Shown here: piece by piece, positions 1-64,000 of the stretch | Layout: every line of letters starts with the position of its first letter | Position numbering within the stretch: position 1 is the stretch's first letter | Assembly: GCF_001428025.1 (NCBI RefSeq) | Contig: NZ_LMSC01000009.1 | Location: forward strand, 359,843 to 423,842 | Length of the DNA stretch: 64,000 bases | DNA from: Phycicoccus sp. Soil748 | GTDB lineage: Bacteria; Actinomycetota; Actinomycetes; Actinomycetales; Dermatophilaceae | Direction: 5' to 3' | The notes under the pieces: generated by a model | Databases searched by the model: none | What the model saw: only the letters and a program-made list of their open reading frames with translations | Told to the model about the DNA's origin: nothing | Translations under genes and position numbers: made by a program

Positions 1-1
1 C

Positions 2-1618
2 TACCCCCGCTCCTGGGCCGACGGCGACGGCGACGGCATCGGCGACCTGCCCGGCGTGACCGCGCGCCTGCCCTACCTCAAGGCGCTGGGTGTCGACGCC
101 GTCTGGTTCAGCCCCTTCTACACCTCGCCCCAGGCCGACGCCGGCTACGACGTCGCCGACTACCGCGACATCGACCCGCTCTTCGGCTCCCTGGCCGACG
201 CCGACGCCATGGTGGCCAAGGCGCACGAGCTCGGGCTCAAGGTGATCGTCGACCTCGTCCCCAACCACACCAGCGACGAGCACGCGTGGTTCAAGGAGGC
301 GCTGGCGGCGGCGCCCGGCAGTCCCGAGCGCGACCGCTACATCTTCCGCGACGGCAACGGCGAGCACGGCGAGCTCCCGCCGAACGACTGGCACTCGGTC
401 TTCGGCGGCAACGGCTGGACCCGCGTCACCGGGGCCGACGGCACCCCCGGCCAGTGGTACCTGCACCTGTTCGACACCAAGCAGCCCGACCTCAACTGGG
501 ACAACCCCGAGGTCGGCGACGAGTTCGAGTCGATCCTGCGCTTCTGGCTCGACCGCGGCATCGACGGCTTCCGGGTCGACGTGGCCCACGGCCTCGTCAA
601 GGAGCCGGGGCTGCCCGACTACGACGCCGAGCTGCACATCCTCGACGGCGAGCTCAAGCCCGGCGCCCCGGTCCCGCCCATGTGGGACCAGGACGGCGTG
701 CACGAGGTCTACCGCCGCTGGCGCAAGGTGCTCGACAGCTACGGCGAGCCCGACCGCATCCTGTGCGCCGAGGCGTGGGTCCGTCCGCAGGAGCGTGCAG
801 TCCGCTACGTCCGCCAGGACGAGATGCACCAGGCGTTCAACTTCGACTTCCTCAAGGCGAAGTGGGACGCGCAGGACCTGCGCGCGGTCATCGAGTCGTC
901 GCTGTCCGCAGCCGACTCGGTCGGCGCCCCCAGCACGTGGGTGCTGTCCAACCACGACGTCGTCCGCCACGCGTCGCGGCTCGGCCTGCCCGTCGACGAG
1001 CGCCAGCCCAACGGCATCAGCGCCGACGACCCGCAGCCCGACCGCGAGCTGGGGCTCCGCCGGGCCCGTGCCGCCTCGGCCCTGATGCTGGCGCTGCCCG
1101 GTGGCGCGTACATCTACCAGGCCGAGGAACTGGGCCTGCCCGAGTCGACCGACATGCCGGCCGAGTTCCGCCAGGACCCCACGTTCATCCGCACGCAGGG
1201 CGAGGAGATCGGCCGCGACGGGTGCCGGGTGCCGATCCCGTGGGAGAAGGACGCCCCGTCCTTCGGCTTCGGGCCCACCGACGCGACCTGGCTGCCCCAG
1301 CCCGCGGTGTACGGCGAGTACGCCGTCGACCAGCAGGACGGCGTGGAGGGCTCGACCCTCGAGCTCTACCGGACGCTGCTGGCGACCCGCCGCGAGCGCT
1401 CGCTCGGCACCGGCGGCCTCCAGGTGCTGGACGGCTACGGCGACGAGGTGGTGGCGCTGGTCAACACCGGCGCCGGCGAGGGCGACACGCTCGTGCTCAC
1501 CAACCTCGGCTCCTCCACAGTGGCCCTGCCCGAGGGCGCCACCGTGCTGGTCGCGTCCGGCCCGCTTGCCGCTGACGGCTCGCTCCCCACCGACACGACC
1601 GTCTGGGCCTCCATCTGA
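2..1618 (+). CDS. GH13 alpha-glucosidase / oligo-1,6-glucosidase, 5' end outside the window
   Basis: Hydrolyses terminal alpha-glucosidic bonds of oligosaccharides in the cytoplasm. The reading frame is already open at base 2 (YPRSWADGDGDGIGD), so the true start lies outside, probably only 15-20 codons away. All four GH13 regions are visible: DLVPNH near residue 84 of the visible part, the nucleophile Asp in GFRVDVAH near 193, the acid/base Glu in CAEAW near 257, and SNHD near 319. A C-terminal beta-sandwich ends at the TGA at 1616. The family is certain; substrate (maltose, isomaltose or sucrose) cannot be decided. The next gene has its own promoter. Confidence 0.93.
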   Translation, partial: YPRSWADGDGDGIGDLPGVTARLPYLKALGVDAVWFSPFYTSPQADAGYDVADYRDIDPLFGSLADADAMVAKAHELGLKVIVDLVPNHTSDEHAWFKEALAAAPGSPERDRYIFRDGNGEHGELPPNDWHSVFGGNGWTRVTGADGTPGQWYLHLFDTKQPDLNWDNPEVGDEFESILRFWLDRGIDGFRVDVAHGLVKEPGLPDYDAELHILDGELKPGAPVPPMWDQDGVHEVYRRWRKVLDSYGEPDRILCAEAWVRPQERAVRYVRQDEMHQAFNFDFLKAKWDAQDLRAVIESSLSAADSVGAPSTWVLSNHDVVRHASRLGLPVDERQPNGISADDPQPDRELGLRRARAASALMLALPGGAYIYQAEELGLPESTDMPAEFRQDPTFIRTQGEEIGRDGCRVPIPWEKDAPSFGFGPTDATWLPQPAVYGEYAVDQQDGVEGSTLELYRTLLATRRERSLGTGGLQVLDGYGDEVVALVNTGAGEGDTLVLTNLGSSTVALPEGATVLVASGPLAADGSLPTDTTVWASI

Positions 1619-1657
1619 GCCACCTGCCCCGATCCGCCCGCGCTGGGCGGGTCGGGG

Positions 1658-1669
1658 CAGACTGGGCCG
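1658..1669 (+). promoter_or_regulatory. putative leaderless promoter of the GDPD gene
   Basis: Hexamer CAGACT (1658-1663) is followed by six bases and the GTG at 1670. There is no Shine-Dalgarno sequence. The geometry matches some two dozen other gene starts in this window. Confidence 0.45.
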
Positions 1670-2464
1670 GTGAGAGCCGCCGACTTCGCGTACTTCGACG
1701 CGCCGACCCCGATCGGGCTGGCGCACCGCGGAGGCGCCAAGGTCGAGGCGAACCTGCGGCTGGAGAACACCCTGGCCGCCTTCCGCCACGCCGTGGACCT
1801 CGGCTACCGCTACCTCGAGACCGACGTCCACGCGACCCGCGACGGCCGGGTCGTGGCCTTCCACGACCACGTCCTCGACCGCGTCACCGACCAGCGGGGG
1901 CGCATCGCCGACCTCCCGTACGCCGCCGTGCGCGCCGCCCGCGTGGGTGGCAGCGAAGCGATCCCGCTGCTGTCCGACCTGCTCGAGGAGCTGCCCGACG
2001 CGCGGGTCAACATCGACGTGAAGGCAGCAGGGGCGATCGAGCCGCTGGCGGCGGTCGTCCGGGCGCACGACGCCTTCGAGCGCGTCTGCATCGGCTCGTT
2101 CTCACGGGGCAGGCTGCGGGCGGTGCGAGCCCTCCTCGGCCCGGCGGTGGCGACCGCGGCCGGGCCCTCCGAGGTGGGCGTGCTGCGCTTCGCGCCCCGC
2201 CTCGTGGCCGACTGGCTGCGCTCCCCCGCCGCGGTGCTGCAGGTCCCCACGGGCCACGTGGTCGGCGGCCGGCGGCTCGACCTGGTCACCCGCGCCCTCG
2301 TCGAACGCGTCCACGCCATGGGCAAGCACGTGCACGTCTGGACCATCGACGACGCCGAGGAGATGCACCGGCTGTTCGACCTCGGCGTGGACGGGATCGT
2401 GTCCGACCGCATCGACACGCTGGCCGACGTCCTCGCCGAGCGCGGCGTACCGTTGGGGCAGTGA
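1670..2464 (+). CDS. glycerophosphodiester phosphodiesterase family protein
   Basis: Predicted to split glycerophosphodiesters into glycerol-3-phosphate and an alcohol. The 264-residue protein shows the GDPD catalytic pattern: LAHRGG near residue 17, ENT then ETDVH with the metal-binding Glu and Asp near 45, HDH near 66, and a C-terminal VWTIDD ... DGIVSDRID typical of the TIM barrel. No signal peptide is seen, so it is likely cytoplasmic. The GTG start fits a leaderless promoter. Its stop overlaps the start of the following MFS gene by 4 bp (GTGA), so the two are probably co-transcribed and translationally coupled. Confidence 0.9.
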   Translation: MRAADFAYFDAPTPIGLAHRGGAKVEANLRLENTLAAFRHAVDLGYRYLETDVHATRDGRVVAFHDHVLDRVTDQRGRIADLPYAAVRAARVGGSEAIPLLSDLLEELPDARVNIDVKAAGAIEPLAAVVRAHDAFERVCIGSFSRGRLRAVRALLGPAVATAAGPSEVGVLRFAPRLVADWLRSPAAVLQVPTGHVVGGRRLDLVTRALVERVHAMGKHVHVWTIDDAEEMHRLFDLGVDGIVSDRIDTLADVLAERGVPLGQ

Positions 2465-3867
2465 CCGCGTCCTTCCGCCCCGCCGTGAAGGCCGCGGGGT
2501 CGCGGGGCGGGGTGTTCGACCCCGCATACGCCCTCGTCTCGCTCGCGCTCGTCGCACTGATCACCGTCATCGCCTTCGAGGGCATGGCCGTCTCGACCGC
2601 CATGCCGGCCGCGGCCCTCGAGCTCGACGCGGTGCGGTCCTACGGGCTGGCGTTCTCGGTCATGCTCACCACGCAGCTGCTCGGCATCGTCCTCGCCGGC
2701 GTCTGGTGCGACCGGTCCGGACCGCTGCCCTCGCTCTACCTCGGCCAGGTGCTGTTCGCCGTCGGCTGCGGCGTGTGCGGCTCGTCGACCGGGTTCGGGA
2801 CCTTCCTCGCCGGTCGCGGCGTGGCCGGCCTGGGGGCCGGGCTCATCATCGTCGCCGGCTACGTCGTCATCGGCCGCGCCTACCCGGAGTCGTTGCGCCC
2901 CAAGGTGTTCAGCGTCATCTCGGCGGCGTGGGTCCTGCCCTCACTCCTCGGGCCGCCGATCTCCGCGTGGGTCACCACGACCTTCTCGTGGCGCTGGGTC
3001 TTCTGGCTGGTCGTGGTGCCGGTCGTCGTCGCGATGGTCGCGGTCGTCGCGCGACGGGGACAGATCCACGCCGCCGACGAGGGCGTCGAGGCGTCGGGTC
3101 GCGACCACCGCGCCCACGCCCGGGCGGCGTGGGCGGGGCTGCTCATCGCGGCGTCGGCCGGGGCCCTGCAGTGGGGCACCCACGACCTCGAGGTCGAGTG
3201 GTCGGCGCAGAGCCTGGTCGCCGTCGTCGGCGTCGCCGGTATCGCGGCCGCGGCTCCCCTGCTGCTGCCCCGTGGCACCTGGCTGATGCGGCGCGGGCTG
3301 CCCTCGGTGATGGTGGCGCGGTTCCTGCTCACCTGCTCGTTCTTCGGCACCATCACCTACATCCCGCTGATGCTCGTCAACGAGCGGGGGCTCTCCCTCG
3401 GGGCCGCCGGCACGATCCTCGCGGTCGGCTCGCTCGGCTGGTCAGCCGGGTCGTGGGTGCAGGGTCGCGACCGCTGGGCGGGACGTCGCCACCGGCTCGT
3501 CTCCGTGGGCGGCGCGCTGCTCACCACCGGCCTGCTCACCGTCGTGGCGGTGACCCACTTCGGCTGGAACCCCTACCTCGTGGCCGTCGCCCTCGTCGCC
3601 TGTGGCACCGGCATGGGTCTGGGCACCGCCAGCCTCTCGGTGCTGTCCCTGCTGCTCACGGCACCGGCCGACCACGGCTCGACCTCGTCCTCGCTGCAGC
3701 TCGCCGACGTGCTCGGCTCGGTGCTCGGGATCGCTGCGGCAGGCGCCGTCTTCGCGGCCATGCACACCAGGGCGGGGCAGGACGTGCCGGTCTACGTCGC
3801 GATGTGGCTCGGGCTCAGCGTCGTGTCGGCGCTCGTCGTCGTCGCGGGGCGCCGCATCAGCACCTGA
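2461..3867 (+). CDS. MFS transporter
   Basis: Inner-membrane major facilitator of 468 residues with about 12-14 hydrophobic segments. The motif-A region between helices 2 and 3 reads GVWCDRSGPLPSL, and a second cytoplasmic loop reads GWSAGSWVQGRDRWAGRRH, consistent with a DHA-type drug/H+ antiporter. Substrate is unknown. The GTG start overlaps the GDPD stop (GTGA). The gene ends 11 bp before the converging hypothetical gene at 3878. Confidence 0.88.
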   Translation: MTASFRPAVKAAGSRGGVFDPAYALVSLALVALITVIAFEGMAVSTAMPAAALELDAVRSYGLAFSVMLTTQLLGIVLAGVWCDRSGPLPSLYLGQVLFAVGCGVCGSSTGFGTFLAGRGVAGLGAGLIIVAGYVVIGRAYPESLRPKVFSVISAAWVLPSLLGPPISAWVTTTFSWRWVFWLVVVPVVVAMVAVVARRGQIHAADEGVEASGRDHRAHARAAWAGLLIAASAGALQWGTHDLEVEWSAQSLVAVVGVAGIAAAAPLLLPRGTWLMRRGLPSVMVARFLLTCSFFGTITYIPLMLVNERGLSLGAAGTILAVGSLGWSAGSWVQGRDRWAGRRHRLVSVGGALLTTGLLTVVAVTHFGWNPYLVAVALVACGTGMGLGTASLSVLSLLLTAPADHGSTSSSLQLADVLGSVLGIAAAGAVFAAMHTRAGQDVPVYVAMWLGLSVVSALVVVAGRRIST

Positions 3868-3877
3868 GCGCGCCAGG

Positions 3878-4501
3878 TCACCGGATGAGGACGTGCCCGG
3901 CCGGTGTCGACAGGCGCGTCCAACGGCCTTGGGTCCACACCGTCACCTCCGACCCCGGCGCGGCGAAGCCCAGGGCGTAGGTCGCGAACGCACCTCCCGC
4001 GGGCACCGGTGGCGTGGTGGTCGTCAGCCGTCCCCACACTTGCCGTCGCAGCGCCGTCACGGCGGCGCCGCCGGCGTCCGAAGGGGCGCCCGAGGCGACC
4101 TGCGCGATGCCGTCGCGCGCGACGGCATACACCTCCTCGGCGGTGAGGGCGCCGACCCGCTCCCATCCGGCGCGCGGCGGCGCCATGGCGGCCCAGCCGA
4201 CGCTCACGGTGGTCGGCGGTACCGACAGCGTCGTGCCGCCCTCACGGGCGAGCCGGTCGGTGACCGAGGCGAGGGAGACGGTGGTGTCAAGCTCGGCGGG
4301 CTCGGCCAACGGCATGGCGCGCAGCCCGATCACCGCGCCCTCGCCCATGAGCCCGCTGCCGGGGAGCACGCCGACGTATGCCGCGAGCGTCGTGCCGCTC
4401 GCCTGCAGGCGCACCGCTCCGTCGTCGTCGGCGGCCTTGGCGCGCGAGACATACGTGCGCAGGTCGTCCAGCCCCTGGGCGTCGGGGAAGCGCAGCTCCA
4501 T
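3878..4501 (-). CDS. conserved actinobacterial hypothetical protein
   Basis: A 207-residue soluble protein that I do not recognise by name. It starts MELRFPDAQGLDDLRTYVSRA and ends in a beta-rich region (GRWTRLSTPAGHVLIR). No membrane segment or catalytic motif is evident. The ATG at 4501 overlaps the stop of the upstream thioesterase as TGATG, a classic coupling arrangement. A GTG five codons earlier (4516) is the alternative start. Always following the thioesterase would suggest a linked role, but the window gives no direct clue. Confidence 0.75.
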   Translation of the reverse strand: MELRFPDAQGLDDLRTYVSRAKAADDDGAVRLQASGTTLAAYVGVLPGSGLMGEGAVIGLRAMPLAEPAELDTTVSLASVTDRLAREGGTTLSVPPTTVSVGWAAMAPPRAGWERVGALTAEEVYAVARDGIAQVASGAPSDAGGAAVTALRRQVWGRLTTTTPPVPAGGAFATYALGFAAPGSEVTVWTQGRWTRLSTPAGHVLIR

Positions 4502-4959
4502 CAGCGTCGCCGCCACCGGAACGGGACCGGCTCACCGGCCCGCGCCTCGAGCATCTCGCGCAGGTCGGGCGCCATCCGCCGAGGGGTCGACGTCGCGAAG
4601 TCGTAGAGCACGAGGGTCGTCTCGGCCCGTGCGTAGACGGTGTCGTCGCCGGCGTGGCCGTCGCGCACCTCGTAGGCGAGGTCGAAGCCGGCACCACCGA
4701 TCTTGGTGGCCCACATCTCGACGACGATCGGCGGCACCCGGAACAGCAGCGGCGCGAGGTACTCGATCTCGTGGCGGGCCACGAGGATCCCCTCCGAGAG
4801 CACCGAGCGGTCCTGCCCGAACCACTCCTCGAACCCGATGACGCGAGCGTCCTCGAGCAGGCGCAGGAACTGCACGTTGTTGACGTGGCCGTAGGCGTCC
4901 ATGTCGCTCCAGCGGAGCGGCACGTTGACCCGGTAACGCTCGCGGGGCTGGTCTGCCAT
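4501..4959 (-). CDS. 4HBT-type acyl-CoA thioesterase (hotdog fold)
   Basis: A 152-residue single hotdog-domain protein. The N-terminus VPLRWSDMDAYGHVNN is the typical active-site stretch of 4-hydroxybenzoyl-CoA thioesterase-like enzymes, with the catalytic Asp in SDMDAYGHVNN. It is expected to hydrolyse acyl-CoA thioesters in the cytoplasm; chain-length preference is unknown. The start is placed at an ATG six bases after a CAGGAT hexamer, with recQ diverging 48 bp away. It is co-transcribed with the downstream hypothetical gene. Confidence 0.9.
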   Translation of the reverse strand: MADQPRERYRVNVPLRWSDMDAYGHVNNVQFLRLLEDARVIGFEEWFGQDRSVLSEGILVARHEIEYLAPLLFRVPPIVVEMWATKIGGAGFDLAYEVRDGHAGDDTVYARAETTLVLYDFATSTPRRMAPDLREMLEARAGEPVPFRWRRR

Positions 4960-4971
4960 GCGCCCATCCTG
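4960..4971 (-). promoter_or_regulatory. putative leaderless promoter of the 4HBT thioesterase
   Basis: On the minus strand CAGGAT (4971-4966) precedes the ATG at 4959 by six bases. Confidence 0.45.
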
Positions 4972-4994
4972 TCAGGGGTGTCGGGGCGGCCGCA

Positions 4995-5007
4995 TACGGT
5001 GGTCACC
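4995..5007 (+). promoter_or_regulatory. putative leaderless promoter of recQ
   Basis: TACGGT (4995-5000) is followed by seven bases and the ATG at 5008. It decides the recQ start against the much longer open frame upstream. Confidence 0.55.
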
Positions 5008-7158
5008 ATGGAGACGACCACCGCCGACCCCGTCCACGACCAGGGCGCTAAGCCGGGGTCCGGGCTGCGCGCCCGGGCCACCGACGTCCTGCGGCGGCTG
5101 GTGGGTCGGGCCGACGCCGACTTCCGCGACGGCCAGCTCGAGGCGGTCGAGGCCCTGGTCGGCCGGCGTCGGCGGGTGCTCGTGGTCCAACGCACCGGGT
5201 GGGGCAAGTCGGCGGTCTACTTCGTCTCCACCGCCCTGCGCCGCCAGGAGGGCGCGGGCCCGACCGTCATCGTCTCCCCGTTGCTGGCCCTCATGCGCGA
5301 CCAGGTCGCCGCGGCCGAGCGCGCCGGCATCCGGGCCGTCACCATGAACTCCGCCAACGCCGACGAGTGGGGACGCGTGTCCGCGGCCCTGGCCGCCGAC
5401 GAGGTCGACGTGCTCCTCGTGAGCCCCGAGCGGCTCAACAACCCCCGGTTCCGTGACGAGCAGCTGCCCGACCTTGCCCGTCGCTGCGGCCTGCTCGTGG
5501 TCGACGAGGCCCACTGCGTCTCCGACTGGGGTCACGACTTCCGCCCCGACTACCGCCGCATCCGCGACCTGCTCACCACCCTGCCGTCCGACACCCCCGT
5601 GCTGGCGACCACCGCCACGGCCAACGCCCGCGTCGTCACCGACGTGGTCGAGCAGCTCGGAGCCGGCGGCCACGACGTCCTGACGCTGCGCGGTGGCCTG
5701 GCCCGGGACTCCCTGCGGCTCGGCGTCATGCGCCTCACCTCTCCCGAGCAGCGGCTCGCCTGGCTGCTGGCCCACCTCGACAGCCTGACCGGCAGCGGCA
5801 TCGTCTACACCCTCACCGTGTCGGCGGCTGAGGACGTCGCCGTCGCCCTGCGGGAGGCGGGTCACGAGGTGCGCGCCTACACCGGCCGCACCGACCCGGC
5901 CGACCGCGAGCGCCTCGAGGCCATGCTGCGCGACAACCAGGTCAAGGCGCTGGTGGCCACCTCGGCGCTGGGTATGGGGTTCGACAAGCCCGACCTCGGG
6001 TTCGTCCTGCACCTCGGGGCACCTTCGTCGCCGGTGGCCTACTACCAGCAGGTCGGCCGTGCCGGGCGCGCCACCGAGCGCGCCGACGTGCTGCTCCTGC
6101 CCGGGCCGGAGGACAAGGACATCTGGTCCTACTTCGCCTCGGCGTCGATGCCGCGCCAGGAGCAGGCCGACGCGGTCCTCACCGCCCTGGCCCAGTCGCC
6201 CAAGCCGCTGTCGACCGTCGCCCTGGAGGCGGTCGTCGACATCCGGCGCACACGTCTCGAGCTGCTGCTCAAGGTGCTCGACGTCGACGGGGCCGTGCAG
6301 CGCGTCCCCGGTGGGTGGACCTCGACCGGTGAGCCGTGGACGTACGACGCCGAGCGCTACGAGCGCGTCAGCGCCGCGCGAGTGCGCGAGCAGGACCTCA
6401 TGCTCGGCTACGAGCAGACCAGCGAGTGCCGCATGGCCTTCCTGCAGGAGTCGCTCGACGACGACACCGCCGTGCCCTGTGGCCGCTGCGACTCGTGCGC
6501 CGGTGGATGGTTCCCCACCGAGGTGCCGGACACGGCCGTGACCACCGCTCGCGGCCGGCTCGAGCGCGCCGGGGTCGAGCTCGAACCGCGGGCGCAGTGG
6601 CCTTCCGGCATGGACCGGCTGGGCGTGCCGCTCAAGGGCCGCATAGGTCCGGGCGAGTCGATGGAGCCGGGGCGCGCCGTCGCCCGGCTCACCGACCTGG
6701 GCTGGGGCCAGCAGCTGCGGACGCTGCTGCGCGAGCAGGACGGCCCGGCCCCGGCCGAGCTGCTGCGGGCGTGTGTCCCCATCCTTCGCGACTGGACCTG
6801 GGCCGAGCGCCCGGTGGCCGTGGCCAGCATTCCGTCGCGCACCCGCCCCCAGCTCGTCGAGTCGGTGGCCCGGGGACTGGCCGAGATGGGACGCCTGCAG
6901 TGGCTGGGCCCCCTCGACCTGGTGCACGGCGGGCCGGCGGGAGAGGCGGGCGGCAACAGCGCGTTCCGGCTGGCCGGGGTGTGGGGCCGGCTGGCTCCCG
7001 GCCCCGAGATGCGACAGGCTCTCGGCTCCGTCGGCGGGCCGGTGCTCCTCGTCGACGACCTGGCGTCGTCCCGGTGGACGCTCACCGTGGCAGCGCAGGC
7101 GCTTCGTGAGGCCGGGGCCGACGCCGTGCTGCCGTTCGTCCTCGCCCTGGAGGCCTGA
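5008..7158 (+). CDS. recQ: RecQ family ATP-dependent DNA helicase with phosphoribosyltransferase-like C-terminus
   Basis: 3'-5' DNA helicase of 716 residues. Walker A-type motif QRTGWGKS at 61-68, DEAH box (VVDEAHCVSDWGHDFRPDY) at 166-169, helicase C domain with QVGRAGRATERAD, and a zinc-binding Cys set: SECR near 474 and CGRCDSC at 491-497. The C-terminal part lacks a clear HRDC domain and instead resembles a phosphoribosyltransferase fold: VLLVDDLASSRWT near residue 679 mimics the PRPP loop VDDVxxTGxT. The open frame extends back to 4378 but overlaps the divergent thioesterase; the ATG at 5008 with a promoter-like hexamer is the likely start. Confidence 0.92.
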   Translation: METTTADPVHDQGAKPGSGLRARATDVLRRLVGRADADFRDGQLEAVEALVGRRRRVLVVQRTGWGKSAVYFVSTALRRQEGAGPTVIVSPLLALMRDQVAAAERAGIRAVTMNSANADEWGRVSAALAADEVDVLLVSPERLNNPRFRDEQLPDLARRCGLLVVDEAHCVSDWGHDFRPDYRRIRDLLTTLPSDTPVLATTATANARVVTDVVEQLGAGGHDVLTLRGGLARDSLRLGVMRLTSPEQRLAWLLAHLDSLTGSGIVYTLTVSAAEDVAVALREAGHEVRAYTGRTDPADRERLEAMLRDNQVKALVATSALGMGFDKPDLGFVLHLGAPSSPVAYYQQVGRAGRATERADVLLLPGPEDKDIWSYFASASMPRQEQADAVLTALAQSPKPLSTVALEAVVDIRRTRLELLLKVLDVDGAVQRVPGGWTSTGEPWTYDAERYERVSAARVREQDLMLGYEQTSECRMAFLQESLDDDTAVPCGRCDSCAGGWFPTEVPDTAVTTARGRLERAGVELEPRAQWPSGMDRLGVPLKGRIGPGESMEPGRAVARLTDLGWGQQLRTLLREQDGPAPAELLRACVPILRDWTWAERPVAVASIPSRTRPQLVESVARGLAEMGRLQWLGPLDLVHGGPAGEAGGNSAFRLAGVWGRLAPGPEMRQALGSVGGPVLLVDDLASSRWTLTVAAQALREAGADAVLPFVLALEA

Positions 7159-7214
7159 GGACGGCCCTTGGTCGCGGCCCGAGGCCCACGCCGGGGCCCT
7201 GCGGCCCTGGGCGG

Positions 7215-7898
7215 CTACTCGCAGCGGGCCTCGACCGGCGCGGCGGCCTCACGGCCCGCAGGGGCTTCGAGCGGCACGGTGAACAGTGGCAGGAACAGCT
7301 GCACCGTGGGGCCGATGAGCACGGCATACAGCACCGTGCCCACGCCGACGACGCCGCCGAGCAGGAAACCGACCACGAGCACCGTGACCTCGATCGACGT
7401 CCGGACCAGTCGGATGCTGCGGCCGGAGCGTCGGGCCAGGCCGGTCATGAGCCCGTCGCGCGGACCGGGACCGAACTGGCTGCCGATGTAGAGCGCCCCG
7501 GCCAGGCCGTTGAGCAGGATGCCGCCACCCAGCAGGACCACGCGCCACCCGAGGGCGCTCGGGGGCTCGAGCAGCCCCAGCGTGAGGTCGGTGACGACGC
7601 CGATGACCACGACGTTGGCGACGGTGCCGAACCCCGGCAGCTGGCGCAGGGGCACCCAGAGGAGCAGCACGGCAGCGCCGACGATGATCGTCACGGTCCC
7701 GAAGCTCACCGGCAGGTGCCGGGCGATGCCGTAGTGCAGGACGTCCCAGGGGTCCAGCCCGAGCTGTGCGCGGACGAGCATGCCCATCGAGATCCCGTAG
7801 AGCGCGAGCCCGGCGAACAGCTGCGGCACCCGGCGCGTCGTGCGCCCGGCCCGAAGCTGCTGCAGCGGGGTCATGGGGGTCAGGGCCGTCCGCGTCAC
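7215..7898 (-). CDS. YczE/YitT-family integral membrane protein
   Basis: Small polytopic membrane protein of about 227 residues with five to six hydrophobic helices. The conserved YczE features ALYGISMGMLVRAQLGLDPWDVL and GSQFGPGPRDGLMTGL are present. The family has no firmly established biochemical role; some members sit beside regulators or biosynthetic genes. The start is taken at a GTG preceded by CACAAT plus six bases; an ATG at 7916 is possible. It diverges from tesB with only 30 bp between start codons. Confidence 0.82.
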   Translation of the reverse strand: MTRTALTPMTPLQQLRAGRTTRRVPQLFAGLALYGISMGMLVRAQLGLDPWDVLHYGIARHLPVSFGTVTIIVGAAVLLLWVPLRQLPGFGTVANVVVIGVVTDLTLGLLEPPSALGWRVVLLGGGILLNGLAGALYIGSQFGPGPRDGLMTGLARRSGRSIRLVRTSIEVTVLVVGFLLGGVVGVGTVLYAVLIGPTVQLFLPLFTVPLEAPAGREAAAPVEARCE

Positions 7899-7910
7899 CG
7901 GCACATTGTG
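7899..7910 (-). promoter_or_regulatory. putative leaderless promoter of the YczE-like gene
   Basis: CACAAT on the minus strand (7910-7905), six bases, then GTG at 7898. Confidence 0.35.
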
Positions 7911-7915
7911 GCGCA

Positions 7916-7928
7916 TAGGCTCTGCCCC
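7916..7928 (+). promoter_or_regulatory. putative leaderless promoter of tesB
   Basis: TAGGCT (7916-7921) is followed by seven bases and the GTG at 7929. No ribosome binding site precedes the start. Confidence 0.55.
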
Positions 7929-8894
7929 GTGACCATCGACGGCCCCGCCTCCCCCGACCCGCTCACCGACCTGCTCGACACGCTCCACCTCGAGGAGCTC
8001 GGCACGGCCCGGATCACCGTCGAGGGTGCCGACGGCGGCGAGAGCATCGACCTCGGGGAGTCCGGGGCGACGGTGTTCATCGGGCGCAGCCAGAAGATGC
8101 CGCACGGACGGGTGTTCGGCGGCCAGGTGCTGGCCCAGTGCGTCATGGCCGCCGGCCGCACCGTGGCGGACATCGACGACGGCGACGGTGTGCGGACCAT
8201 CCACTCGCTGCACGGCTACTTCATGCGACCCGGCGACGACACCAAGCCCATCCGGTTCGCGGTCGAGCGGATGCGCGACGGCCGGTCGTTCTCGACGCGG
8301 CGTGTGCACGCGATCCAGGACGGCCTGCCGATCCTGTCGATGATCACCTCGTTCCAGGAGGCCGCCGGAGGTCTCGACCACCAGGAGACGATGCCGCAGG
8401 TGGCCGGCCCCGAGACGCTGCCGCCGCTGTCGGACCTGTACGGCGCGGTCGACCACCCCGCCGCGCGTCACCTGCTGCGCCGGCCCATCGAGCTGCGGCA
8501 CGTGGAGGGCGACGTCTTCGCCGAGCCCGGGCCCGAGCAGCTGGCCCACCAGAGCGTCTGGCTGAAGGCGATCGGCGACCTTCCCGACGACCCGCTGGTG
8601 CACGCCGCCGTGCTGGCCTACGCCTCCGACTACACCCTGCTCGAACCCGTCATCCGCCGCCACGGCCTGGCGTGGAGCGACCGGCGCCTGCGCCCGGCCA
8701 GCCTCGACCACGCGATGTGGTTCCACCGCCCGGCGCAGGTCGACGACTGGATCCTCTACACCCAGGAGTCCCCGTCGGCCTCGGGTGGGCGCGGTCTCGG
8801 GCTGGGCCGCATGTTCGGCGCGGACGGCACCCTGGTGGCCACCGTGGCGCAGGAGGGCATGGTCCGCGTGAAGGAAGCGGTCAGCCGACCCTGA
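7929..8894 (+). CDS. tesB: acyl-CoA thioesterase II
   Basis: Double-hotdog thioesterase of 321 residues that hydrolyses medium- and long-chain acyl-CoAs in the cytoplasm. Family hallmarks include the N-terminal stretch RSQKMPHGRVFGGQVLAQ, SLHGYFMRPGD, and the C-terminal SLDHAMWFHRP and GLGLGRMFGADGTLVATVAQEG. The Asp of SLDHAMWF is the expected catalytic residue. The GTG start follows a leaderless-type promoter. The 3' end overlaps that of the converging treZ gene by 14 bp. Confidence 0.93.
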   Translation: MTIDGPASPDPLTDLLDTLHLEELGTARITVEGADGGESIDLGESGATVFIGRSQKMPHGRVFGGQVLAQCVMAAGRTVADIDDGDGVRTIHSLHGYFMRPGDDTKPIRFAVERMRDGRSFSTRRVHAIQDGLPILSMITSFQEAAGGLDHQETMPQVAGPETLPPLSDLYGAVDHPAARHLLRRPIELRHVEGDVFAEPGPEQLAHQSVWLKAIGDLPDDPLVHAAVLAYASDYTLLEPVIRRHGLAWSDRRLRPASLDHAMWFHRPAQVDDWILYTQESPSASGGRGLGLGRMFGADGTLVATVAQEGMVRVKEAVSRP

Positions 8895-10737
8895 CCACCG
8901 CAGCCGTGTGCGGCGGGAGGTAGAGGGCTCGCGGCTTCAGCTTGGTCTGCGACGGCTCCCACGCGAGGACGACCTCGCTCGGCTCGGCGTCGAGGGGGAC
9001 GGTCCAGCGCGACGCGGCGAGGTTGACCACGGTGCGCAGGTCGCCCCGGCGCATGACGAGCCACTGCTCACGCTCGTCGAAGTCGACGTGCACCGCGTCG
9101 AGTCGGCCGTCGGTGAGATCGTGGTGGCTGCGGCGCAGCGCGATGAGGTCGCGGTACCAGCCGAGCATCCGCGCGTGATCGTCAGCCTCCAGCTCGTCCC
9201 ACCGCAGCTTGGAGCGCAGGAAGGTCTGCTCGTCCTGCGGGTCGGGCACGTCGTGGGCCGCCCAGCCGTGCGACTCGAACTCGCGCCGGCGCCCCTCGGT
9301 GACGGCCTTGGCCATCTCCGGCTCCTCGAAGTCGGTGAAGAACTGGAACGGCGTCGTGGCCGCCCACTCCTCGCCCATGAAGACCATGGGCGTGAAGGCC
9401 GAGGTGAGGTAGAGGGCCGCGCCGGCCGCCTGGAGGGACGGGCTGACGAGCGCCGAGATCCGTTCCCCGACAGCGCGGTTGCCCACCTGGTCGTGGGTCT
9501 GGAGGTAGGCCACGAAACGTCGCGCGTCCACGACGGTCGGGTCGACGGGCGCGCCCCAGTCCTGACCGCGGAAGCTCGACCAGGTGCCGTCGTGGAGGAA
9601 GCCACGGGTGAGCGTCTTGGCCAGCACCGCCACCGGGCCGCCGTCTGGCAGCGCGCGGGAGTGCCCCGCGAAGTCGGCGTAGTAGCCCTGCGTCTCCCCC
9701 GTGAGGGTCACGTGCAGCGCGTGGTGGACGTCGTCGTCCCACTGGGCGTCCATGCCACGCCCACCCTCGCCCGTCGCGGTGACCATGACCGCGTCGTTGA
9801 GGTCGCTCTCGGCGATGAGGTGCAGCGGCCGCCCCAGCCGGCGGGACAGGTCGCCCACCTCGTCGGCGAGCTGGGCCAGCACGTGGGTGGCCGAGTCGTC
9901 GCGCAGCTCGTGCACGGCGTCGAGGCGCAGTGCGTCGACGTGGAACTCTTCGAACCACCGCAGCGCGTTGTCGACCATCCAGCGGCGCACCGGCTCGCTG
10001 TCGGGGCCGTCGAGGTTGAACCCCGACCCCCACGGCGTGGGGTGCGCGTCGGAGAAGTAGGGCCCGAAGCGGGACAGGTAGTTGCCGACCGGTCCGAGGT
10101 GGTTGTAGACGACGTCGAGGCAGACGCCGAGGCCCACGGCGTGGCAGGCGTCGACGAAGCGCTGCAGGGCCGCCGGGCCGCCGTACACATCGTCGACCGC
10201 CCACGGGCCGACCCCGTCGTAGCCCCAGTTCCAGCGCCCCGGCCACACGGCGAGCGGCATGAGCTCGACGACGTCGACCCCGAGGTCGACGAGGTGGTCG
10301 AGGCGTTCGACGGCGGCATCGAGGGTGCCCTCGGCGGTGAAGGTGCCCACGTGCAGCTCGTAGACCACGGCCCCGAGGACACCGAGGCCCTGCTGCGGAC
10401 CGGCCCAGGTGGCGTCGTGCCAGGCGAAGGCTCCCGTGTCGAACCAGCGGCTCTCGCGGTGGACGCCCTGGGGCTGCCACGCCGACCTCGGGTCGGGAGT
10501 GAGGTCGCCGCGGTCGACGCGGAACCCGTAGTCGAGCGTCTGCGCAGCGGCGGCCGAGGTCGCGACCGGGAGGCGGACGGCCCACCAGCCCTCCGGGCGG
10601 CGTTCCATCGCCGTGCGCTGCGACGTGCCCCCGTCGAGGGACCACTCGACCTCGACGCCCTCGGCGTAGGGCGCCCAGACCGTCAGCTCGGCGTGCTGGT
10701 CCGACTGCGGGTTCGTGTGCGGCTCAGGCGATCTCAT
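8881..10737 (-). CDS. treZ: malto-oligosyltrehalose trehalohydrolase
   Basis: GH13 enzyme of 618 residues that releases trehalose from the maltooligosyltrehalose made by TreY. The N-terminal carbohydrate-binding beta domain begins LTVWAPYAEGVEVEW. The barrel contains ELHVGTF, DVVYNHLGPVGNY, the nucleophile in ALRLDAVHEL, acid/base Glu in LIAESDLND, and LQTHDQVGNR. The ATG overlaps the treY stop by 14 bp, so it is the last gene of a tightly coupled treX-treY-treZ operon. No independent promoter is visible. Confidence 0.95.
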   Translation of the reverse strand: MRSPEPHTNPQSDQHAELTVWAPYAEGVEVEWSLDGGTSQRTAMERRPEGWWAVRLPVATSAAAAQTLDYGFRVDRGDLTPDPRSAWQPQGVHRESRWFDTGAFAWHDATWAGPQQGLGVLGAVVYELHVGTFTAEGTLDAAVERLDHLVDLGVDVVELMPLAVWPGRWNWGYDGVGPWAVDDVYGGPAALQRFVDACHAVGLGVCLDVVYNHLGPVGNYLSRFGPYFSDAHPTPWGSGFNLDGPDSEPVRRWMVDNALRWFEEFHVDALRLDAVHELRDDSATHVLAQLADEVGDLSRRLGRPLHLIAESDLNDAVMVTATGEGGRGMDAQWDDDVHHALHVTLTGETQGYYADFAGHSRALPDGGPVAVLAKTLTRGFLHDGTWSSFRGQDWGAPVDPTVVDARRFVAYLQTHDQVGNRAVGERISALVSPSLQAAGAALYLTSAFTPMVFMGEEWAATTPFQFFTDFEEPEMAKAVTEGRRREFESHGWAAHDVPDPQDEQTFLRSKLRWDELEADDHARMLGWYRDLIALRRSHHDLTDGRLDAVHVDFDEREQWLVMRRGDLRTVVNLAASRWTVPLDAEPSEVVLAWEPSQTKLKPRALYLPPHTAAVVRVG

Positions 10738-13230
10738 CGCGCCCCAGCGTGCCATGCCGCACGAGCAGGGCGACGGGGAGGTCCGCCAGCACCCGCCCCA
10801 GCCGGACGCCCGGGCGACCCTCCACCGACACGACGGCCCGGCCGGTGAGCAGGTCGTGCCACTCCCCCTCCGGCAGCGCAAGGTGGGCATCGCCCCAGCC
10901 GTCACCGAGGCCCTCGCTGAGACGGGTGACGACCGCGACCACCTGGGTCCCGGACTCGTCGCCACGACCCACGGCCAACGCGTGGTCGCTCGTGGTGGGC
11001 ACCGGGGCGTAGGTCGCCTGCTCCCCGGTGAACCACTGGGCGTGGTGGTGCCGCAGCCTCAGGGCGCGGGAGGTGACCAGGAGCTTCTCGTCGTTGAGGT
11101 CGTGGGGCGTCTCGCCGGCATCGAGGCGGCCCAGCCGGTCACGGCGTGCGCCGTAGTCGACGGGGCGCCGGTTGTCGGGGTCGACGAGCGACAGGTCGAC
11201 GAGCTCGGTGCCCTGGTAGACGTCGGGCACCCCCGGGACGACGAGCTGGAGCAGCTTCTGTCCGAGGATGTTGACGCGGGACGCCTGCGCGGTGCGGTCG
11301 ACCCAGGCCTGGCAGTGGGCCACGAGGGCCGGCTGCGTGACCAGCGCGGTCACGAACCTCTGGACGTCCTGCTCGTAGGCCTCGTCGACGTCGGTCCACG
11401 TCGTGTGCCGCTTGGCCTCGCGAATCGCCTTGGTGGCGTAGGCCTGCAGCCGTTCCGCGCTGATCGGCCAGGCGCCGACGGCGGTCTGCCACAGGAGGTA
11501 CTCCGTGGCGCCGTCGAGGCGCGACCCGCGGTGGGGTGCGGCGAGCCGTCGACCAGCGGTGAGCCACGTGCGCCACTCCGCTGACAGCTCGGAGACGACG
11601 GCGAGGCGGGCCCGCACGTCCTCCGAGCGCTTGGTGTCGTGGGTGGACAGGGTCGTCATGGTGGTCGGCCAGGTGGCCAGCTGCCGGGCGGCGAAATCGT
11701 GCAGCTCCTCCGGGGAGATGCCCACCCGCTCGGGATCGCCCCCGACCTCGTTGAGCGAGGTGAGGCGGGCATACCGGTAGAACGCCGTGTCCTCGATGCC
11801 CTTGGCCATCACCGGCCCGCAGGTCTGCTGGAAGCGCACGAGGAACTCGCGCTGGGCGTCCTCGGTGTCGGCCTGGGCCTCGGGGAGGCGTCCACCGCGC
11901 GCGAGCTGGGCGATGGTGCTCACCGAGAGCTGGTCGGGTCCCGCGACGGCGGCGATGGCCCGCGACTCGGCGGCGTTGAGGACCGCGACCTGGTCGCCGC
12001 TCGCGGGCTCGTCGACCCCCAGGTAGGCGCGGTAGCGGTCCATCGCCACGAGCAGCGCCTCGAGGGCCCGCCGCAGCGAGTCCTGGTCGTGCCAGGGCAG
12101 CACGCAGGCCACGAGTCGCATGAGGCGGTTGACCTCGGCGGCCTGGACCTCCTTGACCACCTGTCGCTTGGCCTGCGTGACAACGTCGTCGAGCTCCTCG
12201 GGGTGCCCGACGACCTGGGTCAGCAGGTCGGTCAGCGGGCCCTTGCCCGCGGGGTCGACGAAGACGCCCCCGACCCGCAGCAACGTGTCGTAGCCGGTGG
12301 TGCCGGCACAGCGCCAGTCGTCGGCGAGCTCCTCGTGGCCCTCGAGGATCTTCTCCGCCACCACCCAGGCGTCGCCGGTGGCCTCGGCCAGCCGCGCGAG
12401 GTAGCCGCCCGGGTCGGCGAGGCCGTCCGGGTGGTCGATGCGGAAGCCGTCGACGAAGCCCGACCGGTGCAGGTAGAGCAGCAGCCGGTGCGTCGCGTCG
12501 AACACGTCCTCGTCCTCGACGCGGATGGCCGCCAGCGTCGTCACGTCGAAGAAGCGGCGGTAGTTGAGCCGCTCGCCACCCTCGCGCCAGTCGCACAGGA
12601 GGTAGTGCTGTGCCTCGACGAGCTCCTCGAGCGGGAGGTGCTCGGTGCCGGGCCGCAGCGGGAAGGCGTGGTCGTAGTAGCGCAGCACCGCCTCGTCGCC
12701 GCGCACCCCGCCGTCGTGGGCCGCGGACAGCTCGTCGTCGGCGAGCACCTTGCCCAGCGGCGCACCGAGCACCGGGACCAGCACCCGGTCGTCCTCGGCG
12801 GCCCAGTCGACGTCGAACCAGTGCGCGTACTCGGAGCCGAGCCCGTCGCGCAGCACCGACCACCACTGGCGGTTGAGCCACGCGGGGGTCGGCGTCGTCA
12901 TGTGGTTGGGCACCACGTCGACGACGACGCCCAGGCCGTAGAGCGACAGGGTCCGCGACAGGCGTGCCAGCTCGGTGCCGCCGCCCGCCTCCTCGTTGAC
13001 GAGGTCGTGGTTGACCACGTCGTAGCCGTGCGTCGAGCCCGGGCTCGGCTGCAGCACCGGCGACAGGTAGGCGTGCGAGACCCCGAGCGCGTCGAGGTAG
13101 CTCGCCTGCTCGGAGGCGTTGTCGAAGGTGAAGCCGCCGTGGACCTGGAGCCGGTACGTCGCGGTGGGCACCTCCTTCCCCGGGCCGGGACGGTGGGGGG
13201 CGCCACGCTGCATACCCATCTCCTGCGCGG

Positions 13231-13234
<4 letters not shown>
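10724..13234 (-). CDS. treY: malto-oligosyltrehalose synthase
   Basis: GH13 enzyme of 836 residues that isomerises the reducing-end alpha-1,4 bond of maltodextrin to an alpha,alpha-1,1 bond. Diagnostic stretches are ATYRLQVHGGFTF, YLSPVLQPSPGSTHGYDVV, VVDVVPNHM, the nucleophile in GFRIDHPDGLADP, acid/base Glu in VVAEKILEG, and KGIEDTAFYRY. Family members are long (700-850 residues), which fits. The first ATG (13234) overlaps the treX stop as ATGA; in-frame ATGs at 13219 and 13213 are weaker options. Confidence 0.95.
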
Positions 13235-15396
<2,162 letters not shown>

Positions 15397-15550
15397 GTGT
15401 CGCCTTCGTGTCGATGTCGCGGCCAGGGCCACGTCCGTGCTGGTCGAGGGCGCCGGTGACCTCGGGGAGGTCCCCATTGTGCCGGAGGTACGGCGTCCGC
15501 GCCGACCAGCGCACGGCACCCGCGCGACGCGGAGGTGAGCGGGCGCTTAG

Positions 15551-15556
15551 TACAGT
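15551..15556 (+). promoter_or_regulatory. putative -10 hexamer for the SDR gene at 15619
   Basis: TACAGT in a locally A/T-richer spot of the 222-bp gap between treX and the SDR gene. It would give a leader of about 55 bases carrying the Shine-Dalgarno TTGGAGG. Nothing else is recognised in the gap apart from the tentative treX -10. Confidence 0.4.
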
Positions 15557-15618
15557 GCACACCACACGGACCGACCGTCCCAGCCAGCCCCACCGCCGTC
15601 CCACCCCTTGGAGGACCG

Positions 15619-16374
15619 ATGAGTACCCAGCGCGTCGCGATCGTCACCGGAGCAGCCCGCGGCATCGGCGCCGCCACCGCCAGGCGGCTGGCCGCCGAGG
15701 GGCACGCCGTGGCCGTCCTCGACCTCGACGAGGCGTCGTGTGCCGGCACCGTCGAGGCGATCACCGCCGAGGGTGGCCGCGCGCTCGCCGTCGGCGTGGA
15801 CGTCTCCAAGGCCGACCAGGTGGAGGCTTCCGTCAAGCGGGTCGCCGACGAGCTGGGCGCGCCGACCATCCTGGTCAACAACGCGGGCGTCATCCGCGAC
15901 AACCTGATCTTCAAGATGACCGAGGACGACTGGGACACCGTGATGTCGGTGCACCTCAAGGGGTCGTTCCTCATGACCCGCGCGGTGCAGGCGCACATGA
16001 CGGCGGAGAAGTACGGCCGCATCGTCAACCTGTCCTCCAGCTCGGCGCAGGGCAACCGGGGCCAGGCCAACTACTCGGCCGCCAAGGCGGGTCTGCAGGG
16101 GTTCACCAAGACCCTCGCCATCGAGCTCGGCCGCTTCAACGTCACGGCCAACGCCGTCGCCCCCGGCTTCATCCAGACCGACATGACCAAGGCGACGGCC
16201 GAGCGGATGGGGGTCTCGTTCGAGGACTTCATCGCCCACTCCGCCTCGCAGATCCCGGTGCAGCGCGTCGGCCAGCCCGAGGACATCGCGGCGACGATCG
16301 CGTTCCTCACCTCCGAGGAAGCGGGCTTCGTGTCCGGGCAGGTCATCTACGTCGCGGGCGGCCCCCTCGACTGA
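15619..16374 (+). CDS. FabG-like 3-oxoacyl-ACP reductase (SDR family)
   Basis: NAD(P)-dependent short-chain dehydrogenase of 251 residues. Cofactor motif TGAARGIG at 11-18, NNAG near 90, and the catalytic set Ser (NLSSSSAQGNRG), Tyr and Lys (YSAAKAG), followed by APGFIQTDMTKA. The sequence is close to FabG4-like reductases, but exact substrate is uncertain. The start is set by a strong Shine-Dalgarno (TTGGAGGACCG) before the ATG. It stands alone, separate from the minus-strand SDR operon further right. Confidence 0.88.
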   Translation: MSTQRVAIVTGAARGIGAATARRLAAEGHAVAVLDLDEASCAGTVEAITAEGGRALAVGVDVSKADQVEASVKRVADELGAPTILVNNAGVIRDNLIFKMTEDDWDTVMSVHLKGSFLMTRAVQAHMTAEKYGRIVNLSSSSAQGNRGQANYSAAKAGLQGFTKTLAIELGRFNVTANAVAPGFIQTDMTKATAERMGVSFEDFIAHSASQIPVQRVGQPEDIAATIAFLTSEEAGFVSGQVIYVAGGPLD

Positions 16375-16448
16375 CTGGTCGGCGGGCGCTGGACAGGTTC
16401 TCCGAACTGCGTCCGGCCACCCACCACCGCGCCCTACACTCCGTGGCC

Positions 16449-17501
16449 GTGGGGGACGAGCAGCAGCCCGGTTGGGCCGAGGGTCAGGCGGTCATGCCTC
16501 CAGCGGGAGCAACGCCCGCAGCGGAGGCGACACCTTCAGGCCGGCCGCCCATCGAGCTCGGGTCCACCAAGGCACTGACGCGCGAGTGCATCAGCGCGGC
16601 CGCCAGGGGCACGGTCCTCAGCATCCGAGGCCTGGTCCTGGGCGGCGTCGCCATCGCGCTCGGCTACCTCGTCGTCGCCTCGGCGGAGTCGTTCTCCTGG
16701 TGGTTCTTCGCGGCAGCCGCCTTGGCGCTCTACCTCATCGAGGTCGGGTTCATCGTGTGGCGACTGGGCCGGGAGACCCGTCGCATCCTCCCTCCCGGCA
16801 GCACCGCGCGGAGCTGGTACACGGCGCCCGGCGTCCTGGCCCTCGAGTCCGGCCGCGGGCGCACGGACTTCCACGGCGGCTCCGTGGAGTCCTACCAGAG
16901 GCGCGGCACAGTCACCTTCCTGCGGCTGGGGCGGACCCGCCACCGAGGGTTCGTCCCCAGCGCCCTGCTCACCGACGAGGACCTGGCGTTCCTGCTGTCA
17001 CCACCCACCCCCGGCGCCGCTCGATCCGGGACCACGCCCGGTGACGACCTGCCCCTCGAGCTGGCCGTCACTGCCGCCACGAGGCGAGACGTCCAGCGAG
17101 CGGTCGTCGGCCGGTTGTGGCGACAGCCCTCCACCTACTACTTCCTGGGCCTGGCAGTCCTGCTGCTCGGGTTCGCGGTCACGGACGCCGATGCCGCCTC
17201 CGGCACCATCGGGGTCCTGTGCCTGGGCCTGGTGGCCCTGCGCACGGTCGCCACGGTACGGCTCGTCGGCCGCATGTACCGGCCGGGACGGCTCGTGCGC
17301 GCCGACATCACGGAGTCCGGCCTGCGCCTTCGCACCGACGACGACTTCGAGGACACCTGGCCCTTTGCCTCGGTGCGCCGCTGCGTCCTGGGGCGTCGCG
17401 TGGTGCGCCTGGACTTCGGGCGCAGTCGGCCCTCGCTGTTCCTGCCCCGCGCCCTGTTCCCGGCGCCGGAGCTCGCCCGTCTGCAGCAGCTCGTCGCCTG
17501 A
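16449..17501 (+). CDS. membrane protein with duplicated YcxB-like halves, function unknown
   Basis: A protein of about 350 residues (GTG at 16449; alternatives 16443 and 16494). Two helix pairs are visible, one near residues 55-105 (LVLGGVAIALGYLVVAS ... ALALYLIEVGFIVWRLG) and one near 225-265 (YYFLGLAVLLLGFAV ... CLGLVALRTVATVRLVG). Each is followed by a basic, beta-rich cytoplasmic segment (PGVLALES ... FVPSALLTDEDLAFLL and ITESGLRLRTDD ... RRCVLGRRVVRLDFG ... FLPRALFP). The repeat of helix pair plus beta domain resembles YcxB-like proteins, but this is inference. TACACT lies eight bases before the GTG. Confidence 0.75.
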   Translation: MGDEQQPGWAEGQAVMPPAGATPAAEATPSGRPPIELGSTKALTRECISAAARGTVLSIRGLVLGGVAIALGYLVVASAESFSWWFFAAAALALYLIEVGFIVWRLGRETRRILPPGSTARSWYTAPGVLALESGRGRTDFHGGSVESYQRRGTVTFLRLGRTRHRGFVPSALLTDEDLAFLLSPPTPGAARSGTTPGDDLPLELAVTAATRRDVQRAVVGRLWRQPSTYYFLGLAVLLLGFAVTDADAASGTIGVLCLGLVALRTVATVRLVGRMYRPGRLVRADITESGLRLRTDDDFEDTWPFASVRRCVLGRRVVRLDFGRSRPSLFLPRALFPAPELARLQQLVA

Positions 17502-17512
17502 CCCGGCGCTTT

Positions 17513-17542
17513 CGGCAGCTTTCGGCGCGGCGAAAGCTGCCG
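17513..17542. terminator. strong hairpin, probable bidirectional terminator (first of two)
   Basis: Arms CGGCAGCTTTCG (17513-17524) and CGAAAGCTGCCG (17531-17542) pair perfectly over 12 bp around GCGCGG; flanking TTT and AAA extend the stem with one bulged G. It lies between the converging genes ending at 17501 and 17629. Confidence 0.6.
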
Positions 17543-17552
17543 GAAACTGCCT

Positions 17553-17587
17553 GAATGGCCCTCACCTGGTGGGAGGAGGGGCCATTC
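17553..17587. terminator. second hairpin between converging genes
   Basis: Arms GAATGGCC (17553-17560) and GGCCATTC (17580-17587) flank a G-rich loop that itself contains the small palindrome CACCTGGTG. With the preceding hairpin it likely separates converging transcripts. Confidence 0.45.
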
Positions 17588-17628
17588 GGGCACTTTACGG
17601 CGTGAGTCGCCTCGGCTGCTGTCGGGCC

Positions 17629-18633
17629 TCAGGGGGCGTCGACGACGAGGCGACCGGTCGTCTCACCGGCACCGAGGCGCGTGAGTGCCGCCGGGACCTC
17701 GGTGAACGGGACCCGTTCGGACACCACCGGTCTCACCCGGCCTTCGCCCGCCCACGCCGAGAGCGCCTCGTGGGCCTGTCGGGCGACGGCCGGGTCGCGC
17801 TGGAGGTAGAGGCCCCAGTGCAGCCCGAGGATCGAGTAGTTCTTGACCAGCGCGTGGCCGAGGGCAGGCGCCGGGATGATGCCGCTGGTGAACCCCACGA
17901 CGACGATGCGACCCTCGAACGCGACGACCTTGGTGGAGGCTTCGTAGGACGCGCCGCCCACGGGGTCGAACACCACGTCGGCACCCGAGCGCCCCACTGC
18001 CTCCTTGAGTCCGGCGACGAGGTCGCCGGCGCTGCGGTCGACGACGACGTCCGCACCGGCCTGCCTCGCGACCTCGGCCTTCGCCTCGCCGCCGACCACT
18101 GCCACGACCCGCGCACCGAGCGCCTTGGCGACCTGGACCGCTGCCGTGCCGACACCGCCCGCCGCCGCGTGGACGACCACGGTCTCCCCGCGCTGCAGCG
18201 CCGCCCGGTGCACCAGCCCGACGTACGCCGTCTGGTAGGCGATCGTCAGGGTGCTCGCCTCGGAGTCGTCGAGGGCGTCGGGGGCCGGGAACGTCCCCGC
18301 GAGGGGCATGAGGCACTGCTCGGCGAGGCCCCCGTGCGGCAGGGCGGTCGTCCCGACGACGCGGTCACCGACCTCGAGCGCGGGGTCGGTCGTGACCCCA
18401 CCGACGGGCGGCCCGACCTCCAGCACCTCGCCACAGACCTCCACCCCGGGCGTGAACGGCAGGTCCGGACGCACCTGGTAGTGGCCACGCGCCATCAGCA
18501 CGTCGGGGAAGTTCAGCGCCGTGGCCAGCACGCGGACCCGGACGTGCCCACCCGGCACCTGTGGCGCTGCGACGTCCTCGAGGGCGAACACCTCGGACGG
18601 CTCGCCGAGGGACGTGACCTGCCATGCCTGCAC
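17629..18633 (-). CDS. NADPH:quinone oxidoreductase (zinc-less MDR family)
   Basis: A 334-residue medium-chain reductase. N-terminal GroES-like fold (VRVRVLATALNFPDVLMARGHYQVRP), FTPGVEVCGEVLEVG, then a Rossmann NADPH site (VHAAAGGVGTAAVQVAKALGARVVAV). The structural zinc Cys cluster of alcohol dehydrogenases is absent, typical of the quinone reductase branch. The GTG start has an excellent Shine-Dalgarno (AGGAGG) in the 31-bp gap after the SDR gene. It is the last gene of the acyl-CoA dehydrogenase/SDR operon, suggesting a redox step in breakdown of an acyl or branched substrate. Confidence 0.88.
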   Translation of the reverse strand: MQAWQVTSLGEPSEVFALEDVAAPQVPGGHVRVRVLATALNFPDVLMARGHYQVRPDLPFTPGVEVCGEVLEVGPPVGGVTTDPALEVGDRVVGTTALPHGGLAEQCLMPLAGTFPAPDALDDSEASTLTIAYQTAYVGLVHRAALQRGETVVVHAAAGGVGTAAVQVAKALGARVVAVVGGEAKAEVARQAGADVVVDRSAGDLVAGLKEAVGRSGADVVFDPVGGASYEASTKVVAFEGRIVVVGFTSGIIPAPALGHALVKNYSILGLHWGLYLQRDPAVARQAHEALSAWAGEGRVRPVVSERVPFTEVPAALTRLGAGETTGRLVVDAP

Positions 18634-18664
18634 GAATGCCTCCTGCTGCTCAGGGCTGAGGACC

Positions 18665-19462
18665 TCAGTCGGTGCCCATGGTGACCGCCGGCAGGGCTCC
18701 CGCCATGCGCCGCATCCCGGCCAGCCAGCGGTCCGGGTCGGACGCCCGACGTGCGTACATCTCGGCGACCTCGGGGTGCGGGAGGACCAGGAACTGCCCG
18801 GCCTCCATGGCCGCGAACAGGTCGCGGGCGACGTCCTCGGGGTCGACCGCGTCCGGCTCCATCAGGGCGCGGCCCGCCGCGCCCGAGCTCCACAACATGT
18901 CGGTGCGCACGCCCTGCGGGCAGACAGCGTGCACGCGAACTCCCTTGTCGCCGTAGGTCATCGACAGCCACTCCGAGAACGCCAGCGCCGCGTGCTTGGT
19001 GACGGCGTACGGCGCCGCGCCGGGGATCGAGAGCAGCCCGGCGGCCGAGACCGTCGCGACGAAGGTGCCACTCCCCCGCTCCAGCCACTCGGGCACGAGC
19101 AGCTTGGCAGCCCGGACGTGCGCCATGACGTTGACGTTCCACGAGGCGTCCCACGCCTTCTCGGCGACCGCCTCGGTGCCGCCCCGGGCAACGCCGGCGT
19201 TCGCGCAGTACACGTCGACCTGGCCGAGCTGCTCCCGCGCCGCGGCCACCAGCGCGCCCACGCCGTCCTCGCTGGAGGCGTCACCGGGCACGGCAACTGC
19301 GTTGTCCCCCAACGCCTTTGCCACCGACGACGCAGCCTCGGCGTCCAGGTCGTTGACGACCACCCGGGCCCCGGCAGTGACGAACGCCTTGGCGTAGGCC
19401 GCACCGATGCCACGCCCGGCGCCGGTCACGACCACGCCCTGGCCGGTGAGGTCGAGGGTCAC
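18665..19462 (-). CDS. SDR family oxidoreductase
   Basis: Short-chain dehydrogenase of 265 residues with TGAGRGIG, NAG (YCANAGVARGG) and a catalytic YAVTK motif. The segment after the active site (VHAVCPQGVRTDML) and the C-terminal extension rich in Arg/Ala resemble SDRs found with acyl-CoA dehydrogenases. GTG at 19462 overlaps the stop of the upstream SDR gene by 4 bp (GTGA). The open frame runs further back to 19858 inside that gene, but the overlap start is more plausible. Substrate unknown. Confidence 0.85.
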   Translation of the reverse strand: MTLDLTGQGVVVTGAGRGIGAAYAKAFVTAGARVVVNDLDAEAASSVAKALGDNAVAVPGDASSEDGVGALVAAAREQLGQVDVYCANAGVARGGTEAVAEKAWDASWNVNVMAHVRAAKLLVPEWLERGSGTFVATVSAAGLLSIPGAAPYAVTKHAALAFSEWLSMTYGDKGVRVHAVCPQGVRTDMLWSSGAAGRALMEPDAVDPEDVARDLFAAMEAGQFLVLPHPEVAEMYARRASDPDRWLAGMRRMAGALPAVTMGTD

Positions 19463-20223
19463 AGCTGGCCGCCGAGCGTGACGCCGCCGTCGACGACGAG
19501 CGTCTGCCCCGTCACCCAGCCGGCCTCCTTGGAGAGCAGGAACGACACAGCCCCGGCGATGTCCTCGGGGACGCCGAGCCGCTTCATCGGGTAGGCGGCG
19601 GCCACCTTCTCCTCGCGCCCCTCGTACAGCGCCTCGGCGAACTTCGTCTTGACCACGGCGGGGGCCACGGCGTTGACGCGCACGGCGGGCCCGAGCTGGT
19701 AGGCCAGCTCGACGGTGAGGTGGATCAGCGCGGCCTTGCTCACGGCGTACCAGCCGATCGCACCCGTGGCGCCGAGGCCGGCGATGGAGGCGATGTTGAC
19801 CACGGACCCGGGGTGCGCCTCGCTGCCGAGTCCGGCGGCGACGGCCTTGCGCGTCCACGAGAACGCCGAGAGGACGTTGACCTCCATGATCTTGCGGGCG
19901 ACGTCGAGCTCGGTGTCGAGCATCGGTCCGTAGACGGGGTTGATGCCGGTGTTGTTGACCAGGAGGTCGAAGCCACCGAAGGTCTCCCGGGCGGCGGCGA
20001 CGACCTCGTCCTGGTGGGCCTCGTCGGCGGCGTTGCCCGCGATGCCGAGGGCCTTGGACGGGCCGCCGAGGTGGTCGACTGCGGCGGCGAGGGCCTCGGG
20101 CTTGCGGGCGGTGATGACGACACGGGCGCCCTCGGCGACCAGCTTCTCGGCGATGCCGAGGCCGATCCCGCGAGAGGCGCCCGTGACGACGGCGACGGCG
20201 TTGTCGTGCGTCAGGTGGCTCAT
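19459..20223 (-). CDS. SDR family oxidoreductase (FabG-like)
   Basis: Classical SDR of 254 residues: TGASRGIG at 13-20, NNTG (LLVNNTGINPVYG), catalytic Ser in NIASIAGLGATG, YAVSK, and the C-terminal PEDIAGAVSFLLSKEAGWVTGQTLVVDGG. It probably oxidises or reduces a hydroxyacyl intermediate. The ATG follows the acyl-CoA dehydrogenase stop by 5 bp, so translation is likely coupled. Second gene of the minus-strand operon. Confidence 0.88.
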   Translation of the reverse strand: MSHLTHDNAVAVVTGASRGIGLGIAEKLVAEGARVVITARKPEALAAAVDHLGGPSKALGIAGNAADEAHQDEVVAAARETFGGFDLLVNNTGINPVYGPMLDTELDVARKIMEVNVLSAFSWTRKAVAAGLGSEAHPGSVVNIASIAGLGATGAIGWYAVSKAALIHLTVELAYQLGPAVRVNAVAPAVVKTKFAEALYEGREEKVAAAYPMKRLGVPEDIAGAVSFLLSKEAGWVTGQTLVVDGGVTLGGQL

Positions 20224-20228
20224 GGGTG

Positions 20229-21383
20229 TCAGAGGCCGAGGTCGCGGCCGATGAGCTCCTTCATGATCTCGTTGGACCCGGCCCAGATCTTGGAGACGCG
20301 GGCGTCGCGCCAGGCGCGGGCCACGCGGTACTCGTTCATGAAGCCGTAGCCGCCGTAGAGCTGGACACACTCGTCGAGGACGTCGTTCTGCACCTGCGCC
20401 GACCACCACTTGGCCTTCGCCGCGTCGACCGCGGTGAGGTTGCCGTCGGCGTGGGCGGCGATGCAGTCGTCGACGTAGGCCTGGGTGACCTCGAGCTTGG
20501 TCTGCAGCTCAGCCATCTTGAACTTGTTGTGCTGGAACGAGCCCACGGGCTGGCCGAACGCCTTGCGCTCCTTGGTGTACTCCACCGTCTCGCGGAAGAT
20601 CTGGAACGCGTGCGCGGTGTTGGCGACGGCTGCGCCGATGCGCTCCTGCGGCAGGCGCTGCATCATCGAGATGAAGCCGAGGCCCTCCTCGCCGAGGCGG
20701 TTGGCGTCGGGGACCCGGACGTTCTCGAAGAAGAGCTCGGAGGTGTCGGCCTCCTCCTGTCCCACCTTGTCGAGCTTGCGGCCGCGGCTGAAGCCCTCCA
20801 TGCCCGCCTCGACCATGAGCAGGCTGATGCCCTTGGCGCCCTTGGACGGGTCGGTGCGGGCGGCGACGATCACGAGGTCGGCCTGGTAGCCGTTGGTGAT
20901 GAACGTCTTGGAACCATTGAGGATCCAGTCGCCGGAGCCGTCGTCGGCCCGGACAGCGGTGGTCTTCAGGGCTGCGAGGTCGGACCCGCCGGAGGGCTCG
21001 GTCATCGCGATGGCGCAGATGAGGTCGCCGTTGGCCATGCCGGGCAGCCAGCGCTCCTTCTGCTCCTGCGTGCCGAGGTCGACGATGTAGGGCGGGCAGA
21101 CGTCGGAGTGGATCCCGAAGCAGGACGAGACTGCGAAGTTGAAGCCGGCGATCTCCTCGGCAGCCACCGCGTTGAACCGGTAGTCGTCGGCACCCATGCC
21201 GCCGAACTCCTCGGGGATGTCGAGGCCGAAGAGCCCCTGCTTGCCCGCTTCCTTCCAGATGTCGCGGTCGATCGACTTCACCTCGAGCATCTGCTCGGCG
21301 CGGGGCTTGAGGTTGCGATCGATGAACTCGCGGACCGAGCTGCGGAAGGCCTCGTGGTCGGGGCCGTAGAGGTTGCGGGGCAT
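20229..21383 (-). CDS. acyl-CoA dehydrogenase
   Basis: FAD-dependent dehydrogenase of 384 residues that introduces the alpha-beta double bond in an acyl-CoA. Signature CAIAMTEPSGGSDLAALKTTA and the C-terminal YGGYGFMNEYRVARAWRDARVSKIWAGSNEIMKELIGRDLGL are clear. The catalytic Glu lies in the usual YGGYG(F) region; chain length cannot be deduced. The ATG is preceded by AAGGAG. It is the first gene of the operon and is separated from the divergent TetR gene by a 20-bp palindrome, so TetR control is likely. Confidence 0.92.
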   Translation of the reverse strand: MPRNLYGPDHEAFRSSVREFIDRNLKPRAEQMLEVKSIDRDIWKEAGKQGLFGLDIPEEFGGMGADDYRFNAVAAEEIAGFNFAVSSCFGIHSDVCPPYIVDLGTQEQKERWLPGMANGDLICAIAMTEPSGGSDLAALKTTAVRADDGSGDWILNGSKTFITNGYQADLVIVAARTDPSKGAKGISLLMVEAGMEGFSRGRKLDKVGQEEADTSELFFENVRVPDANRLGEEGLGFISMMQRLPQERIGAAVANTAHAFQIFRETVEYTKERKAFGQPVGSFQHNKFKMAELQTKLEVTQAYVDDCIAAHADGNLTAVDAAKAKWWSAQVQNDVLDECVQLYGGYGFMNEYRVARAWRDARVSKIWAGSNEIMKELIGRDLGL

Positions 21384-21410
21384 GGCTCTCCTTGACGGTG
21401 AAACGCTGGT

Positions 21411-21430
21411 GACTAAGCGCTTGCTTAGTC
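21411..21430. promoter_or_regulatory. TetR operator candidate (20-bp perfect palindrome)
   Basis: Arms GACTAAGC (21411-21418) and GCTTAGTC (21423-21430) flank GCTT. It is the only strong palindrome in the 74-bp gap between the acyl-CoA dehydrogenase operon and tetR. It covers the possible -35 (TTGCTT, 21421-21426) of tetR, 18 bp before a CATGCT hexamer. Confidence 0.65.
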
Positions 21431-21444
21431 TGCGATGGCTGCGG

Positions 21445-21457
21445 CATGCTGTCAACC
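21445..21457 (+). promoter_or_regulatory. putative leaderless promoter of the tetR-type gene
   Basis: CATGCT (21445-21450) and seven bases precede the ATG at 21458; a TTGCTT -35 lies inside the operator. Confidence 0.4.
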
Positions 21458-22117
21458 ATGTCGACCCCCGCGCGCGCCCCCGAGGACCGGGCCGACCCCA
21501 CCTCCGACACGACTTCGGGACCGACCTCGGACACCACCTCGGACACGACCTCGGCCACTGCCCACCGGCTGCTCGAGGCCGCCGCCGAGGCGTTCGCCGA
21601 CCGCGGGTTCCACGCCACGACCACCCGCGACATCGCCTCCCGCGCCGGGCTGTCACCGGCAGGCGTCTACGTCCACTTCTCCTCCAAGGAGGAGCTGCTC
21701 TACCAGCTGAGCCGCGAGGGCCACGAGGCCGCACGCGACATGCTCGTCGCCGCGGCCGCCGGCGCCGGCTCCCCCACCGAGGCGCTGCGCGCGATCATGG
21801 GCACCTTCTCCCGCTGGCACGCCGAGCACTTCCGCGTGGCTCGCATCGTGCAGTACGAGTTCGGCAACCTGACCCCCGAGCACCGCGACGCCGTCCTCGC
21901 CCTGCGCAAGCAGATCGACGCCGTGGTGCGCGACGTCGTGACCGCCGGGGTGGCCAGCGGCGAGTTCAGCGTCGACGACGTCCCCGACACCACCCTGGCG
22001 CTGATGTCGATGGCCGTCGACGTGGCGCGCTGGTACGACCCGGAGATCAAGCGCACCCCCGCGGCGATCGGCGACGCGTACGCCGACCTCGGCATCCGCC
22101 TCGTCACCGCCCGCTGA
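21458..22117 (+). CDS. TetR/AcrR family transcriptional regulator
   Basis: A 219-residue repressor. After a Ser/Thr/Asp-rich N-terminal tail of about 30 residues encoded by short imperfect repeats (TSDTTS units), the TetR helix-turn-helix follows: AHRLLEAAAEAFADRGFHATTTRDIASRAGLSPAGVYVHFSSKEELL. The C-terminal ligand domain is alpha-helical. Diverging from the acyl-CoA dehydrogenase operon with a palindrome between them, it is expected to repress both and to sense an acyl-CoA or fatty-acid derivative (inference). The ATG at 21446 is an alternative start. Confidence 0.88.
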   Translation: MSTPARAPEDRADPTSDTTSGPTSDTTSDTTSATAHRLLEAAAEAFADRGFHATTTRDIASRAGLSPAGVYVHFSSKEELLYQLSREGHEAARDMLVAAAAGAGSPTEALRAIMGTFSRWHAEHFRVARIVQYEFGNLTPEHRDAVLALRKQIDAVVRDVVTAGVASGEFSVDDVPDTTLALMSMAVDVARWYDPEIKRTPAAIGDAYADLGIRLVTAR

Positions 22118-22211
22118 ACCACCACCCGCTGAGCCACGGCTCGGGTGAGCCACCGCCGATGACCCACGGCTGCCTCGCCAACGGCGTGAGCACCGGTCGC
22201 AGCGCCTGGCG

Positions 22212-23135
22212 TCAGCGGCCCGGCGCCTGCAGCGGCTCGACCTGGCGGACGAGCTCGGCCACCTGCGGGTAGACCGCCTCGTCGGTGTCGTTGGACATGC
22301 CCATGAGGACGGTGTCGACGCCGGCCTCCGACAACCGGCCGAACCGTTCCACGGTCTCGTCGACCGACGCGAAGGGCTCACCCGAGGGGCTGGTGCCGCC
22401 CTTGGGCCCCAGCGTGACGCGGGCCAGCACCGTCTTCTCGATGTCGGCGTAGTCGCGGCCCACGTCCTCGCAGTGCCGGCGCAGCACGTCCAGCTTGCGC
22501 GGGATCCCCGCCGGCCCGAGCCCGTTGTCGAACAGGTTGCAGGCGTCGGCGTACTGCGCCACGAGCCGCAGGGTCTTCTTCTCGCCTCCGCCGCCGATGA
22601 GGATCGGCGGGTGCGGGCGTCGCAGGCTCTGCGGCACGTTGAGGGGACGCTCGAGCAGGTGGTGCTTCCCCTCGTACGCCCGGTCGTCGCCGGCCCACAT
22701 CTGCAGGCAGATCTGCAGCGTCTCCTCCAGCCGTTCGAACCGTTCACCGGTGGACGGGTAGGGCACGCCGAGGCCGCGGTGCTCCTCCTCGTTCCACGCG
22801 GCGCCGATCCCGAGCCACGCCCGTCCGCCGGAGAGCACGTCGAGGGTCGTGACCGTCTTGGCCAGCAGCCCGGGGTGGCGGTAGGTCACGCCCGTCACGA
22901 GCGTGCCGAGCTCGATACGGGTGGTCTGGCCGGCCGCGAAGGCCAGGGCCGTGTAGCCCTCGAGCATGTCGAGGTCCGGCGGGCCGATCATCGAGATCTG
23001 GAAGAAGTGGTCCATCACCCAGAGGCTGGACAGGCCGGCGCCTTCAGCGTCGCGGACGATCCGGCCGAAGGTGGGGCCGATGGAGGCGGGGGCCCCCGGC
23101 CAGGAGAAGTAGGAGACCTGCAGTCCGAGGCGCAT
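22212..23135 (-). CDS. LLM class F420-dependent oxidoreductase
   Basis: Luciferase-like flavin/F420 protein of 307 residues. The N-terminus RLGLQVSYFSW, LWVMDHFFQI, IELGTLVTGVTYRHPGLLAKTVTTLDVLSGGRAWLGIGAAWNEEEHRGLG and ILIGGGGEKKTLRLVAQYADACNLF are typical of actinobacterial F420-dependent members. The substrate is unknown. The ATG at 23135 follows CAGGAT plus six bases, so a leaderless start is likely. It is a single-gene unit downstream of the ettA terminator hairpin. Confidence 0.88.
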   Translation of the reverse strand: MRLGLQVSYFSWPGAPASIGPTFGRIVRDAEGAGLSSLWVMDHFFQISMIGPPDLDMLEGYTALAFAAGQTTRIELGTLVTGVTYRHPGLLAKTVTTLDVLSGGRAWLGIGAAWNEEEHRGLGVPYPSTGERFERLEETLQICLQMWAGDDRAYEGKHHLLERPLNVPQSLRRPHPPILIGGGGEKKTLRLVAQYADACNLFDNGLGPAGIPRKLDVLRRHCEDVGRDYADIEKTVLARVTLGPKGGTSPSGEPFASVDETVERFGRLSEAGVDTVLMGMSNDTDEAVYPQVAELVRQVEPLQAPGR

Positions 23136-23147
23136 GACCTCATCCTG
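23136..23147 (-). promoter_or_regulatory. putative leaderless promoter of the LLM oxidoreductase
   Basis: CAGGAT on the minus strand (23147-23142), six bases, ATG at 23135. Confidence 0.4.
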
Positions 23148-23200
23148 CGCACAGGCGTGCCCGGACCACAACGCAGAACGCCGACGTCGGTGCAGACAGC

Positions 23201-23237
23201 ACGACGCGCGACGACCTGTTCGGTCGTCGCGCGTCGT
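23201..23237 (-). terminator. terminator hairpin downstream of ettA
   Basis: Perfect 16-bp stem: ACGACGCGCGACGACC (23201-23216) pairs with GGTCGTCGCGCGTCGT (23222-23237) around TGTTC. It lies 30 bp beyond the ettA stop. No U-tract follows, as is common in high-G+C genomes. Confidence 0.6.
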
Positions 23238-23266
23238 CCGCGTCGTGTGGCCTCGGAAGGCCGCGG

Positions 23267-24949
<1,683 letters not shown>

Positions 24950-24962
24950 GGGGGCAAGGCTA
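24950..24962 (-). promoter_or_regulatory. putative leaderless promoter of ettA
   Basis: TAGCCT (24962-24957, minus strand) plus seven bases before the ATG at 24949. It decides the start against in-frame codons reaching back to 24979. Confidence 0.55.
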
Positions 24963-24992
24963 ACGGCCGCCGCCCCCACGCCCGAATCCGTG

Positions 24993-25538
24993 TCAGGCGG
25001 GAGCCGACACCGTCGCGAGCTCGCGCTCGTCGTCCTCCTGGGTGACCAGCCCCGAGGGCTGGGGCACGACCTCGTACTCGTCGGTCTCCGGGTCCCCCGG
25101 GCTGTATCCCTCGAGCTCGGCGTGCACCGACTGGACCGCGTCGTCGGAGAGCCTGTCGGACTGGTCCACCTGGGCTCGCGACACCTTGACCAGCGAGGTG
25201 GTCCCCCAGGTCAGGTCGTGACCGACGCTGTAGGCGTCGATCTCCACCGACGTCGCGGGGATGTTGTCGCTGCGCATCCACTGGTTGACGCGCATGCGGC
25301 CGTAGACGATGACCGGGTCGCCCTTGCCCAGGGAGTTGCCGACGTTGGCCCCGAGGGTCCTGAAGGCGGTGACGTTGAAGAAGTTCGTCGGCCCGTCCTC
25401 GTACTCCCGCGTCTGCGGGTTGGGCCGGCGCACCGTCGACGCCAGCCGGAACGCCGTGAAGGGCACCCCGCCGCGCGTGGTCCGCGACTCCGGGTTGGCC
25501 ACCAACCGGCCCATGACCGTCGTGTAGATCTCGTTCAT
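24993..25538 (-). CDS. ssb: single-stranded DNA-binding protein, SsbB-type paralogue
   Basis: OB-fold protein of 181 residues. The N-terminal 110 residues carry the SSB fold (VMGRLVANPESRTTRGGVPFTAFRLAS ... FNVTAFRTLGANVGNSLGKGDPVIVYGRMRVNQW). The tail ends EDDERELATVSAPA and lacks the DDDIPF-type tip that binds partner proteins, so it is the second, non-essential type of SSB seen in mycobacteria (SSBb) and streptomycetes (SsbB). Start chosen by Shine-Dalgarno GAGGTGAG before ATG 25538; the frame is open further upstream. Lies 43 bp upstream of ettA. Confidence 0.9.
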   Translation of the reverse strand: MNEIYTTVMGRLVANPESRTTRGGVPFTAFRLASTVRRPNPQTREYEDGPTNFFNVTAFRTLGANVGNSLGKGDPVIVYGRMRVNQWMRSDNIPATSVEIDAYSVGHDLTWGTTSLVKVSRAQVDQSDRLSDDAVQSVHAELEGYSPGDPETDEYEVVPQPSGLVTQEDDERELATVSAPA

Positions 25539-25729
25539 CTCTCGCTCACCTCGTCTGTGTCCGTCCCCGACTGCCGGGGTCGCAGGCAAGCGTCGCCGCA
25601 GCGGCCCGAGGGGAGAAGGACAGCCAGGAAGCCCTGTGGACGTCCCGTCCGACCGGCCCGACCTGTGGACGAACCGCCCGGACGACCTCAGACCCAGCCA
25701 GTCCGGTGTCAGACGTCACGCATGAGTCG

Positions 25730-27418
25730 TCAGGCGGCTGCGCGCTCCAGCCCCTCCCGCGCGGCCCGGTGCCGCGCGAGGACAGCGCGCACCGGGGCGA
25801 CGATGCGCTCGGCGGCGACGCCGGACACCGCCTCCAGCAGGCGGGCGCGGATCTGCTGGCCCCGGCGGCGTGCTCCGATGACGGCGAGGTAGCGGGCGAG
25901 GGCGGCCAGCGCCACGCCGAGCACCACTCCCCCGGCGAACATGAGCAGCGGCCACGGCACCGGCCCCAGGGAAGGCGTGTCGACGTCGGGCAGCGCCAGC
26001 CAGCCGAGCACGACCAGCACGACGAGCCAGCCGAGGCCCAGCACAGCAATGAGGGCGAGGACCAGCTGGGCGAGCCCGAACGCCCGCCACCACATGGGGG
26101 CCCGAGCGCGCAGCGAGGTGCCCACGACGGCCTGGTCCAGCGCGTCGGCGAGCTCCGGACCCGGGGGCGTCGCCGCGTCGGAGACCGCTTCGGCCCATCG
26201 TGCCGGCAGACCCTGCCCGGCGCGGTCGCCGACCCGCCGGGTGGCGAGGTCGACAGAGGCCCGGGCGGCAGGGGTCGGCGGCGGAAGGGACGACCGGCCG
26301 AGTACCGAGCGCACGTCGCCCGCCGTGACTGCGAGCTTCTCCTCCACCGCGTCCCGGGTGTTGAGGCGCAGCCGCTTCATGGGGTCAGGTCGCAGGCCCT
26401 GCACCCAACGGGTGAAGGGCCACCCCGTCCGGCTCCAGGCCTGGTTGCGGTAGTCGCGCTCGACGGCGGCGACGACGGTCGGGATGCCGGCTGCCCGCGA
26501 CAGCGCGTCGACCAGCTCGGCGTCGACCTGCTCGGCCACCGACGGCTCCGAGTCGGCGACGTCGGTGCGCAACCGTCCTGCGGTGGCGCGGATGTCGGCG
26601 GCGAGCCGGGCCGTGGCGGCGTTCTGGGCGGCGACCGCGGTGGCGAGGCGCATGCCGAGCTCCTCGACCCCGGCTCGCGTCGTCGCGGACGTGGCGATGA
26701 CCTGGACCCCACCGATGCCGTCGGCCTCGGCCAGGCGGGCGAGGTCGCCCCGCACCTGCGAGAGGGCGTCGGGGGTGAGCCGGTCGGCCTGGTTGAGCAC
26801 CACGACCGTCACCGCACCGTGCATGGAGAGCACCTTGAGGAAGTCGTCGTGCAGCCGGGCGTCGGCGTACTTCTGCGGGTCGGTGACCCAGACGAACACG
26901 TCGACGAGCTCCAGGACGCGCTCGGACTCGACGCGGTGGGACTCGACGCGGGAGTCGAAGTCGGGCAGGTCGAGCAGCACGAGGCCGTCGAGGTTCCACG
27001 CCTGGCCGCCCGGGAGGCCGAGCGACCCGGTTGCGGACGGGGGCACGTGGTGGCGCTGGCGCACCGAGAGCCAGTCGAGCAGCTCGCCGGCGTCCTCCTC
27101 CCCCCACACCGCGGCGACCGGGTGGGCGGTCGTCGGGCGGCGTGCACCGACGACGGCCACCTGATCGCCGACCAGGGCGTTGAACAGGCTCGACTTGCCC
27201 GAACCCGTGGCCCCGGCGAGCGCGACGACGGTGTGGTTGCCCGTCTTCGAGGTGCGCTCGGCGACCTTGTCGACGACGGCCGACGCGTCCTGCACCCGGG
27301 CGGGGTCGAGCTGCTTCCCGCCGGACTCGAGCGCCGACGTGAGGGCCGTCGAGCGGTCCCTGAGCTCCTCGACCGTGATCCCCTTGACCTTGGTCCTGCC
27401 CATCACCAACGGGCTCAT
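25730..27418 (-). CDS. dynamin-like/YfjP-type membrane GTPase (second of a pair)
   Basis: A 562-residue GTPase. P-loop GATGSGKSS near residue 69, switch region with RRPTTAHPVAA, G3 LLDLPDFDS near 145, and a canonical G4 NQAD near 200. Two hydrophobic helices near 440-500 (LAQLVLALIAVLGLGWLVVLVVLGW and PLLMFAGGVVLGVALAALARYL) sit before a basic alpha-helical tail. The ATG overlaps the stop of the upstream GTPase gene as ATGA, so both proteins are made in fixed ratio. The pair resembles the streptomycete DynA/DynB proteins that stabilise division septa (family knowledge, from memory). Role here is inferred. Confidence 0.85.
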   Translation of the reverse strand: MSPLVMGRTKVKGITVEELRDRSTALTSALESGGKQLDPARVQDASAVVDKVAERTSKTGNHTVVALAGATGSGKSSLFNALVGDQVAVVGARRPTTAHPVAAVWGEEDAGELLDWLSVRQRHHVPPSATGSLGLPGGQAWNLDGLVLLDLPDFDSRVESHRVESERVLELVDVFVWVTDPQKYADARLHDDFLKVLSMHGAVTVVVLNQADRLTPDALSQVRGDLARLAEADGIGGVQVIATSATTRAGVEELGMRLATAVAAQNAATARLAADIRATAGRLRTDVADSEPSVAEQVDAELVDALSRAAGIPTVVAAVERDYRNQAWSRTGWPFTRWVQGLRPDPMKRLRLNTRDAVEEKLAVTAGDVRSVLGRSSLPPPTPAARASVDLATRRVGDRAGQGLPARWAEAVSDAATPPGPELADALDQAVVGTSLRARAPMWWRAFGLAQLVLALIAVLGLGWLVVLVVLGWLALPDVDTPSLGPVPWPLLMFAGGVVLGVALAALARYLAVIGARRRGQQIRARLLEAVSGVAAERIVAPVRAVLARHRAAREGLERAAA

Positions 27419-29181
27419 CGAACCGCCTTCACCGCTGCTGCAGCATCAGCCAGGCGCTCGGCCCGGCCTGCCTGGATGTCCACGCCCCGGAGGGCCTCGT
27501 CGTACCTCTGCTGCTCCGCGGCGTACAGGTCGCGCACCCGCTCGAGCAGCCGCTTGCGGGCGGTGGCCGCCATCTCGCGCACCGCCTGGTCACCGAAGAT
27601 CGCCTCGAGCACCTTCTGCGCCAGGACCGCGGTGCCGCCGGCGATGCCGACCTCCGCGCCGGCGAGCAGGCCCCCGGTGTGGGCGAACACGATGAGCATC
27701 AGGACCACGCCGATCCCGTTGAGCCCGTAGGCCGCGATGCGTGCCGTCGTGCGCCGGTCCTTGCCCTCGCTGCGGACGAGGTCGAGCAGCTCGCCCTGCC
27801 AGTCGCGGACGAGGCGCTCGGTCGCGGCGGTGAAGTCCGCCGACGGCTTCGCGACCGCGGAGTGCGACTGCAGCAGCGCGTCACCACCGGGCAGCTGTCG
27901 CCACCGGCGGGCCACGGTGGCGGCGGCGCCCTCGCCCTGGGACTGGATCAGAGCCGCGACCCCCGACTGCAGGGCCTCGCCGAGGTCGCCGGACGGCGGC
28001 GGGTTGCCCTTGATGGCCGCGGTGACCCGGTCACGGACCCTGGAGATCGTCGACTCGACCTGCTTGAAGAACTCGCCGGTGCCGACGTACTCCTGCCACC
28101 GGGCCAGCACCTCGCCGCGCAGCAGGGTCCCGTCGGTCACGCCCTGCTCCACGGCCCGCACGGCGTCGCGGTATGCGGCGTCAGCCGCGTCGTGCAGCGC
28201 GGCCACCGCCGCGTGCTGCTCGGCCGTCGCGGTCGCGAGGAGGCCGGCGCGCTGGTCGAGCGAGCCGAGCGCGCCCTCGAGGGTCTGCCTGACGATGACC
28301 GAGCGGGCGCGGGCGTCGCTGGCCAGGGCGGTGAGCCACGAGCGGACGCGGGCCACGTCGGTCTCGGGCAGCCGGCCCTGGGCGGTGAGGGCGGCCTCGG
28401 GGATGCCGAAGATCGGCGCCGTGGACAGGCCCTGCTCGCGGAGCATGCCCGCGAGGTGGCTGCGGATGTCGGCCATCGCCTCGGGCGGCACGCGGTCGAG
28501 GACGATCGCGACCGCGGTGCCGCGCTCGGACGCCTGCCGCAGCAGGTCCCACGGCACGGCGTCGGCGTAGCGGGCTGCCGTGGTGACGAAGAGCCAGAGG
28601 TCGGCAGCGGCGAGCAGCTGAGCTGCGAGGGCGCGGTTGGCGCTGACCACCGAGTCGATGTCGGGGGCGTCCAGCAGGGCCATGCCCGGGGGCAGCGAGC
28701 TGGACCTGACCAGCCGCATCGAGGCCTCCGTCGCCGTGCCAGTCGATGTGCTGGGCGCCGCGCCGCTCGCCGTGCCCGACGCAGTCCCCTTGGACCCCGA
28801 CAGTGCGCCGGTGACCCGGTGCAGCCCGGGGAGGATGCGGTCGTCGAGGAACCAGCGCTCGTCCTGGGGGTGGTGCACCAGCACCGGGGTGGTGGTCGTG
28901 GGGCGCAGGACGCCGGAGCGGCTCACCTCGTCGTCGACGATGGAGTTGACCAGCGTCGACTTGCCGGCGCCCGTGGAGCCGCCGACGACGGCGAGCAGCG
29001 GGGCGTCCAGCGAGCGCAGACGCGGGATGACGTAGTCGTCGAGCTGCTTGAGCAGCGCCTCGCGCGTCCCCCTGCCGGCAGTCACTCCCGGGATGTCGAG
29101 GGGCAGCTCGGCCCGGGCCACCTCCTCGCGGAGGGTCGTCACGGCGCCCAACATCGACATGGCGTCGTCACTGGAAATCAC
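27415..29181 (-). CDS. dynamin-like membrane GTPase (first of a pair)
   Basis: A 588-residue protein. P-loop GSTGAGKST near 69, VLRPTTTTPVLV as switch I, and G3 LLDAPDIDS near 170. The usual NKxD base-recognition motif is replaced by LDRVPP. Between P-loop and G3 lies a low-complexity Gly/Ser/Thr/Ala insert (about nt 28733-28800). Two hydrophobic segments near residues 478-520 (GLNGIGVVLMLIVFAHTGGLLAGAEVGIAGGTAVLAQ) suggest a membrane hairpin. GTG start six bases after TAGGCT. Overlaps the partner gene by 4 bp. Confidence 0.85.
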   Translation of the reverse strand: MISSDDAMSMLGAVTTLREEVARAELPLDIPGVTAGRGTREALLKQLDDYVIPRLRSLDAPLLAVVGGSTGAGKSTLVNSIVDDEVSRSGVLRPTTTTPVLVHHPQDERWFLDDRILPGLHRVTGALSGSKGTASGTASGAAPSTSTGTATEASMRLVRSSSLPPGMALLDAPDIDSVVSANRALAAQLLAAADLWLFVTTAARYADAVPWDLLRQASERGTAVAIVLDRVPPEAMADIRSHLAGMLREQGLSTAPIFGIPEAALTAQGRLPETDVARVRSWLTALASDARARSVIVRQTLEGALGSLDQRAGLLATATAEQHAAVAALHDAADAAYRDAVRAVEQGVTDGTLLRGEVLARWQEYVGTGEFFKQVESTISRVRDRVTAAIKGNPPPSGDLGEALQSGVAALIQSQGEGAAATVARRWRQLPGGDALLQSHSAVAKPSADFTAATERLVRDWQGELLDLVRSEGKDRRTTARIAAYGLNGIGVVLMLIVFAHTGGLLAGAEVGIAGGTAVLAQKVLEAIFGDQAVREMAATARKRLLERVRDLYAAEQQRYDEALRGVDIQAGRAERLADAAAAVKAVR

Positions 29182-29193
29182 GGCGCAAGCCTA
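29182..29193 (-). promoter_or_regulatory. putative leaderless promoter of the GTPase pair
   Basis: TAGGCT (29193-29188, minus strand), six bases, GTG at 29181. Confidence 0.55.
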
Positions 29194-29280
29194 ACGAACC
29201 CGACCACATGCCACCGGCCGCGACAGACCGGTCCGGACCTGCAAGATCGAGGTCCGCAAGGTCCTGCGTGGACCTGCGAC

Positions 29281-30048
29281 CTAGGAACGGCGGAAGTAGT
29301 CCTCGTAACCACTCGCGCTGGACCCGTCGCCGCGCCCCGAGGGCCGCGGCTCGAGGCGCTCGACGGCAGGGATGTGCTCGACGCCGTCGAGCACGATGGC
29401 GTCGTCGTCGCGCGCTCGCTCGACGGTCCAGGCGCCGGCCGGCTCGGCACCGGCCCTCCTGGTCCTCTCCCCCGTCGCCCTGTCCCCTTCCGGCTCCTCG
29501 AACTCCGCCGGCAGCCGCAGCCACCACAGGCCGCTCGGGGCCAGCAGGACCAGCGAGGCCAACGGCCACGCAAGGTTGCCGAGCACCTGTGCCACCAGCC
29601 CCGGGCCCTGGTAGCCGGACACGACCGAGGGGTCGTCGGAGCTGAACGGGTCGTCGCCGAACAGCGCAAGCACCCCCAGGGCCACCAGGCCGAGCGCCAC
29701 GAGGGCCTGGACCCCCCAGAGGACGAGCCACTCCCAGCGCACCACCCGGGCGTTGGTGACGGGGCCGGCGCGGTGCAGGACCGCGAGGCAGCCGGCCAGC
29801 AGCAGCGACCATGCGACCAGCGCGATGGGGCCGCGAAAGCCGCCGTACAGCGCCATACCGGTGACCCTGTCCATGAACGACGGGGACGCAGGGGCGCCGT
29901 CCGGGGAGGAGTACTGCACGCTTGCGCGCCAGGTGAGCCACAGCTCCTGCAGGGTGCTCGCGACGAGCACGAGCACCGCGACCTCGACGGCGCGCACGGT
30001 GAGGAACCACGTCCTCGGCACCGACAGGCTGCGCACTGGTGAAGCCAC
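29281..30048 (-). CDS. hypothetical membrane protein
   Basis: A 255-residue protein with four hydrophobic helices: VRAVEVAVLVLVASTLQELWL near 20-38, LYGGFRGPIALVAWSLLLAGCLAVLH near 68-92, LVLWGVQALVALGLVALGVLALFG near 108-130, and LGNLAWPLASLVLLAPSGLWWL near 155-178. A charged cytoplasmic tail of about 75 residues follows. I do not recognise a family. The GTG start is preceded by a purine-rich stretch (GGAGGAAGGGG) that can serve as ribosome binding site; TAGATT lies upstream as a possible -10. Confidence 0.78.
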   Translation of the reverse strand: MASPVRSLSVPRTWFLTVRAVEVAVLVLVASTLQELWLTWRASVQYSSPDGAPASPSFMDRVTGMALYGGFRGPIALVAWSLLLAGCLAVLHRAGPVTNARVVRWEWLVLWGVQALVALGLVALGVLALFGDDPFSSDDPSVVSGYQGPGLVAQVLGNLAWPLASLVLLAPSGLWWLRLPAEFEEPEGDRATGERTRRAGAEPAGAWTVERARDDDAIVLDGVEHIPAVERLEPRPSGRGDGSSASGYEDYFRRS

Positions 30049-30108
30049 GGTCCACCCCTTCCTCCCGGGCCAAATCTAGCCCGGCGGCGATCCGCTCGTC
30101 CCGGCCTC

Positions 30109-30120
30109 CAGAATGGCGCC
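30109..30120 (+). promoter_or_regulatory. putative leaderless promoter of thpR
   Basis: CAGAAT (30109-30114), six bases, ATG at 30121. Confidence 0.4.
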
Positions 30121-30693
30121 ATGCGCATCTTCGCCGCCCTCGTCCCGCCGGAGCCGGCCCTCGAGGACCTGGGCGACTTCCTCGAGCCACGGCGGGACGC
30201 GGGCCCGGACCTGCGCTGGGTCGACCCGAGCCTGTGGCACGTGACCCTCGCGTTCATGGCCGAGGTCCCGGCCCACCGGGTCGACGAGGTCGCCGAGGCC
30301 GTCGCCGCAGCAGCTGCGGCGCGCGACGAGCTGGCGCTCAGCCTCCGCGGGGCCGGCGCGTTCCCGCACGCCGAGGACGCGCGGGTGCTCTGGACGGGGG
30401 TCGGCGGCGAGCCGTCGGCGCTCGAGTCACTGGCCCAGCTCTCCCGAAGCGTCCGACTCGCCTGCAGCCACGCAGGGGCGTCACCGGAGGGAGGGCCCTT
30501 CCACCCGCACCTGACCGTGGCCCGCTCGCGCCGGCCGTTCGAGTCCACGCGGTGGCTGCGCACCCTGGACACCTACGACGGACCGGGCTGGGTCGCGGAG
30601 GAGGTCACCCTCTTCGCGTCGCAGCCGGGGGCGAAGGGCCGGCCGCGCCACTACGAACCGGTGGCCACCATGCCGCTCGGCGGCGAGGCGTGA
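30121..30693 (+). CDS. thpR: RNA 2',3'-cyclic phosphodiesterase
   Basis: 2H phosphoesterase of 190 residues that opens 2',3'-cyclic phosphates at RNA ends. The two catalytic H-x-T motifs are present: HVTLAF near residue 40 and HLTVARSRRP near 132. Start MRIFAALVPPEPA is typical. The stop overlaps the start of the DNA glycosylase gene by 4 bp (GTGA), giving a small nucleic-acid repair operon. Confidence 0.92.
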   Translation: MRIFAALVPPEPALEDLGDFLEPRRDAGPDLRWVDPSLWHVTLAFMAEVPAHRVDEVAEAVAAAAAARDELALSLRGAGAFPHAEDARVLWTGVGGEPSALESLAQLSRSVRLACSHAGASPEGGPFHPHLTVARSRRPFESTRWLRTLDTYDGPGWVAEEVTLFASQPGAKGRPRHYEPVATMPLGGEA

Positions 30694-31568
30694 CCCGCAC
30701 GACGGTCGCCGCCGTCACCTCCTACCCCGCGGCGGAGGCCTTCGCCGCCCTGCTGGCCCACGCGGTGCCCGGCCTCGAGCGGGTGGACGCCTCGACCCGC
30801 ACCTACTCCCGACTGGTGAGCACGGGCGCGGGGCCGCTGCTCGTCGAGGCGGTCTTCGGCGCCGACGACGTCACCGTCGACGTCGTGGGTGTCGACGGCG
30901 ACGGCGCTCCCGAGGCGCTCGTCGAAGCCGGCGCGTCGGTGCGCGGGTGGCTCGACCTCGAGACCGACCTCTCCGCCGTGGCCCTGCACCTCGGCGACGA
31001 CCCCGTCCTCGCGCCGCTGGTGTCGGCCCAGCCTGGCCTGCGGATCCTGGGGTCGTTCGACGGGTTCGAGTCTGCGGTGATGACGGTGCTCGGACAGCAC
31101 GTCTCGCTCGTCGCCGCTCGCACGTTCGGCGGCCGGCTCGTCGAGCGGTGGGGACGGCTCGATGCGGTCACCGGGCTCGTAGAGTTCCCGTGCCCCGCAA
31201 CGCTTGCAGCGGTCGACCCCGCAGAGCTGCAGGCCGTCGTGGGCGTCACCGGGCAGCGCGCCCGCACCGTCGTCGCCGTCGCTCGGGCGTGCGCCGACGG
31301 CCTCCGCGTCGCGCCGGGCGTCGACCCGGTGCCCGTACGGCGCGAGCTGCTGGCGCTGCCCGGGATCGGCCCGTGGACGGTCGAGTACGTCGCGATGCGG
31401 GCGATGCGTGACCCCGACGCCTTCCCGGCCGGCGACCTCGTCCTGCGCAAGGCGCTGGAGCTCGCCACGCCTCGCGAGGTGGCGGCCCGGGCCGCCGCGT
31501 GGTCGCCGTGGCGCGCCTACGCAGCGATCCACCTCTGGCACCACGCCGCGTACTCGCTGCACCTCTGA
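30690..31568 (+). CDS. DNA-3-methyladenine glycosylase II (AlkA-like)
   Basis: HhH-GPD base excision glycosylase of 292 residues. The N-terminal AlkA_N-like beta domain occupies about 1-110. FESAVMTVLGQHVSLVAART begins the helical domain. The helix-hairpin-helix LLALPGIGPWTVEYVAM at about 220-236 is followed by the catalytic Asp at 249 (FPAGDLVLRKAL). It removes alkylated purines from DNA. The GTG start overlaps the thpR stop. An Ada-type fused regulator is absent. Confidence 0.9.
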   Translation: MTRTTVAAVTSYPAAEAFAALLAHAVPGLERVDASTRTYSRLVSTGAGPLLVEAVFGADDVTVDVVGVDGDGAPEALVEAGASVRGWLDLETDLSAVALHLGDDPVLAPLVSAQPGLRILGSFDGFESAVMTVLGQHVSLVAARTFGGRLVERWGRLDAVTGLVEFPCPATLAAVDPAELQAVVGVTGQRARTVVAVARACADGLRVAPGVDPVPVRRELLALPGIGPWTVEYVAMRAMRDPDAFPAGDLVLRKALELATPREVAARAAAWSPWRAYAAIHLWHHAAYSLHL

Positions 31569-31626
31569 CCCGGCGCCGCGGCCTACCGCGCCTGCTCGTG
31601 GGGCGCCTCTAGACTGTGCGCGCACT

Positions 31627-31700
31627 GCCCCCGTAGCTCAGCTGGATAGAGCAAGAGCCTTCTAATCTCTAGGTCGCAGGTTCGAGTCCTGCCGGGGGCG
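31627..31700 (+). tRNA. tRNA-Arg (anticodon TCT)
   Basis: Cloverleaf with acceptor GCCCCCG/CGGGGGC, D-stem GCTC/GAGC, anticodon loop CTTCTAA, T-arm GCAGGTTCGAGTCCTGC, discriminator G. The anticodon stem has one C-T mismatch next to the loop. CCA is not encoded. A TAGACT hexamer (31610-31615) lies 11 bases upstream as -10. Confidence 0.95.
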
Positions 31701-31733
31701 CCCCTCCACCACCGGTCCCGGTGCCGCTGCGGC

Positions 31734-32963
31734 TCAGGCCGTGGTCGCCCGGCGGCTCAGCTGGGCGGTCCGCCGCAGTGCGAGCTCGGCGAGCAGGGCC
31801 GCCCCGTCGGGGACGACGGAGTCGTCGAAGTCGGCCCGCGGCGAGTGGTTGTCCGGTGCCGACGCGTGGTCGGCGACCGGGCAGGCGCTGAGGTTGACGT
31901 AGGCGCTCGGCACGAGCTCGCCGACGAACGAGAAGTCCTCCGCGCCCATCTCGGGGTCGCGCTGGTGGGTGTAGCGGTCGGCGCCGAACAGGTCGACGAT
32001 CGTGTCCTTCGCGAAGGCGTACTCGTCCTCGTCGTTGACCGTGACGGGGTAGCCCGGGAGGTGCTCGACCTCGGCGGTGAGCCCGTGGGCGGCCGCGAGC
32101 TGCTCGGCGAGGAGGGTGATCTTCCCGCTCACCGCCTTGCGTGCCTCGGGCGAAAGGCTGCGCACGGTCGCCTCGAACACCGCGTCGTCAGGGATGATGT
32201 TGTCCTTGGTGCCGCCCACGAACTTGCCCACCGTGATGACGACCGGGTCGAAGACGTCGAACTGCCGGGTGACGAGCGTCTGCAGGGCCACGACGATCTC
32301 GCACGCCACCGGGATGGGGTCCTTGGCCCGGAACGGCTGCGACCCGTGACCGCCCTCGCCGACCACCCGCACCTTGACCTCGTCGGCCGCCGCCATGAGC
32401 GGTCCGGGGCGCCCGAACCACTGCCCCAGCGGGTGCTCGGAGGAGAACACGTGCAGGGCGTAGGCCGCGTCCACCCGACGCCCCGCAGCATCGAGCAGCC
32501 CTTCGGCGATCATCGGCTCGGCCCCACCGGGCCCTTCCTCGCCGGGCTGGAACATGAACACGACGTCGCCCTCGAGCTCGTCGCGCAGGTCGTGCAGGAT
32601 GCGTGCCGCGCCGACGAGGCCGGCGACGTGGAGGTCGTGGCCGCAGGCGTGCATCAGCCCCGGGTGCCGCGACACGTGTTCGAGGTCGAGGTCCTCGGTC
32701 ACCGGGAGGGCGTCCATGTCCCCGCGCAGGAGGACCACCGGCCGGTCGACGCCGGTGCGGTCGCCACCACGGCCGCGAAGCACGGCGACCACCGAAGACA
32801 GCCCCTTCCCCAGGGTGACCTCGAGGTCGAGGCCCACGAGGGCGTCGAGGACGAGGCGCTGCGTCAGGGGCAGCTCGAGGCCGAGCTCGGGCACCTGGTG
32901 CAGCTCGCGCCGCAGGGCGACGAGGTCGGGGCCGATGGTCGAGGCGATGTCGAGGGTGCGCAC
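31734..32963 (-). CDS. M20 family metallo-amidohydrolase
   Basis: A 409-residue peptidase M20D-type amidohydrolase (hippurate hydrolase / N-acyl-amino-acid deacylase group). Metal and catalytic signatures: LLRGDMDALPVTED, GLMHACGHDLHVAGLVG with the bridging Cys/His, FMFQPGEEGPGGAEPMI with the general base Glu, and MGAEDFSFV. The dimerisation domain is in the middle (HGSQPFRAKDPIPVA). No signal peptide. The GTG start follows TAGGTT plus seven bases; the long open frame upstream runs through prsW and is not used. Confidence 0.92.
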   Translation of the reverse strand: MRTLDIASTIGPDLVALRRELHQVPELGLELPLTQRLVLDALVGLDLEVTLGKGLSSVVAVLRGRGGDRTGVDRPVVLLRGDMDALPVTEDLDLEHVSRHPGLMHACGHDLHVAGLVGAARILHDLRDELEGDVVFMFQPGEEGPGGAEPMIAEGLLDAAGRRVDAAYALHVFSSEHPLGQWFGRPGPLMAAADEVKVRVVGEGGHGSQPFRAKDPIPVACEIVVALQTLVTRQFDVFDPVVITVGKFVGGTKDNIIPDDAVFEATVRSLSPEARKAVSGKITLLAEQLAAAHGLTAEVEHLPGYPVTVNDEDEYAFAKDTIVDLFGADRYTHQRDPEMGAEDFSFVGELVPSAYVNLSACPVADHASAPDNHSPRADFDDSVVPDGAALLAELALRRTAQLSRRATTA

Positions 32964-32976
32964 GCCCAGCAACCTA
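32964..32976 (-). promoter_or_regulatory. putative leaderless promoter of the M20 hydrolase
   Basis: TAGGTT (32976-32971, minus strand) plus seven bases before the GTG at 32963. The TA of the hexamer overlaps the stop codon of prsW. Confidence 0.5.
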
Positions 32977-34203
32977 GTACGCGCCGAGCATCTCCCGGCG
33001 GCGGGCGGTGAGCGCGGCGAGCATGTCCCGCTCGCTCTCGAGGGCCTGGGCGTCGGCGGCGCTGTGGTGCATGCGGGCCCGCAGCAGCGCCAGCTCGCTG
33101 GCAGTGTCCTGGAAGCCGCGCATCGCGGCGAGCGACCTCCGGCCGGCCGAACGCGCCCACATCCGGGCGGCACGGCGGCCCCTCATCGTCGAGAGCATCT
33201 GCACCTCGCCCGGCGACAGCCACCCGGCATCGGCGTAGACGCTCAGGTAGCGGCCGATGAGCCGCCCCTCGCGTCGCCGCGCCCACACCACGAGGGCCAC
33301 GAAGGCGAGGAAGATCGGCACCTCGACGAGGAGGTAGACCGTGACGAGCCCGGCCCCTCCCGTGACGGCGGCGAGGTTCCAGATCGCGTGCAGGAGCGCC
33401 GCGAGCAGGTATCCCGCAACGGGCGCCAGGACCTTCAGGGCCCGGCTGCGCGTGGTCGCCGCGATCCCGATACCGATCCCCGTGCAGACCGTGAACATCG
33501 GGTGGGCGAACGGCGTGAAGATGCAGCGGGCGATGAACGTGCCCGTCAGCGCCTGGTCGCCACCGTCGGCGTAGGCCATCCCGAGGTACTGGATGTTCTC
33601 GGTGAAGGCGAAACCGGCCGCGACGATGCCGGCGTAGACCATGCCGTCGATGATCCCGTCGAACTCGCGCCGCCTGAACCACCAGATGAGCAGCACCAGC
33701 AGGCCCTTGCAGGCCTCCTCCACCAGCGGAGCGGAGAACACCGCGGTCGCGAGCATGGCTGACTGCGAGCCACCGGTGGCCGCCTGGAAGGCGATGTTGG
33801 CGCCGGTGTTGAAGACCCCCGCCACCAGCGCCGCGACGAGCGCTCCCCACGCGAAGGCAACGAGCAGGTAGCGCTTGGGCTCGGCCTCGAAGCGGTCGAG
33901 CCACAGGAAGGTCGGGATCACGATGCCGAGGGGGATGGCCGCGAGCAGCACCCCCAGCAGGCTGGTCACCACCCCGAGCGTCGCGCCGTAGTAGGCGACG
34001 AGGACCAGTGCTGCGAGCGCGAACCCGATGACGAGGAACGCCACGAAGAGCCAGCGCCGCAGGGCTCGCCGGCTCGACCCGCGCCCGACCCCAGGGCCGC
34101 CGGCAACACCGTCCTGGCCGGTCGCACCGGCCGGCCCACCACCCTGGACCGGCCCCCCGGCCAGTGGTCCCGCCCCGTACCGAGGCTCCTGTCCCCACGT
34201 CAT
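32974..34203 (-). CDS. prsW: PrsW family intramembrane metalloprotease
   Basis: Polytopic membrane protein of 409 residues. A Gly/Pro-rich N-terminal tail of about 45 residues precedes eight or so helices. The PrsW motifs are intact: EE..K in APLVEEACKGL, FAFTENIQYLG, the His of FTPFAHPMFT, and HAIWN. In Bacillus PrsW cleaves an anti-sigma factor; here no sigma/anti-sigma pair is nearby, so the target is unknown. The soluble C-terminal tail is Arg-rich and partly coiled-coil. ATG follows TAGCCT plus seven bases. Confidence 0.9.
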   Translation of the reverse strand: MTWGQEPRYGAGPLAGGPVQGGGPAGATGQDGVAGGPGVGRGSSRRALRRWLFVAFLVIGFALAALVLVAYYGATLGVVTSLLGVLLAAIPLGIVIPTFLWLDRFEAEPKRYLLVAFAWGALVAALVAGVFNTGANIAFQAATGGSQSAMLATAVFSAPLVEEACKGLLVLLIWWFRRREFDGIIDGMVYAGIVAAGFAFTENIQYLGMAYADGGDQALTGTFIARCIFTPFAHPMFTVCTGIGIGIAATTRSRALKVLAPVAGYLLAALLHAIWNLAAVTGGAGLVTVYLLVEVPIFLAFVALVVWARRREGRLIGRYLSVYADAGWLSPGEVQMLSTMRGRRAARMWARSAGRRSLAAMRGFQDTASELALLRARMHHSAADAQALESERDMLAALTARRREMLGAY

Positions 34204-34216
34204 GACCGGCAGGCTA
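34204..34216 (-). promoter_or_regulatory. putative leaderless promoter of prsW
   Basis: TAGCCT (34216-34211, minus strand), seven bases, ATG at 34203. Confidence 0.5.
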
Positions 34217-34261
34217 GTGCAGCGACCGGACGCACGCCCCGCGCCTGTCGCGGGTGGGCCG

Positions 34262-34273
34262 TAGGGTGTGCGG
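34262..34273 (+). promoter_or_regulatory. putative leaderless promoter of orn
   Basis: TAGGGT (34262-34267), six bases, GTG at 34274. An earlier in-frame GTG at 34268 sits directly on the hexamer and is unlikely to be used. Confidence 0.55.
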
Positions 34274-34903
34274 GTGACCCAGACCCCCACAGAACGCTCG
34301 ATCAACGACCGCATCGTCTGGATCGACTGCGAGATGACCGGGCTCTCCCTCGAGCACGACGCCCTCATCGAGGTGGCCGCCCTGGTCACCGACTTCGAGC
34401 TCAACCAGCTCGGCGACGGCGTCGACGTCGTCATCGCCCCGCCGGCCGGTGCGCTCGAGCAGATGGACGACTTCGTGCGTGACATGCACACCACCTCGGG
34501 CCTGCTCGAGGAGCTGGCGGGCGGCACGACCATGCAGGACGCGCAGGAGCAGGTGCTCGCCTACGTGCGCGAGTGGGTGCCCGAGCCGCGCAAGGCTCCC
34601 CTCGGCGGCAACACCGTCGCCACCGACCGCGGCTTCCTCGCCCGCGACATGGCCGAGCTCGAGGCACACCTGCACTACCGGATCATCGACGTCTCCTCGA
34701 TCAAGGAGCTGTCCCGCCGCTGGTACCCGCGCGCCTACTTCAGCTCTCCCAAGAAGTCCGGCGGCCACCGCGCGCTCGCCGACATCCGCGAGTCGATCGC
34801 CGAGCTGCGCTACTACCGCGAGGCCGTCTTCGTCCCCCAGCCCGGCCCCGACAGCGCCACGGCCAAGGCCATCGCCGCGCGGCACGTGGTCGACCCCGGC
34901 TGA
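34274..34903 (+). CDS. orn: oligoribonuclease
   Basis: DEDDh 3'-5' exonuclease of 209 residues that degrades 2-5 nt RNA, including pGpG. Exo I: VWIDCEMTGL with Asp18 and Glu20; HDALIEVA; Exo II region NTVATDRGFLARDM; Exo III: HRALADIRESI with the catalytic His. The protein is slightly longer than E. coli Orn at both ends. Divergent from prsW; followed by the tRNA-His gene. Confidence 0.95.
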   Translation: MTQTPTERSINDRIVWIDCEMTGLSLEHDALIEVAALVTDFELNQLGDGVDVVIAPPAGALEQMDDFVRDMHTTSGLLEELAGGTTMQDAQEQVLAYVREWVPEPRKAPLGGNTVATDRGFLARDMAELEAHLHYRIIDVSSIKELSRRWYPRAYFSSPKKSGGHRALADIRESIAELRYYREAVFVPQPGPDSATAKAIAARHVVDPG

Positions 34904-35015
34904 CGGGCGCGGACCACGGGCCTGCCGCGGCTTGCCGGGGTGGTCACGAGCACCCCTTCGGAACGGGTACGATGGTTGTCGCTTCCGCGGCCGGACTTGT
35001 CCGGTCGTGTTGCAT

Positions 35016-35092
35016 GGTGGGCGTAGCTCAGCTGGTAGAGCACCGCGTTGTGGTCGCGGGGGTCGCGGGTTCAAGCCCCGTCGCTCACCCCA
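35016..35092 (+). tRNA. tRNA-His (anticodon GTG)
   Basis: Acceptor GTGGGCG pairs with CGCTCAC; an encoded extra 5' G (35016) faces C73, the His identity element. Anticodon loop reads TTGTGGT with GTG anticodon. CCA is encoded (35090-35092). TACGAT (34968-34973) is a likely -10. A strong terminator follows. Confidence 0.95.
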
Positions 35093-35096
35093 CTCG

Positions 35097-35127
35097 AAGG
35101 CCCCCGACCGTCACGGTCGGGGGCCTT
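35097..35127 (+). terminator. terminator after tRNA-His
   Basis: Thirteen-bp stem AAGGCCCCCGACC / GGTCGGGGGCCTT around GTCAC, followed by CGTC. Confidence 0.75.
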
Positions 35128-35160
35128 CGTCATCTCGCGTCCTTCGTCAGGTGGGGGCCC

Positions 35161-35231
35161 TCGTCACGTCGGGAGTCTTCGTCACGTCGGGAGTCTTCGT
35201 CACGTCGGGAGTCTTCGTCACGTCGGAGTGC
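35161..35231. repeat. 18-bp tandem repeat, three perfect copies plus a degenerate fourth
   Basis: Unit TCGTCACGTCGGGAGTCT at 35161, 35179 and 35197; a fourth copy starting at 35215 diverges after TCGTCACGTCGG. The array lies between the tRNA-His terminator and the copC-like promoter, with no protein-coding signal of its own. Confidence 0.9.
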
Positions 35232-35237
35232 GTCAGG

Positions 35238-35249
35238 CAGGATGGAACG
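35238..35249 (+). promoter_or_regulatory. putative leaderless promoter of the copC-like gene
   Basis: CAGGAT (35238-35243), six bases, GTG at 35250; the 18-bp repeats end just upstream. Confidence 0.45.
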
Positions 35250-35903
35250 GTGTTCATGGACTCAGACCGCAAGCACAGGGCCGTCCGCATCACCGTGTGG
35301 GTGGCCGTCCTCGGGCTGCTCCTGGGGGTGCTGTCCTCCCTCGTGACCGCGCTCGGGGCCGACGCCCACGCGTCGCTGCGGTCGGTCTCGCCTGCTGACG
35401 GCTCCACGGTGCGCACGGCGCCTGCCGCGGTGGTGCTGACGTTCGACGAGCCCATCAGCTCCAGCTTCGCCACCGTCACCGTGACCGGCCCCGGAGGTGA
35501 CGCCGGCAACGGGCGCGCGAAGGTGGACGGCACCACGGTCAGCCTCGACCTCGACGCGGGGCTGCCTGACGGCACCTACAAGGTCGCTTTCCGCGTCGTC
35601 AGCGAGGACGGCCACCCGGTGTCGGACACGAGCACCTTCCGGCTGGCCGCAGCAGCACCCACCTCGAGCGCTCCCTCCACGTCTTCGGGCACCGACTCGC
35701 CCGCGCCGACCATGACGCCCCTCCCCCAGTCCTCGAGCTCCTCAGCCAGCGTCTCGTCCAGCGAAAAGGCCTCCGCAGCAACGGCATCCGGGACCGGCAA
35801 CGGCACCGGGCTGCGCCTCGGGCTGGCTGTCGGGGTCGGCGCCCTGGCCGTCGCGGCGGGCACCGCGCTGGTCGCCGCAGCCCGCCGACGGAGGCAGTCG
35901 TGA
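35250..35903 (+). CDS. CopC domain-containing secreted/membrane-anchored protein
   Basis: A 217-residue protein. An N-terminal signal sequence (RITVWVAVLGLLLGVLSSLVTALGADAHA) is followed by a CopC copper-binding domain: mature end HASLRSVSPADGSTVRTAP, FDEPISSSF, and RVVSEDGHPVSDTSTFRL with the second His. A Ser/Thr/Pro-rich linker of about 55 residues leads to a C-terminal transmembrane helix (GLRLGLAVGVGALAVAAGTALVAA) and an Arg-rich stop-transfer end. It probably displays the domain outside the membrane. No CopD or DUF1775 partner is adjacent. Start may be the GTG or the ATG two codons on. Confidence 0.88.
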   Translation: MFMDSDRKHRAVRITVWVAVLGLLLGVLSSLVTALGADAHASLRSVSPADGSTVRTAPAAVVLTFDEPISSSFATVTVTGPGGDAGNGRAKVDGTTVSLDLDAGLPDGTYKVAFRVVSEDGHPVSDTSTFRLAAAAPTSSAPSTSSGTDSPAPTMTPLPQSSSSSASVSSSEKASAATASGTGNGTGLRLGLAVGVGALAVAAGTALVAAARRRRQS

Positions 35904-35960
35904 GCGTCAGCGGAGCCGATTTCACGTCGCCGCCATCGTCCTGCTAATGTCTCTCCTCGC

Positions 35961-36036
<76 letters not shown>

Positions 36037-36042
36037 CCCACC

Positions 36043-36080
36043 ACGAAGGGCCGGTCACACCACTGTGGCCGGCCCTTCGT
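36043..36080 (+). terminator. terminator after tRNA-Lys
   Basis: Stem ACGAAGGGCCGGTCACA / TGTGGCCGGCCCTTCGT (one T-G pair) around CCAC. It isolates the tRNA from the cysteine leader region downstream. Confidence 0.7.
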
Positions 36081-36195
36081 GCGTCCTGCCCCGGACATCG
36101 GCATGGGGCCGGGTGTCGGGACCGGCGTCGGGCCTGCGCTTCTCGGAGGGCGAGACGCCACGGGTACCTCGTGGACGACGGCCGGGGCCGCGTGC

Positions 36196-36207
36196 TGCAC
36201 TGGAGCC
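36196..36207 (+). promoter_or_regulatory. putative leaderless promoter of the poly-cysteine leader peptide
   Basis: TGCACT (36196-36201) is six bases before the ATG at 36208, the spacing seen at other leaderless starts. The region 36081-36195 shows no other convincing element. Confidence 0.4.
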
Positions 36208-36288
36208 ATGTCTTCGACCACCGCGGTGATGCGCGCGCACATGGCTCCCATGTGCGGCGACGTCATGCGGTGTTGCTGCTGCGCCTGA
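36208..36288 (+). CDS. poly-cysteine leader peptide (putative cysteine-responsive attenuator)
   Basis: A 26-codon ORF: MSSTTAVMRAHMAPMC then GDVMRCCCCA and TGA. Four consecutive Cys codons (TGT TGC TGC TGC) precede the penultimate Ala. No Shine-Dalgarno is present. In mycobacteria leaderless short ORFs with poly-Cys tracts are known to sense cysteine by ribosome pausing and to control downstream sulfur genes. Here the next full gene is cysteine dioxygenase, so the context fits exactly. A 9-bp hairpin lies in the ORF just before the Cys tract. Too short for usual gene calling. Confidence 0.75.
   Translation: MSSTTAVMRAHMAPMCGDVMRCCCCA
36235..36256 (+). promoter_or_regulatory. hairpin inside the poly-Cys leader ORF
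   Basis: CGCACATGG (36236-36244) and CCATGTGCG (36248-36256) form a perfect 9-bp stem with loop CTC, ending in the first Cys codon. The segment CATGGCTCC (36240-36248) could instead pair with the GGAG and CCATG of the next ORF (36337-36350). Confidence 0.45.
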
Positions 36289-36347
36289 CCTCGTCCCGCA
36301 CCAGCCCCGACGCCTCGAGCGCGTCCCTCGAACCCCGGAGACATCCC

Positions 36348-36536
36348 ATGGCCACCAGCCACACGGCACACCGCCGCATCCACCTCGACCTGTTCCTGGT
36401 CCAGGGGTCGGTCTGTCCGCGAATGCGCAGCCTCCACGCGCCATCTCGCACAACACAGACACCGACGAACCAGGAGCAGGACCATGACCATCACGACCAC
36501 CGCCGGCACCCCCGGCGTCAACCGCTTCACCCGTAG
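36348..36536 (+). CDS. second upstream ORF, putative leader peptide overlapping cysteine dioxygenase
   Basis: A 62-codon ORF beginning MATSHTAHRRIHLDLFLVQG and continuing SVCPRMRSLH. The ATG has a good Shine-Dalgarno (CCGGAG, seven bases before). The RRxHxDLxxV...C pattern resembles short streptomycete products annotated as putative leader peptides near sulfur genes (recalled, not searched). The frame passes through the ribosome binding site of cysteine dioxygenase and stops 53 bases inside it, so its translation could control access to that gene. The His/Asp-rich tail may be incidental. Confidence 0.5.
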   Translation: MATSHTAHRRIHLDLFLVQGSVCPRMRSLHAPSRTTQTPTNQEQDHDHHDHRRHPRRQPLHP

Positions 36537-36969
36537 CCAGCTGCTCCGCACGGCGCAGCTCTTCGCCACCGACCCCGACCTCCACCGCCACGTCGACCTC
36601 GGCGCCACCGAGCGCACCTGGCACCGCCTCGACGCCACCGAGCACCTCGAGATCTGGCTCATCGCGTGGCCGGTCGGCACGTCGACCGGCTGGCACGACC
36701 ACCTGCGCTCCGAGGGCGCCTTCGTCACCGTCGAGGGCACACTGGCCGAGCACAGCTGGTCCGGCGGCCGGGCGCACGAGAGGCTGCTGCCCCGCGGCGA
36801 GGGCCGGTCGTTCGGCAGCCACCACGTGCACGACGTCGCCAACCCCGGTGACGTCCCCGCCCTGTCGGTGCACGTCTACTCCCCCGCGCTGCGCGGCCTG
36901 ACCCGCTACGCGGTCCTCGACGGGACGCTGAAGGTGACCGGCGTCGAGCAGGCCGGTGAGCAGTGGTGA
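36484..36969 (+). CDS. cysteine dioxygenase
   Basis: Cupin-fold non-haem iron enzyme of 161 residues that oxidises cysteine to cysteine sulfinate. Iron ligands: His71 and His73 in GWHDH, and a third His in the HHVHDVAN stretch near 116. The cupin strand GAFVTVEGTLAEHSW is clear. Start ATG has the ribosome binding site CAGGAGCAGG. Two leader ORFs precede it, and a rhodanese gene overlaps its end (GTGA), forming a cysteine-catabolic operon. Confidence 0.92.
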   Translation: MTITTTAGTPGVNRFTRSQLLRTAQLFATDPDLHRHVDLGATERTWHRLDATEHLEIWLIAWPVGTSTGWHDHLRSEGAFVTVEGTLAEHSWSGGRAHERLLPRGEGRSFGSHHVHDVANPGDVPALSVHVYSPALRGLTRYAVLDGTLKVTGVEQAGEQW

Positions 36970-37460
36970 CCGCCGTGAGCGCCGCGCCCACGATCCAGAC
37001 GCACTGGGAGACACGGCTGTTCAGCGGTCCGGTGACGCGGGACCCGGGCCGCGGGCGGCTGGCACCCACCTACGCCGGGATCGACGACCAGCTGGCCGAC
37101 GCCCGCAGCCGGCTGCGCCGGGTGAGCGTGCGGGCGGCATACCAGGAGGTGCTCTACGGCCGAGCGGTCCTGGTGGACATCCGTCCCGCGGCACAGCGGG
37201 CGACCGAGGGCGAGGTCGCGGCGCACCTGCACCCGCTCGTCGTCGAGCGCAACGTGCTGGAGTGGCGCTTCGACCCACGCCACGAGTCCCGGCTGCCCGT
37301 CGCCGGATTCGCGACACGGGTGCTCGTGCTGTGCCAGGAGGGCTACACCTCGTCACTGGCCGCGGACGCCCTGCTGCGGCTCGGGGTCACCCGCGCCACC
37401 GACGTCGAGGGCGGGTTCCGGGCCTGGCGCGAGGCCGGGCTCCCGACCGCTCAGAGGTAG
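36966..37460 (+). CDS. rhodanese-like domain protein
   Basis: A 164-residue single-domain sulfurtransferase. The Asp-Arg pair VLVDIRPAAQR begins the domain and the active-site loop is CQEGYTSS with Cys123; FRAWREAGLP ends the fold. It probably handles sulfane sulfur arising from cysteine breakdown. GTG at 36966 overlaps the cysteine dioxygenase stop by 4 bp; another GTG lies one codon earlier. The 3' end overlaps the converging GroES-like gene by 10 bp. Confidence 0.88.
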   Translation: MTAVSAAPTIQTHWETRLFSGPVTRDPGRGRLAPTYAGIDDQLADARSRLRRVSVRAAYQEVLYGRAVLVDIRPAAQRATEGEVAAHLHPLVVERNVLEWRFDPRHESRLPVAGFATRVLVLCQEGYTSSLAADALLRLGVTRATDVEGGFRAWREAGLPTAQR

Positions 37461-37783
37461 AGGCCGGTCTGCCCGCCGTCGCTGACCCGCGCGGCAGCGA
37501 CGGCGTGCAGGTCCTTCTCGCGCAGCAGGACGTACTCCTTGGACTGCAGCTCGACCTCACCGCGGTCCTGCGGGTCGAACAGCACCCGGTCACCGACCTC
37601 GACCTGGCGGACGTTCTGGCCGGTCGCGACGACGGTGGCCCACGCCAGACGCCGGCCGATGCTGGCGGTGGCGGGGATGACGATCCCGCCACCGGACCGG
37701 CGCTCGCCACCCTCGCCCTCGAGGGAGACCAGCACCCGGTCGTGCAGCATGCGGATCGGGAGGCGGTCTGCTCCCTCAGCCAC
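37451..37783 (-). CDS. GroES-like co-chaperonin family protein
   Basis: A 110-residue protein with the GroES beta-barrel pattern: MLHDRVLVSLEGEGGERRSGGGIVIPATAS (with the mobile-loop position), WATVVATGQNVRQVEVGDRVLFDPQDRGEVEL, YVLLREKDLHAV. It ends with a 12-residue extension (RVSDGGQTGLYL). No groEL is adjacent, so this is probably an extra GroES paralogue rather than the main co-chaperonin. The GTG start at 37783 overlaps the DUF3618 stop; an internal ATG at MLHDR is the alternative. Confidence 0.8.
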   Translation of the reverse strand: MAEGADRLPIRMLHDRVLVSLEGEGGERRSGGGIVIPATASIGRRLAWATVVATGQNVRQVEVGDRVLFDPQDRGEVELQSKEYVLLREKDLHAVAAARVSDGGQTGLYL

Positions 37784-38060
37784 GACGGCGGCGGACCGCG
37801 CCGAGCCCGATGAGCGCGACCGCTGCAGCCGCGAGGGCCGCGACGCGCTCGGTACGCAGCTCACCCGTGGGTGTGCGGGTGGCCTCGGTGAACTTCTCGC
37901 GCGCGGACTGCACCTGGCGGCGCGCGATCTCCTGCGGCGCGGTACGGGTGTGCAGCTCGTCGACCGTGCCCGCGAGGCGCTCGCGGGCGGCGGCGATGTC
38001 GGCCTCGATCTGGTCGACCGACTTGGGCTGGGACGGACGCGGGGCGCTCGTGTCGCTCAC
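37776..38060 (-). CDS. DUF3618 domain protein
   Basis: A 94-residue protein. The DUF3618 stretch SVDQIEADIAAARERLAGTVDELHTRTAPQEIARRQVQSAREKF is followed by a hydrophobic helix (RVAALAAAAVALIGLGAV) and an Arg-rich end, typical of these small actinobacterial membrane-anchored proteins. Function is unknown. Start GTG has the Shine-Dalgarno TAGGAG. It overlaps the GroES-like gene by 8 bp. Confidence 0.85.
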   Translation of the reverse strand: MSDTSAPRPSQPKSVDQIEADIAAARERLAGTVDELHTRTAPQEIARRQVQSAREKFTEATRTPTGELRTERVAALAAAAVALIGLGAVRRRRG

Positions 38061-38125
38061 GGGATCTCCTACGGGTGGCTGGATGGTGATGGGAGGGCGG
38101 TGTGGTGGCGAGGTGCCCGCGGGGG

Positions 38126-38596
38126 TCAGGCGAGGCCGAGGTCGCGGCGCAGCTTGGCCACGTGGCCGGTGGCCTTGACGTTGTACATCGCGTGGGAGAC
38201 CTGGCCCTGCTCGTCGACCACGACCGTGCTGCGGATGACGCCCTCGACGGTCTTGCCGTAGAGCTTCTTCTCGCCGAACGCTCCCCAGCGCGTCATCACG
38301 GCCCGGTCGGCGTCGGAGAGCAGCGTGATCGTCAGGCCGTCCTTCTCGCGGAACTTCGCGAGCTTGGCCGGGGCATCGGGCGAGATGCCGAGCACCTCAT
38401 AGCCCTCGCCGCGCAGGGAGCTGATGTTGTCGCTGAAGTCGCACGCCTGGGTGGTGCAGCCGGGTGTCATGGCGGCCGGGTAGAAGTAGACGATGACCTT
38501 GCGGCCGCGCAGGTCGGACAAGGTCACCTCCCCACCCTGGTCGTCGGGCAGCGTGAAGTCCGGCGCTTCGTCGCCGGGGCTCAGTCGCTCGCTCAC
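38126..38596 (-). CDS. bcp: thioredoxin-dependent thiol peroxidase (Bcp/PrxQ)
   Basis: Peroxiredoxin of 156 residues: GDEAPDFTLPDDQGGEVTLSDLRG, peroxidatic Cys in PAAMTPGCTTQACDF with the resolving Cys five residues later (PrxQ alpha type). It reduces hydroperoxides in the cytoplasm. GTG start chosen with the upstream GAGGAG; an in-frame ATG at 38638 lies on the Nur-type box and is unlikely. It diverges from cbiM across that box. Confidence 0.92.
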   Translation of the reverse strand: MSERLSPGDEAPDFTLPDDQGGEVTLSDLRGRKVIVYFYPAAMTPGCTTQACDFSDNISSLRGEGYEVLGISPDAPAKLAKFREKDGLTITLLSDADRAVMTRWGAFGEKKLYGKTVEGVIRSTVVVDEQGQVSHAMYNVKATGHVAKLRRDLGLA

Positions 38597-38621
38597 GGGC
38601 GGGTCTCCTCGGGTCGCGTAG

Positions 38622-38638
38622 TTGCAAACGATTTGCAA
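38622..38638. promoter_or_regulatory. Nur-type operator (TTGCAA-N5-TTGCAA)
   Basis: TTGCAA, ACGAT, TTGCAA forms a perfect palindrome and matches the tTGCaa-N5-ttGCAA box of the nickel-responsive Fur-family regulator Nur of Streptomyces (recalled). It abuts the -10 hexamer TAGAGT (38639-38644) of the cbiMNQO operon. Binding of a repressor here would block that promoter. Confidence 0.65.
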
Positions 38639-38644
38639 TAGAGT
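38639..38644 (+). promoter_or_regulatory. putative -10 of the cbiMNQO operon
   Basis: TAGAGT directly follows the Nur-type box. The leader would be about 58 bases, with Shine-Dalgarno AAGGAG before the cbiM GTG. Confidence 0.5.
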
Positions 38645-38708
38645 GGATGTCGTCCTCCCGCAAACCTATCCCAGCAGCGGGTTCGCCACCCGACGGCAAG
38701 GAGTCCCC

Positions 38709-39401
38709 GTGCACGTCCCCGACGGCTTCCTCGACGCCCCCACCTCGCTGGCGACGGCGGGCGTCGCCGCGGTCGGCGTCGTCAGCGCGCTGGTCGGGGC
38801 CGCCCGCCGCGAGCTGGACGACCGCACCGCACCGCTGGCCGGGCTCGTGGCCGCGTTCGTGTTCGCGACACAGATGCTCAACTTCCCCGTCGGCGCGGGC
38901 ACGTCCGGGCACCTGTTGGGCGGCGCCCTCGCCGCCGTGCTCGTGGGTCCGTGCACGGCCACGCTCTGCCTCACGGTGGTGTTGCTGGCGCAGGCCCTGC
39001 TGTTCGCCGACGGCGGCCTGACCGCCATCGGCACCAACATCACCCTGATGGGCCTCGTGGGCGTGTGGGTCGGCTGGCTCACCTTCCGCGGGGTGCAGGC
39101 GCTGCTGCCCCGCCGCGTCGGCATGGTGGTGCCGGCTGCCGCAGTCGGCGCGTTCCTGTCGGTCCCCGTTGCGGCACTGGGGTTCGTGGCGCTGTACGCC
39201 GTGGGCGGCCAGGCCCCGATCCCCCTCGACCGGCTGGCCACGGCCATGGTCGGCTGGCACCTGCTCATCGGCGTCGGCGAGGCCGTCATCACCGCGCTCG
39301 CCGTCTCCTCGATCGTCGCCGTGCGCCCCGACCTCGTCCACGGCGCGCGGAAGGTCCTGCAGCAACGGGAGCTCGTCGTGCGCGAGGAGGTCCGCGCATG
39401 A
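38709..39401 (+). CDS. cbiM: energy-coupling factor transporter substrate-binding subunit CbiM/NikM
   Basis: Seven-helix S-component of 230 residues for Ni2+/Co2+ uptake. The N-terminus reads M(V)HVPDGFLD, where His2 and the free amino end form the metal site, so the GTG at 38709 must be the start. FPVGAGTSGHLLGGALAAVLVGP and GLTAIGTNITLMG are family signatures. Shine-Dalgarno AAGGAG. With a Nur-type operator upstream and no cobalamin riboswitch seen, nickel is the likelier substrate. First gene of cbiMNQO. Confidence 0.93.
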   Translation: MHVPDGFLDAPTSLATAGVAAVGVVSALVGAARRELDDRTAPLAGLVAAFVFATQMLNFPVGAGTSGHLLGGALAAVLVGPCTATLCLTVVLLAQALLFADGGLTAIGTNITLMGLVGVWVGWLTFRGVQALLPRRVGMVVPAAAVGAFLSVPVAALGFVALYAVGGQAPIPLDRLATAMVGWHLLIGVGEAVITALAVSSIVAVRPDLVHGARKVLQQRELVVREEVRA

Positions 39402-39721
39402 GGTCGGTCAGCACGCGTCGCCTCGTCGTGGTGGGCCTTCTCGTCGCGCTCGTCCTCGCCGGTGTCGTGTCCTACTACGCCTCGAGCCACCCCGACGGCC
39501 TCAACTACGTCGCCGAGAAGGTCGGGTTCCTGTCGACCGGGCGCCGGCACGCCACCGACGGCTCACCCTTCGCCGGGTACTCCACTCGCGGGGTCGGCAA
39601 CGCGCGGCTGTCCGGCGGCCTCGCCGGCGTCGTGGGTGTCCTCGTGGTGGGCCTCGTCGGTGGCGGCCTCGCCTGGCTGTTGCGCCGCCGCGGCCACGGC
39701 CCCAGCGAAGACCGGCGGTAG
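39398..39721 (+). CDS. cbiN: PDGLE-domain subunit (CbiN/NikN-like)
   Basis: A 107-residue protein with two transmembrane helices (LVVVGLLVALVLAGVVSYYA and LAGVVGVLVVGLVGGGLAWLL) and the external SSHPDGLNYVAEKVGF motif of the PDGL family that activates CbiM-type transporters. The ATG overlaps the cbiM stop (ATGA). Confidence 0.88.
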   Translation: MRSVSTRRLVVVGLLVALVLAGVVSYYASSHPDGLNYVAEKVGFLSTGRRHATDGSPFAGYSTRGVGNARLSGGLAGVVGVLVVGLVGGGLAWLLRRRGHGPSEDRR

Positions 39722-39725
39722 TCGG

Positions 39726-40487
39726 GTGGGCGCGAGCCACGGGCACCACCTGCACTTCCACGGCCACTCCCCCGTGCACCACCTCCCCGCACACACCAAG
39801 ATCGTCGCGCTCGTCACCTTCGTGCTCGTCGTCGTGGCCACCCCGCGCCAGCACGCCTGGGCGTTCGCGGTGTATGCCGTCCTGCTCCTGGGCGTCGTCG
39901 GCCTCGCCGGGCTGCCCTTCGGCCACATCGCCAGGCGGATGGTCGTCGAGGTGCCGTTCGTCGTCTTCGCGGCGCTGCTGCCGTTCGTGGCATCGGGACC
40001 GCGGGTGCCGGTCGGGCCGCTGAGCCTGTCCGAACCGGGACTGTGGGCGTCGTGGGCGCTGCTGGCCAAGGGAACCCTCGGGGTGCTGGCCTCCCTGACC
40101 CTGGCCGCGACCACCGAGCCGCGCGACCTGCTGGCGGGGCTCGAGCGCCTGCGCCTGCCGCAGCAGCTCGTGCAGATCTTCGGCTTCATGGTGCGCTACC
40201 TCGAGGTCGTCACCGGCGAGCTGACGCGGATGCGCATCGCCCGGGAGTCGCGCGGGTTCCAGGCCCGGTCGGTGCGGTCGTGGCCGGCGCTCGCCTCCAC
40301 CGTGGGGGCGCTCTTCATCCGGTCCTACGAGCGCGGCGAGCGCATCCACCTCGCCATGCTGTCCCGCGGCTACACCGGAAGGCTCCCCGTGACCCACACC
40401 CTCACCGCCTCGTCCGCCCAGTGGCGGCTCGCGGCAGCCCTGCCCACCGCCGCACTGGTGACCCTCGCCGTGGCGGTGGCGCTGTGA
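39726..40487 (+). CDS. cbiQ: energy-coupling factor transmembrane component CbiQ
   Basis: T-component of 253 residues with five or six helices. The cytoplasmic coupling helices contain the two Ala-Arg-Gly-like signatures: ARESRGFQAR and LAMLSRGYTGR, which dock on the ATPase. The N-terminus is strikingly His-rich (HGHHLHFHGHSPVHHLPAH), likely binding the metal at the membrane face. GTG start four bases after the cbiN stop. Confidence 0.92.
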   Translation: MGASHGHHLHFHGHSPVHHLPAHTKIVALVTFVLVVVATPRQHAWAFAVYAVLLLGVVGLAGLPFGHIARRMVVEVPFVVFAALLPFVASGPRVPVGPLSLSEPGLWASWALLAKGTLGVLASLTLAATTEPRDLLAGLERLRLPQQLVQIFGFMVRYLEVVTGELTRMRIARESRGFQARSVRSWPALASTVGALFIRSYERGERIHLAMLSRGYTGRLPVTHTLTASSAQWRLAAALPTAALVTLAVAVAL

Positions 40488-41233
40488 GCGACCCGGTCCT
40501 CGACGTCCGCGGGCTCGCCTACGCCTACCCCGACGGCCACCAGGCGCTGTACGGCGTGAACCTGCACGTGCACCGCGGCGAGCGGGTGGCCCTGCTCGGC
40601 CCGAACGGCGCCGGCAAGACGACGCTGGTCCTGCACCTCAACGGCATCCTCACCGCCGGCGCGGGTTCGGTAGCGGTCTCCGGACTGCCGGTCGCGAAGG
40701 AGAACCTCCAGGAGGTGCGCCGCCGCGTCGGCGTGGTGTTCCAGGACCCCGACGACCAGCTGTTCATGCCCAGCGTCCGCGCCGACGTCGAGTTCGGGCC
40801 GGCCAACCTGGGCCTGCGCGGCGCCGAGCTGGAGCGCCGCGTCGTCGACGCCCTCGACCGGGTCGGCATGGTCGACTTCATCGACCGGCCGCCGCACCAC
40901 CTGTCGTTCGGCCAGCGGCGCCGCGTGGCCGTCGCCACGGTGCTGGCCATGGAGCCCGAGGTGCTCGTGCTCGACGAGCCCTCCTCCAACCTCGACCCCG
41001 CGTCCCGGCGCGAGCTCGCCGACATCATCCGCTCGCTCGACGTCACCGTGCTCATGGTCACGCACGACCTGCCCTACGCCTACGAACTCTGCCCCCGGTC
41101 GGTCGTCCTGTCCGACGGCGTCGTGGTGGCCGACGGCACCACACGCGACGTGCTCACCGACGACGCGCTCATGGCCGCCCACCGACTCGAGCTGCCGTTC
41201 GGGTTCGACCCGCGCACCATCCCGGCGCCGTAG
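40484..41233 (+). CDS. cbiO: energy-coupling factor ATP-binding protein CbiO
   Basis: ABC ATPase of 249 residues: Walker A GPNGAGKTT at 39-47, Q-loop VVFQDPDDQLF, signature LSFGQRRRVA, Walker B VLVLDEPSSNLD, and switch MVTHDLPYA. It powers the CbiMNQ transporter. GTG start overlaps the cbiQ stop (GTGA). The next gene converges 4 bp beyond the stop. Confidence 0.94.
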   Translation: MSDPVLDVRGLAYAYPDGHQALYGVNLHVHRGERVALLGPNGAGKTTLVLHLNGILTAGAGSVAVSGLPVAKENLQEVRRRVGVVFQDPDDQLFMPSVRADVEFGPANLGLRGAELERRVVDALDRVGMVDFIDRPPHHLSFGQRRRVAVATVLAMEPEVLVLDEPSSNLDPASRRELADIIRSLDVTVLMVTHDLPYAYELCPRSVVLSDGVVVADGTTRDVLTDDALMAAHRLELPFGFDPRTIPAP

Positions 41234-41237
41234 GGCG

Positions 41238-42611
41238 TCAAGGTCTCCGGCCCCGGACCGGCGGGTCGACCGGTCCCTGGGGCGCAGACCACTCCGCGGC
41301 GTCCGCGCCCCACCGGTGGCCGACCCGGGTGAACTCGCGGGGCCCGTCGTCGACCTGGAAGGCGGGTCTGGACTGCACGAGCTCACCGAGGTCGGTGGGA
41401 GTCGACACCATCCACGGCGAGGGGTCGTCGAGAGCTTGCGCCGGGGCGTCGAGGGCATCGGACTGGAGCAGCCAGTGCGCGGTCCGGGCGAGGTGCGCGG
41501 ACACGCGCCAGGTGCCGCCCTCCACCGCCCGGCGACGCAGGGCCGTGAGGACCCCGGCAGCGAGGAGGTACCCCGTCGCGTGGTCGAGCGCCTGGGCCGG
41601 CAGGGCACCAGGGGTCCGGTCGTCGCGCGACTCCAGCAGCGCGATACCGGTGGCTGCCTGGACGATGCTGTCGAACCCACGGCGGCCACCCCACGGCCCG
41701 CTCGGCGTCCACGCCGTGAGGGTGGCGCACACGAGGTGTGGGTGGGTCAGCGCGAGCGCGTCGGGGTCCAGCCCGTATGCCGCGAGCGCCCCGGGCCGGT
41801 AGCCGACGACGAGGACGTCGGCCTCGTCCACGAGCTCGTGCAGGCGCCGGCGGGCGTGCTCGTCGTGGAGGTCGACGAGCGTGGACCGCTTGCCCGGCCC
41901 GGTCTCGAGGTGCTGGGCCTCGATCTCGGGCAGGTGCGGGCTGTCCACGCGCAGCACGTCGCAGCCGAGGAACGCCAGCGTCCGGGTGGCCACCGGGCCG
42001 GCGATGACCCTGGTGAGGTCGAGGACGCGGGGTCGTGGCCGGACCGGCGCCGGGGCCGCGTCCCCCGTCGTGGTCACGGCCAGCACGTCGTGCGTCGCCA
42101 CGGCCCGCGCCTGCTCGCCGCCCATCCACTCGGCCAGCGGGCGCACGCGCACCGCGATGCCGTGCTCGGCGGTCACGACGTCCTCGACCTCGGAGGCGCC
42201 TGCCGCGGCCATGAAGGCAGTCAGCTCGTCTCGCGTCGTGTCCTCGCCGAGCCCCAGCGCGCGCAGCAGGCGAGCCCGGTGGTGTGGGTAGTTGGCGTGC
42301 GTGCGCACCCAGCCGTCCTGTGTCTCGAAGAAGCCGGACAGGGGCGCGAACCCCGACCCGCCCACGCCACCGAGGCTCTGCAGCTGGTCGCCCCGGAAAG
42401 AGACGGCGACCTGGCGCGGGTCGACGTGGACACGGTCGCCGCCACGCAGGACGGCCCCGGCCAGCCCTGCCGCGGCGACGGCCCCGCAGGCCAGCGTGCT
42501 GACGGGCAGCACCGAGGGCAGCGCACTGCCGGGCCGCAGGTCGAGGTGGGCGGCGACGTGGCCCTCGTCGAGGCGCAGCGCCGGGAGCAGCTCGCGCAGC
42601 AGGGGGTTCAC
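41238..42611 (-). CDS. CoA transferase, CaiB/BaiF family (class III)
   Basis: A 457-residue family III CoA transferase. The Rossmann-like half is at residues 195-300: RVLDLTRVIAGPVATRTLAFLGCDVLRVDSPHLPE, GKRSTLVDL, then YRPGALAAYGLDPDAL and the conserved GFDSIVQAATGIA. The N-terminal 190 residues are a shorter CoA-transferase-III-like half. The expected catalytic Asp (in the EAPGxGD region of FrcA-type enzymes) is not obvious, so activity is uncertain. The GTG start follows TACCGT plus six bases. Substrate unknown. Confidence 0.82.
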   Translation of the reverse strand: MNPLLRELLPALRLDEGHVAAHLDLRPGSALPSVLPVSTLACGAVAAAGLAGAVLRGGDRVHVDPRQVAVSFRGDQLQSLGGVGGSGFAPLSGFFETQDGWVRTHANYPHHRARLLRALGLGEDTTRDELTAFMAAAGASEVEDVVTAEHGIAVRVRPLAEWMGGEQARAVATHDVLAVTTTGDAAPAPVRPRPRVLDLTRVIAGPVATRTLAFLGCDVLRVDSPHLPEIEAQHLETGPGKRSTLVDLHDEHARRRLHELVDEADVLVVGYRPGALAAYGLDPDALALTHPHLVCATLTAWTPSGPWGGRRGFDSIVQAATGIALLESRDDRTPGALPAQALDHATGYLLAAGVLTALRRRAVEGGTWRVSAHLARTAHWLLQSDALDAPAQALDDPSPWMVSTPTDLGELVQSRPAFQVDDGPREFTRVGHRWGADAAEWSAPQGPVDPPVRGRRP

Positions 42612-42623
42612 AGCCCGACGGTA
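42612..42623 (-). promoter_or_regulatory. putative leaderless promoter of the CoA transferase
   Basis: TACCGT (42623-42618, minus strand), six bases, GTG at 42611. Confidence 0.5.
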
Positions 42624-42665
42624 CGGCACGGGCGTCCCGCGGCGCGCGAGTCCGTCGGAGGCCGC

Positions 42666-43304
42666 TCAGTAGCCCTCCGGCAGCAGCTCGCCGACCGGCG
42701 CACTGGCCTCGACCCGGTTGCCGGGCGGCGCCAGCGGGCACACCCAGCGGTAGTCGTAGACGCACGAGGGGTTGTAGGCGAAGTTGAGGTCGACCACCCA
42801 GGAGTCCTGGTCGTCACGCCCGAGGTCAGCCCCCTTGACGGTGTCGAGCAGGTAGCGGCCGGCGCCGTAGGTCTCCTGTCCCGCAGAGCCGTCGCGCACG
42901 GGGAGGAACAGGCCTCCGCCGTACGAGTCGAGCCACCACAGGTCCAGCGTCCCGAGGCCCTCCAGCGTCACGCGCCCGGCGCCGCGGAACGGCACCACGC
43001 CATCGGTCGCCGACAGGAACTCCCACGGCTCCTGCTCGGCCGGCTCCACCGGCACGACGAACCGGAACGCCGGGTCGTACGGCGCGTGGCGCAGCGACTG
43101 CCCCTCGCGGCGTGGCGACGCCGGGTGCTCGAGGAACAGGCGCGACCGCGTCTCGACCCAGAGGGCGTGGGCCTCCTCGGGGTCCGGCTCCGCGCGGACG
43201 GCGGCATAGAGGGCGTGCACCTCCCGGCGCCAGGACGCCGTGTCGAGCGCGTCCTTGCTGGGCAGGTCCTGCGCGTCCTCCCAGTCGTCCTTGGGTGCAG
43301 TCAT
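42666..43304 (-). CDS. DUF1684 domain protein
   Basis: A 212-residue soluble protein. DUF1684 features: WRREVHALYAAVR, ETRSRLFLEHPASP, YDPAFRFVVPVEPA, then FLPVRDGSAGQETYGAGRYLL and DLNFAYNPSCVYDYRWVCPLAPPGNR. The last stretch (NFAYNPSC.Y...W.CPLAP.GN) is the most conserved part of the family. Biochemical role is not established. The ATG at 43304 is preferred to an upstream in-frame ATG at 43355. Confidence 0.88.
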   Translation of the reverse strand: MTAPKDDWEDAQDLPSKDALDTASWRREVHALYAAVRAEPDPEEAHALWVETRSRLFLEHPASPRREGQSLRHAPYDPAFRFVVPVEPAEQEPWEFLSATDGVVPFRGAGRVTLEGLGTLDLWWLDSYGGGLFLPVRDGSAGQETYGAGRYLLDTVKGADLGRDDQDSWVVDLNFAYNPSCVYDYRWVCPLAPPGNRVEASAPVGELLPEGY

Positions 43305-43409
43305 GTGCGCACGTCGGGACTTGAGCCAGTCAATGCAGCACATCTCATGGAGCAAGTGTCCCTCACCGTGGTGCGGTGTCGGGCGACCGTGCCGAGGTGT
43401 TGGGCCCGC

Positions 43410-43940
43410 CTAGTGGTCGGACCTGTCGGATGGGTGGTCAGGCTCGTTCGGAACGCTCTCGAGCCCCGCGGCGCCTTCGGCCGCCGGGTCTGCCTTGTCC
43501 TGCTCACCCGCGACGGAGACCTGACCAGTGCGAGCGACGACGAGGACCTCCACATTCGAACCGTCCGGGCGTACCAGCTTGACGTCGTACGTCGTCCCGA
43601 CCGGGCCGGTGGCCGCTTCCACCTCGTCGACGTGGGCTCTGGTCGCGCTCGCTGCGAGGGCCGCAGCCTGCGCTGCGGTGAGCGGTCGCGCGGGCCGCGT
43701 CGGTCGGGCCGTCGCACCGAGCGGGTGGCTGGATGGCATCGTCGGTCGCTGGGTCACGGTGGGCTCTGACGTGACGCCGTTCACCGAAACGGGACCAGTC
43801 GCAGCGACAGCCCGGGCGTGCTGCCCTGGGTGTGATCCGGTGCGAGTCGCCATCACCGCGGCGGTGCCTCCCAAGGAAGCGACGGCGGCGACGGTGGTCA
43901 GTCCGGCGGCGAACCGGCCGGGGCGAGTGGTGAGGTGCAT
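43410..43940 (-). CDS. secreted protein with PepSY-like C-terminal domain
   Basis: A 176-residue protein. The N-terminal signal/anchor is FAAGLTTVAAVASLGGTAAVMA. A Pro/Thr/Arg-rich middle follows. The segment ATRAHVDEVEAATGPVGTTYDVKLVRPDGSNVEVLVVARTGQVSVAG looks like a PepSY-type domain (helix then strands ending in a DG and G-V motif). The acidic tail ends DHPSDRSDH. It probably sits outside the membrane; role unknown. AAGGA lies before the ATG. No partner gene is adjacent. Confidence 0.75.
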   Translation of the reverse strand: MHLTTRPGRFAAGLTTVAAVASLGGTAAVMATRTGSHPGQHARAVAATGPVSVNGVTSEPTVTQRPTMPSSHPLGATARPTRPARPLTAAQAAALAASATRAHVDEVEAATGPVGTTYDVKLVRPDGSNVEVLVVARTGQVSVAGEQDKADPAAEGAAGLESVPNEPDHPSDRSDH

Positions 43941-44140
43941 GGCGGAGTCCTTCTGTCAGTGGCGGCCCCCGTGGTCGCCTGTCGCCAGCCTGAAAGCCGG
44001 GTGACAGCCCCGACAGGCACCCTTGGTGTCCGTATCCCCCACCTGTGGCAGAGCCCGCCCTGCGAAGCGCCTCACGTTCAGGTGCACGTGGACGCGATAC
44101 CGGGACCACGATGGGGCCGGCGCGCGACAGCCGGGTCCGG

Positions 44141-44222
44141 TGCGCAAGGCGGGACTTGAACCCGCACGCCCGAAGGCACCAGGACCTAAACCTGGCGCGT
44201 CTGCCGATTCCGCCACTTGCGC
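44141..44222 (-). tRNA. tRNA-Leu (anticodon TAG)
   Basis: On the minus strand: acceptor GCGCAAG/CTTGCGC, anticodon stem CCAGG/CCTGG around TTTAGGT, long variable arm TGCCTTCGGGCGT, T-arm GCGGGTTCAAGTCCCGC, discriminator A, CCA not encoded. TACAGT (44237-44232) is nine bases upstream as -10. Confidence 0.95.
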
Positions 44223-44253
44223 GCGGAGGCCACTGTACGGCCTCGGGGCGTCC

Positions 44254-44862
44254 TCAGCCGAGCAGGTCGCGCAGGTGCGGGACCAGGGCGCGGAACGCCT
44301 TGCCGCGGTGGGAGATCGCGTTCTTCTCCTCCGGCGACAGCTCAGCCGCGTGGCGGGTGTCGCCCTCGACGACCAGCACCGGGTCGTAGCCGAAACCGTT
44401 GGCACCCTTGGGCTCTCGCGCCAACGCACCCGGCATGCGGCCCTCGGTGGAGCGCACCGTACCGTCCGGCAGCGCCAGCACCGCGGCGCACACGAAGGCC
44501 GCCGCGCGGTGCTCGTCCTTGACGTCGGCGGTCTGGGCGAGGAGCAGGTCGAGGTTGGCGCGGTCGTCGCCGTGGCGACCGGCCCAGCGCGCCGAGAAGA
44601 TGCCGGGAGCACCGCCGAGCACGTCGACCGACAGCCCCGAGTCGTCGGCGAGCGACGGCAGCCCGGTGAACTCGGCGAGCGCCAGCGCCTTGAGCCGGGC
44701 GTTGCCCTCGAAGCTCACCTCGTCCTCGACGACGTCGGGCGCACCGGGGAAGTCACCGGCTCCGACGATCTCGAGGCCGAGCTCCTCGACGACGTCGGAG
44801 AGGATGGCGCGCAGCTCGAGGACCTTGTGGTCGTTGCGGGTCGCGAGGACGACCCGGGTCAC
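44254..44862 (-). CDS. rdgB: XTP/dITP diphosphatase
   Basis: Ham1/RdgB nucleotide house-cleaning enzyme of 202 residues. [14 protein letters not shown] at the N-terminus, [29 protein letters not shown] with the metal-binding acidic residues, SARWAG, and [12 protein letters not shown] are family signatures. It hydrolyses non-canonical purine triphosphates to monophosphates. The GTG overlaps the rph stop by 4 bp (GTGA); rph-rdgB is a conserved actinobacterial pair. Confidence 0.95.
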
Positions 44863-45632
44863 AGCTCGCGCTCCCGCGGCGTGGCGGCGAGCGCCTCCTG
44901 CTGGCGGACGGCGAGGTCGGCACAGCCCTGGGTGGCCTTGTCGAGCAGCGCGTCCAGCATGTCGCGGTCGAAGGGCTCGGCCTCCGCGGTCCCCTGCACC
45001 TCGACGAACCGCCCGTCGCCGGTCATGACGACGTTCATGTCGGTCTCGGCGGTCGAGTCCTCCGGGTAGTCGAGGTCGATGACCGCCTGGCCCTTGACGA
45101 TGCCGACCGAGACCGCGGCGATGGAACCGGTGAGCGGCTTCGCGTTCCTGGCGATGAGGCCCTTGGCCCGGGCGTCCTCGATGGCGTCGACGAGCGCGAC
45201 GTAGGCGCCGGTGATGGCGGCGGTCCGCGTGCCGCCGTCGGCCTGCAGGACGTCACAGTCCAGGACGATGGTGTTCTCGCCGAGCGCCTTGGTGTCGATG
45301 ACCGCCCGCAGGCTGCGGCCGATGAGCCGGCTGATCTCGTGGGTGCGCCCGCCGACCTTGCCCTTGCGGGACTCGCGGTCGGAGCGGGTGTTCGTCGCGC
45401 GGGGCAGCATCTCGTACTCCGCCGTGACCCAGCCGGTGCCCTTGCCCTTGAGCCAGCGCGGCACGCCCTCGGTGAACGAGGCCGCGCAGAGCACCCGGGT
45501 GCGGCCGAACTCGACGAGCACGCTGCCCTCGGCGTGGTCCAGCCAGTTGCGGGTGATGCGCACCTCGCGGGTCTGGTCGGGGGTGCGGCCGTCGTGGCGG
45601 GCCTGGGCGGTCGGGGCGGTGGTGTCGGTCAC
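44859..45632 (-). CDS. rph: ribonuclease PH
   Basis: Phosphorolytic 3' exoribonuclease of 257 residues that trims tRNA 3' ends. Motifs: [65 protein letters not shown], and [23 protein letters not shown] start seven bases after TAGCCT. Co-transcribed with rdgB and divergent from nfo. Confidence 0.96.
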
Positions 45633-45645
45633 GGCAGCAAGGCTA
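45633..45645 (-). promoter_or_regulatory. putative leaderless promoter of rph-rdgB
   Basis: TAGCCT (45645-45640, minus strand), seven bases, GTG at 45632. Confidence 0.55.
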
Positions 45646-45666
45646 ACCGCCGTCGGTGAGCCGCCC

Positions 45667-45678
45667 TAGGGTGGACCC
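45667..45678 (+). promoter_or_regulatory. putative leaderless promoter of nfo
   Basis: TAGGGT (45667-45672), six bases, ATG at 45679. Confidence 0.55.
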
Positions 45679-46479
45679 ATGGCTGCAACCTTCGCCCTCG
45701 GTGCCCACGTCGACTCGGCCGACCCGGTGGGTGCGGCCCGTGAGCGCGGCGCCGGTCTGTCGCAGTTCTTCCTCGGCAACCCGCAGAGCTACAAGGGGCC
45801 CGAGGTGGAGTACGCAGGCGGGGCCGAGGCGCTGCGGGCCGACGCCGAGGCAGCCGGGGTCGACCTCTACGTCCACGCGCCCTACCTCATCAACGTGGCG
45901 ACGACCAACAACCGCATCCGCATCCCGAGCCGCAAGCTGCTCCAGCAGTTCATCGACGCCGGCGCCTCGGTCGGCGCCAAGGGCCTCATCGTCCACGGCG
46001 GCCACGTCGACAAGGCCGAGGACGTCGAGAAGGGCTTCGACAACTGGCGCAAGGCCATCCAGGCCACCGACCTCAAGATCCCCCTGCTGCTCGAGAACAC
46101 CGCCGGCGGCGACAACGCCATGGCGCGGACGCTCGAGCGCATCGCCCGCACCTGGGACGCCATCGGGAGTGCGGAGGGCTCCGACAACGTCGGCTTCTGC
46201 CTCGACACCTGCCACGCCCACGCCGGTGGCATCCCCCTCGCGGGCGCGGTGGACGCCATCCGCTCCATCACGGGCCGCATCGACCTCGTGCACTGCAACG
46301 ACAGCCGTGACGAGTTCGACTCCGGCGCCGACCGGCACACCAACCTCGGCGAAGGGCTCATCGATGCCGACGAGCTCGCCGCCGCGGTGCGGGCCGCCGG
46401 CGCGCCGGTCGTCATCGAGACGCGTGGTGGCCTCGAGGGCCAGCGGGCCGACCTCGACTGGCTGCGCGAGCGGCTCTAG
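45679..46479 (+). CDS. nfo: deoxyribonuclease IV (AP endonuclease)
   Basis: TIM-barrel zinc endonuclease of 266 residues acting at abasic sites. Metal ligands are in the expected places: YVHAPYLIN, LIVHGGHVDKA, LLLENTAGG, GFCLDTCHAHAGG, LVHCNDSRDEFDSGADRH and VIETRGG. It repairs DNA in the cytoplasm. It interrupts the otherwise conserved murI / Rv1339-like / rph neighbourhood. Its stop overlaps the converging MBL gene by 4 bp. Confidence 0.93.
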   Translation: MAATFALGAHVDSADPVGAARERGAGLSQFFLGNPQSYKGPEVEYAGGAEALRADAEAAGVDLYVHAPYLINVATTNNRIRIPSRKLLQQFIDAGASVGAKGLIVHGGHVDKAEDVEKGFDNWRKAIQATDLKIPLLLENTAGGDNAMARTLERIARTWDAIGSAEGSDNVGFCLDTCHAHAGGIPLAGAVDAIRSITGRIDLVHCNDSRDEFDSGADRHTNLGEGLIDADELAAAVRAAGAPVVIETRGGLEGQRADLDWLRERL

Positions 46480-47192
46480 ACCTTCTGCCGGGCGAGGAAG
46501 CGCCGGATCGCCTCGCGGGGCTGGTCGGCGATGTGCGGTCCGTGGGTGAACGCCGCCGTGGTGTAGTCGAGCTCGGCCAGCCGGTGGGCAGTCTTCTGGG
46601 TGAGCCGGAAGTCGGTGCAGAAGGACCTGACCGGCCACCGCACGCCCCGGACATTGAAGATGGAGTCGCCGGTGATCAGCACCCCGGACGAGCGGTGCAG
46701 GTAGGCGACGTGCCCGGGTGAGTGCCCCGGGGTGTGCACGACCTCGAGGCCGCCCGCGACGTCGAGGAGCTGCCCGTCGGTCAGCCGCTCCCCCACCGTG
46801 ACGGCGGCGTAGTCGTTGCCGCTGCCCATGAGCCGCGTCATGAGGCGGGCCATGAGGAACGACTGGTCACGGGGCGGGCTCTGACCGGCTTCCGCGTACG
46901 ACGCGTCGTCCTCGTGGATGGCGAAGTCACGGCCCGTGGCCGCTGCCACGTGCGCCGCTCCCCCGGCGTGGTCGGGGTGGGCATGGGTCAGCAGCAGGCG
47001 CGTGACGTCGGACGGGCCCGAGTCGATGGACGCGAGCGCCGCCATGACCTTCGGGCCGGACTTCTTGACGCCCATGTCGACGAGGGTCACCTGGCCGTCG
47101 TCGTCGCGCAGGATGAACCCGTTGACGAAGTCGCCGAGCAGGGGGATGCGCCACACACCGGGAGCGAGCTCGACCGTCGCTTGCTTGGCCAT
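46476..47192 (-). CDS. MBL-fold metallo-hydrolase
   Basis: Metallo-beta-lactamase-fold hydrolase of 238 residues. Metal site LLLTHAHPDHAGGAAHV, then VVHTPGHSPGHVAYL, LITGDSIF and a terminal His in FTHGPHI. It resembles the glyoxalase II-like branch; substrate unknown. ATG six bases after TAGTGT. The start region is duplicated directly upstream. Confidence 0.88.
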   Translation of the reverse strand: MAKQATVELAPGVWRIPLLGDFVNGFILRDDDGQVTLVDMGVKKSGPKVMAALASIDSGPSDVTRLLLTHAHPDHAGGAAHVAAATGRDFAIHEDDASYAEAGQSPPRDQSFLMARLMTRLMGSGNDYAAVTVGERLTDGQLLDVAGGLEVVHTPGHSPGHVAYLHRSSGVLITGDSIFNVRGVRWPVRSFCTDFRLTQKTAHRLAELDYTTAAFTHGPHIADQPREAIRRFLARQKV

Positions 47193-47241
47193 GAGCCGAC
47201 ACTAGACCGCGAGCGCCATGAGCCGACACTCGTCGGCGAGC
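47188..47241. repeat. 27-bp tandem duplication of a promoter/start region
   Basis: Two adjacent 27-bp units, beginning at 47188 and 47215, share 24 positions, including GCCATGAGCCGACACT. On the minus strand each unit carries (T/G)AGTGT, six bases and ATG GC. The outer copy would encode only MALAV followed by TAG, and that TAG is the start of the inner TAGTGT hexamer. Confidence 0.7.
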
Positions 47242-47254
47242 GCCGGGGCCGAGG

Positions 47255-48559
47255 CTAGTCCGCGAGGCCCGGCGGCCATACCCGGCTGAACCGCTCGAAC
47301 ACGACCTCCAGCTCGTCGGAGAACTCGATGCCGATGCGCTCGCACTCGCGCCGGAAGAATCGCCGGTGCCCGTCGAGCCACGACTCGAGGGAGCGGTCGT
47401 ACTCGCCCTCGTCCCAGGCGAACTGCGCGTCCACCGAGCTCAACGGTCCCACCCGCAGCTCCTGCGTCCGCAGCACGACACGGGGCCGGCCGTCGCCGCC
47501 GCAGGCGACCCAGTGCGACCCGACGCGGGGAAGCGGCTCGCCGTCCGCTGCATACGCGGCGACCAGGCCGGCCGTCGCCCGCTTGGGGCCGTCGGTCACG
47601 AAGGCGATCAGCTCGTCCGCCAAAGCGGGGCTGTCGCCGAAGCACTCCACCGGGGGCTCGCCCTCGTCGGGGAGGCCCGGACGGCTGGCGCGGTAGTCCG
47701 CCCACATCGACAGGCCCGCGGCGCGGTCGATGGGCACGGGCCGCTCCTCGGCCGGCTGCTGTGGAGATGCGACGTCCCCGCCGGCCCGGCGCCACAGGGT
47801 CCAGGTGTCGCCCTGCACTGCGAGCTCCACCGTCCCCGGCCACGCCTCGGCGGCCTGGGCCCGGCAGACCTCCGGGTCGTTCCACGGTGGGATGTGGGTG
47901 AGCACGAGCCGTCCGACGCCCCCCGCCGCCACCGCGGCCTCGGCGGCCCGGCGACCCGACAGGTGGATGCCCTGGGCCTCGTCGCGCCCGTCCACGAAGG
48001 CGCTGTCCACCAGGGCCAGGTCCGCGCCGGTCAGCAGCGGCGTCAGGGCGTCCGTGGCGTCGGTGTCCCCGGTGTAGGCAAGCACCGCACCGTCGGCCTC
48101 GACCCGGAACCCGTACGCCTCGACGGGGTGGTTGACGCGGTATGCCGTGACCGTGAACGGCCCGACGGTGGTCGCCACCGTGTCGCCCAGCTCGTGCACC
48201 GCGAACTCGGCGCTCATCCCGGTGTGCTCCAGACCGTGGTACATCAGGGCGAAACGGTCGCCGGCCCCCGCCGGCGCGTGCACGTCGAGCTGTCCAGCGA
48301 CGGCGCCGCCAGGCCGGTACTTGCGGGTGACGTAGAGGCCGCAGATGTCGACGCAGTGGTCGGGGTGCAGGTGGCTGATGAAGACGGCGTCGAGGTCGGC
48401 GAGGTCGACCAGTCCCTGCAGCGGACCGAGGGCACCGTTGCCCAGGTCGAGGACGATGCTCCACGTGCGACCCTCGTGGTCGGCCTGGACGAGGTAGGAG
48501 GACGCGGGTGACTCCGGGCCGGCGAAGGAGCCGGAGCACCCCACCACGGTCACCTTCAT
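47255..48559 (-). CDS. MBL-fold phosphodiesterase (Rv1339-like) fused to an ASCH domain
   Basis: A 434-residue fusion. Residues 1-258 are a ribonuclease Z-like MBL domain ([34 protein letters not shown] at 60-71, [16 protein letters not shown]) similar to mycobacterial Rv1339, an atypical cAMP phosphodiesterase. After a Pro-rich linker, residues 284-430 form an ASCH domain ([81 protein letters not shown]). Rv1339 itself is about 273 residues and has no ASCH. The ATG overlaps the murI stop (ATGA). One uninterrupted frame spans the junction. Confidence 0.88.
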
Positions 48560-49461
48560 CGAGCACCCCCCGATGCCACAGGTACCTCGGACGCCACAGA
48601 CCCTCCCGACACCGCGGGCGCCCCGGCGGCGGCAGGCGTGGGTACCGACCTCACGACGGCGTCGCCGAAGACCGTGTCGTCGTCGGCGCCGACCTCGGGG
48701 CCGAGGAACCGACGCGCCAGACGGGTGAACTCCGCCGCGTCGCCGGTCGTGGTGAAGCCGTGGCTCGGCGGCGGAAGGTGCGCCGGGCGCAGGGCGTCGG
48801 AGTCCGCGAGCACGCGGTAAACGTCCTTGGCCGTCTCGTCCGCCGACGACACCAGGGTGACGCCCTCCCCCATCACGTAGGAGATGGCGCCGGTCAGCAG
48901 CGGGTAGTGCGTGCAGCCGAGGACGAGGGTGTCGACCTCACGCTCCTGCAGCGGTGCGAGGTAGTGGCGCGCGGTCTCGATGACCTCCGCGCCGCTCGTC
49001 ACCCCGGACTCCACGAACTCGACGAACCGCGGGCACGGGACGCTGGCGACGTCGATCTGGGGCGCAGCGGCGAACGCGTCCACGTACGCCCCGGACTGGT
49101 GGGTGCCGCGCGTCGAGATGACGCCGACGCGGTGGTTGCGGGTGGCGGCCGCGGCGCGGCGCACGGCGGGGCGGATGACCTCGACGACCGGGACGTCGTA
49201 GCGCTCGCGGGCGTCGTGCAGCACGGCGGCGCTGGCGGTGTTGCAGGCGATCACGAGCACCTTGACGCCGTGGTCGACGAGGCGGTCGAGGCACTCGAGG
49301 GCGAACTCACGGGTCTGGGCGATCGGCCGTGGCCCGTACGGCGCGCGGGCGGTGTCGCCGAAGTAGGCGATCGACTCGTGGGGCAGCTGGTCGAGCACGG
49401 CCCGGGCGACGGTCAGGCCGCCGTAGCCGGAGTCGAAGATCCCGATGGGTGCGTCAGCCAC
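48556..49461 (-). CDS. murI: glutamate racemase
   Basis: Makes D-glutamate for peptidoglycan. The 301-residue protein has [27 protein letters not shown], and both catalytic Cys motifs: VIACNTASA (Cys73) and LGCTHYPLL (Cys183). The last 40 residues are a low-complexity Ala/Gly/Val/Pro tail beyond the usual fold. GTG start six bases after TAGCCT. The downstream MBL-ASCH gene overlaps by 4 bp. Confidence 0.95.
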
Positions 49462-49473
49462 GGGTCAAGGCTA
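49462..49473 (-). promoter_or_regulatory. putative leaderless promoter of murI
   Basis: TAGCCT (49473-49468, minus strand), six bases, GTG at 49461. Confidence 0.55.
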
Positions 49474-49537
49474 GACGGGCTACCGCCGTGGCCCGTGACC
49501 GCCGGGCCGTCTGGTCCGTCACACCCCTCGGCCAGGC

Positions 49538-50164
49538 TCAGGGCAGCAGCGCGTGCGCCAGCGTCTCCTGCAGCCAGGTGAGGAAGTCGTAGACCGCGAG
49601 CGCGTAGACCGCCGGGTCGTCCTCGGCCAGGCTCGACACCTGCTCCTCGATGAGGTCCAGGTCGTCGTCCTGTCGCAGGCCGAGCCGCTCGCCCAGCACC
49701 AGCCGCACGTCCGTGAGCGCGACGACGAGCGCCACCGCCTGGTCGTGGTCGAGGCTGACCTTCTGGTCCTCGAGGTGACCCAGGGCCGAAATGGCCGTGT
49801 CGAGGTTGCGGGTCTTGCGGGCCCGCAGGCCTTCCTCGGTGAGCTGGCGGAACTCGGCCGCCATCTGGTCGTCCTGCCGGTTCGCCGTGGGGAAGATCCG
49901 GTCCAGGGCTGGGTCCCGCGGCGCGGGCACTCCCCCGGTGAGCTCGGGGACCTGGTCGTCGGCCGCGAGCGAGACCCCCATACCGACGCCACCGAGGCCG
50001 GCGACGATCCGGTCGAACTCGTCACCACCGTCCTCGGGGTCGGGGACAGCGGCGGGCTGCACCAGCTCACGCACCTGCTCCATGAGTCCGACCACGAGCC
50101 CGCGCTCGACCGCGTCGAGCTTGGCGACGTAGCGCCCCTGCCGCTTCTTGAATCCCCGGGCCAC
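49538..50164 (-). CDS. DUF2017 domain protein
   Basis: A 208-residue soluble protein of the actinobacterial DUF2017 family: MARGFKKRQGRYVAKLDAVERGLVVGLMEQVRELV at the start and a helical C-terminus (DDPAVYALAVYDFLTWLQETLAHAL). It regularly follows clpS in actinobacteria; the function is not known, but the pairing suggests a link to ClpS-dependent proteolysis (inference). The GTG start follows the clpS stop with no gap. Confidence 0.88.
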   Translation of the reverse strand: MARGFKKRQGRYVAKLDAVERGLVVGLMEQVRELVQPAAVPDPEDGGDEFDRIVAGLGGVGMGVSLAADDQVPELTGGVPAPRDPALDRIFPTANRQDDQMAAEFRQLTEEGLRARKTRNLDTAISALGHLEDQKVSLDHDQAVALVVALTDVRLVLGERLGLRQDDDLDLIEEQVSSLAEDDPAVYALAVYDFLTWLQETLAHALLP

Positions 50165-50479
50165 TCAGCTGTCCTTCTGGAACGTGGCCCACAGGCCGTA
50201 GCCCTGCAGGGCCTCGGTGTCGGTCTCCATGCGCTCGCGCGCACCGGTCGACACCACGGCGCGGCCCTTGGTGTGCACGTCCATCATGAGGCGCTCCGCC
50301 TTGGCCTTGGAGTAGCCGAAGTAGGTCTGGAACACGAACGTCACGTAGGACATGAGGTTGACCGGGTCGTTCCACACCAAGGTGATCCAGGGGACGTCCG
50401 GCTCGGTCGCCGCGTCGGCCGCGACGCTCTCCTGCTCCACGGGCGCGACGGAGGCGGTGACGGACAGGGCGGACGGCAC
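50165..50479 (-). CDS. clpS: ATP-dependent Clp protease adaptor ClpS
   Basis: N-degron adaptor of 104 residues. The core [46 protein letters not shown] holds the NDPVN loop and the Met at the binding pocket. A flexible N-terminal tail of about 30 residues engages ClpC/ClpA. The GTG at 50479 follows TATGGT plus six bases; the frame is open back to 50524, but that would cover the pncB start. Confidence 0.93.
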
Positions 50480-50501
50480 GGCACCACCATAGGCTGCCCG
50501 G
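50480..50501. promoter_or_regulatory. overlapping divergent leaderless promoters of clpS and pncB
   Basis: Minus-strand TATGGT (50491-50486) plus six bases leads to the clpS GTG at 50479. Plus-strand TAGGCT (50490-50495) plus six bases leads to the pncB GTG at 50502. The two -10 hexamers share two base pairs, and the start codons are 22 bp apart. Confidence 0.6.
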
Positions 50502-51806
50502 GTGGAGTCCACCGCACTGCTCACCGACCACTACGAGCTCACCATGGTCGAGGCCGCGCTGCGCAGCGGCGCCGCGTCCCGGCAGTGCGTGTTCGAGGTC
50601 TTCGCCCGCCGGCTGCCGGAGGGACGTCGTTACGGCGTGGTCGCCGGCACGGGGCGGCTGCTCGACGAGATCGAGGCCTTCCGCTTCGGGGACGCCGAGC
50701 TGCGGCGGCTGCGCGACAGCCACGTGGTCGACGAGACCACGCTGGACTTCCTCGCCGGCTACCGCTTCGAGGGCGACGTGTGGGGCTACGCCGAGGGCGA
50801 GTGCTACTTCCCCGGGTCGCCGGTGCTCGTCGTCGAGGCGGACTTCGCCCACGGGGTGCTGCTGGAGACGCTCGTCCTGAGCATCCTCAACCACGACAGC
50901 GCCGTCGCCTCCGCGGCCTCCCGGATGACGGCGGCCGCCGGCTCGCGACCGTGCATCGAGATGGGCTCGCGCCGCACCCACGAGGAGGCGGCCGTCGCCG
51001 CCGCCCGCGCGGCCTACGTGGCCGGGTTCGCCACCACCTCCAACCTCGAGGCGGGGCGAAGGTACGGCGTGCCCACGGCGGGCACGGCCGCGCACGCGTT
51101 CACGCTCCTGCACGACGACGAGCGCGAGGCGTTCGCCGCCCAGATCGCGACCCTCGGCAAGGGCACGACCCTGCTCGTGGACACCTACGACGTGCCCACC
51201 GCCGTCGCCACCGCGGTCGAGCTGGCCGGTCCCGAGCTCGGTGCCGTGCGGCTCGACTCCGGCGACCTGCTGGTCCAGGCGCGCCAGGTGCGCGACCAGC
51301 TGGACCAGCTCGGGGCCACCGACACCAGGATCGTGGTCACCTCGGACCTCGACGAGTACGCCATCGCGGGCCTCGCCGCCGGGCCGGTCGACCTCTACGG
51401 CGTCGGCACCTCCCTCGTCACCGGTTCCGGTGCCCCGACGGCGGGCATGGTCTACAAGCTCGTCGCGCGCGAGGACGAGGGCGGCACGCTGGTCGGGGTG
51501 GCGAAGAAGAGCAAGGACAAGGCCTCGGTGGCGGGCCGCAAGTACGCCCTGCGCCGCCGCTCGACCGACGGCGTGGCCGAGGCGGAGGTCATCGGCGTCG
51601 GCGACGCACCCCTGGACGACGGCGACGACCGCACCCTGTTGGCGCCGCTCGTGCGCGCCGGCGAGCGGGTCGACCCCGGACGTCACACCCTCGAGGCGGC
51701 ACGCGAGCGCCACGGCGCGTCGCGCGCGGAGCTCCCCGCGGCGGCCCTGAGGCTGCAGCGGGGAGAGCCCGCGATCCCGACGGAGTACGTCGACTCCCGC
51801 GGGTAG
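50502..51806 (+). CDS. pncB: nicotinate phosphoribosyltransferase
   Basis: Converts nicotinate and PRPP to nicotinate mononucleotide in NAD salvage. The 434-residue protein has [62 protein letters not shown], and the phosphate-binding [16 protein letters not shown] and GVGTSLVTG loops. GTG start is leaderless-type. Pairs functionally with pncA 3 kb downstream on the same strand. Confidence 0.95.
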
Positions 51807-51818
51807 CAGGGCATGCGG

Positions 51819-51830
51819 CAGGATGCGGTC
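51819..51830 (+). promoter_or_regulatory. putative leaderless promoter of kynU
   Basis: CAGGAT (51819-51824), six bases, ATG at 51831. Confidence 0.45.
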
Positions 51831-53075
51831 ATGGCTGACCACGACTACCGCGCCGAGGCGGCTGAGCTCGACGCCGCCGACCCCCTGAGCGCCCTCCGGG
51901 ACCGCTACCTCACGCCGGAGGGCACCGACCTGGTCGCCTACTTCGACGGCAACTCCCTGGGGCGTCCGGTCGCCGCCGCCGTCGACCGGCTGCAGCAGTT
52001 CGTGGCCGGCCCCTGGGGCGACCGCCTCATCCGCTCGTGGGACGAGCAGTGGCTCGAGTGGCCGGGCAGGGTCGGCGACCGCATCGGCGAGCTCGTGCTC
52101 GGTGCAGCCCCTGGCCAGACCTTCGTCGGCGACTCGACGACGGTCCTGCTCTACAAGCTCTCGCGCGCCGCCGTCGACGCCCAGCTGGCCCAAGGACATG
52201 ACGAGGTCGTCCTCGACACCGACAACTTCCCCACCGACCGCTACGTCCTCGAGGGCATCGCGGCGGAGCGCGGTCTGACCCTGAGGTGGATCGAGGCCGA
52301 CGAGCGCTCCGGGGTCACGCTGGAGCAGGTGAAGGAGGTCGTGGGACCGAGGACGGCGCTCGCCGTCTTCAGCCACGTCGCCTACCGCTCGGGCTTCATC
52401 GCCGACGGAGCCGGCATCACCGCGGCCGTCCACGAGGCGGGCGGCCTGGTCCTGTGGGACCTCAGCCACACCGGCGGTTCGGTGCCGGTGCAGCTCGACG
52501 ACTGGGGAGTCGACCTCGCGGTCGGGTGCACCTACAAGTACCTCAACGGGGGTCCGGGATCCCCTGCGTGGGCGTATGTCGCCCAGCGCCACCACGGCTC
52601 CCTGCGCCAGCCGATCTGGGGCTGGATCGGCCGGCGTGACGCCTTCCAGATGGGTCCGGGCTACGACCCCGCGGGAGGCATCCGCTCGTTCGTCTCGGGC
52701 ACACCGCCGATCCTCGCCATGGTGCCCCTGCAGGCCTCCCTCGACGTCATCGAGGAGGCGGGCATCGAAGCGATCCGGGCCAAGTCGGTCGCGCTGACCG
52801 AGCTCGTCATCCGCCTCGCCGACGACCTGCTCGCACCTCTCGGTGTCGAGGTGGCCAGCCCCCGCGACTCCACGGTCCGCGGCGGCCACGTGACGTTGCG
52901 GCGCAACGGGTTCCGCGAGATCACAGCCACTCTGTGGACGCAGGGCGTCATCCCCGACTACCGCGACCCGGACGGCATCCGGATCGGTGTCGCGCCGCTG
53001 AGCACCAGCTTCGAGGAGGTCGTGGTCGGCATGCTGGCGCTGCGCGACGCCATCGTCGCGAGCGACGCAGGCTAG
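51831..53075 (+). CDS. kynU: kynureninase
   Basis: PLP enzyme of 414 residues that splits kynurenine to anthranilate (or 3-hydroxykynurenine to 3-hydroxyanthranilate) plus alanine. FDGNSLG near 38, WPGRVGDRIGELVLGA, DNFPTDRYVLEGIA, and the PLP lysine in GCTYKYLNGGPGSPAW (Lys236) are diagnostic. No tryptophan dioxygenase or kynurenine formamidase gene is in the window, so its pathway context is incomplete. It lies between the two NAD-salvage genes. ATG chosen over an in-frame ATG at 51813. Confidence 0.9.
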   Translation: MADHDYRAEAAELDAADPLSALRDRYLTPEGTDLVAYFDGNSLGRPVAAAVDRLQQFVAGPWGDRLIRSWDEQWLEWPGRVGDRIGELVLGAAPGQTFVGDSTTVLLYKLSRAAVDAQLAQGHDEVVLDTDNFPTDRYVLEGIAAERGLTLRWIEADERSGVTLEQVKEVVGPRTALAVFSHVAYRSGFIADGAGITAAVHEAGGLVLWDLSHTGGSVPVQLDDWGVDLAVGCTYKYLNGGPGSPAWAYVAQRHHGSLRQPIWGWIGRRDAFQMGPGYDPAGGIRSFVSGTPPILAMVPLQASLDVIEEAGIEAIRAKSVALTELVIRLADDLLAPLGVEVASPRDSTVRGGHVTLRRNGFREITATLWTQGVIPDYRDPDGIRIGVAPLSTSFEEVVVGMLALRDAIVASDAG

Positions 53076-53084
53076 CGTGGCGCC
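53073..53084 (+). promoter_or_regulatory. putative leaderless promoter of pncA, overlapping the kynU stop codon
   Basis: TAGCGT (53073-53078) uses the kynU stop TAG as its first three bases; six bases later comes the ATG at 53085. Confidence 0.5.
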
Positions 53085-53678
53085 ATGAGCCGCGCACTGG
53101 TCATCGTCGACCTCCAGAACGACTTCTGCGAGGGCGGGTCGCTGGCCGTCACCGGAGGTGCCGACGTCGCCCGCCGGATCAGCGACTACGTCGCGGAGCA
53201 CGCCGAGGACTACGCCGCGATCGTCGCCACGGCCGACTGGCACGACGACCCGGGCGCGCACTTCAGCAGCTCCCCCGACTTCGTGGACACCTGGCCCGCG
53301 CACTGCCGGGTGGGCACCGACGGCGCACTGTTCCACCCTGCGGCCGAGCGGGCGTTCGAGCACGTCGAGGCGATCTTCCGCAAGGGCCTGCACGCAGCTG
53401 CCTACAGCGGCTTCGAGGGGTTCACCGTCGAGGCCGACCAGCGGGTCCCGCTCGCGGAGTGGTTGCGGGACAGGGCGATCGAGGCCGTCGACGTCGTCGG
53501 CATCGCGACCGACCACTGCGTCCGCGCGACCGCCCTGGACGCCGAGGAGGAAGGTTTCGACACGATCGTGCTGCTCGACCTCACCGCGGGCGTCGCCCCG
53601 GAGACCACCGCGCGAGCCCTCGCGGAGCTGGCCGCCCACGACGTCCAGCTGCGGGGCACGCCCGTCGTGGGCGCCTGA
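53085..53678 (+). CDS. pncA: nicotinamidase
   Basis: Hydrolyses nicotinamide to nicotinate. Isochorismatase-fold protein of 197 residues with the catalytic triad Asp9 (IVDLQNDF), Lys100 (FRKGL) and Cys145 (ATDHCVRATA), and the metal site around DWHDDPGAHF. With pncB it forms the NAD salvage route. It overlaps transcription of kynU but appears to have its own promoter. Confidence 0.95.
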   Translation: MSRALVIVDLQNDFCEGGSLAVTGGADVARRISDYVAEHAEDYAAIVATADWHDDPGAHFSSSPDFVDTWPAHCRVGTDGALFHPAAERAFEHVEAIFRKGLHAAAYSGFEGFTVEADQRVPLAEWLRDRAIEAVDVVGIATDHCVRATALDAEEEGFDTIVLLDLTAGVAPETTARALAELAAHDVQLRGTPVVGA

Positions 53679-53679
53679 C

Positions 53680-53710
53680 CGACGGACCGACCGTCTGGCC
53701 GGTGACGGCC
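53680..53710 (+). terminator. tandem small hairpins after pncA, possible terminator
   Basis: GACGG/CCGTC (53681-53695) and GGCCG-GTGA-CGGCC (53697-53710) follow the pncA stop. Stems are short, so the call is tentative. Confidence 0.35.
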
Positions 53711-53748
53711 ACTTCTCACAGGCCGCCCCGACGGGCTGTGCGGCAACT

Positions 53749-53786
53749 GTTACGGGTGCTTAACGGCCACTGCCGGGTCGCGAAAC
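53749..53786 (+). promoter_or_regulatory. GlnR-type box upstream of narK
   Basis: Four pentamers each six bases apart: GTTAC (53749), TTAAC (53760), TGCCG (53771), GAAAC (53782). This is the gTnAc-n6-GaAAc-n6-gTnAc-n6-GaAAc layout of actinobacterial GlnR; the third part is degenerate. It ends 10 bp before the -10 CACGCT, centring near -41.5 from the predicted start of transcription. Confidence 0.6.
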
Positions 53787-53796
53787 ACCTCCTTGC

Positions 53797-53808
53797 CACG
53801 CTCGGCTG
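53797..53808 (+). promoter_or_regulatory. putative leaderless promoter of narK
   Basis: CACGCT (53797-53802), six bases, GTG at 53809. Confidence 0.4.
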
Positions 53809-55155
53809 GTGACCACAGAACTCACCACCACCGATGCCGTCACCCCGACCCGACCGGTGCACCGCCCCGGCCGCTGGTTCGACCACTGGGACCCCGAGGA
53901 CCCGACGTTCTGGCACGGTGGCGGCCGGGCGATCGCCCGCCGCAACCTCACTGTGTCCATCGGCGCGGAGTTCCTCGGGTTCTGCGTCTGGGCCCTGTGG
54001 AGCGTCGTCGTGCCGTTGCTGCCGGCGGCCGGGTTCGACCTGACGCTGGACCAGCAGTTCTGGCTCATCGCCCTGCCGAGCCTCGTGGGCGCCACGGTCC
54101 GGATCCCCTACACGTTCGCGGTCCCCCTCTTCGGCGGCCGCAACTGGACCGTCGTCTCGGCCCTGCTCCTGCTCATCCCATCGACGGCTCTGGCCTGGGT
54201 CGTCACCCAACCGTCCGCGTCGTTCGGCCTGCTGCTGACCTGTGCCGCCCTCGCCGGCTTCGGCGGCGGCAACTTCGCCTCCTCGATGACCAACATCTCC
54301 TTCTTCTTCCCCGAGGCCGAGAAGGGAAAGGCGTTGGGCCTCAATGCTGCTGGTGGAAACCTGGGCACCGGCGTGGTCCAGCTCGTCGTGCCGGCCGTGA
54401 TCGCCGTCGGCGCGGGCACGCACCTCGAGCGTGCCGGGTTGATGTTCATCCCCTTGGTCCTGCTGGCGGCCCTGGCGGCCTGGCGCGGCATGGACAACCT
54501 GTCCGGCGTCCGCTCGGACTACGGCAGCTTCGCGCGGGCAGCCCGCAACCGGCACACCTGGGTCATCTCGTTCCTCTACATCGGCACCTTCGGCTCGTTC
54601 ATCGGGTACTCGGGAGCGTTCCCGACCCTGCTGAAGACGCAGTTCCCCCAGGCACCCACCACGCTCGCCTTCCTCGGCGCGGTGGTCGGCGCGCTGTCAC
54701 GCCCCGTGGGTGGGCTGGTGGCCGACCGCTTGGGCGGAGCGCGGGTCGCCATCGGCTCGTTCGCCGTGCTGGCGGCAGGGGCCGTCGGCGCCATCGACGG
54801 CCTGCGGACGCACAGCTTCGCCGTCTTCTTCTGCTCGTTCCTCGTCCTGTTCCTCGGTGCAGGCATCGGCAACGGCGCGACCTACCGCATGATCCCGGCC
54901 GTCTTCCGGGCCGGGACCAGCCCCGAGCAGCTGCCGGTCGCCCGCAAGACGGCCGCGGGCTGCATCGGCATCGCAGGTGCGGTGGGGGCGTACGGCGGCT
55001 TCCTCATCCCCCGCGGGTTCGCGGCGGCCAAGGCGAGCCACGGCTCGCTCATCCCGGCCCTGGGGGTGTTCGTCGCCGCGTACGTCCTCATGGCCGCGAC
55101 GACGTACGCGGTGTACGCCCGCAAGGGCTCTCCCCTGGCCGCCGAGTCGATCTGA
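53809..55155 (+). CDS. narK: nitrate/nitrite MFS transporter NarK
   Basis: Twelve-helix transporter of 448 residues. The NarK features are AEFLGFCVWALWSVVVPLLP, the first nitrate signature region GGNFASSMTNISFFFPEAEKGKALGLNAAGGNLG, and the second in the C-half, GAGIGNGATYRMIPAVF. N-terminal tail (WFDHWDPEDPTFWHGGG) is typical of actinobacterial NarK. Imports nitrate for assimilation. First gene of the nitrate cluster, with a GlnR-type box directly upstream. GTG start. Confidence 0.94.
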   Translation: MTTELTTTDAVTPTRPVHRPGRWFDHWDPEDPTFWHGGGRAIARRNLTVSIGAEFLGFCVWALWSVVVPLLPAAGFDLTLDQQFWLIALPSLVGATVRIPYTFAVPLFGGRNWTVVSALLLLIPSTALAWVVTQPSASFGLLLTCAALAGFGGGNFASSMTNISFFFPEAEKGKALGLNAAGGNLGTGVVQLVVPAVIAVGAGTHLERAGLMFIPLVLLAALAAWRGMDNLSGVRSDYGSFARAARNRHTWVISFLYIGTFGSFIGYSGAFPTLLKTQFPQAPTTLAFLGAVVGALSRPVGGLVADRLGGARVAIGSFAVLAAGAVGAIDGLRTHSFAVFFCSFLVLFLGAGIGNGATYRMIPAVFRAGTSPEQLPVARKTAAGCIGIAGAVGAYGGFLIPRGFAAAKASHGSLIPALGVFVAAYVLMAATTYAVYARKGSPLAAESI

Positions 55156-55165
55156 GGTGGGTGTC

Positions 55166-57397
55166 GTGCCCGCCACCCCTGCCGACGGCACCGCGACCCA
55201 CTGCCCGTACTGCGCCCTGCAGTGCGCCCAACGCCTCACCTCCTCAGTCCCTCCCGGACGCACGGCCGCCCTTGGGCCCGCGCAGCCCCATGTCGCCGTG
55301 GCTGGTCGCGACTTCCCCACGAACCGCGGTGGTCTCTGCCAGAAGGGCTGGACGAGCGCCGAGGTCCTCCGGGCGCCGGACCGCCTCACCACTCCCCTGG
55401 TCCGTGACGCGAAGGGCGTCCTCGCGCCGGCGACTTGGGACGAGGCGCTCGACCTCGTCGCTGGGAAGCTCACGCGGATCCGCACCGAGGACGGTCCTGA
55501 CGCCGTCGCGGTGTTCGGCGGAGGCGGCCTCACGAACGAAAAGGCATACCAGCTGGGGAAGTTCGCTCGTGTGGCCCTCGGCACGGCCAACGTCGACTAC
55601 AACGGCCGCTTCTGCATGAGCAGCGCCGCGGCAGCCGCCAACCGCTCGCTCGGGATCGACCGGGGGCTGCCCTTCCCCCTCACCGACCTGGCGGGCGCCG
55701 ACGCGGTGCTCCTGCTCGGGAGCAACGTGGCCGAGACCATGCCGCCATCGGTGGCGCACCTGTCCGGCGCGCGGAGCAGGGGCGGCCTGGTCGTGGTGGA
55801 CCCGCGACGCAGCGCCACCGCGGAGCTGGCCGGCGAGGGCGCCGGGATGCACCTGCAACCCGTCCCGGGCACCGACCTCGTCGTGCTCCTGGCCCTCCTG
55901 CACGTCCTGCTCGCCGAGGGGCTGGCCGACACCGCCTACCTCGCGCGCCGCACCGAGGGCCTCGAGGAGGTGCGCCGGCGTTGCGCGCTCTGGTGGCCGG
56001 AGCGGGCTGAACAGGTGTGCGGCGTCCCGGGCGAGCAGCTGCGCGCGGCCGCCCGCCTCCTGGCTGCCTCGAGCCCGGTGCACGGCGGACGGGGTGCGTA
56101 CGTCCTCACCGGACGAGGGGTGGAGCAGTCCCGCCAGGGCACCGCCACCGTCTCCGCCGCCATCAATCTCGCCCTCGTGCTCGGCCTGCCCGGCCGCGTG
56201 GGCAGCGGGTACGGCGCCGTCACCGGCCAGGGGAACGGACAGGGCGGACGCGAGCACGGACAGAAGTCCGACCAGCTCCCCGGCTACCGCATGATCGACG
56301 ACCCGGACGCCCGCGCGCACGTCGCCGCGGTGTGGGGCGTGCCGCCGGAGTCGTTGCCGGGCAAGGGAAAGCCGGCGGTCGAGCTGCTCTCCTCGCTGGG
56401 CACGGAAGGTGGTCCTCGCGCGCTGCTCGTCCACGGCTCCAACCTCCTCGTCAGCGCACCCAACGGCCACCGGGTGGCCGAGCGGTTGGCTGCCCTGGAC
56501 CTGCTCGTGGTGTGCGACTTCGTGCCGTCGGAGACGGCCCTGCTCGCCGACGTCGTGCTTCCCGTCACCCAGTGGGCGGAGGAGGAGGGGACCACGACCT
56601 CGCTCGAAGGGCGGATCCTGAGGCGCCGCAAGGCAGTCGAGCCACCACCGGGCGTACGCAGCGAGCTGTGGGTCTGGTCCCAGCTCGCGTCCCGGCTCGA
56701 TGCCCCCGGCACCTGGGACACCGATCCCAGCCTGGTCTTCGACGAGCTCGCCCGCGCCAGCAGCGGTGGCCGAGCCGACTACGGCGGCGTGAGCCACAGC
56801 CGTCTCGACCGTGACGACGAGAGCGCGGCCGTCTGGTGGCCCTGCCCGCCCGCCGAGGCCGGCGAGCCCGAGCACCCGGGAACACCCCGGCTGTTCCTCG
56901 AGTGCTTCCCCACCGCCTCAGGGCGCGCACGCATGGTGGCAGTCGACCACGTGGGGCCGTCTGACGACCTGCGTCCTGACGCCCCGCTCTACCTCGTCAC
57001 CGGACGGGTCCTGCAGCACTACCAGTCCGGCGCCCAGACGCGCAGGGTCCGCGACCTCGCCGCCGCCGTCCCCGTACCACTGGCCGAGCTGCACCCGCTG
57101 CTGGCTGCGCGACTCGGCGTCGTCGACGGGCAGCCGGTCTGCCTCACCACTGCCCGGGGGTCGCTCACCGCGCCCGCGCGGGTCAGCGAGGGCATACGCC
57201 CCGACACGGTGTTCGTGCCCTTCCATTGGGGAGGTCCGGACAGCGTCAACCGGCTGACCTCCGACGCCACCGATCCGGTCTCGGGCATGCCCGAGTTCAA
57301 GGTCTGCGCAGTCGACGTCACGGCGGGGCTGCCCGTCGACCCGACGGCCGTCCCGGCGCGAGAAGTCCACGCCCTGGCGACCGGGGCGGCGTCATGA
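55166..57397 (+). CDS. assimilatory nitrate reductase catalytic subunit (molybdopterin, 4Fe-4S)
   Basis: A 743-residue bis-MGD oxidoreductase that reduces nitrate to nitrite. [4Fe-4S] ligands are Cys13, Cys16, Cys20 and Cys58 (HCPYCALQC ... GGLCQKGW). YNGRFCMSSAAAAANRSLGIDRG contains the expected molybdenum-ligand region, and the MGD-binding C-terminal domain holds LVTGRVLQHYQSGAQTRRV. The fused C-terminal BFD domain of some NasA enzymes is absent; the next gene supplies one. Start GTG 55166 has GAGGTG upstream; 55157 is possible. The stop overlaps the flavoprotein ATG. Confidence 0.92.
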   Translation: MPATPADGTATHCPYCALQCAQRLTSSVPPGRTAALGPAQPHVAVAGRDFPTNRGGLCQKGWTSAEVLRAPDRLTTPLVRDAKGVLAPATWDEALDLVAGKLTRIRTEDGPDAVAVFGGGGLTNEKAYQLGKFARVALGTANVDYNGRFCMSSAAAAANRSLGIDRGLPFPLTDLAGADAVLLLGSNVAETMPPSVAHLSGARSRGGLVVVDPRRSATAELAGEGAGMHLQPVPGTDLVVLLALLHVLLAEGLADTAYLARRTEGLEEVRRRCALWWPERAEQVCGVPGEQLRAAARLLAASSPVHGGRGAYVLTGRGVEQSRQGTATVSAAINLALVLGLPGRVGSGYGAVTGQGNGQGGREHGQKSDQLPGYRMIDDPDARAHVAAVWGVPPESLPGKGKPAVELLSSLGTEGGPRALLVHGSNLLVSAPNGHRVAERLAALDLLVVCDFVPSETALLADVVLPVTQWAEEEGTTTSLEGRILRRRKAVEPPPGVRSELWVWSQLASRLDAPGTWDTDPSLVFDELARASSGGRADYGGVSHSRLDRDDESAAVWWPCPPAEAGEPEHPGTPRLFLECFPTASGRARMVAVDHVGPSDDLRPDAPLYLVTGRVLQHYQSGAQTRRVRDLAAAVPVPLAELHPLLAARLGVVDGQPVCLTTARGSLTAPARVSEGIRPDTVFVPFHWGGPDSVNRLTSDATDPVSGMPEFKVCAVDVTAGLPVDPTAVPAREVHALATGAAS

Positions 57398-58956
57398 CCC
57401 GGCTCGTCGTGGTCGGCAACGGCATGGTCGGGTCGCGGTTCGTGGAGGACCTGCTCGCCGCCGACTCGGCGCAGCGGTTCGACGTGACCGTGGTGGGCGC
57501 CGAGGCGTGCGAGCCGTACAACAGGGTGCTGCTCAGCGAGGTCGTCGCCGCCAAGCACGACCTGGCCGCGCTCACCCTTCCGACTCCCACCAGTGAGCGG
57601 TTGACGGTGCTGCGCGGCACGCACGCGGTGCGACTGGACCGTGACGACCGAGTCGTGGAGATCGACGACGGCAGGCACCTGCGCTACGACCGCCTGGTGC
57701 TCGCGACCGGGTCGGACGCCCGCGTCCCACCCCTGCCGGGCCTGCGGACCGGTGCCGGGCTGACGTCCGGGGTCCACGCCCTGCGCACCATCGACGACGC
57801 CCGCGAGATCGTCGCGGCCACCCTCAACGCCCGGCACGCGGTCGTCCTCGGTGCCGGGGTGCTCGGCATGGAAGCCGCCTGCGGTCTCGCCCGTCGCGGC
57901 GTCACCGTTACTGTCGTGCACCCTGCACCAGCACTCATGGAACGCCAGCTCGACGAGGAGGCCAGCCGCGTCGTCGAGGCGGCGATGGCCGGCCTCGGCA
58001 TCGACCAGCGCGTGGGCCGGGGCGCCGTCGAGGCCCTCACCCGGCACGGGCGGCTGGCCGGGCTCGTGCTCGACGACGGGACGGTGCTGCCGGCAGACCT
58101 CCTGGTCCTCGCCACGGGCACCGTCCCCAGCACCGCCCTGGCGGCCTCGTCAGGGCTCGCCGTGGATCGCGGAGTCGTCGTCGGATCCGACCTCGCCTGC
58201 GCTGCCGACCCGCGGGTCGCGGCGATCGGCGACTGCGCGCAACCCCCGGACGGCGCGAGCGGTCTCGTCGCCCAGGGTTGGGAGCAGTCCCGGAGGCTGG
58301 CTGCGCGGCTGTGCGACGCGGCGCCGGCAGGGTCGCCCGCAGCCCCCTCCCCCGCCGCCGACGTCGTGCGCCTCAAGGCCCACGGCCTCGACGTCGTGAC
58401 GATGGGCGTCTGCGGTGTGCAGCGGCCCGGCGACCCGACGCAGCGCACCCTGCGCCTCAGCGACCCCGCTGTGGGTCGGCACGTGGAGGTGGTGGTCTCG
58501 GGCGACCGGCTCGTCGGCGCCACCTGCGTCGGCGCCGGGAGCGTCGCGGCCGAGCTGGTGACGGCCTACACCCGGCGCATCCCGGTGCCCCTGGACCCCG
58601 CCCACCTCCTGCTGACCGCCCTCGCCTCGCGCCCCACGGCGGCAGCCACCCCCGCCGACCTGCCCGCTGATGCGACCGTCTGCCGCTGCAACGGCGTGAG
58701 CAGGGGCGCCATCGCGGCCTGCATCCAGGACGGCGCCGGCACGGTGGAGGAGGTCGCGGCCGCCACCCGGGCCACCACCGGCTGCGGCGGCTGCGCCGAG
58801 GACGTCTGCACCCTGCTCGACGTCCTGCGCCGCTCACCCGTGAACGCCCGTCCCGGGACCGCTCCTGCCGCCTCTCCCACCTCCGACCTCCTGCGTGAGG
58901 ACGACGTAACGAAGGGGAAACACATGATCCACAGCGCCGAAACGGCAGCGTCCTAG
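57394..58956 (+). CDS. NAD(P)/FAD oxidoreductase with BFD [2Fe-2S] domain, nitrate reductase electron donor
   Basis: A 520-residue flavoprotein. FAD site VVVGNGMVGSRFVEDL at the N-terminus, NAD(P) site VVLGAGVLGMEAACGLARRG near 150, and VAAIGDCAQPP. The C-terminal BFD-like [2Fe-2S] domain has CRCNGVSRGAI and CGGCAEDVC (about 428-475). It likely passes electrons from NAD(P)H to the nitrate reductase, as NasB-type proteins do. ATGA overlap with the previous gene. The last 45 residues are non-conserved in appearance; their codons contain the GlnR-type box and -10 of nirB. Confidence 0.88.
   Translation: MTRLVVVGNGMVGSRFVEDLLAADSAQRFDVTVVGAEACEPYNRVLLSEVVAAKHDLAALTLPTPTSERLTVLRGTHAVRLDRDDRVVEIDDGRHLRYDRLVLATGSDARVPPLPGLRTGAGLTSGVHALRTIDDAREIVAATLNARHAVVLGAGVLGMEAACGLARRGVTVTVVHPAPALMERQLDEEASRVVEAAMAGLGIDQRVGRGAVEALTRHGRLAGLVLDDGTVLPADLLVLATGTVPSTALAASSGLAVDRGVVVGSDLACAADPRVAAIGDCAQPPDGASGLVAQGWEQSRRLAARLCDAAPAGSPAAPSPAADVVRLKAHGLDVVTMGVCGVQRPGDPTQRTLRLSDPAVGRHVEVVVSGDRLVGATCVGAGSVAAELVTAYTRRIPVPLDPAHLLLTALASRPTAAATPADLPADATVCRCNGVSRGAIAACIQDGAGTVEEVAAATRATTGCGGCAEDVCTLLDVLRRSPVNARPGTAPAASPTSDLLREDDVTKGKHMIHSAETAAS
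58906..58943 (+). promoter_or_regulatory. GlnR-type box upstream of nirB, inside the preceding coding sequence
   Basis: GTAAC (58906), GAAAC (58917), TCCAC (58928), GAAAC (58939), each separated by six bases. Three of four parts match the GlnR consensus well. The box ends 10 bp before TAGCGT, exactly as at narK. Confidence 0.68.
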
Positions 58957-58966
58957 CGTGGCCGCC
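58954..58966 (+). promoter_or_regulatory. putative leaderless promoter of nirBD, overlapping the upstream stop codon
   Basis: TAGCGT (58954-58959) begins with the TAG stop of the flavoprotein gene; seven bases later is the ATG at 58967. Confidence 0.55.
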
Positions 58967-61546
58967 ATGGTCGATAACCCCACCCCGCGGCAGCTCGTCG
59001 TCGTCGGCGGCGGCATGGTCGCGCGCCGCCTCGTCGACGCCCTGCGGGCCCGGGACACCGCCGGCCAATGGGCGGTGACGCTGCTCTGCGAGGAGCCCCG
59101 GGCACCGTACGACCGGGTGGCCCTCACCTCGTACTTCACCGGCCGCGACCCCGAGGACCTCGCCCTCGGCGGGCAGGAGCTGTGGGACGACCCGCTCGTC
59201 ACCCTCCGCCGCGGAGTCGCCGCGACCGCGGTCGACCGCAGGAGCAAGACGGTCGCCACCTCGGACGGCCGCGTGCTTCCCTACGACTCGCTGGTCCTCG
59301 CGACCGGCTCGTACGCCGCGGTGCCGCCCGTCCCGGGCAAGGACCTGCGCGGGGCCTTCGTCTACCGCACCATCGACGACGTCGCCGACCTGCGGACCTA
59401 CGTCGAGCAGCTCCGTACCGAGCTCGGTCGCCCCCTGCGTGGCGCGGTCGTCGGCGGTGGGCTGCTCGGTCTCGAGGCCGCCGGGGCGTTGACGGCCCTG
59501 GACGTCTCCACCACGGTGGTCGAGTTCGCGCCGCGGTTGATGCCCCTGCAGGTCGACGACGGCGGCGGCGAGGCGCTCCGCCGGCTCATCGAGGCCCTCG
59601 GGGTCTCGGTGCGCACCGGCACCGCGACGTCGAAGGTCACGGGCAGGCTCGGACGGGTGGCCGGCATGGAGTTCGCCGACGGCGACCGGCTCGAGGCCGA
59701 CGTCGTGGTCTTCGCCGTCGGGGTGCGACCCCGCGACGAGCTCGCCCGTGAAGCCGGCCTGGAGGTCGGCGAGCGCGGCGGCGTCGTCGTGGACGAGTCC
59801 TGCGCGACGTCGGACCCCTCGGTGTGGGCCGTCGGCGAGGTGGCCTGCATCGGTGGTCGCTGCCTCGGGCTGGTCGCTCCCGGCTACACCATGGCCGAGG
59901 TCGTCGTGGACCGCCTGCTCGGTGGTGGAGGGACGTTCCCCGGGGCAGACCTGTCCACGAAGCTCAAGCTGCTCGGCGTCGACGTCGCGTCGTTCGGCGA
60001 CGCCTTCGCCAGCGAGCCCGGCAGCCTCGAGGTCGTCATCTCCGACCCGGTGGCCGGGGTCTACAAGAAGCTCGTGGTGTCGGACGACGCCCGGACACTG
60101 CGCGGCGGCATCCTCGTCGGCGACGCCAGTGCATACGCCGCGCTGCGCCCGATGGTGGGACGGGAGCTCGGTGGGGACCCCGCTGCGCACCTCCTGCCCG
60201 AGGGAGCTGCGGCCGCCCCGGCGGGCGACCTCCCCGAGGACGCGACCGTCTGCTCGTGCAACAACGTCACTGCGGGTGCCATCCGCTGCTCGGTCACCGA
60301 CGGCGGCTGCACCGACATCGCGGGCGTCAAGGCGTGCACCCGCGCCGGCACGAGCTGCGGGTCCTGCCTCCCTCTCGTCAAGCGCCTCGTCACGACCGAG
60401 CTGGAGAAGTCCGGGGTCGAGGTGAGCAACGCCCTGTGCGAGCACTTCGACCTCTCACGCGCGCAGCTGTTCGACGTCGTGCGGGTCCAGGGACTCACGA
60501 CGTTCAGCGAGATCATCGACCGCCACGGACGCGGCCGGGGCTGCGACATCTGCAAGCCGGTCATCGGCTCGATCCTGGCTTCCCTCGGCACCGGCCACAT
60601 CCTCGAGGGTGAGCGGGCTTCGTTGCAGGACACCAACGACCACGTCATGGCCAACCTGCAGAAGGACGGCTCCTACTCCGTGGTGCCCCGCATCCCCGGT
60701 GGTGAGGTGACCCCCGAGGGACTCATCTCCATCGGCGAGGTCGCGAAGGACTTCGGGCTCTACACCAAGATCACCGGCGGCCAGCGCATCGACCTGTTCG
60801 GGGCACGGATCGAGCAGCTGCCCCGGATCTGGAGGCGGCTGGTCGACGCCGGCTTCGAGTCCGGGCACGCCTACGGCAAGTCGCTGCGCACGGTGAAGTC
60901 GTGCGTCGGCTCGACCTGGTGCCGCTACGGCGTGCAGGACTCGGTCGGCCTCGCCATCGCGCTCGAGCTGCGCTACCGGGGGCTGCGCTCACCCCACAAG
61001 ATCAAGCTGGGCGTGTCAGGGTGCGCGCGCGAGTGCGCCGAGGCCCGCGGCAAGGACGTCGGGGTCATCGCCACCGACCACGGCTGGAACGTGTACGTCG
61101 GGGGCAACGGCGGCTTCACCCCTCGGCACGCCCAGCTGCTCGCCGAGGACCTCGACACGGAGACGCTGGTGCGCACCATCGACCGGTTCCTCATGTACTA
61201 CGTGCGCACTGCGGACCGCCTCCAGCGGACCGCTGCGTGGGTCGAGGACCACGAGGGTGGGCTCGACGCCATCCGCGCGGTGGTCCTCGAGGACTCCCTG
61301 GGCATCGGCGCCGACCTCGACGACGCCATGGCGGGTCACGTGGACGGCTACGAGGACGAGTGGGCGGCCGCGCTCGACGACCCCGAGACGCTGCGCAGGT
61401 TCGGGTCGTTCGTCAACGCCCCCGACCAGCCGGACGACACCCTCGTCTATGTCAGCGAACGCGGGCAGCCGCGTCCCGCAACGGATTCCGAACGCACCGG
61501 CGGAGCTGTCCTGATCGCCGGCACCACCTTGGAGGTGCGCAGATGA
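58967..61546 (+). CDS. nirB: nitrite reductase (NADH) large subunit
   Basis: Siroheme enzyme of 859 residues reducing nitrite to ammonium. Order: FAD site VVVGGGMVARRLVDAL, NAD site GAVVGGGLLGLEAAGAL, BFD [2Fe-2S] domain CSCNNVTAGAI with CGSC near 428-468, a second Cys pair (RGCDICKPV), then the sulfite/nitrite reductase hemoprotein domain with siroheme/4Fe-4S ligands CVGSTWC (Cys646, Cys652) and GVSGCAREC (near 686-690). ATG at 58967 preferred over the GTG at 58958, which lies in the -10. Own promoter under a GlnR-type box. Confidence 0.95.
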   Translation: MVDNPTPRQLVVVGGGMVARRLVDALRARDTAGQWAVTLLCEEPRAPYDRVALTSYFTGRDPEDLALGGQELWDDPLVTLRRGVAATAVDRRSKTVATSDGRVLPYDSLVLATGSYAAVPPVPGKDLRGAFVYRTIDDVADLRTYVEQLRTELGRPLRGAVVGGGLLGLEAAGALTALDVSTTVVEFAPRLMPLQVDDGGGEALRRLIEALGVSVRTGTATSKVTGRLGRVAGMEFADGDRLEADVVVFAVGVRPRDELAREAGLEVGERGGVVVDESCATSDPSVWAVGEVACIGGRCLGLVAPGYTMAEVVVDRLLGGGGTFPGADLSTKLKLLGVDVASFGDAFASEPGSLEVVISDPVAGVYKKLVVSDDARTLRGGILVGDASAYAALRPMVGRELGGDPAAHLLPEGAAAAPAGDLPEDATVCSCNNVTAGAIRCSVTDGGCTDIAGVKACTRAGTSCGSCLPLVKRLVTTELEKSGVEVSNALCEHFDLSRAQLFDVVRVQGLTTFSEIIDRHGRGRGCDICKPVIGSILASLGTGHILEGERASLQDTNDHVMANLQKDGSYSVVPRIPGGEVTPEGLISIGEVAKDFGLYTKITGGQRIDLFGARIEQLPRIWRRLVDAGFESGHAYGKSLRTVKSCVGSTWCRYGVQDSVGLAIALELRYRGLRSPHKIKLGVSGCARECAEARGKDVGVIATDHGWNVYVGGNGGFTPRHAQLLAEDLDTETLVRTIDRFLMYYVRTADRLQRTAAWVEDHEGGLDAIRAVVLEDSLGIGADLDDAMAGHVDGYEDEWAAALDDPETLRRFGSFVNAPDQPDDTLVYVSERGQPRPATDSERTGGAVLIAGTTLEVRR

Positions 61547-61929
61547 CGATCGAGACCACCGCGCCGGCCGACCTCGGCGTGACTTGGCACGAGGTGTGCA
61601 GCCTGAAGTCCCTGTCGCGTGAACGAGGCGCTGCGGCCCTCGTGGAGGGCACCCAGGTCGCCCTCTTCCGGACCTTCGACGACCACGTGCACGCCGTCCA
61701 GCAGCTCGACCCCTTCAGCGGCGCGAACGTCATGTCCCGCGGCATCGTCGGCACCCGCGGCAGCGTTCCCACGGTGGCCTCCCCGATGTACAAGCAGGTG
61801 TTCGACCTGCGCACCGGGGCGTGCCTCGACCCCGTCGGCAAGGAGCCCCGGTCCCTGACGACGTACCCGGTGCACGTCGTGGACGGCGTGGTGAGCGTGG
61901 GGCTCCCCGGAGGACAGGGTGCGCGATGA
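61543..61929 (+). CDS. nirD: nitrite reductase (NADH) small subunit
   Basis: Rieske-fold subunit of 128 residues lacking the iron-sulfur Cys/His ligands, as usual for NirD. WHEVCSLKSLSRERGAAALV, VALFRTFDDHVHAVQQLDPFSGANVMSRGI and SPMYKQVFDLRTGACLDP are typical. ATG overlaps the nirB stop (ATGA) with Shine-Dalgarno TTGGAGG. Confidence 0.94.
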   Translation: MTIETTAPADLGVTWHEVCSLKSLSRERGAAALVEGTQVALFRTFDDHVHAVQQLDPFSGANVMSRGIVGTRGSVPTVASPMYKQVFDLRTGACLDPVGKEPRSLTTYPVHVVDGVVSVGLPGGQGAR

Positions 61930-63155
61930 CGACTCTGCTGGGCCTCGACGTCACCGGCCGGCCCGTCCTGGTGGCGGGTGGCGGGGCTGTGGCTGCCCGG
62001 CGGGCGACCTCGATGGCGGCCGACGGTGCGGTCGTCACGGTCGTTGCACCGCAGCTGTGCGAGGACCTCGTCGACGCGGTCCTCGACGGTGCGCTCACGT
62101 GGGTCGACCGGGAGGTGTGTGAGGGCGACGTCGAGGGGATGTGGCTCGTGCACGCCGCCACCGACGACGCCCGGGCCAACGCCCGGCTCTGCGACTGGGC
62201 CACCGCGCGTCGCACCTGGAGCGTCTGCGCGAGCGAGGTCGGAGAGGGTACGGCGCGCACGCCGGCCACCGCCCGCCACGCCGGCCTCGTCGTCGGCGTC
62301 GCCTCCACCGACGGCCCGGACCCGGCGCGGGCCCGGGCGGTGCGCGACCAGCTGGCCCTGACCCTCGAGACCGGTGACCTCGACCTGCGCCGACACCGCC
62401 CGGTGAGTGCCTCCGGCGGCGGCAACCGGGTCGGTCGCGTGGTCCTGGTCGGCGGCGGCCCGGGCGCGGCCGACCTCATCACCGTCCGCGGACGGCAGGC
62501 CCTGGCCGAGGCCGACGTGGTCGTCACGGACCGGCTCGGCCCGACCAGCCTGCTGAGGTCCCTGCGCAAGGACGTGGAGGTCATCGACGTCGGCAAGGTA
62601 CCCGGTGCGCACGCGACCACCCAGGACGAGATCAACGCCGTGCTGGTCGAGCAGGCCCAGCGAGGTCGGGTCGTCGTCCGGCTCAAGGGCGGCGATCCCT
62701 TCCTCTTCGGTCGGGGCGGTGAGGAGCAGTCCGAGCTGGCCGCCCACGGCATCCCTGTGGAGGTGGTGCCAGGAGTGAGCTCGGCGCTGGCCGGACCGGC
62801 AGCCGCAGGCATACCCGTCACGCACCGCGGCACAGTAGGGGCGGTGCACGTGGCCCATGGCCACGGGACGCTCAACAGGGCCGCGGTCCAGTGCGTCGTC
62901 GACTCCAGCGCCACGCTCGTGGTGCTCATGGGCGTCTCGTTGCTGGGTCAGCACGTGGCGCAGCTCCTCGCGGCAGGCGCCTCCCCGGCCACGCCTGTCG
63001 CGGTGGTCGAGGACGCCACCCTGCCCTCGCAGCGGGTGACTCGTGCCGCGCTCTGCGACGTGGTCGAGGCCGCGAGGGAGTCAGGGGTGCGGGCACCGGC
63101 CGTGGTCGTGGTCGGCGACGTCGCCGTCGCAGGGCTCCTGGCGGCACCCCCGTGA
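61926..63155 (+). CDS. bifunctional siroheme synthase (precorrin-2 dehydrogenase + uroporphyrinogen-III C-methyltransferase)
   Basis: A 409-residue CysG/CobA-type enzyme providing siroheme for NirB. Residues 1-150 are a Rossmann domain (PVLVAGGGAVAARRATSM, VTVVAP) like the precorrin-2 dehydrogenase/ferrochelatase half of CysG. Residues 160-409 are the SAM methyltransferase: VVLVGGGPGAADLITVRGRQALAEADVVVTDRL, VRLKGGDPFLFGRGGEE, VVPGVSSALAGPAAAGIPVTHRG. ATGA overlap with nirD and GTGA overlap with the HemD-like gene tie it into the nirBD operon. Confidence 0.92.
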   Translation: MTTLLGLDVTGRPVLVAGGGAVAARRATSMAADGAVVTVVAPQLCEDLVDAVLDGALTWVDREVCEGDVEGMWLVHAATDDARANARLCDWATARRTWSVCASEVGEGTARTPATARHAGLVVGVASTDGPDPARARAVRDQLALTLETGDLDLRRHRPVSASGGGNRVGRVVLVGGGPGAADLITVRGRQALAEADVVVTDRLGPTSLLRSLRKDVEVIDVGKVPGAHATTQDEINAVLVEQAQRGRVVVRLKGGDPFLFGRGGEEQSELAAHGIPVEVVPGVSSALAGPAAAGIPVTHRGTVGAVHVAHGHGTLNRAAVQCVVDSSATLVVLMGVSLLGQHVAQLLAAGASPATPVAVVEDATLPSQRVTRAALCDVVEAARESGVRAPAVVVVGDVAVAGLLAAPP

Positions 63156-64000
63156 CCCGCCCGGCACCGGGGTCGCTCGCCCCCGTCATGGCCGGTTGCG
63201 TCGTGCTCGTGACCGCGGACCGCCGCTCCGGAGAGCTGGGATCGGCCTTGTCCCGGCGTGGGGCCACCGTGCGGCACGCCCCTGCCCTGAGCATCGTGCC
63301 GCACGAGCACGACGACCAGCTGCTGCTCGACACCAAGGCCCTGGTCGCCGACCCTCCAGACACGGTCGTCGTCACGACCGGCATCGGGTTCCGCGGCTGG
63401 GTGGAGGCAGCGGATGCCGCCGGGATGGCCGACGACCTGACGTCGGTCCTCGTGCAGGCTCGCATCATCGCGCGCGGGCCCAAGGCGAGGGGCGCCATCC
63501 AGGCGGCGGCCCTGCAGGCCGACTGGGTCGCGGAGTCCGAGACCTCGGCCGAGATCCTCGACCTGCTGCTCTCCGAGGGTGTGGCCGGGCAGCGGATCGC
63601 CGTGCAGCACCACGGCGCCGGCGCGGACGGTCTCGACACCGAGCTCGCGGCGGCCGGCGCGGACGTCCACAGCCTCGTCGTCTACCGGTGGGGCCCCGCC
63701 CCCGACCCCCAGGCGGTGGCAGCCTCGGTCCTCGCGGCGGCTGGCGGCGAGATCGACGCCGTCGTGTTCACCTCCGCCCCCGGTGCCGCCGCCTGGCTCG
63801 CCGCCGTCGACGACGCCGAGGTCTGGGCAGCAGTGCGGCACCGGTTCACCTCCGGCGCCATGGTCGCCGCAGCGGTGGGTCCGGTGACCGCTCGCCCCCT
63901 CCTCGAGCGGGGTATCGAGCCGATCGTCCCGGACCGCGGGCGGCTGGGCGCGCTCGTGCGCAGCCTCGTCAGCCACTACGAGGAGGCGCAGACCTCTGCC
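63152..64000 (+). CDS. uroporphyrinogen-III synthase-like protein, probably an NnaR-type regulator; 3' end outside the window
   Basis: The frame from GTG 63152 stays open for 283 codons to the window edge. The HemD fold is clear: VVLVTADRRSGELGSALSRRGATVRHAPAL, VVTTGIGFRGWVEAADAAG, IIARGPKARGAIQAAALQADW, ILDLLLSEGVAGQRIAVQHHGAG, VVYRWGPAPD, VVFTSAPGAAAWLAA, VAAVGPVTARPLLERGI. A stand-alone HemD would end near residue 275, yet the frame continues. In actinobacteria such proteins beside nirBD carry a C-terminal winged helix and act as NnaR, activator of nitrate/nitrite assimilation. GTG overlaps the siroheme synthase stop. Confidence 0.82.
   Translation, partial: MTRPAPGSLAPVMAGCVVLVTADRRSGELGSALSRRGATVRHAPALSIVPHEHDDQLLLDTKALVADPPDTVVVTTGIGFRGWVEAADAAGMADDLTSVLVQARIIARGPKARGAIQAAALQADWVAESETSAEILDLLLSEGVAGQRIAVQHHGAGADGLDTELAAAGADVHSLVVYRWGPAPDPQAVAASVLAAAGGEIDAVVFTSAPGAAAWLAAVDDAEVWAAVRHRFTSGAMVAAAVGPVTARPLLERGIEPIVPDRGRLGALVRSLVSHYEEAQTSA

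Follow-up and report, generated by a model that had tools for sequence, protein, structure and literature searches.

Why should a leader of a kind that responds to cysteine stand before a gene whose product is annotated as degrading it? The window analysed here, a stretch of 64,000 nucleotides from Phycicoccus sp. Soil748, contains a short open reading frame with a run of cysteine codons (uORF1) ahead of genes for a cysteine dioxygenase family protein (CDO) and a rhodanese-like protein. Polycysteine leaderless ORFs are established cysteine-responsive attenuators in M. smegmatis (accessible parts of PMC9094748, PMC9031893 and PMC13236596), and the principle was foreshadowed in Shell 2015 (PMC4633059) and Seliverstov 2005 (PMC1262725), to judge from portions of both articles. 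The original prediction carried this principle over to the present locus. By comparing the leader among related genomes and folding its RNA, we arrive at a two-stage, ribosome-operated translational attenuator for CDO and rhodanese that would be opened by a shortage of charged Cys-tRNA. The whole of this reading is put forward tentatively, as having somewhat less than an even chance; the ribosome-gated two-stage design taken alone, which is drawn from sequence comparison and modelling, is probable, and shortage as its sign, once the design is granted, is modestly favoured by the model.

The sequence bears out an ORF of 26 codons, starting with ATG and encoding MSSTTAVMRAHMAPMCGDVMRCCCCA, with four consecutive Cys codons (TGT TGC TGC TGC); these lie near the stop, as had been noticed, yet not immediately before it, one Ala codon (GCC) preceding the TGA at 36286-36288. 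The ORF was also rightly said to have no usable Shine-Dalgarno sequence (SD): the nearest GGAG (36202-36205) is unfit for the purpose because, at only 2 nt from the ATG, it is too close, and it is absent from some of the aligned relatives. The reading frame is also open further upstream, from a GTG at 36079 (69 aa); the conserved start is the one in Table 1, an ATG in 14 of 15 loci and a GTG in the other. The claim of a hexamer at leaderless spacing held up as well, TGCACT occupying -12 to -7 with its first and last T kept in 22 of 23 homologous loci (in L015 the hexamer is one base out of register); 18 of the 23 also carry GTGGA 36-38 nt upstream of that codon, and the promoter-like GTGGA/T....T spacing is conserved in 18-22 of them. 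Since a sigma-70 consensus scan gave no match, the promoter is proposed from conservation, and transcription would begin at the uORF1 AUG or close to it. Directly 5' of this promoter lies a tRNA gene (35961-36033; Rfam RF00005, 69 bits), whose anticodon loop CTCTTAAT suggests tRNA-Lys; it was the only one of three matches in an Rfam scan of 35900-37000 to exceed the gathering score.

Table 1. Features of the leader and of the genes that follow it, in window positions
Feature	Position	Strand	Evidence or remark
-35-like block GTGGAC	36171..36176	+	37 nt 5' of uORF1 start; sequence conservation
-10-like hexamer TGCACT	36196..36201	+	-12 to -7, leaderless spacing
uORF1, leaderless-type poly-Cys leader ORF	36208..36288	+	sequence, comparison of relatives
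Candidate anti-SD of stage 1, AUGUCUUCG, first three uORF1 codons	36208..36216	+	predicted pairing with 36336-36344
Four Cys codons of uORF1	36271..36282	+	third is Cys in 15/15 loci
Conserved CCCGCACCAGC, 3' of uORF1 stop	36295..36305	+	predicted pairing with Cys codons
SD of uORF2 (CGGAGAC) and helix arm CGGAGACAU	36336..36344	+	conservation, folding
uORF2, core RRIHLDLFLVQGSVC	36348..36536	+	profile matches; coding-like changes
Candidate anti-SD of stage 2, inside uORF2	36389..36400	+	predicted pairing with 36469-36480; weak recoding test
First Cys codon (TGT) of uORF2	36414..36416	+	Cys invariant in 11 aligned rows
SD of CDO (CAGGAG)	36471..36476	+	CAGGAG in 15/15 loci
Cysteine dioxygenase family protein (CDO)	36484..36969	+	Pfam CDO_I, 66.9 bits, cut-off 23
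Rhodanese-like protein	36966..37460	+	Pfam Rhodanese, 26.7 bits, cut-off 22.2; first start in ORF list GTG 36963

CDO and rhodanese had been taken as the next full genes, and they are the next gene-sized ORFs, but a second, conserved leader ORF (uORF2) lies between them and uORF1. In an alignment of 14 sequences CDO keeps HxH, further His, Arg44 and Tyr132, residues consistent with its annotation as a CDO; relatives of it were found in 29 of the 58 genomes searched.

Taken by itself, a run of four Cys codons is weak evidence for a leader, for the 3.97-Mb genome has 29 four-TGY-codon sites (75 for the reversed pattern), and at 3 of the other 28 a stop follows within 6 codons. We regard uORF1 as real because it is conserved across relatives, and this conservation rules out a chance Cys run, although the run alone is not rare. 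Alignment across related genomes finds the ORF, with its Cys run kept, before CDO in 11 of 11 genomes of its own genus (the Pedococcus group; 26 codons in ten and 27 in one, with a GTG start in one) and in 4 of the 175 other family genomes searched, again each time before CDO. The profile search covered 186 family genomes; outside the genus it matched G175, G176 and G174 (E 5e-11 to 1.1e-5) and G203 (E 0.010), and CDO lies downstream in every one of these and of the own-genus matches. A match in G019 (E 0.009), in a locus without a CDO match, was taken as chance; a phylum sample of 396 genomes gave three matches at E <= 0.01, namely two from the own genus and G019. Together, uORF1 and uORF2 precede CDO in 15 genomes of four genera. 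Comparison thus bears out the predicted poly-Cys leaderless-type ORF before CDO and rhodanese, with the qualification that not every locus has four Cys (CRCC, RCCP and CRCQ occur as variants).

The two ORFs are conserved in different ways. Despite substitutions, uORF1 retains its start, its frame, its stop and most of its Cys codons, and the only indel is one in-frame extra codon; sequences from the own genus, compared in pairs, differ 273, 209 and 133 times at codon positions 1, 2 and 3, and codons with a single change comprise 65 synonymous and 223 non-synonymous cases. These substitutions are not coding-like, which argues against uORF1 acting through its peptide and rules out a conserved small protein; on this pattern, uORF1 is kept as RNA, with its frame and Cys codons, and not as peptide. 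A near-palindrome, CACATGG-CTC-CCATGTG, forms codons 11-16 of uORF1 (36240-36256), is kept in most relatives and is paired in the predicted fold of the window leader; it may explain the kept H-M-x-x-M-C residues. In uORF2, by comparison, the 20 codons up to the first Cys differ at positions 1, 2 and 3 by 118, 76 and 228 (own genus), with 189 synonymous and 119 non-synonymous single-change codons, a pattern by which uORF2 is conserved as a peptide, with the motif RIHLDLxLxxGxVC.

uORF2 has an SD of its own and extends 53 nt into CDO, overlapping the CDO start; this overlap is not universal, as in G174 uORF2 stops before CDO. Its profile matches 21 of the 186 family genomes at E < 1e-3, always directly before CDO, and in 6 of the 21 uORF1 was undetected. 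In L054-L056 (genus g62), L050 and L051, uORF2-type leaders stand alone before CDO, and the poly-Cys first stage may have been gained late or lost. The uORF2 of the window does not match the NCBIfam model NF042934 ('putative leader peptide', cut-off 27 bits), and homologues at the equivalent place in G016 (28.6 bits) and G174 (28.3 bits) do pass that cut-off; at the level of sequence, uORF2 resembles this family. After its first Cys codon (window 36417-36452) the octamer CGAATGYG is strongly kept, CGA making up 4% of Arg codons; in several relatives it faces CRCATTC, by eye a putative small hairpin with compensating changes.

Knoellia-type genomes carry a related single ORF, MSSTAAxRxxPVMPAAVMCCRCCR, before CDO. 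Its profile matches 8 of the 9 genus g18 genomes among the 186 (E <= 1.8e-9), and CDO follows in 8 of 8 and rhodanese in 7 of 8 of these loci; weak matches in G095 (8.2e-5) and G104 (0.0017), at loci without CDO, were rejected.

The original prediction had stalled ribosomes free a downstream ribosome-binding site. That such a site is hidden by structure involving the ORF is what folding predicts, but the partner of uORF1 is the SD of uORF2, not that of CDO. In RNA ending 40 nt past the start of uORF2, all 15 tandem loci, which are mutually related and so not independent, show pairing of the 9 leading nt of uORF1 with the 30 nt that precede uORF2, at 0.66-0.95 against a mean of 0.23 in a synonymous-codon null; for 14 of the 15, 10 or fewer of 200 recodings equal the natural sequence. 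When the leader is folded in full, mean exposure of the uORF2 SD is 0.10, where the null gives about 0.43; 13 of 15 loci have no more than 2 recodings in 100 that hide it as well. Its partner in this longer RNA is the uORF1 start in 13 of 15; in L018 the pairing reaches only 0.40, and in L059 the SD pairs elsewhere. Codon 2 of uORF1 is TCT in 14 of 15 loci, a codon that accounts for 1.6% of Ser codons in 34 window ORFs. The helix persists through base changes (UCUCCC in L019; GGAAGAC in L017 and L052), and in L016 the first pair is G-C for A-U and the helix is interrupted. Other stretches of the neighbourhood pair as well in 6.5% of cases on average over the 15 loci. In Knoellia the 5' end is AUGUCGUCG in most loci and GACGAC precedes the SD in 7 of 8; own-type pairings (-10.95 and -11.06 kcal/mol) are stronger than cross-type ones (-8.27 and -9.31), 22% of other stretches pair as well, and the recoding test was passed by only 1 of the 8 loci. 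On these models, structure of uORF1 appears to hide the next ribosome-binding site, that of uORF2.

A second helix is predicted between uORF2 and CDO. In 12 of 15 loci the CDO SD finds its partner in uORF2 codons that lie 18-24 nt ahead of the last base of the first Cys codon, the exceptions being L012 (shifted), L058 (nearer the Cys codon) and L059 (downstream). Recoding gives a weak test at this stage (mean rank 29 of 100), because the complement is already provided by Leu codons that belong to the conserved peptide, and the modelled pairing would be largely dictated by the uORF2 peptide. The window leader folds better than 100 of 100 shuffles (z -2.83), and its minimum-energy fold contains both SD-hiding helices. 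Folding also pairs CCCGCACCAGC with the Cys run of uORF1 at 0.32-0.65 per Cys-run base in 15 of 15 loci.

What a ribosome would do to these helices was modelled by masking a 30-nt footprint, a crude assumption under which the differences at the second stage are modest. Exposure of the uORF2 SD is 0.10 in the free leader, 0.19 with one ribosome at Cys22, 0.21 at Cys25 and 0.23 at the stop; two queued ribosomes give 0.13, three queued back to the start 0.44, and one at the start 0.45. On this model the SD of uORF2 would open with occupancy of the start codon, so that slowing at the Cys run would raise opening only by queuing. The stall at the Cys run, proposed earlier as the opener, might thus act through a queue back to the start; a single modelled ribosome at Cys does no better than one at the stop, the hiding segment being the start of uORF1. 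Exposure of the CDO SD rises from 0.13 (free) to 0.24 with a ribosome at the first uORF2 Cys codon and is 0.15 one codon later.

Put together, the preferred reading would run as follows. With no ribosome on the uORF1 start, its first nine bases (AUGUCUUCG) would pair with the SD of uORF2; with uORF2 unread, those of its codons that precede the first Cys codon would bind the SD of CDO. On the mask model, a stall at the Cys codons of uORF1 would back ribosomes up to the start codon, keep the first stage open and let uORF2 be read; a ribosome halted with the first uORF2 Cys codon in the A site would shield some of the anti-SD and free the SD of CDO. CDO would then be made when charged Cys-tRNA is short, uORF1 working through its RNA and its Cys codons.

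A leader before a cysteine-degrading gene, the feature singled out in the original prediction, is present here but is not peculiar to this locus, since Cys leaders precede CDO in many Actinobacteria. Among 80 named CDO loci, the best of at least 568, 52 have an HxDL..C leader within 650 nt upstream, including 41 of 42 Streptomyces loci, whose leaders are mostly close to MTDTCVRLWRRVHMDLVRYAGCVCRPSC (37.1 bits with NF042934); in 67 of these best 80, rhodanese lies 3' of CDO on the same strand (52 by a spacing rule, plus 15 abutting or overlapping CDO and counted from the list). For Streptomyces and its relatives, pairing between the CDO SD and the leader ORF averages 0.88, and 0.56 once the leader is recoded (values from 41 of 46 loci); in only 11 of the 41 do 5 or fewer of 50 recodings pair as well. 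Masking raises exposure of the CDO SD from 0.10 to 0.34 at the best of each leader's Cys codons and to 0.33 at the stop, figures taken over 37 rows that represent 36 loci (L155 twice), include three not from Streptomycetaceae and omit loci with no recognised SD or start. A regular-expression search for CDO leaders in Nocardioides and others found little. In Nocardioides sp. Root140 (L133), from about -275 to +20 relative to the CDO match start, MTSVLDIHGMRCGASVECCRFA is followed by an ORF with AYRRLHVDLLRTASDLC and then by CDO; the second ORF scores 23.1 bits with NF042934, under the cut-off of 27, and the pair is possibly an independent tandem of leaders. The S. lividans leader metL, before metNIQ, ends in CMCRRMCAF (PMC8079986, Table 4) and is described as methionine-dependent in the accessible part of that article; it might be a cysteine leader.

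That shortage should switch on an enzyme which degrades cysteine is metabolically odd, and the doubt that the original prediction cast on its own sign was justified. An opposite reading, which we consider unlikely though a serious rival, makes uORF2 and the Streptomyces CDO leaders arrest peptides that would stall at high free cysteine, with CDO induced by excess and uORF1 gating or damping the system. It would suit the conservation of uORF2 as a peptide, by the codon counts above, though its core has a single Cys before the RM(C) stretch; it would also suit the degradative annotation of CDO, and the modelled ribosome at the stop of Streptomyces leaders, which exposes the CDO SD as well as one at Cys. 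In the mask model of the window, however, a ribosome one codon past the first uORF2 Cys no longer opens the CDO SD; the family model to which uORF2 is likened is, as we understand it, named after leaders before other genes, where shortage control would presumably be expected; and we know of no cysteine-sensing arrest peptide. As for expression, the portion consulted of a study of Streptomyces sp. SCUT-3 gives 50.2- and 8.3-fold rises of cdo1 and cdo2 mRNA in feather medium (PMC7181669), which by analogy suggests induction by excess and so hints at the sign opposite to ours, while two cdo genes of S. shaoguanensis were up at 96 h together with sulfate reduction genes (PMC12763843, in part), an analogy ambiguous as to sign that is set against inverted control. 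Two different sensors might also act in series, the leaderless poly-Cys uORF1 reading Cys-tRNA charging and gating a uORF2 peptide that arrests on cysteine, with CDO made when cysteine is in excess; we think this quite unlikely, and if true it would mean an arrest peptide that senses cysteine and a member of the actinobacterial Cys-leader family put to inverted use.

Two further explanations were weighed. Leader translation might govern Rho-dependent termination in the C-rich conserved stretch that follows the uORF1 stop (36289-36310), as transcriptional attenuation has been proposed for mycobacterial cys leaders (accessible part of PMC1262725), and a consensus scan of 36030-37000 found no intrinsic terminator; yet the C-rich stretch is predicted to pair with the Cys codons, and the two SD-hiding helices would need another reason, so that we rate this account improbable. 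That the conserved element is simply an RNA or promoter sequence, with Cys run and frame incidental, would sit well with the substitutions in uORF1 and with the frequency of four-Cys runs in the genome; the persistence of start, frame, stop and most Cys codons, broken by nothing but one in-frame extra codon, and the differently built Cys leaders that precede CDO in Knoellia and Streptomyces make it very improbable.

If the preferred two-stage design is right, cysteine-leader control extends, in Streptomyces and in Dermatophilaceae-type genera, to a gene annotated as coding for a cysteine-degrading enzyme, and gains an arrangement in series, with the ribosome-binding site of the second leader ORF hidden by the first. 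Either the actinobacterial CDO-rhodanese pair would serve sulfur salvage and be induced by shortage, or such leaders can report excess. Among the titles and beginnings of abstracts listed from open-licence full texts, none concerns leader control of CDO or two Cys leaders in series. Canestrari 2020, a subscription paper, reportedly describes polycysteine leaderless ORFs as cysteine-responsive attenuators in M. smegmatis. The principle is known; what we think new is the target gene, together with the serial layout and the helix formed by the start codon.

Among known systems, the tryptophanase operon offers a parallel in the leader TnaC, which arrests on excess tryptophan: there too a leader peptide precedes a gene for breaking down the very amino acid that the leader would sense, but arrest on excess belongs to TnaC, and for uORF2 it is the coding-like conservation that bears on such an arrest. 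The families NF042934 (cis_reg_atten) and NF042936 (leader_Ms4527A) share the RxHxDL....C core with uORF2, whereas the uORF2 of the window continues past the motif, overlaps the CDO start and stands after another Cys leader. The candidate Cys leaders of Actinobacteria in the accessible part of Seliverstov 2005 (PMC1262725) are likewise short ORFs with Cys codons clustered close to the stop, and they lack an intrinsic terminator; they precede biosynthetic cys and cbs operons, in contrast to CDO and the predicted SD-hiding helices here. With the polycysteine attenuators of mycobacteria the present system shares a short leaderless-type ORF with terminal Cys codons, a cysteine-metabolism gene after it and, by prediction, RNA structure formed in part by the ORF that masks the following ribosome-binding site. 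The uORF1 of the window and that of L011 gave no match to NCBIfam NF042933 (leader_Ms5788A, cut-off 45 bits). What sets the system apart is that two leader ORFs stand in series, that the target is CDO, and that the hiding segment of uORF1 is its start codon with the next two codons; by analogy, it is most likely a variant of the mycobacterial attenuators.
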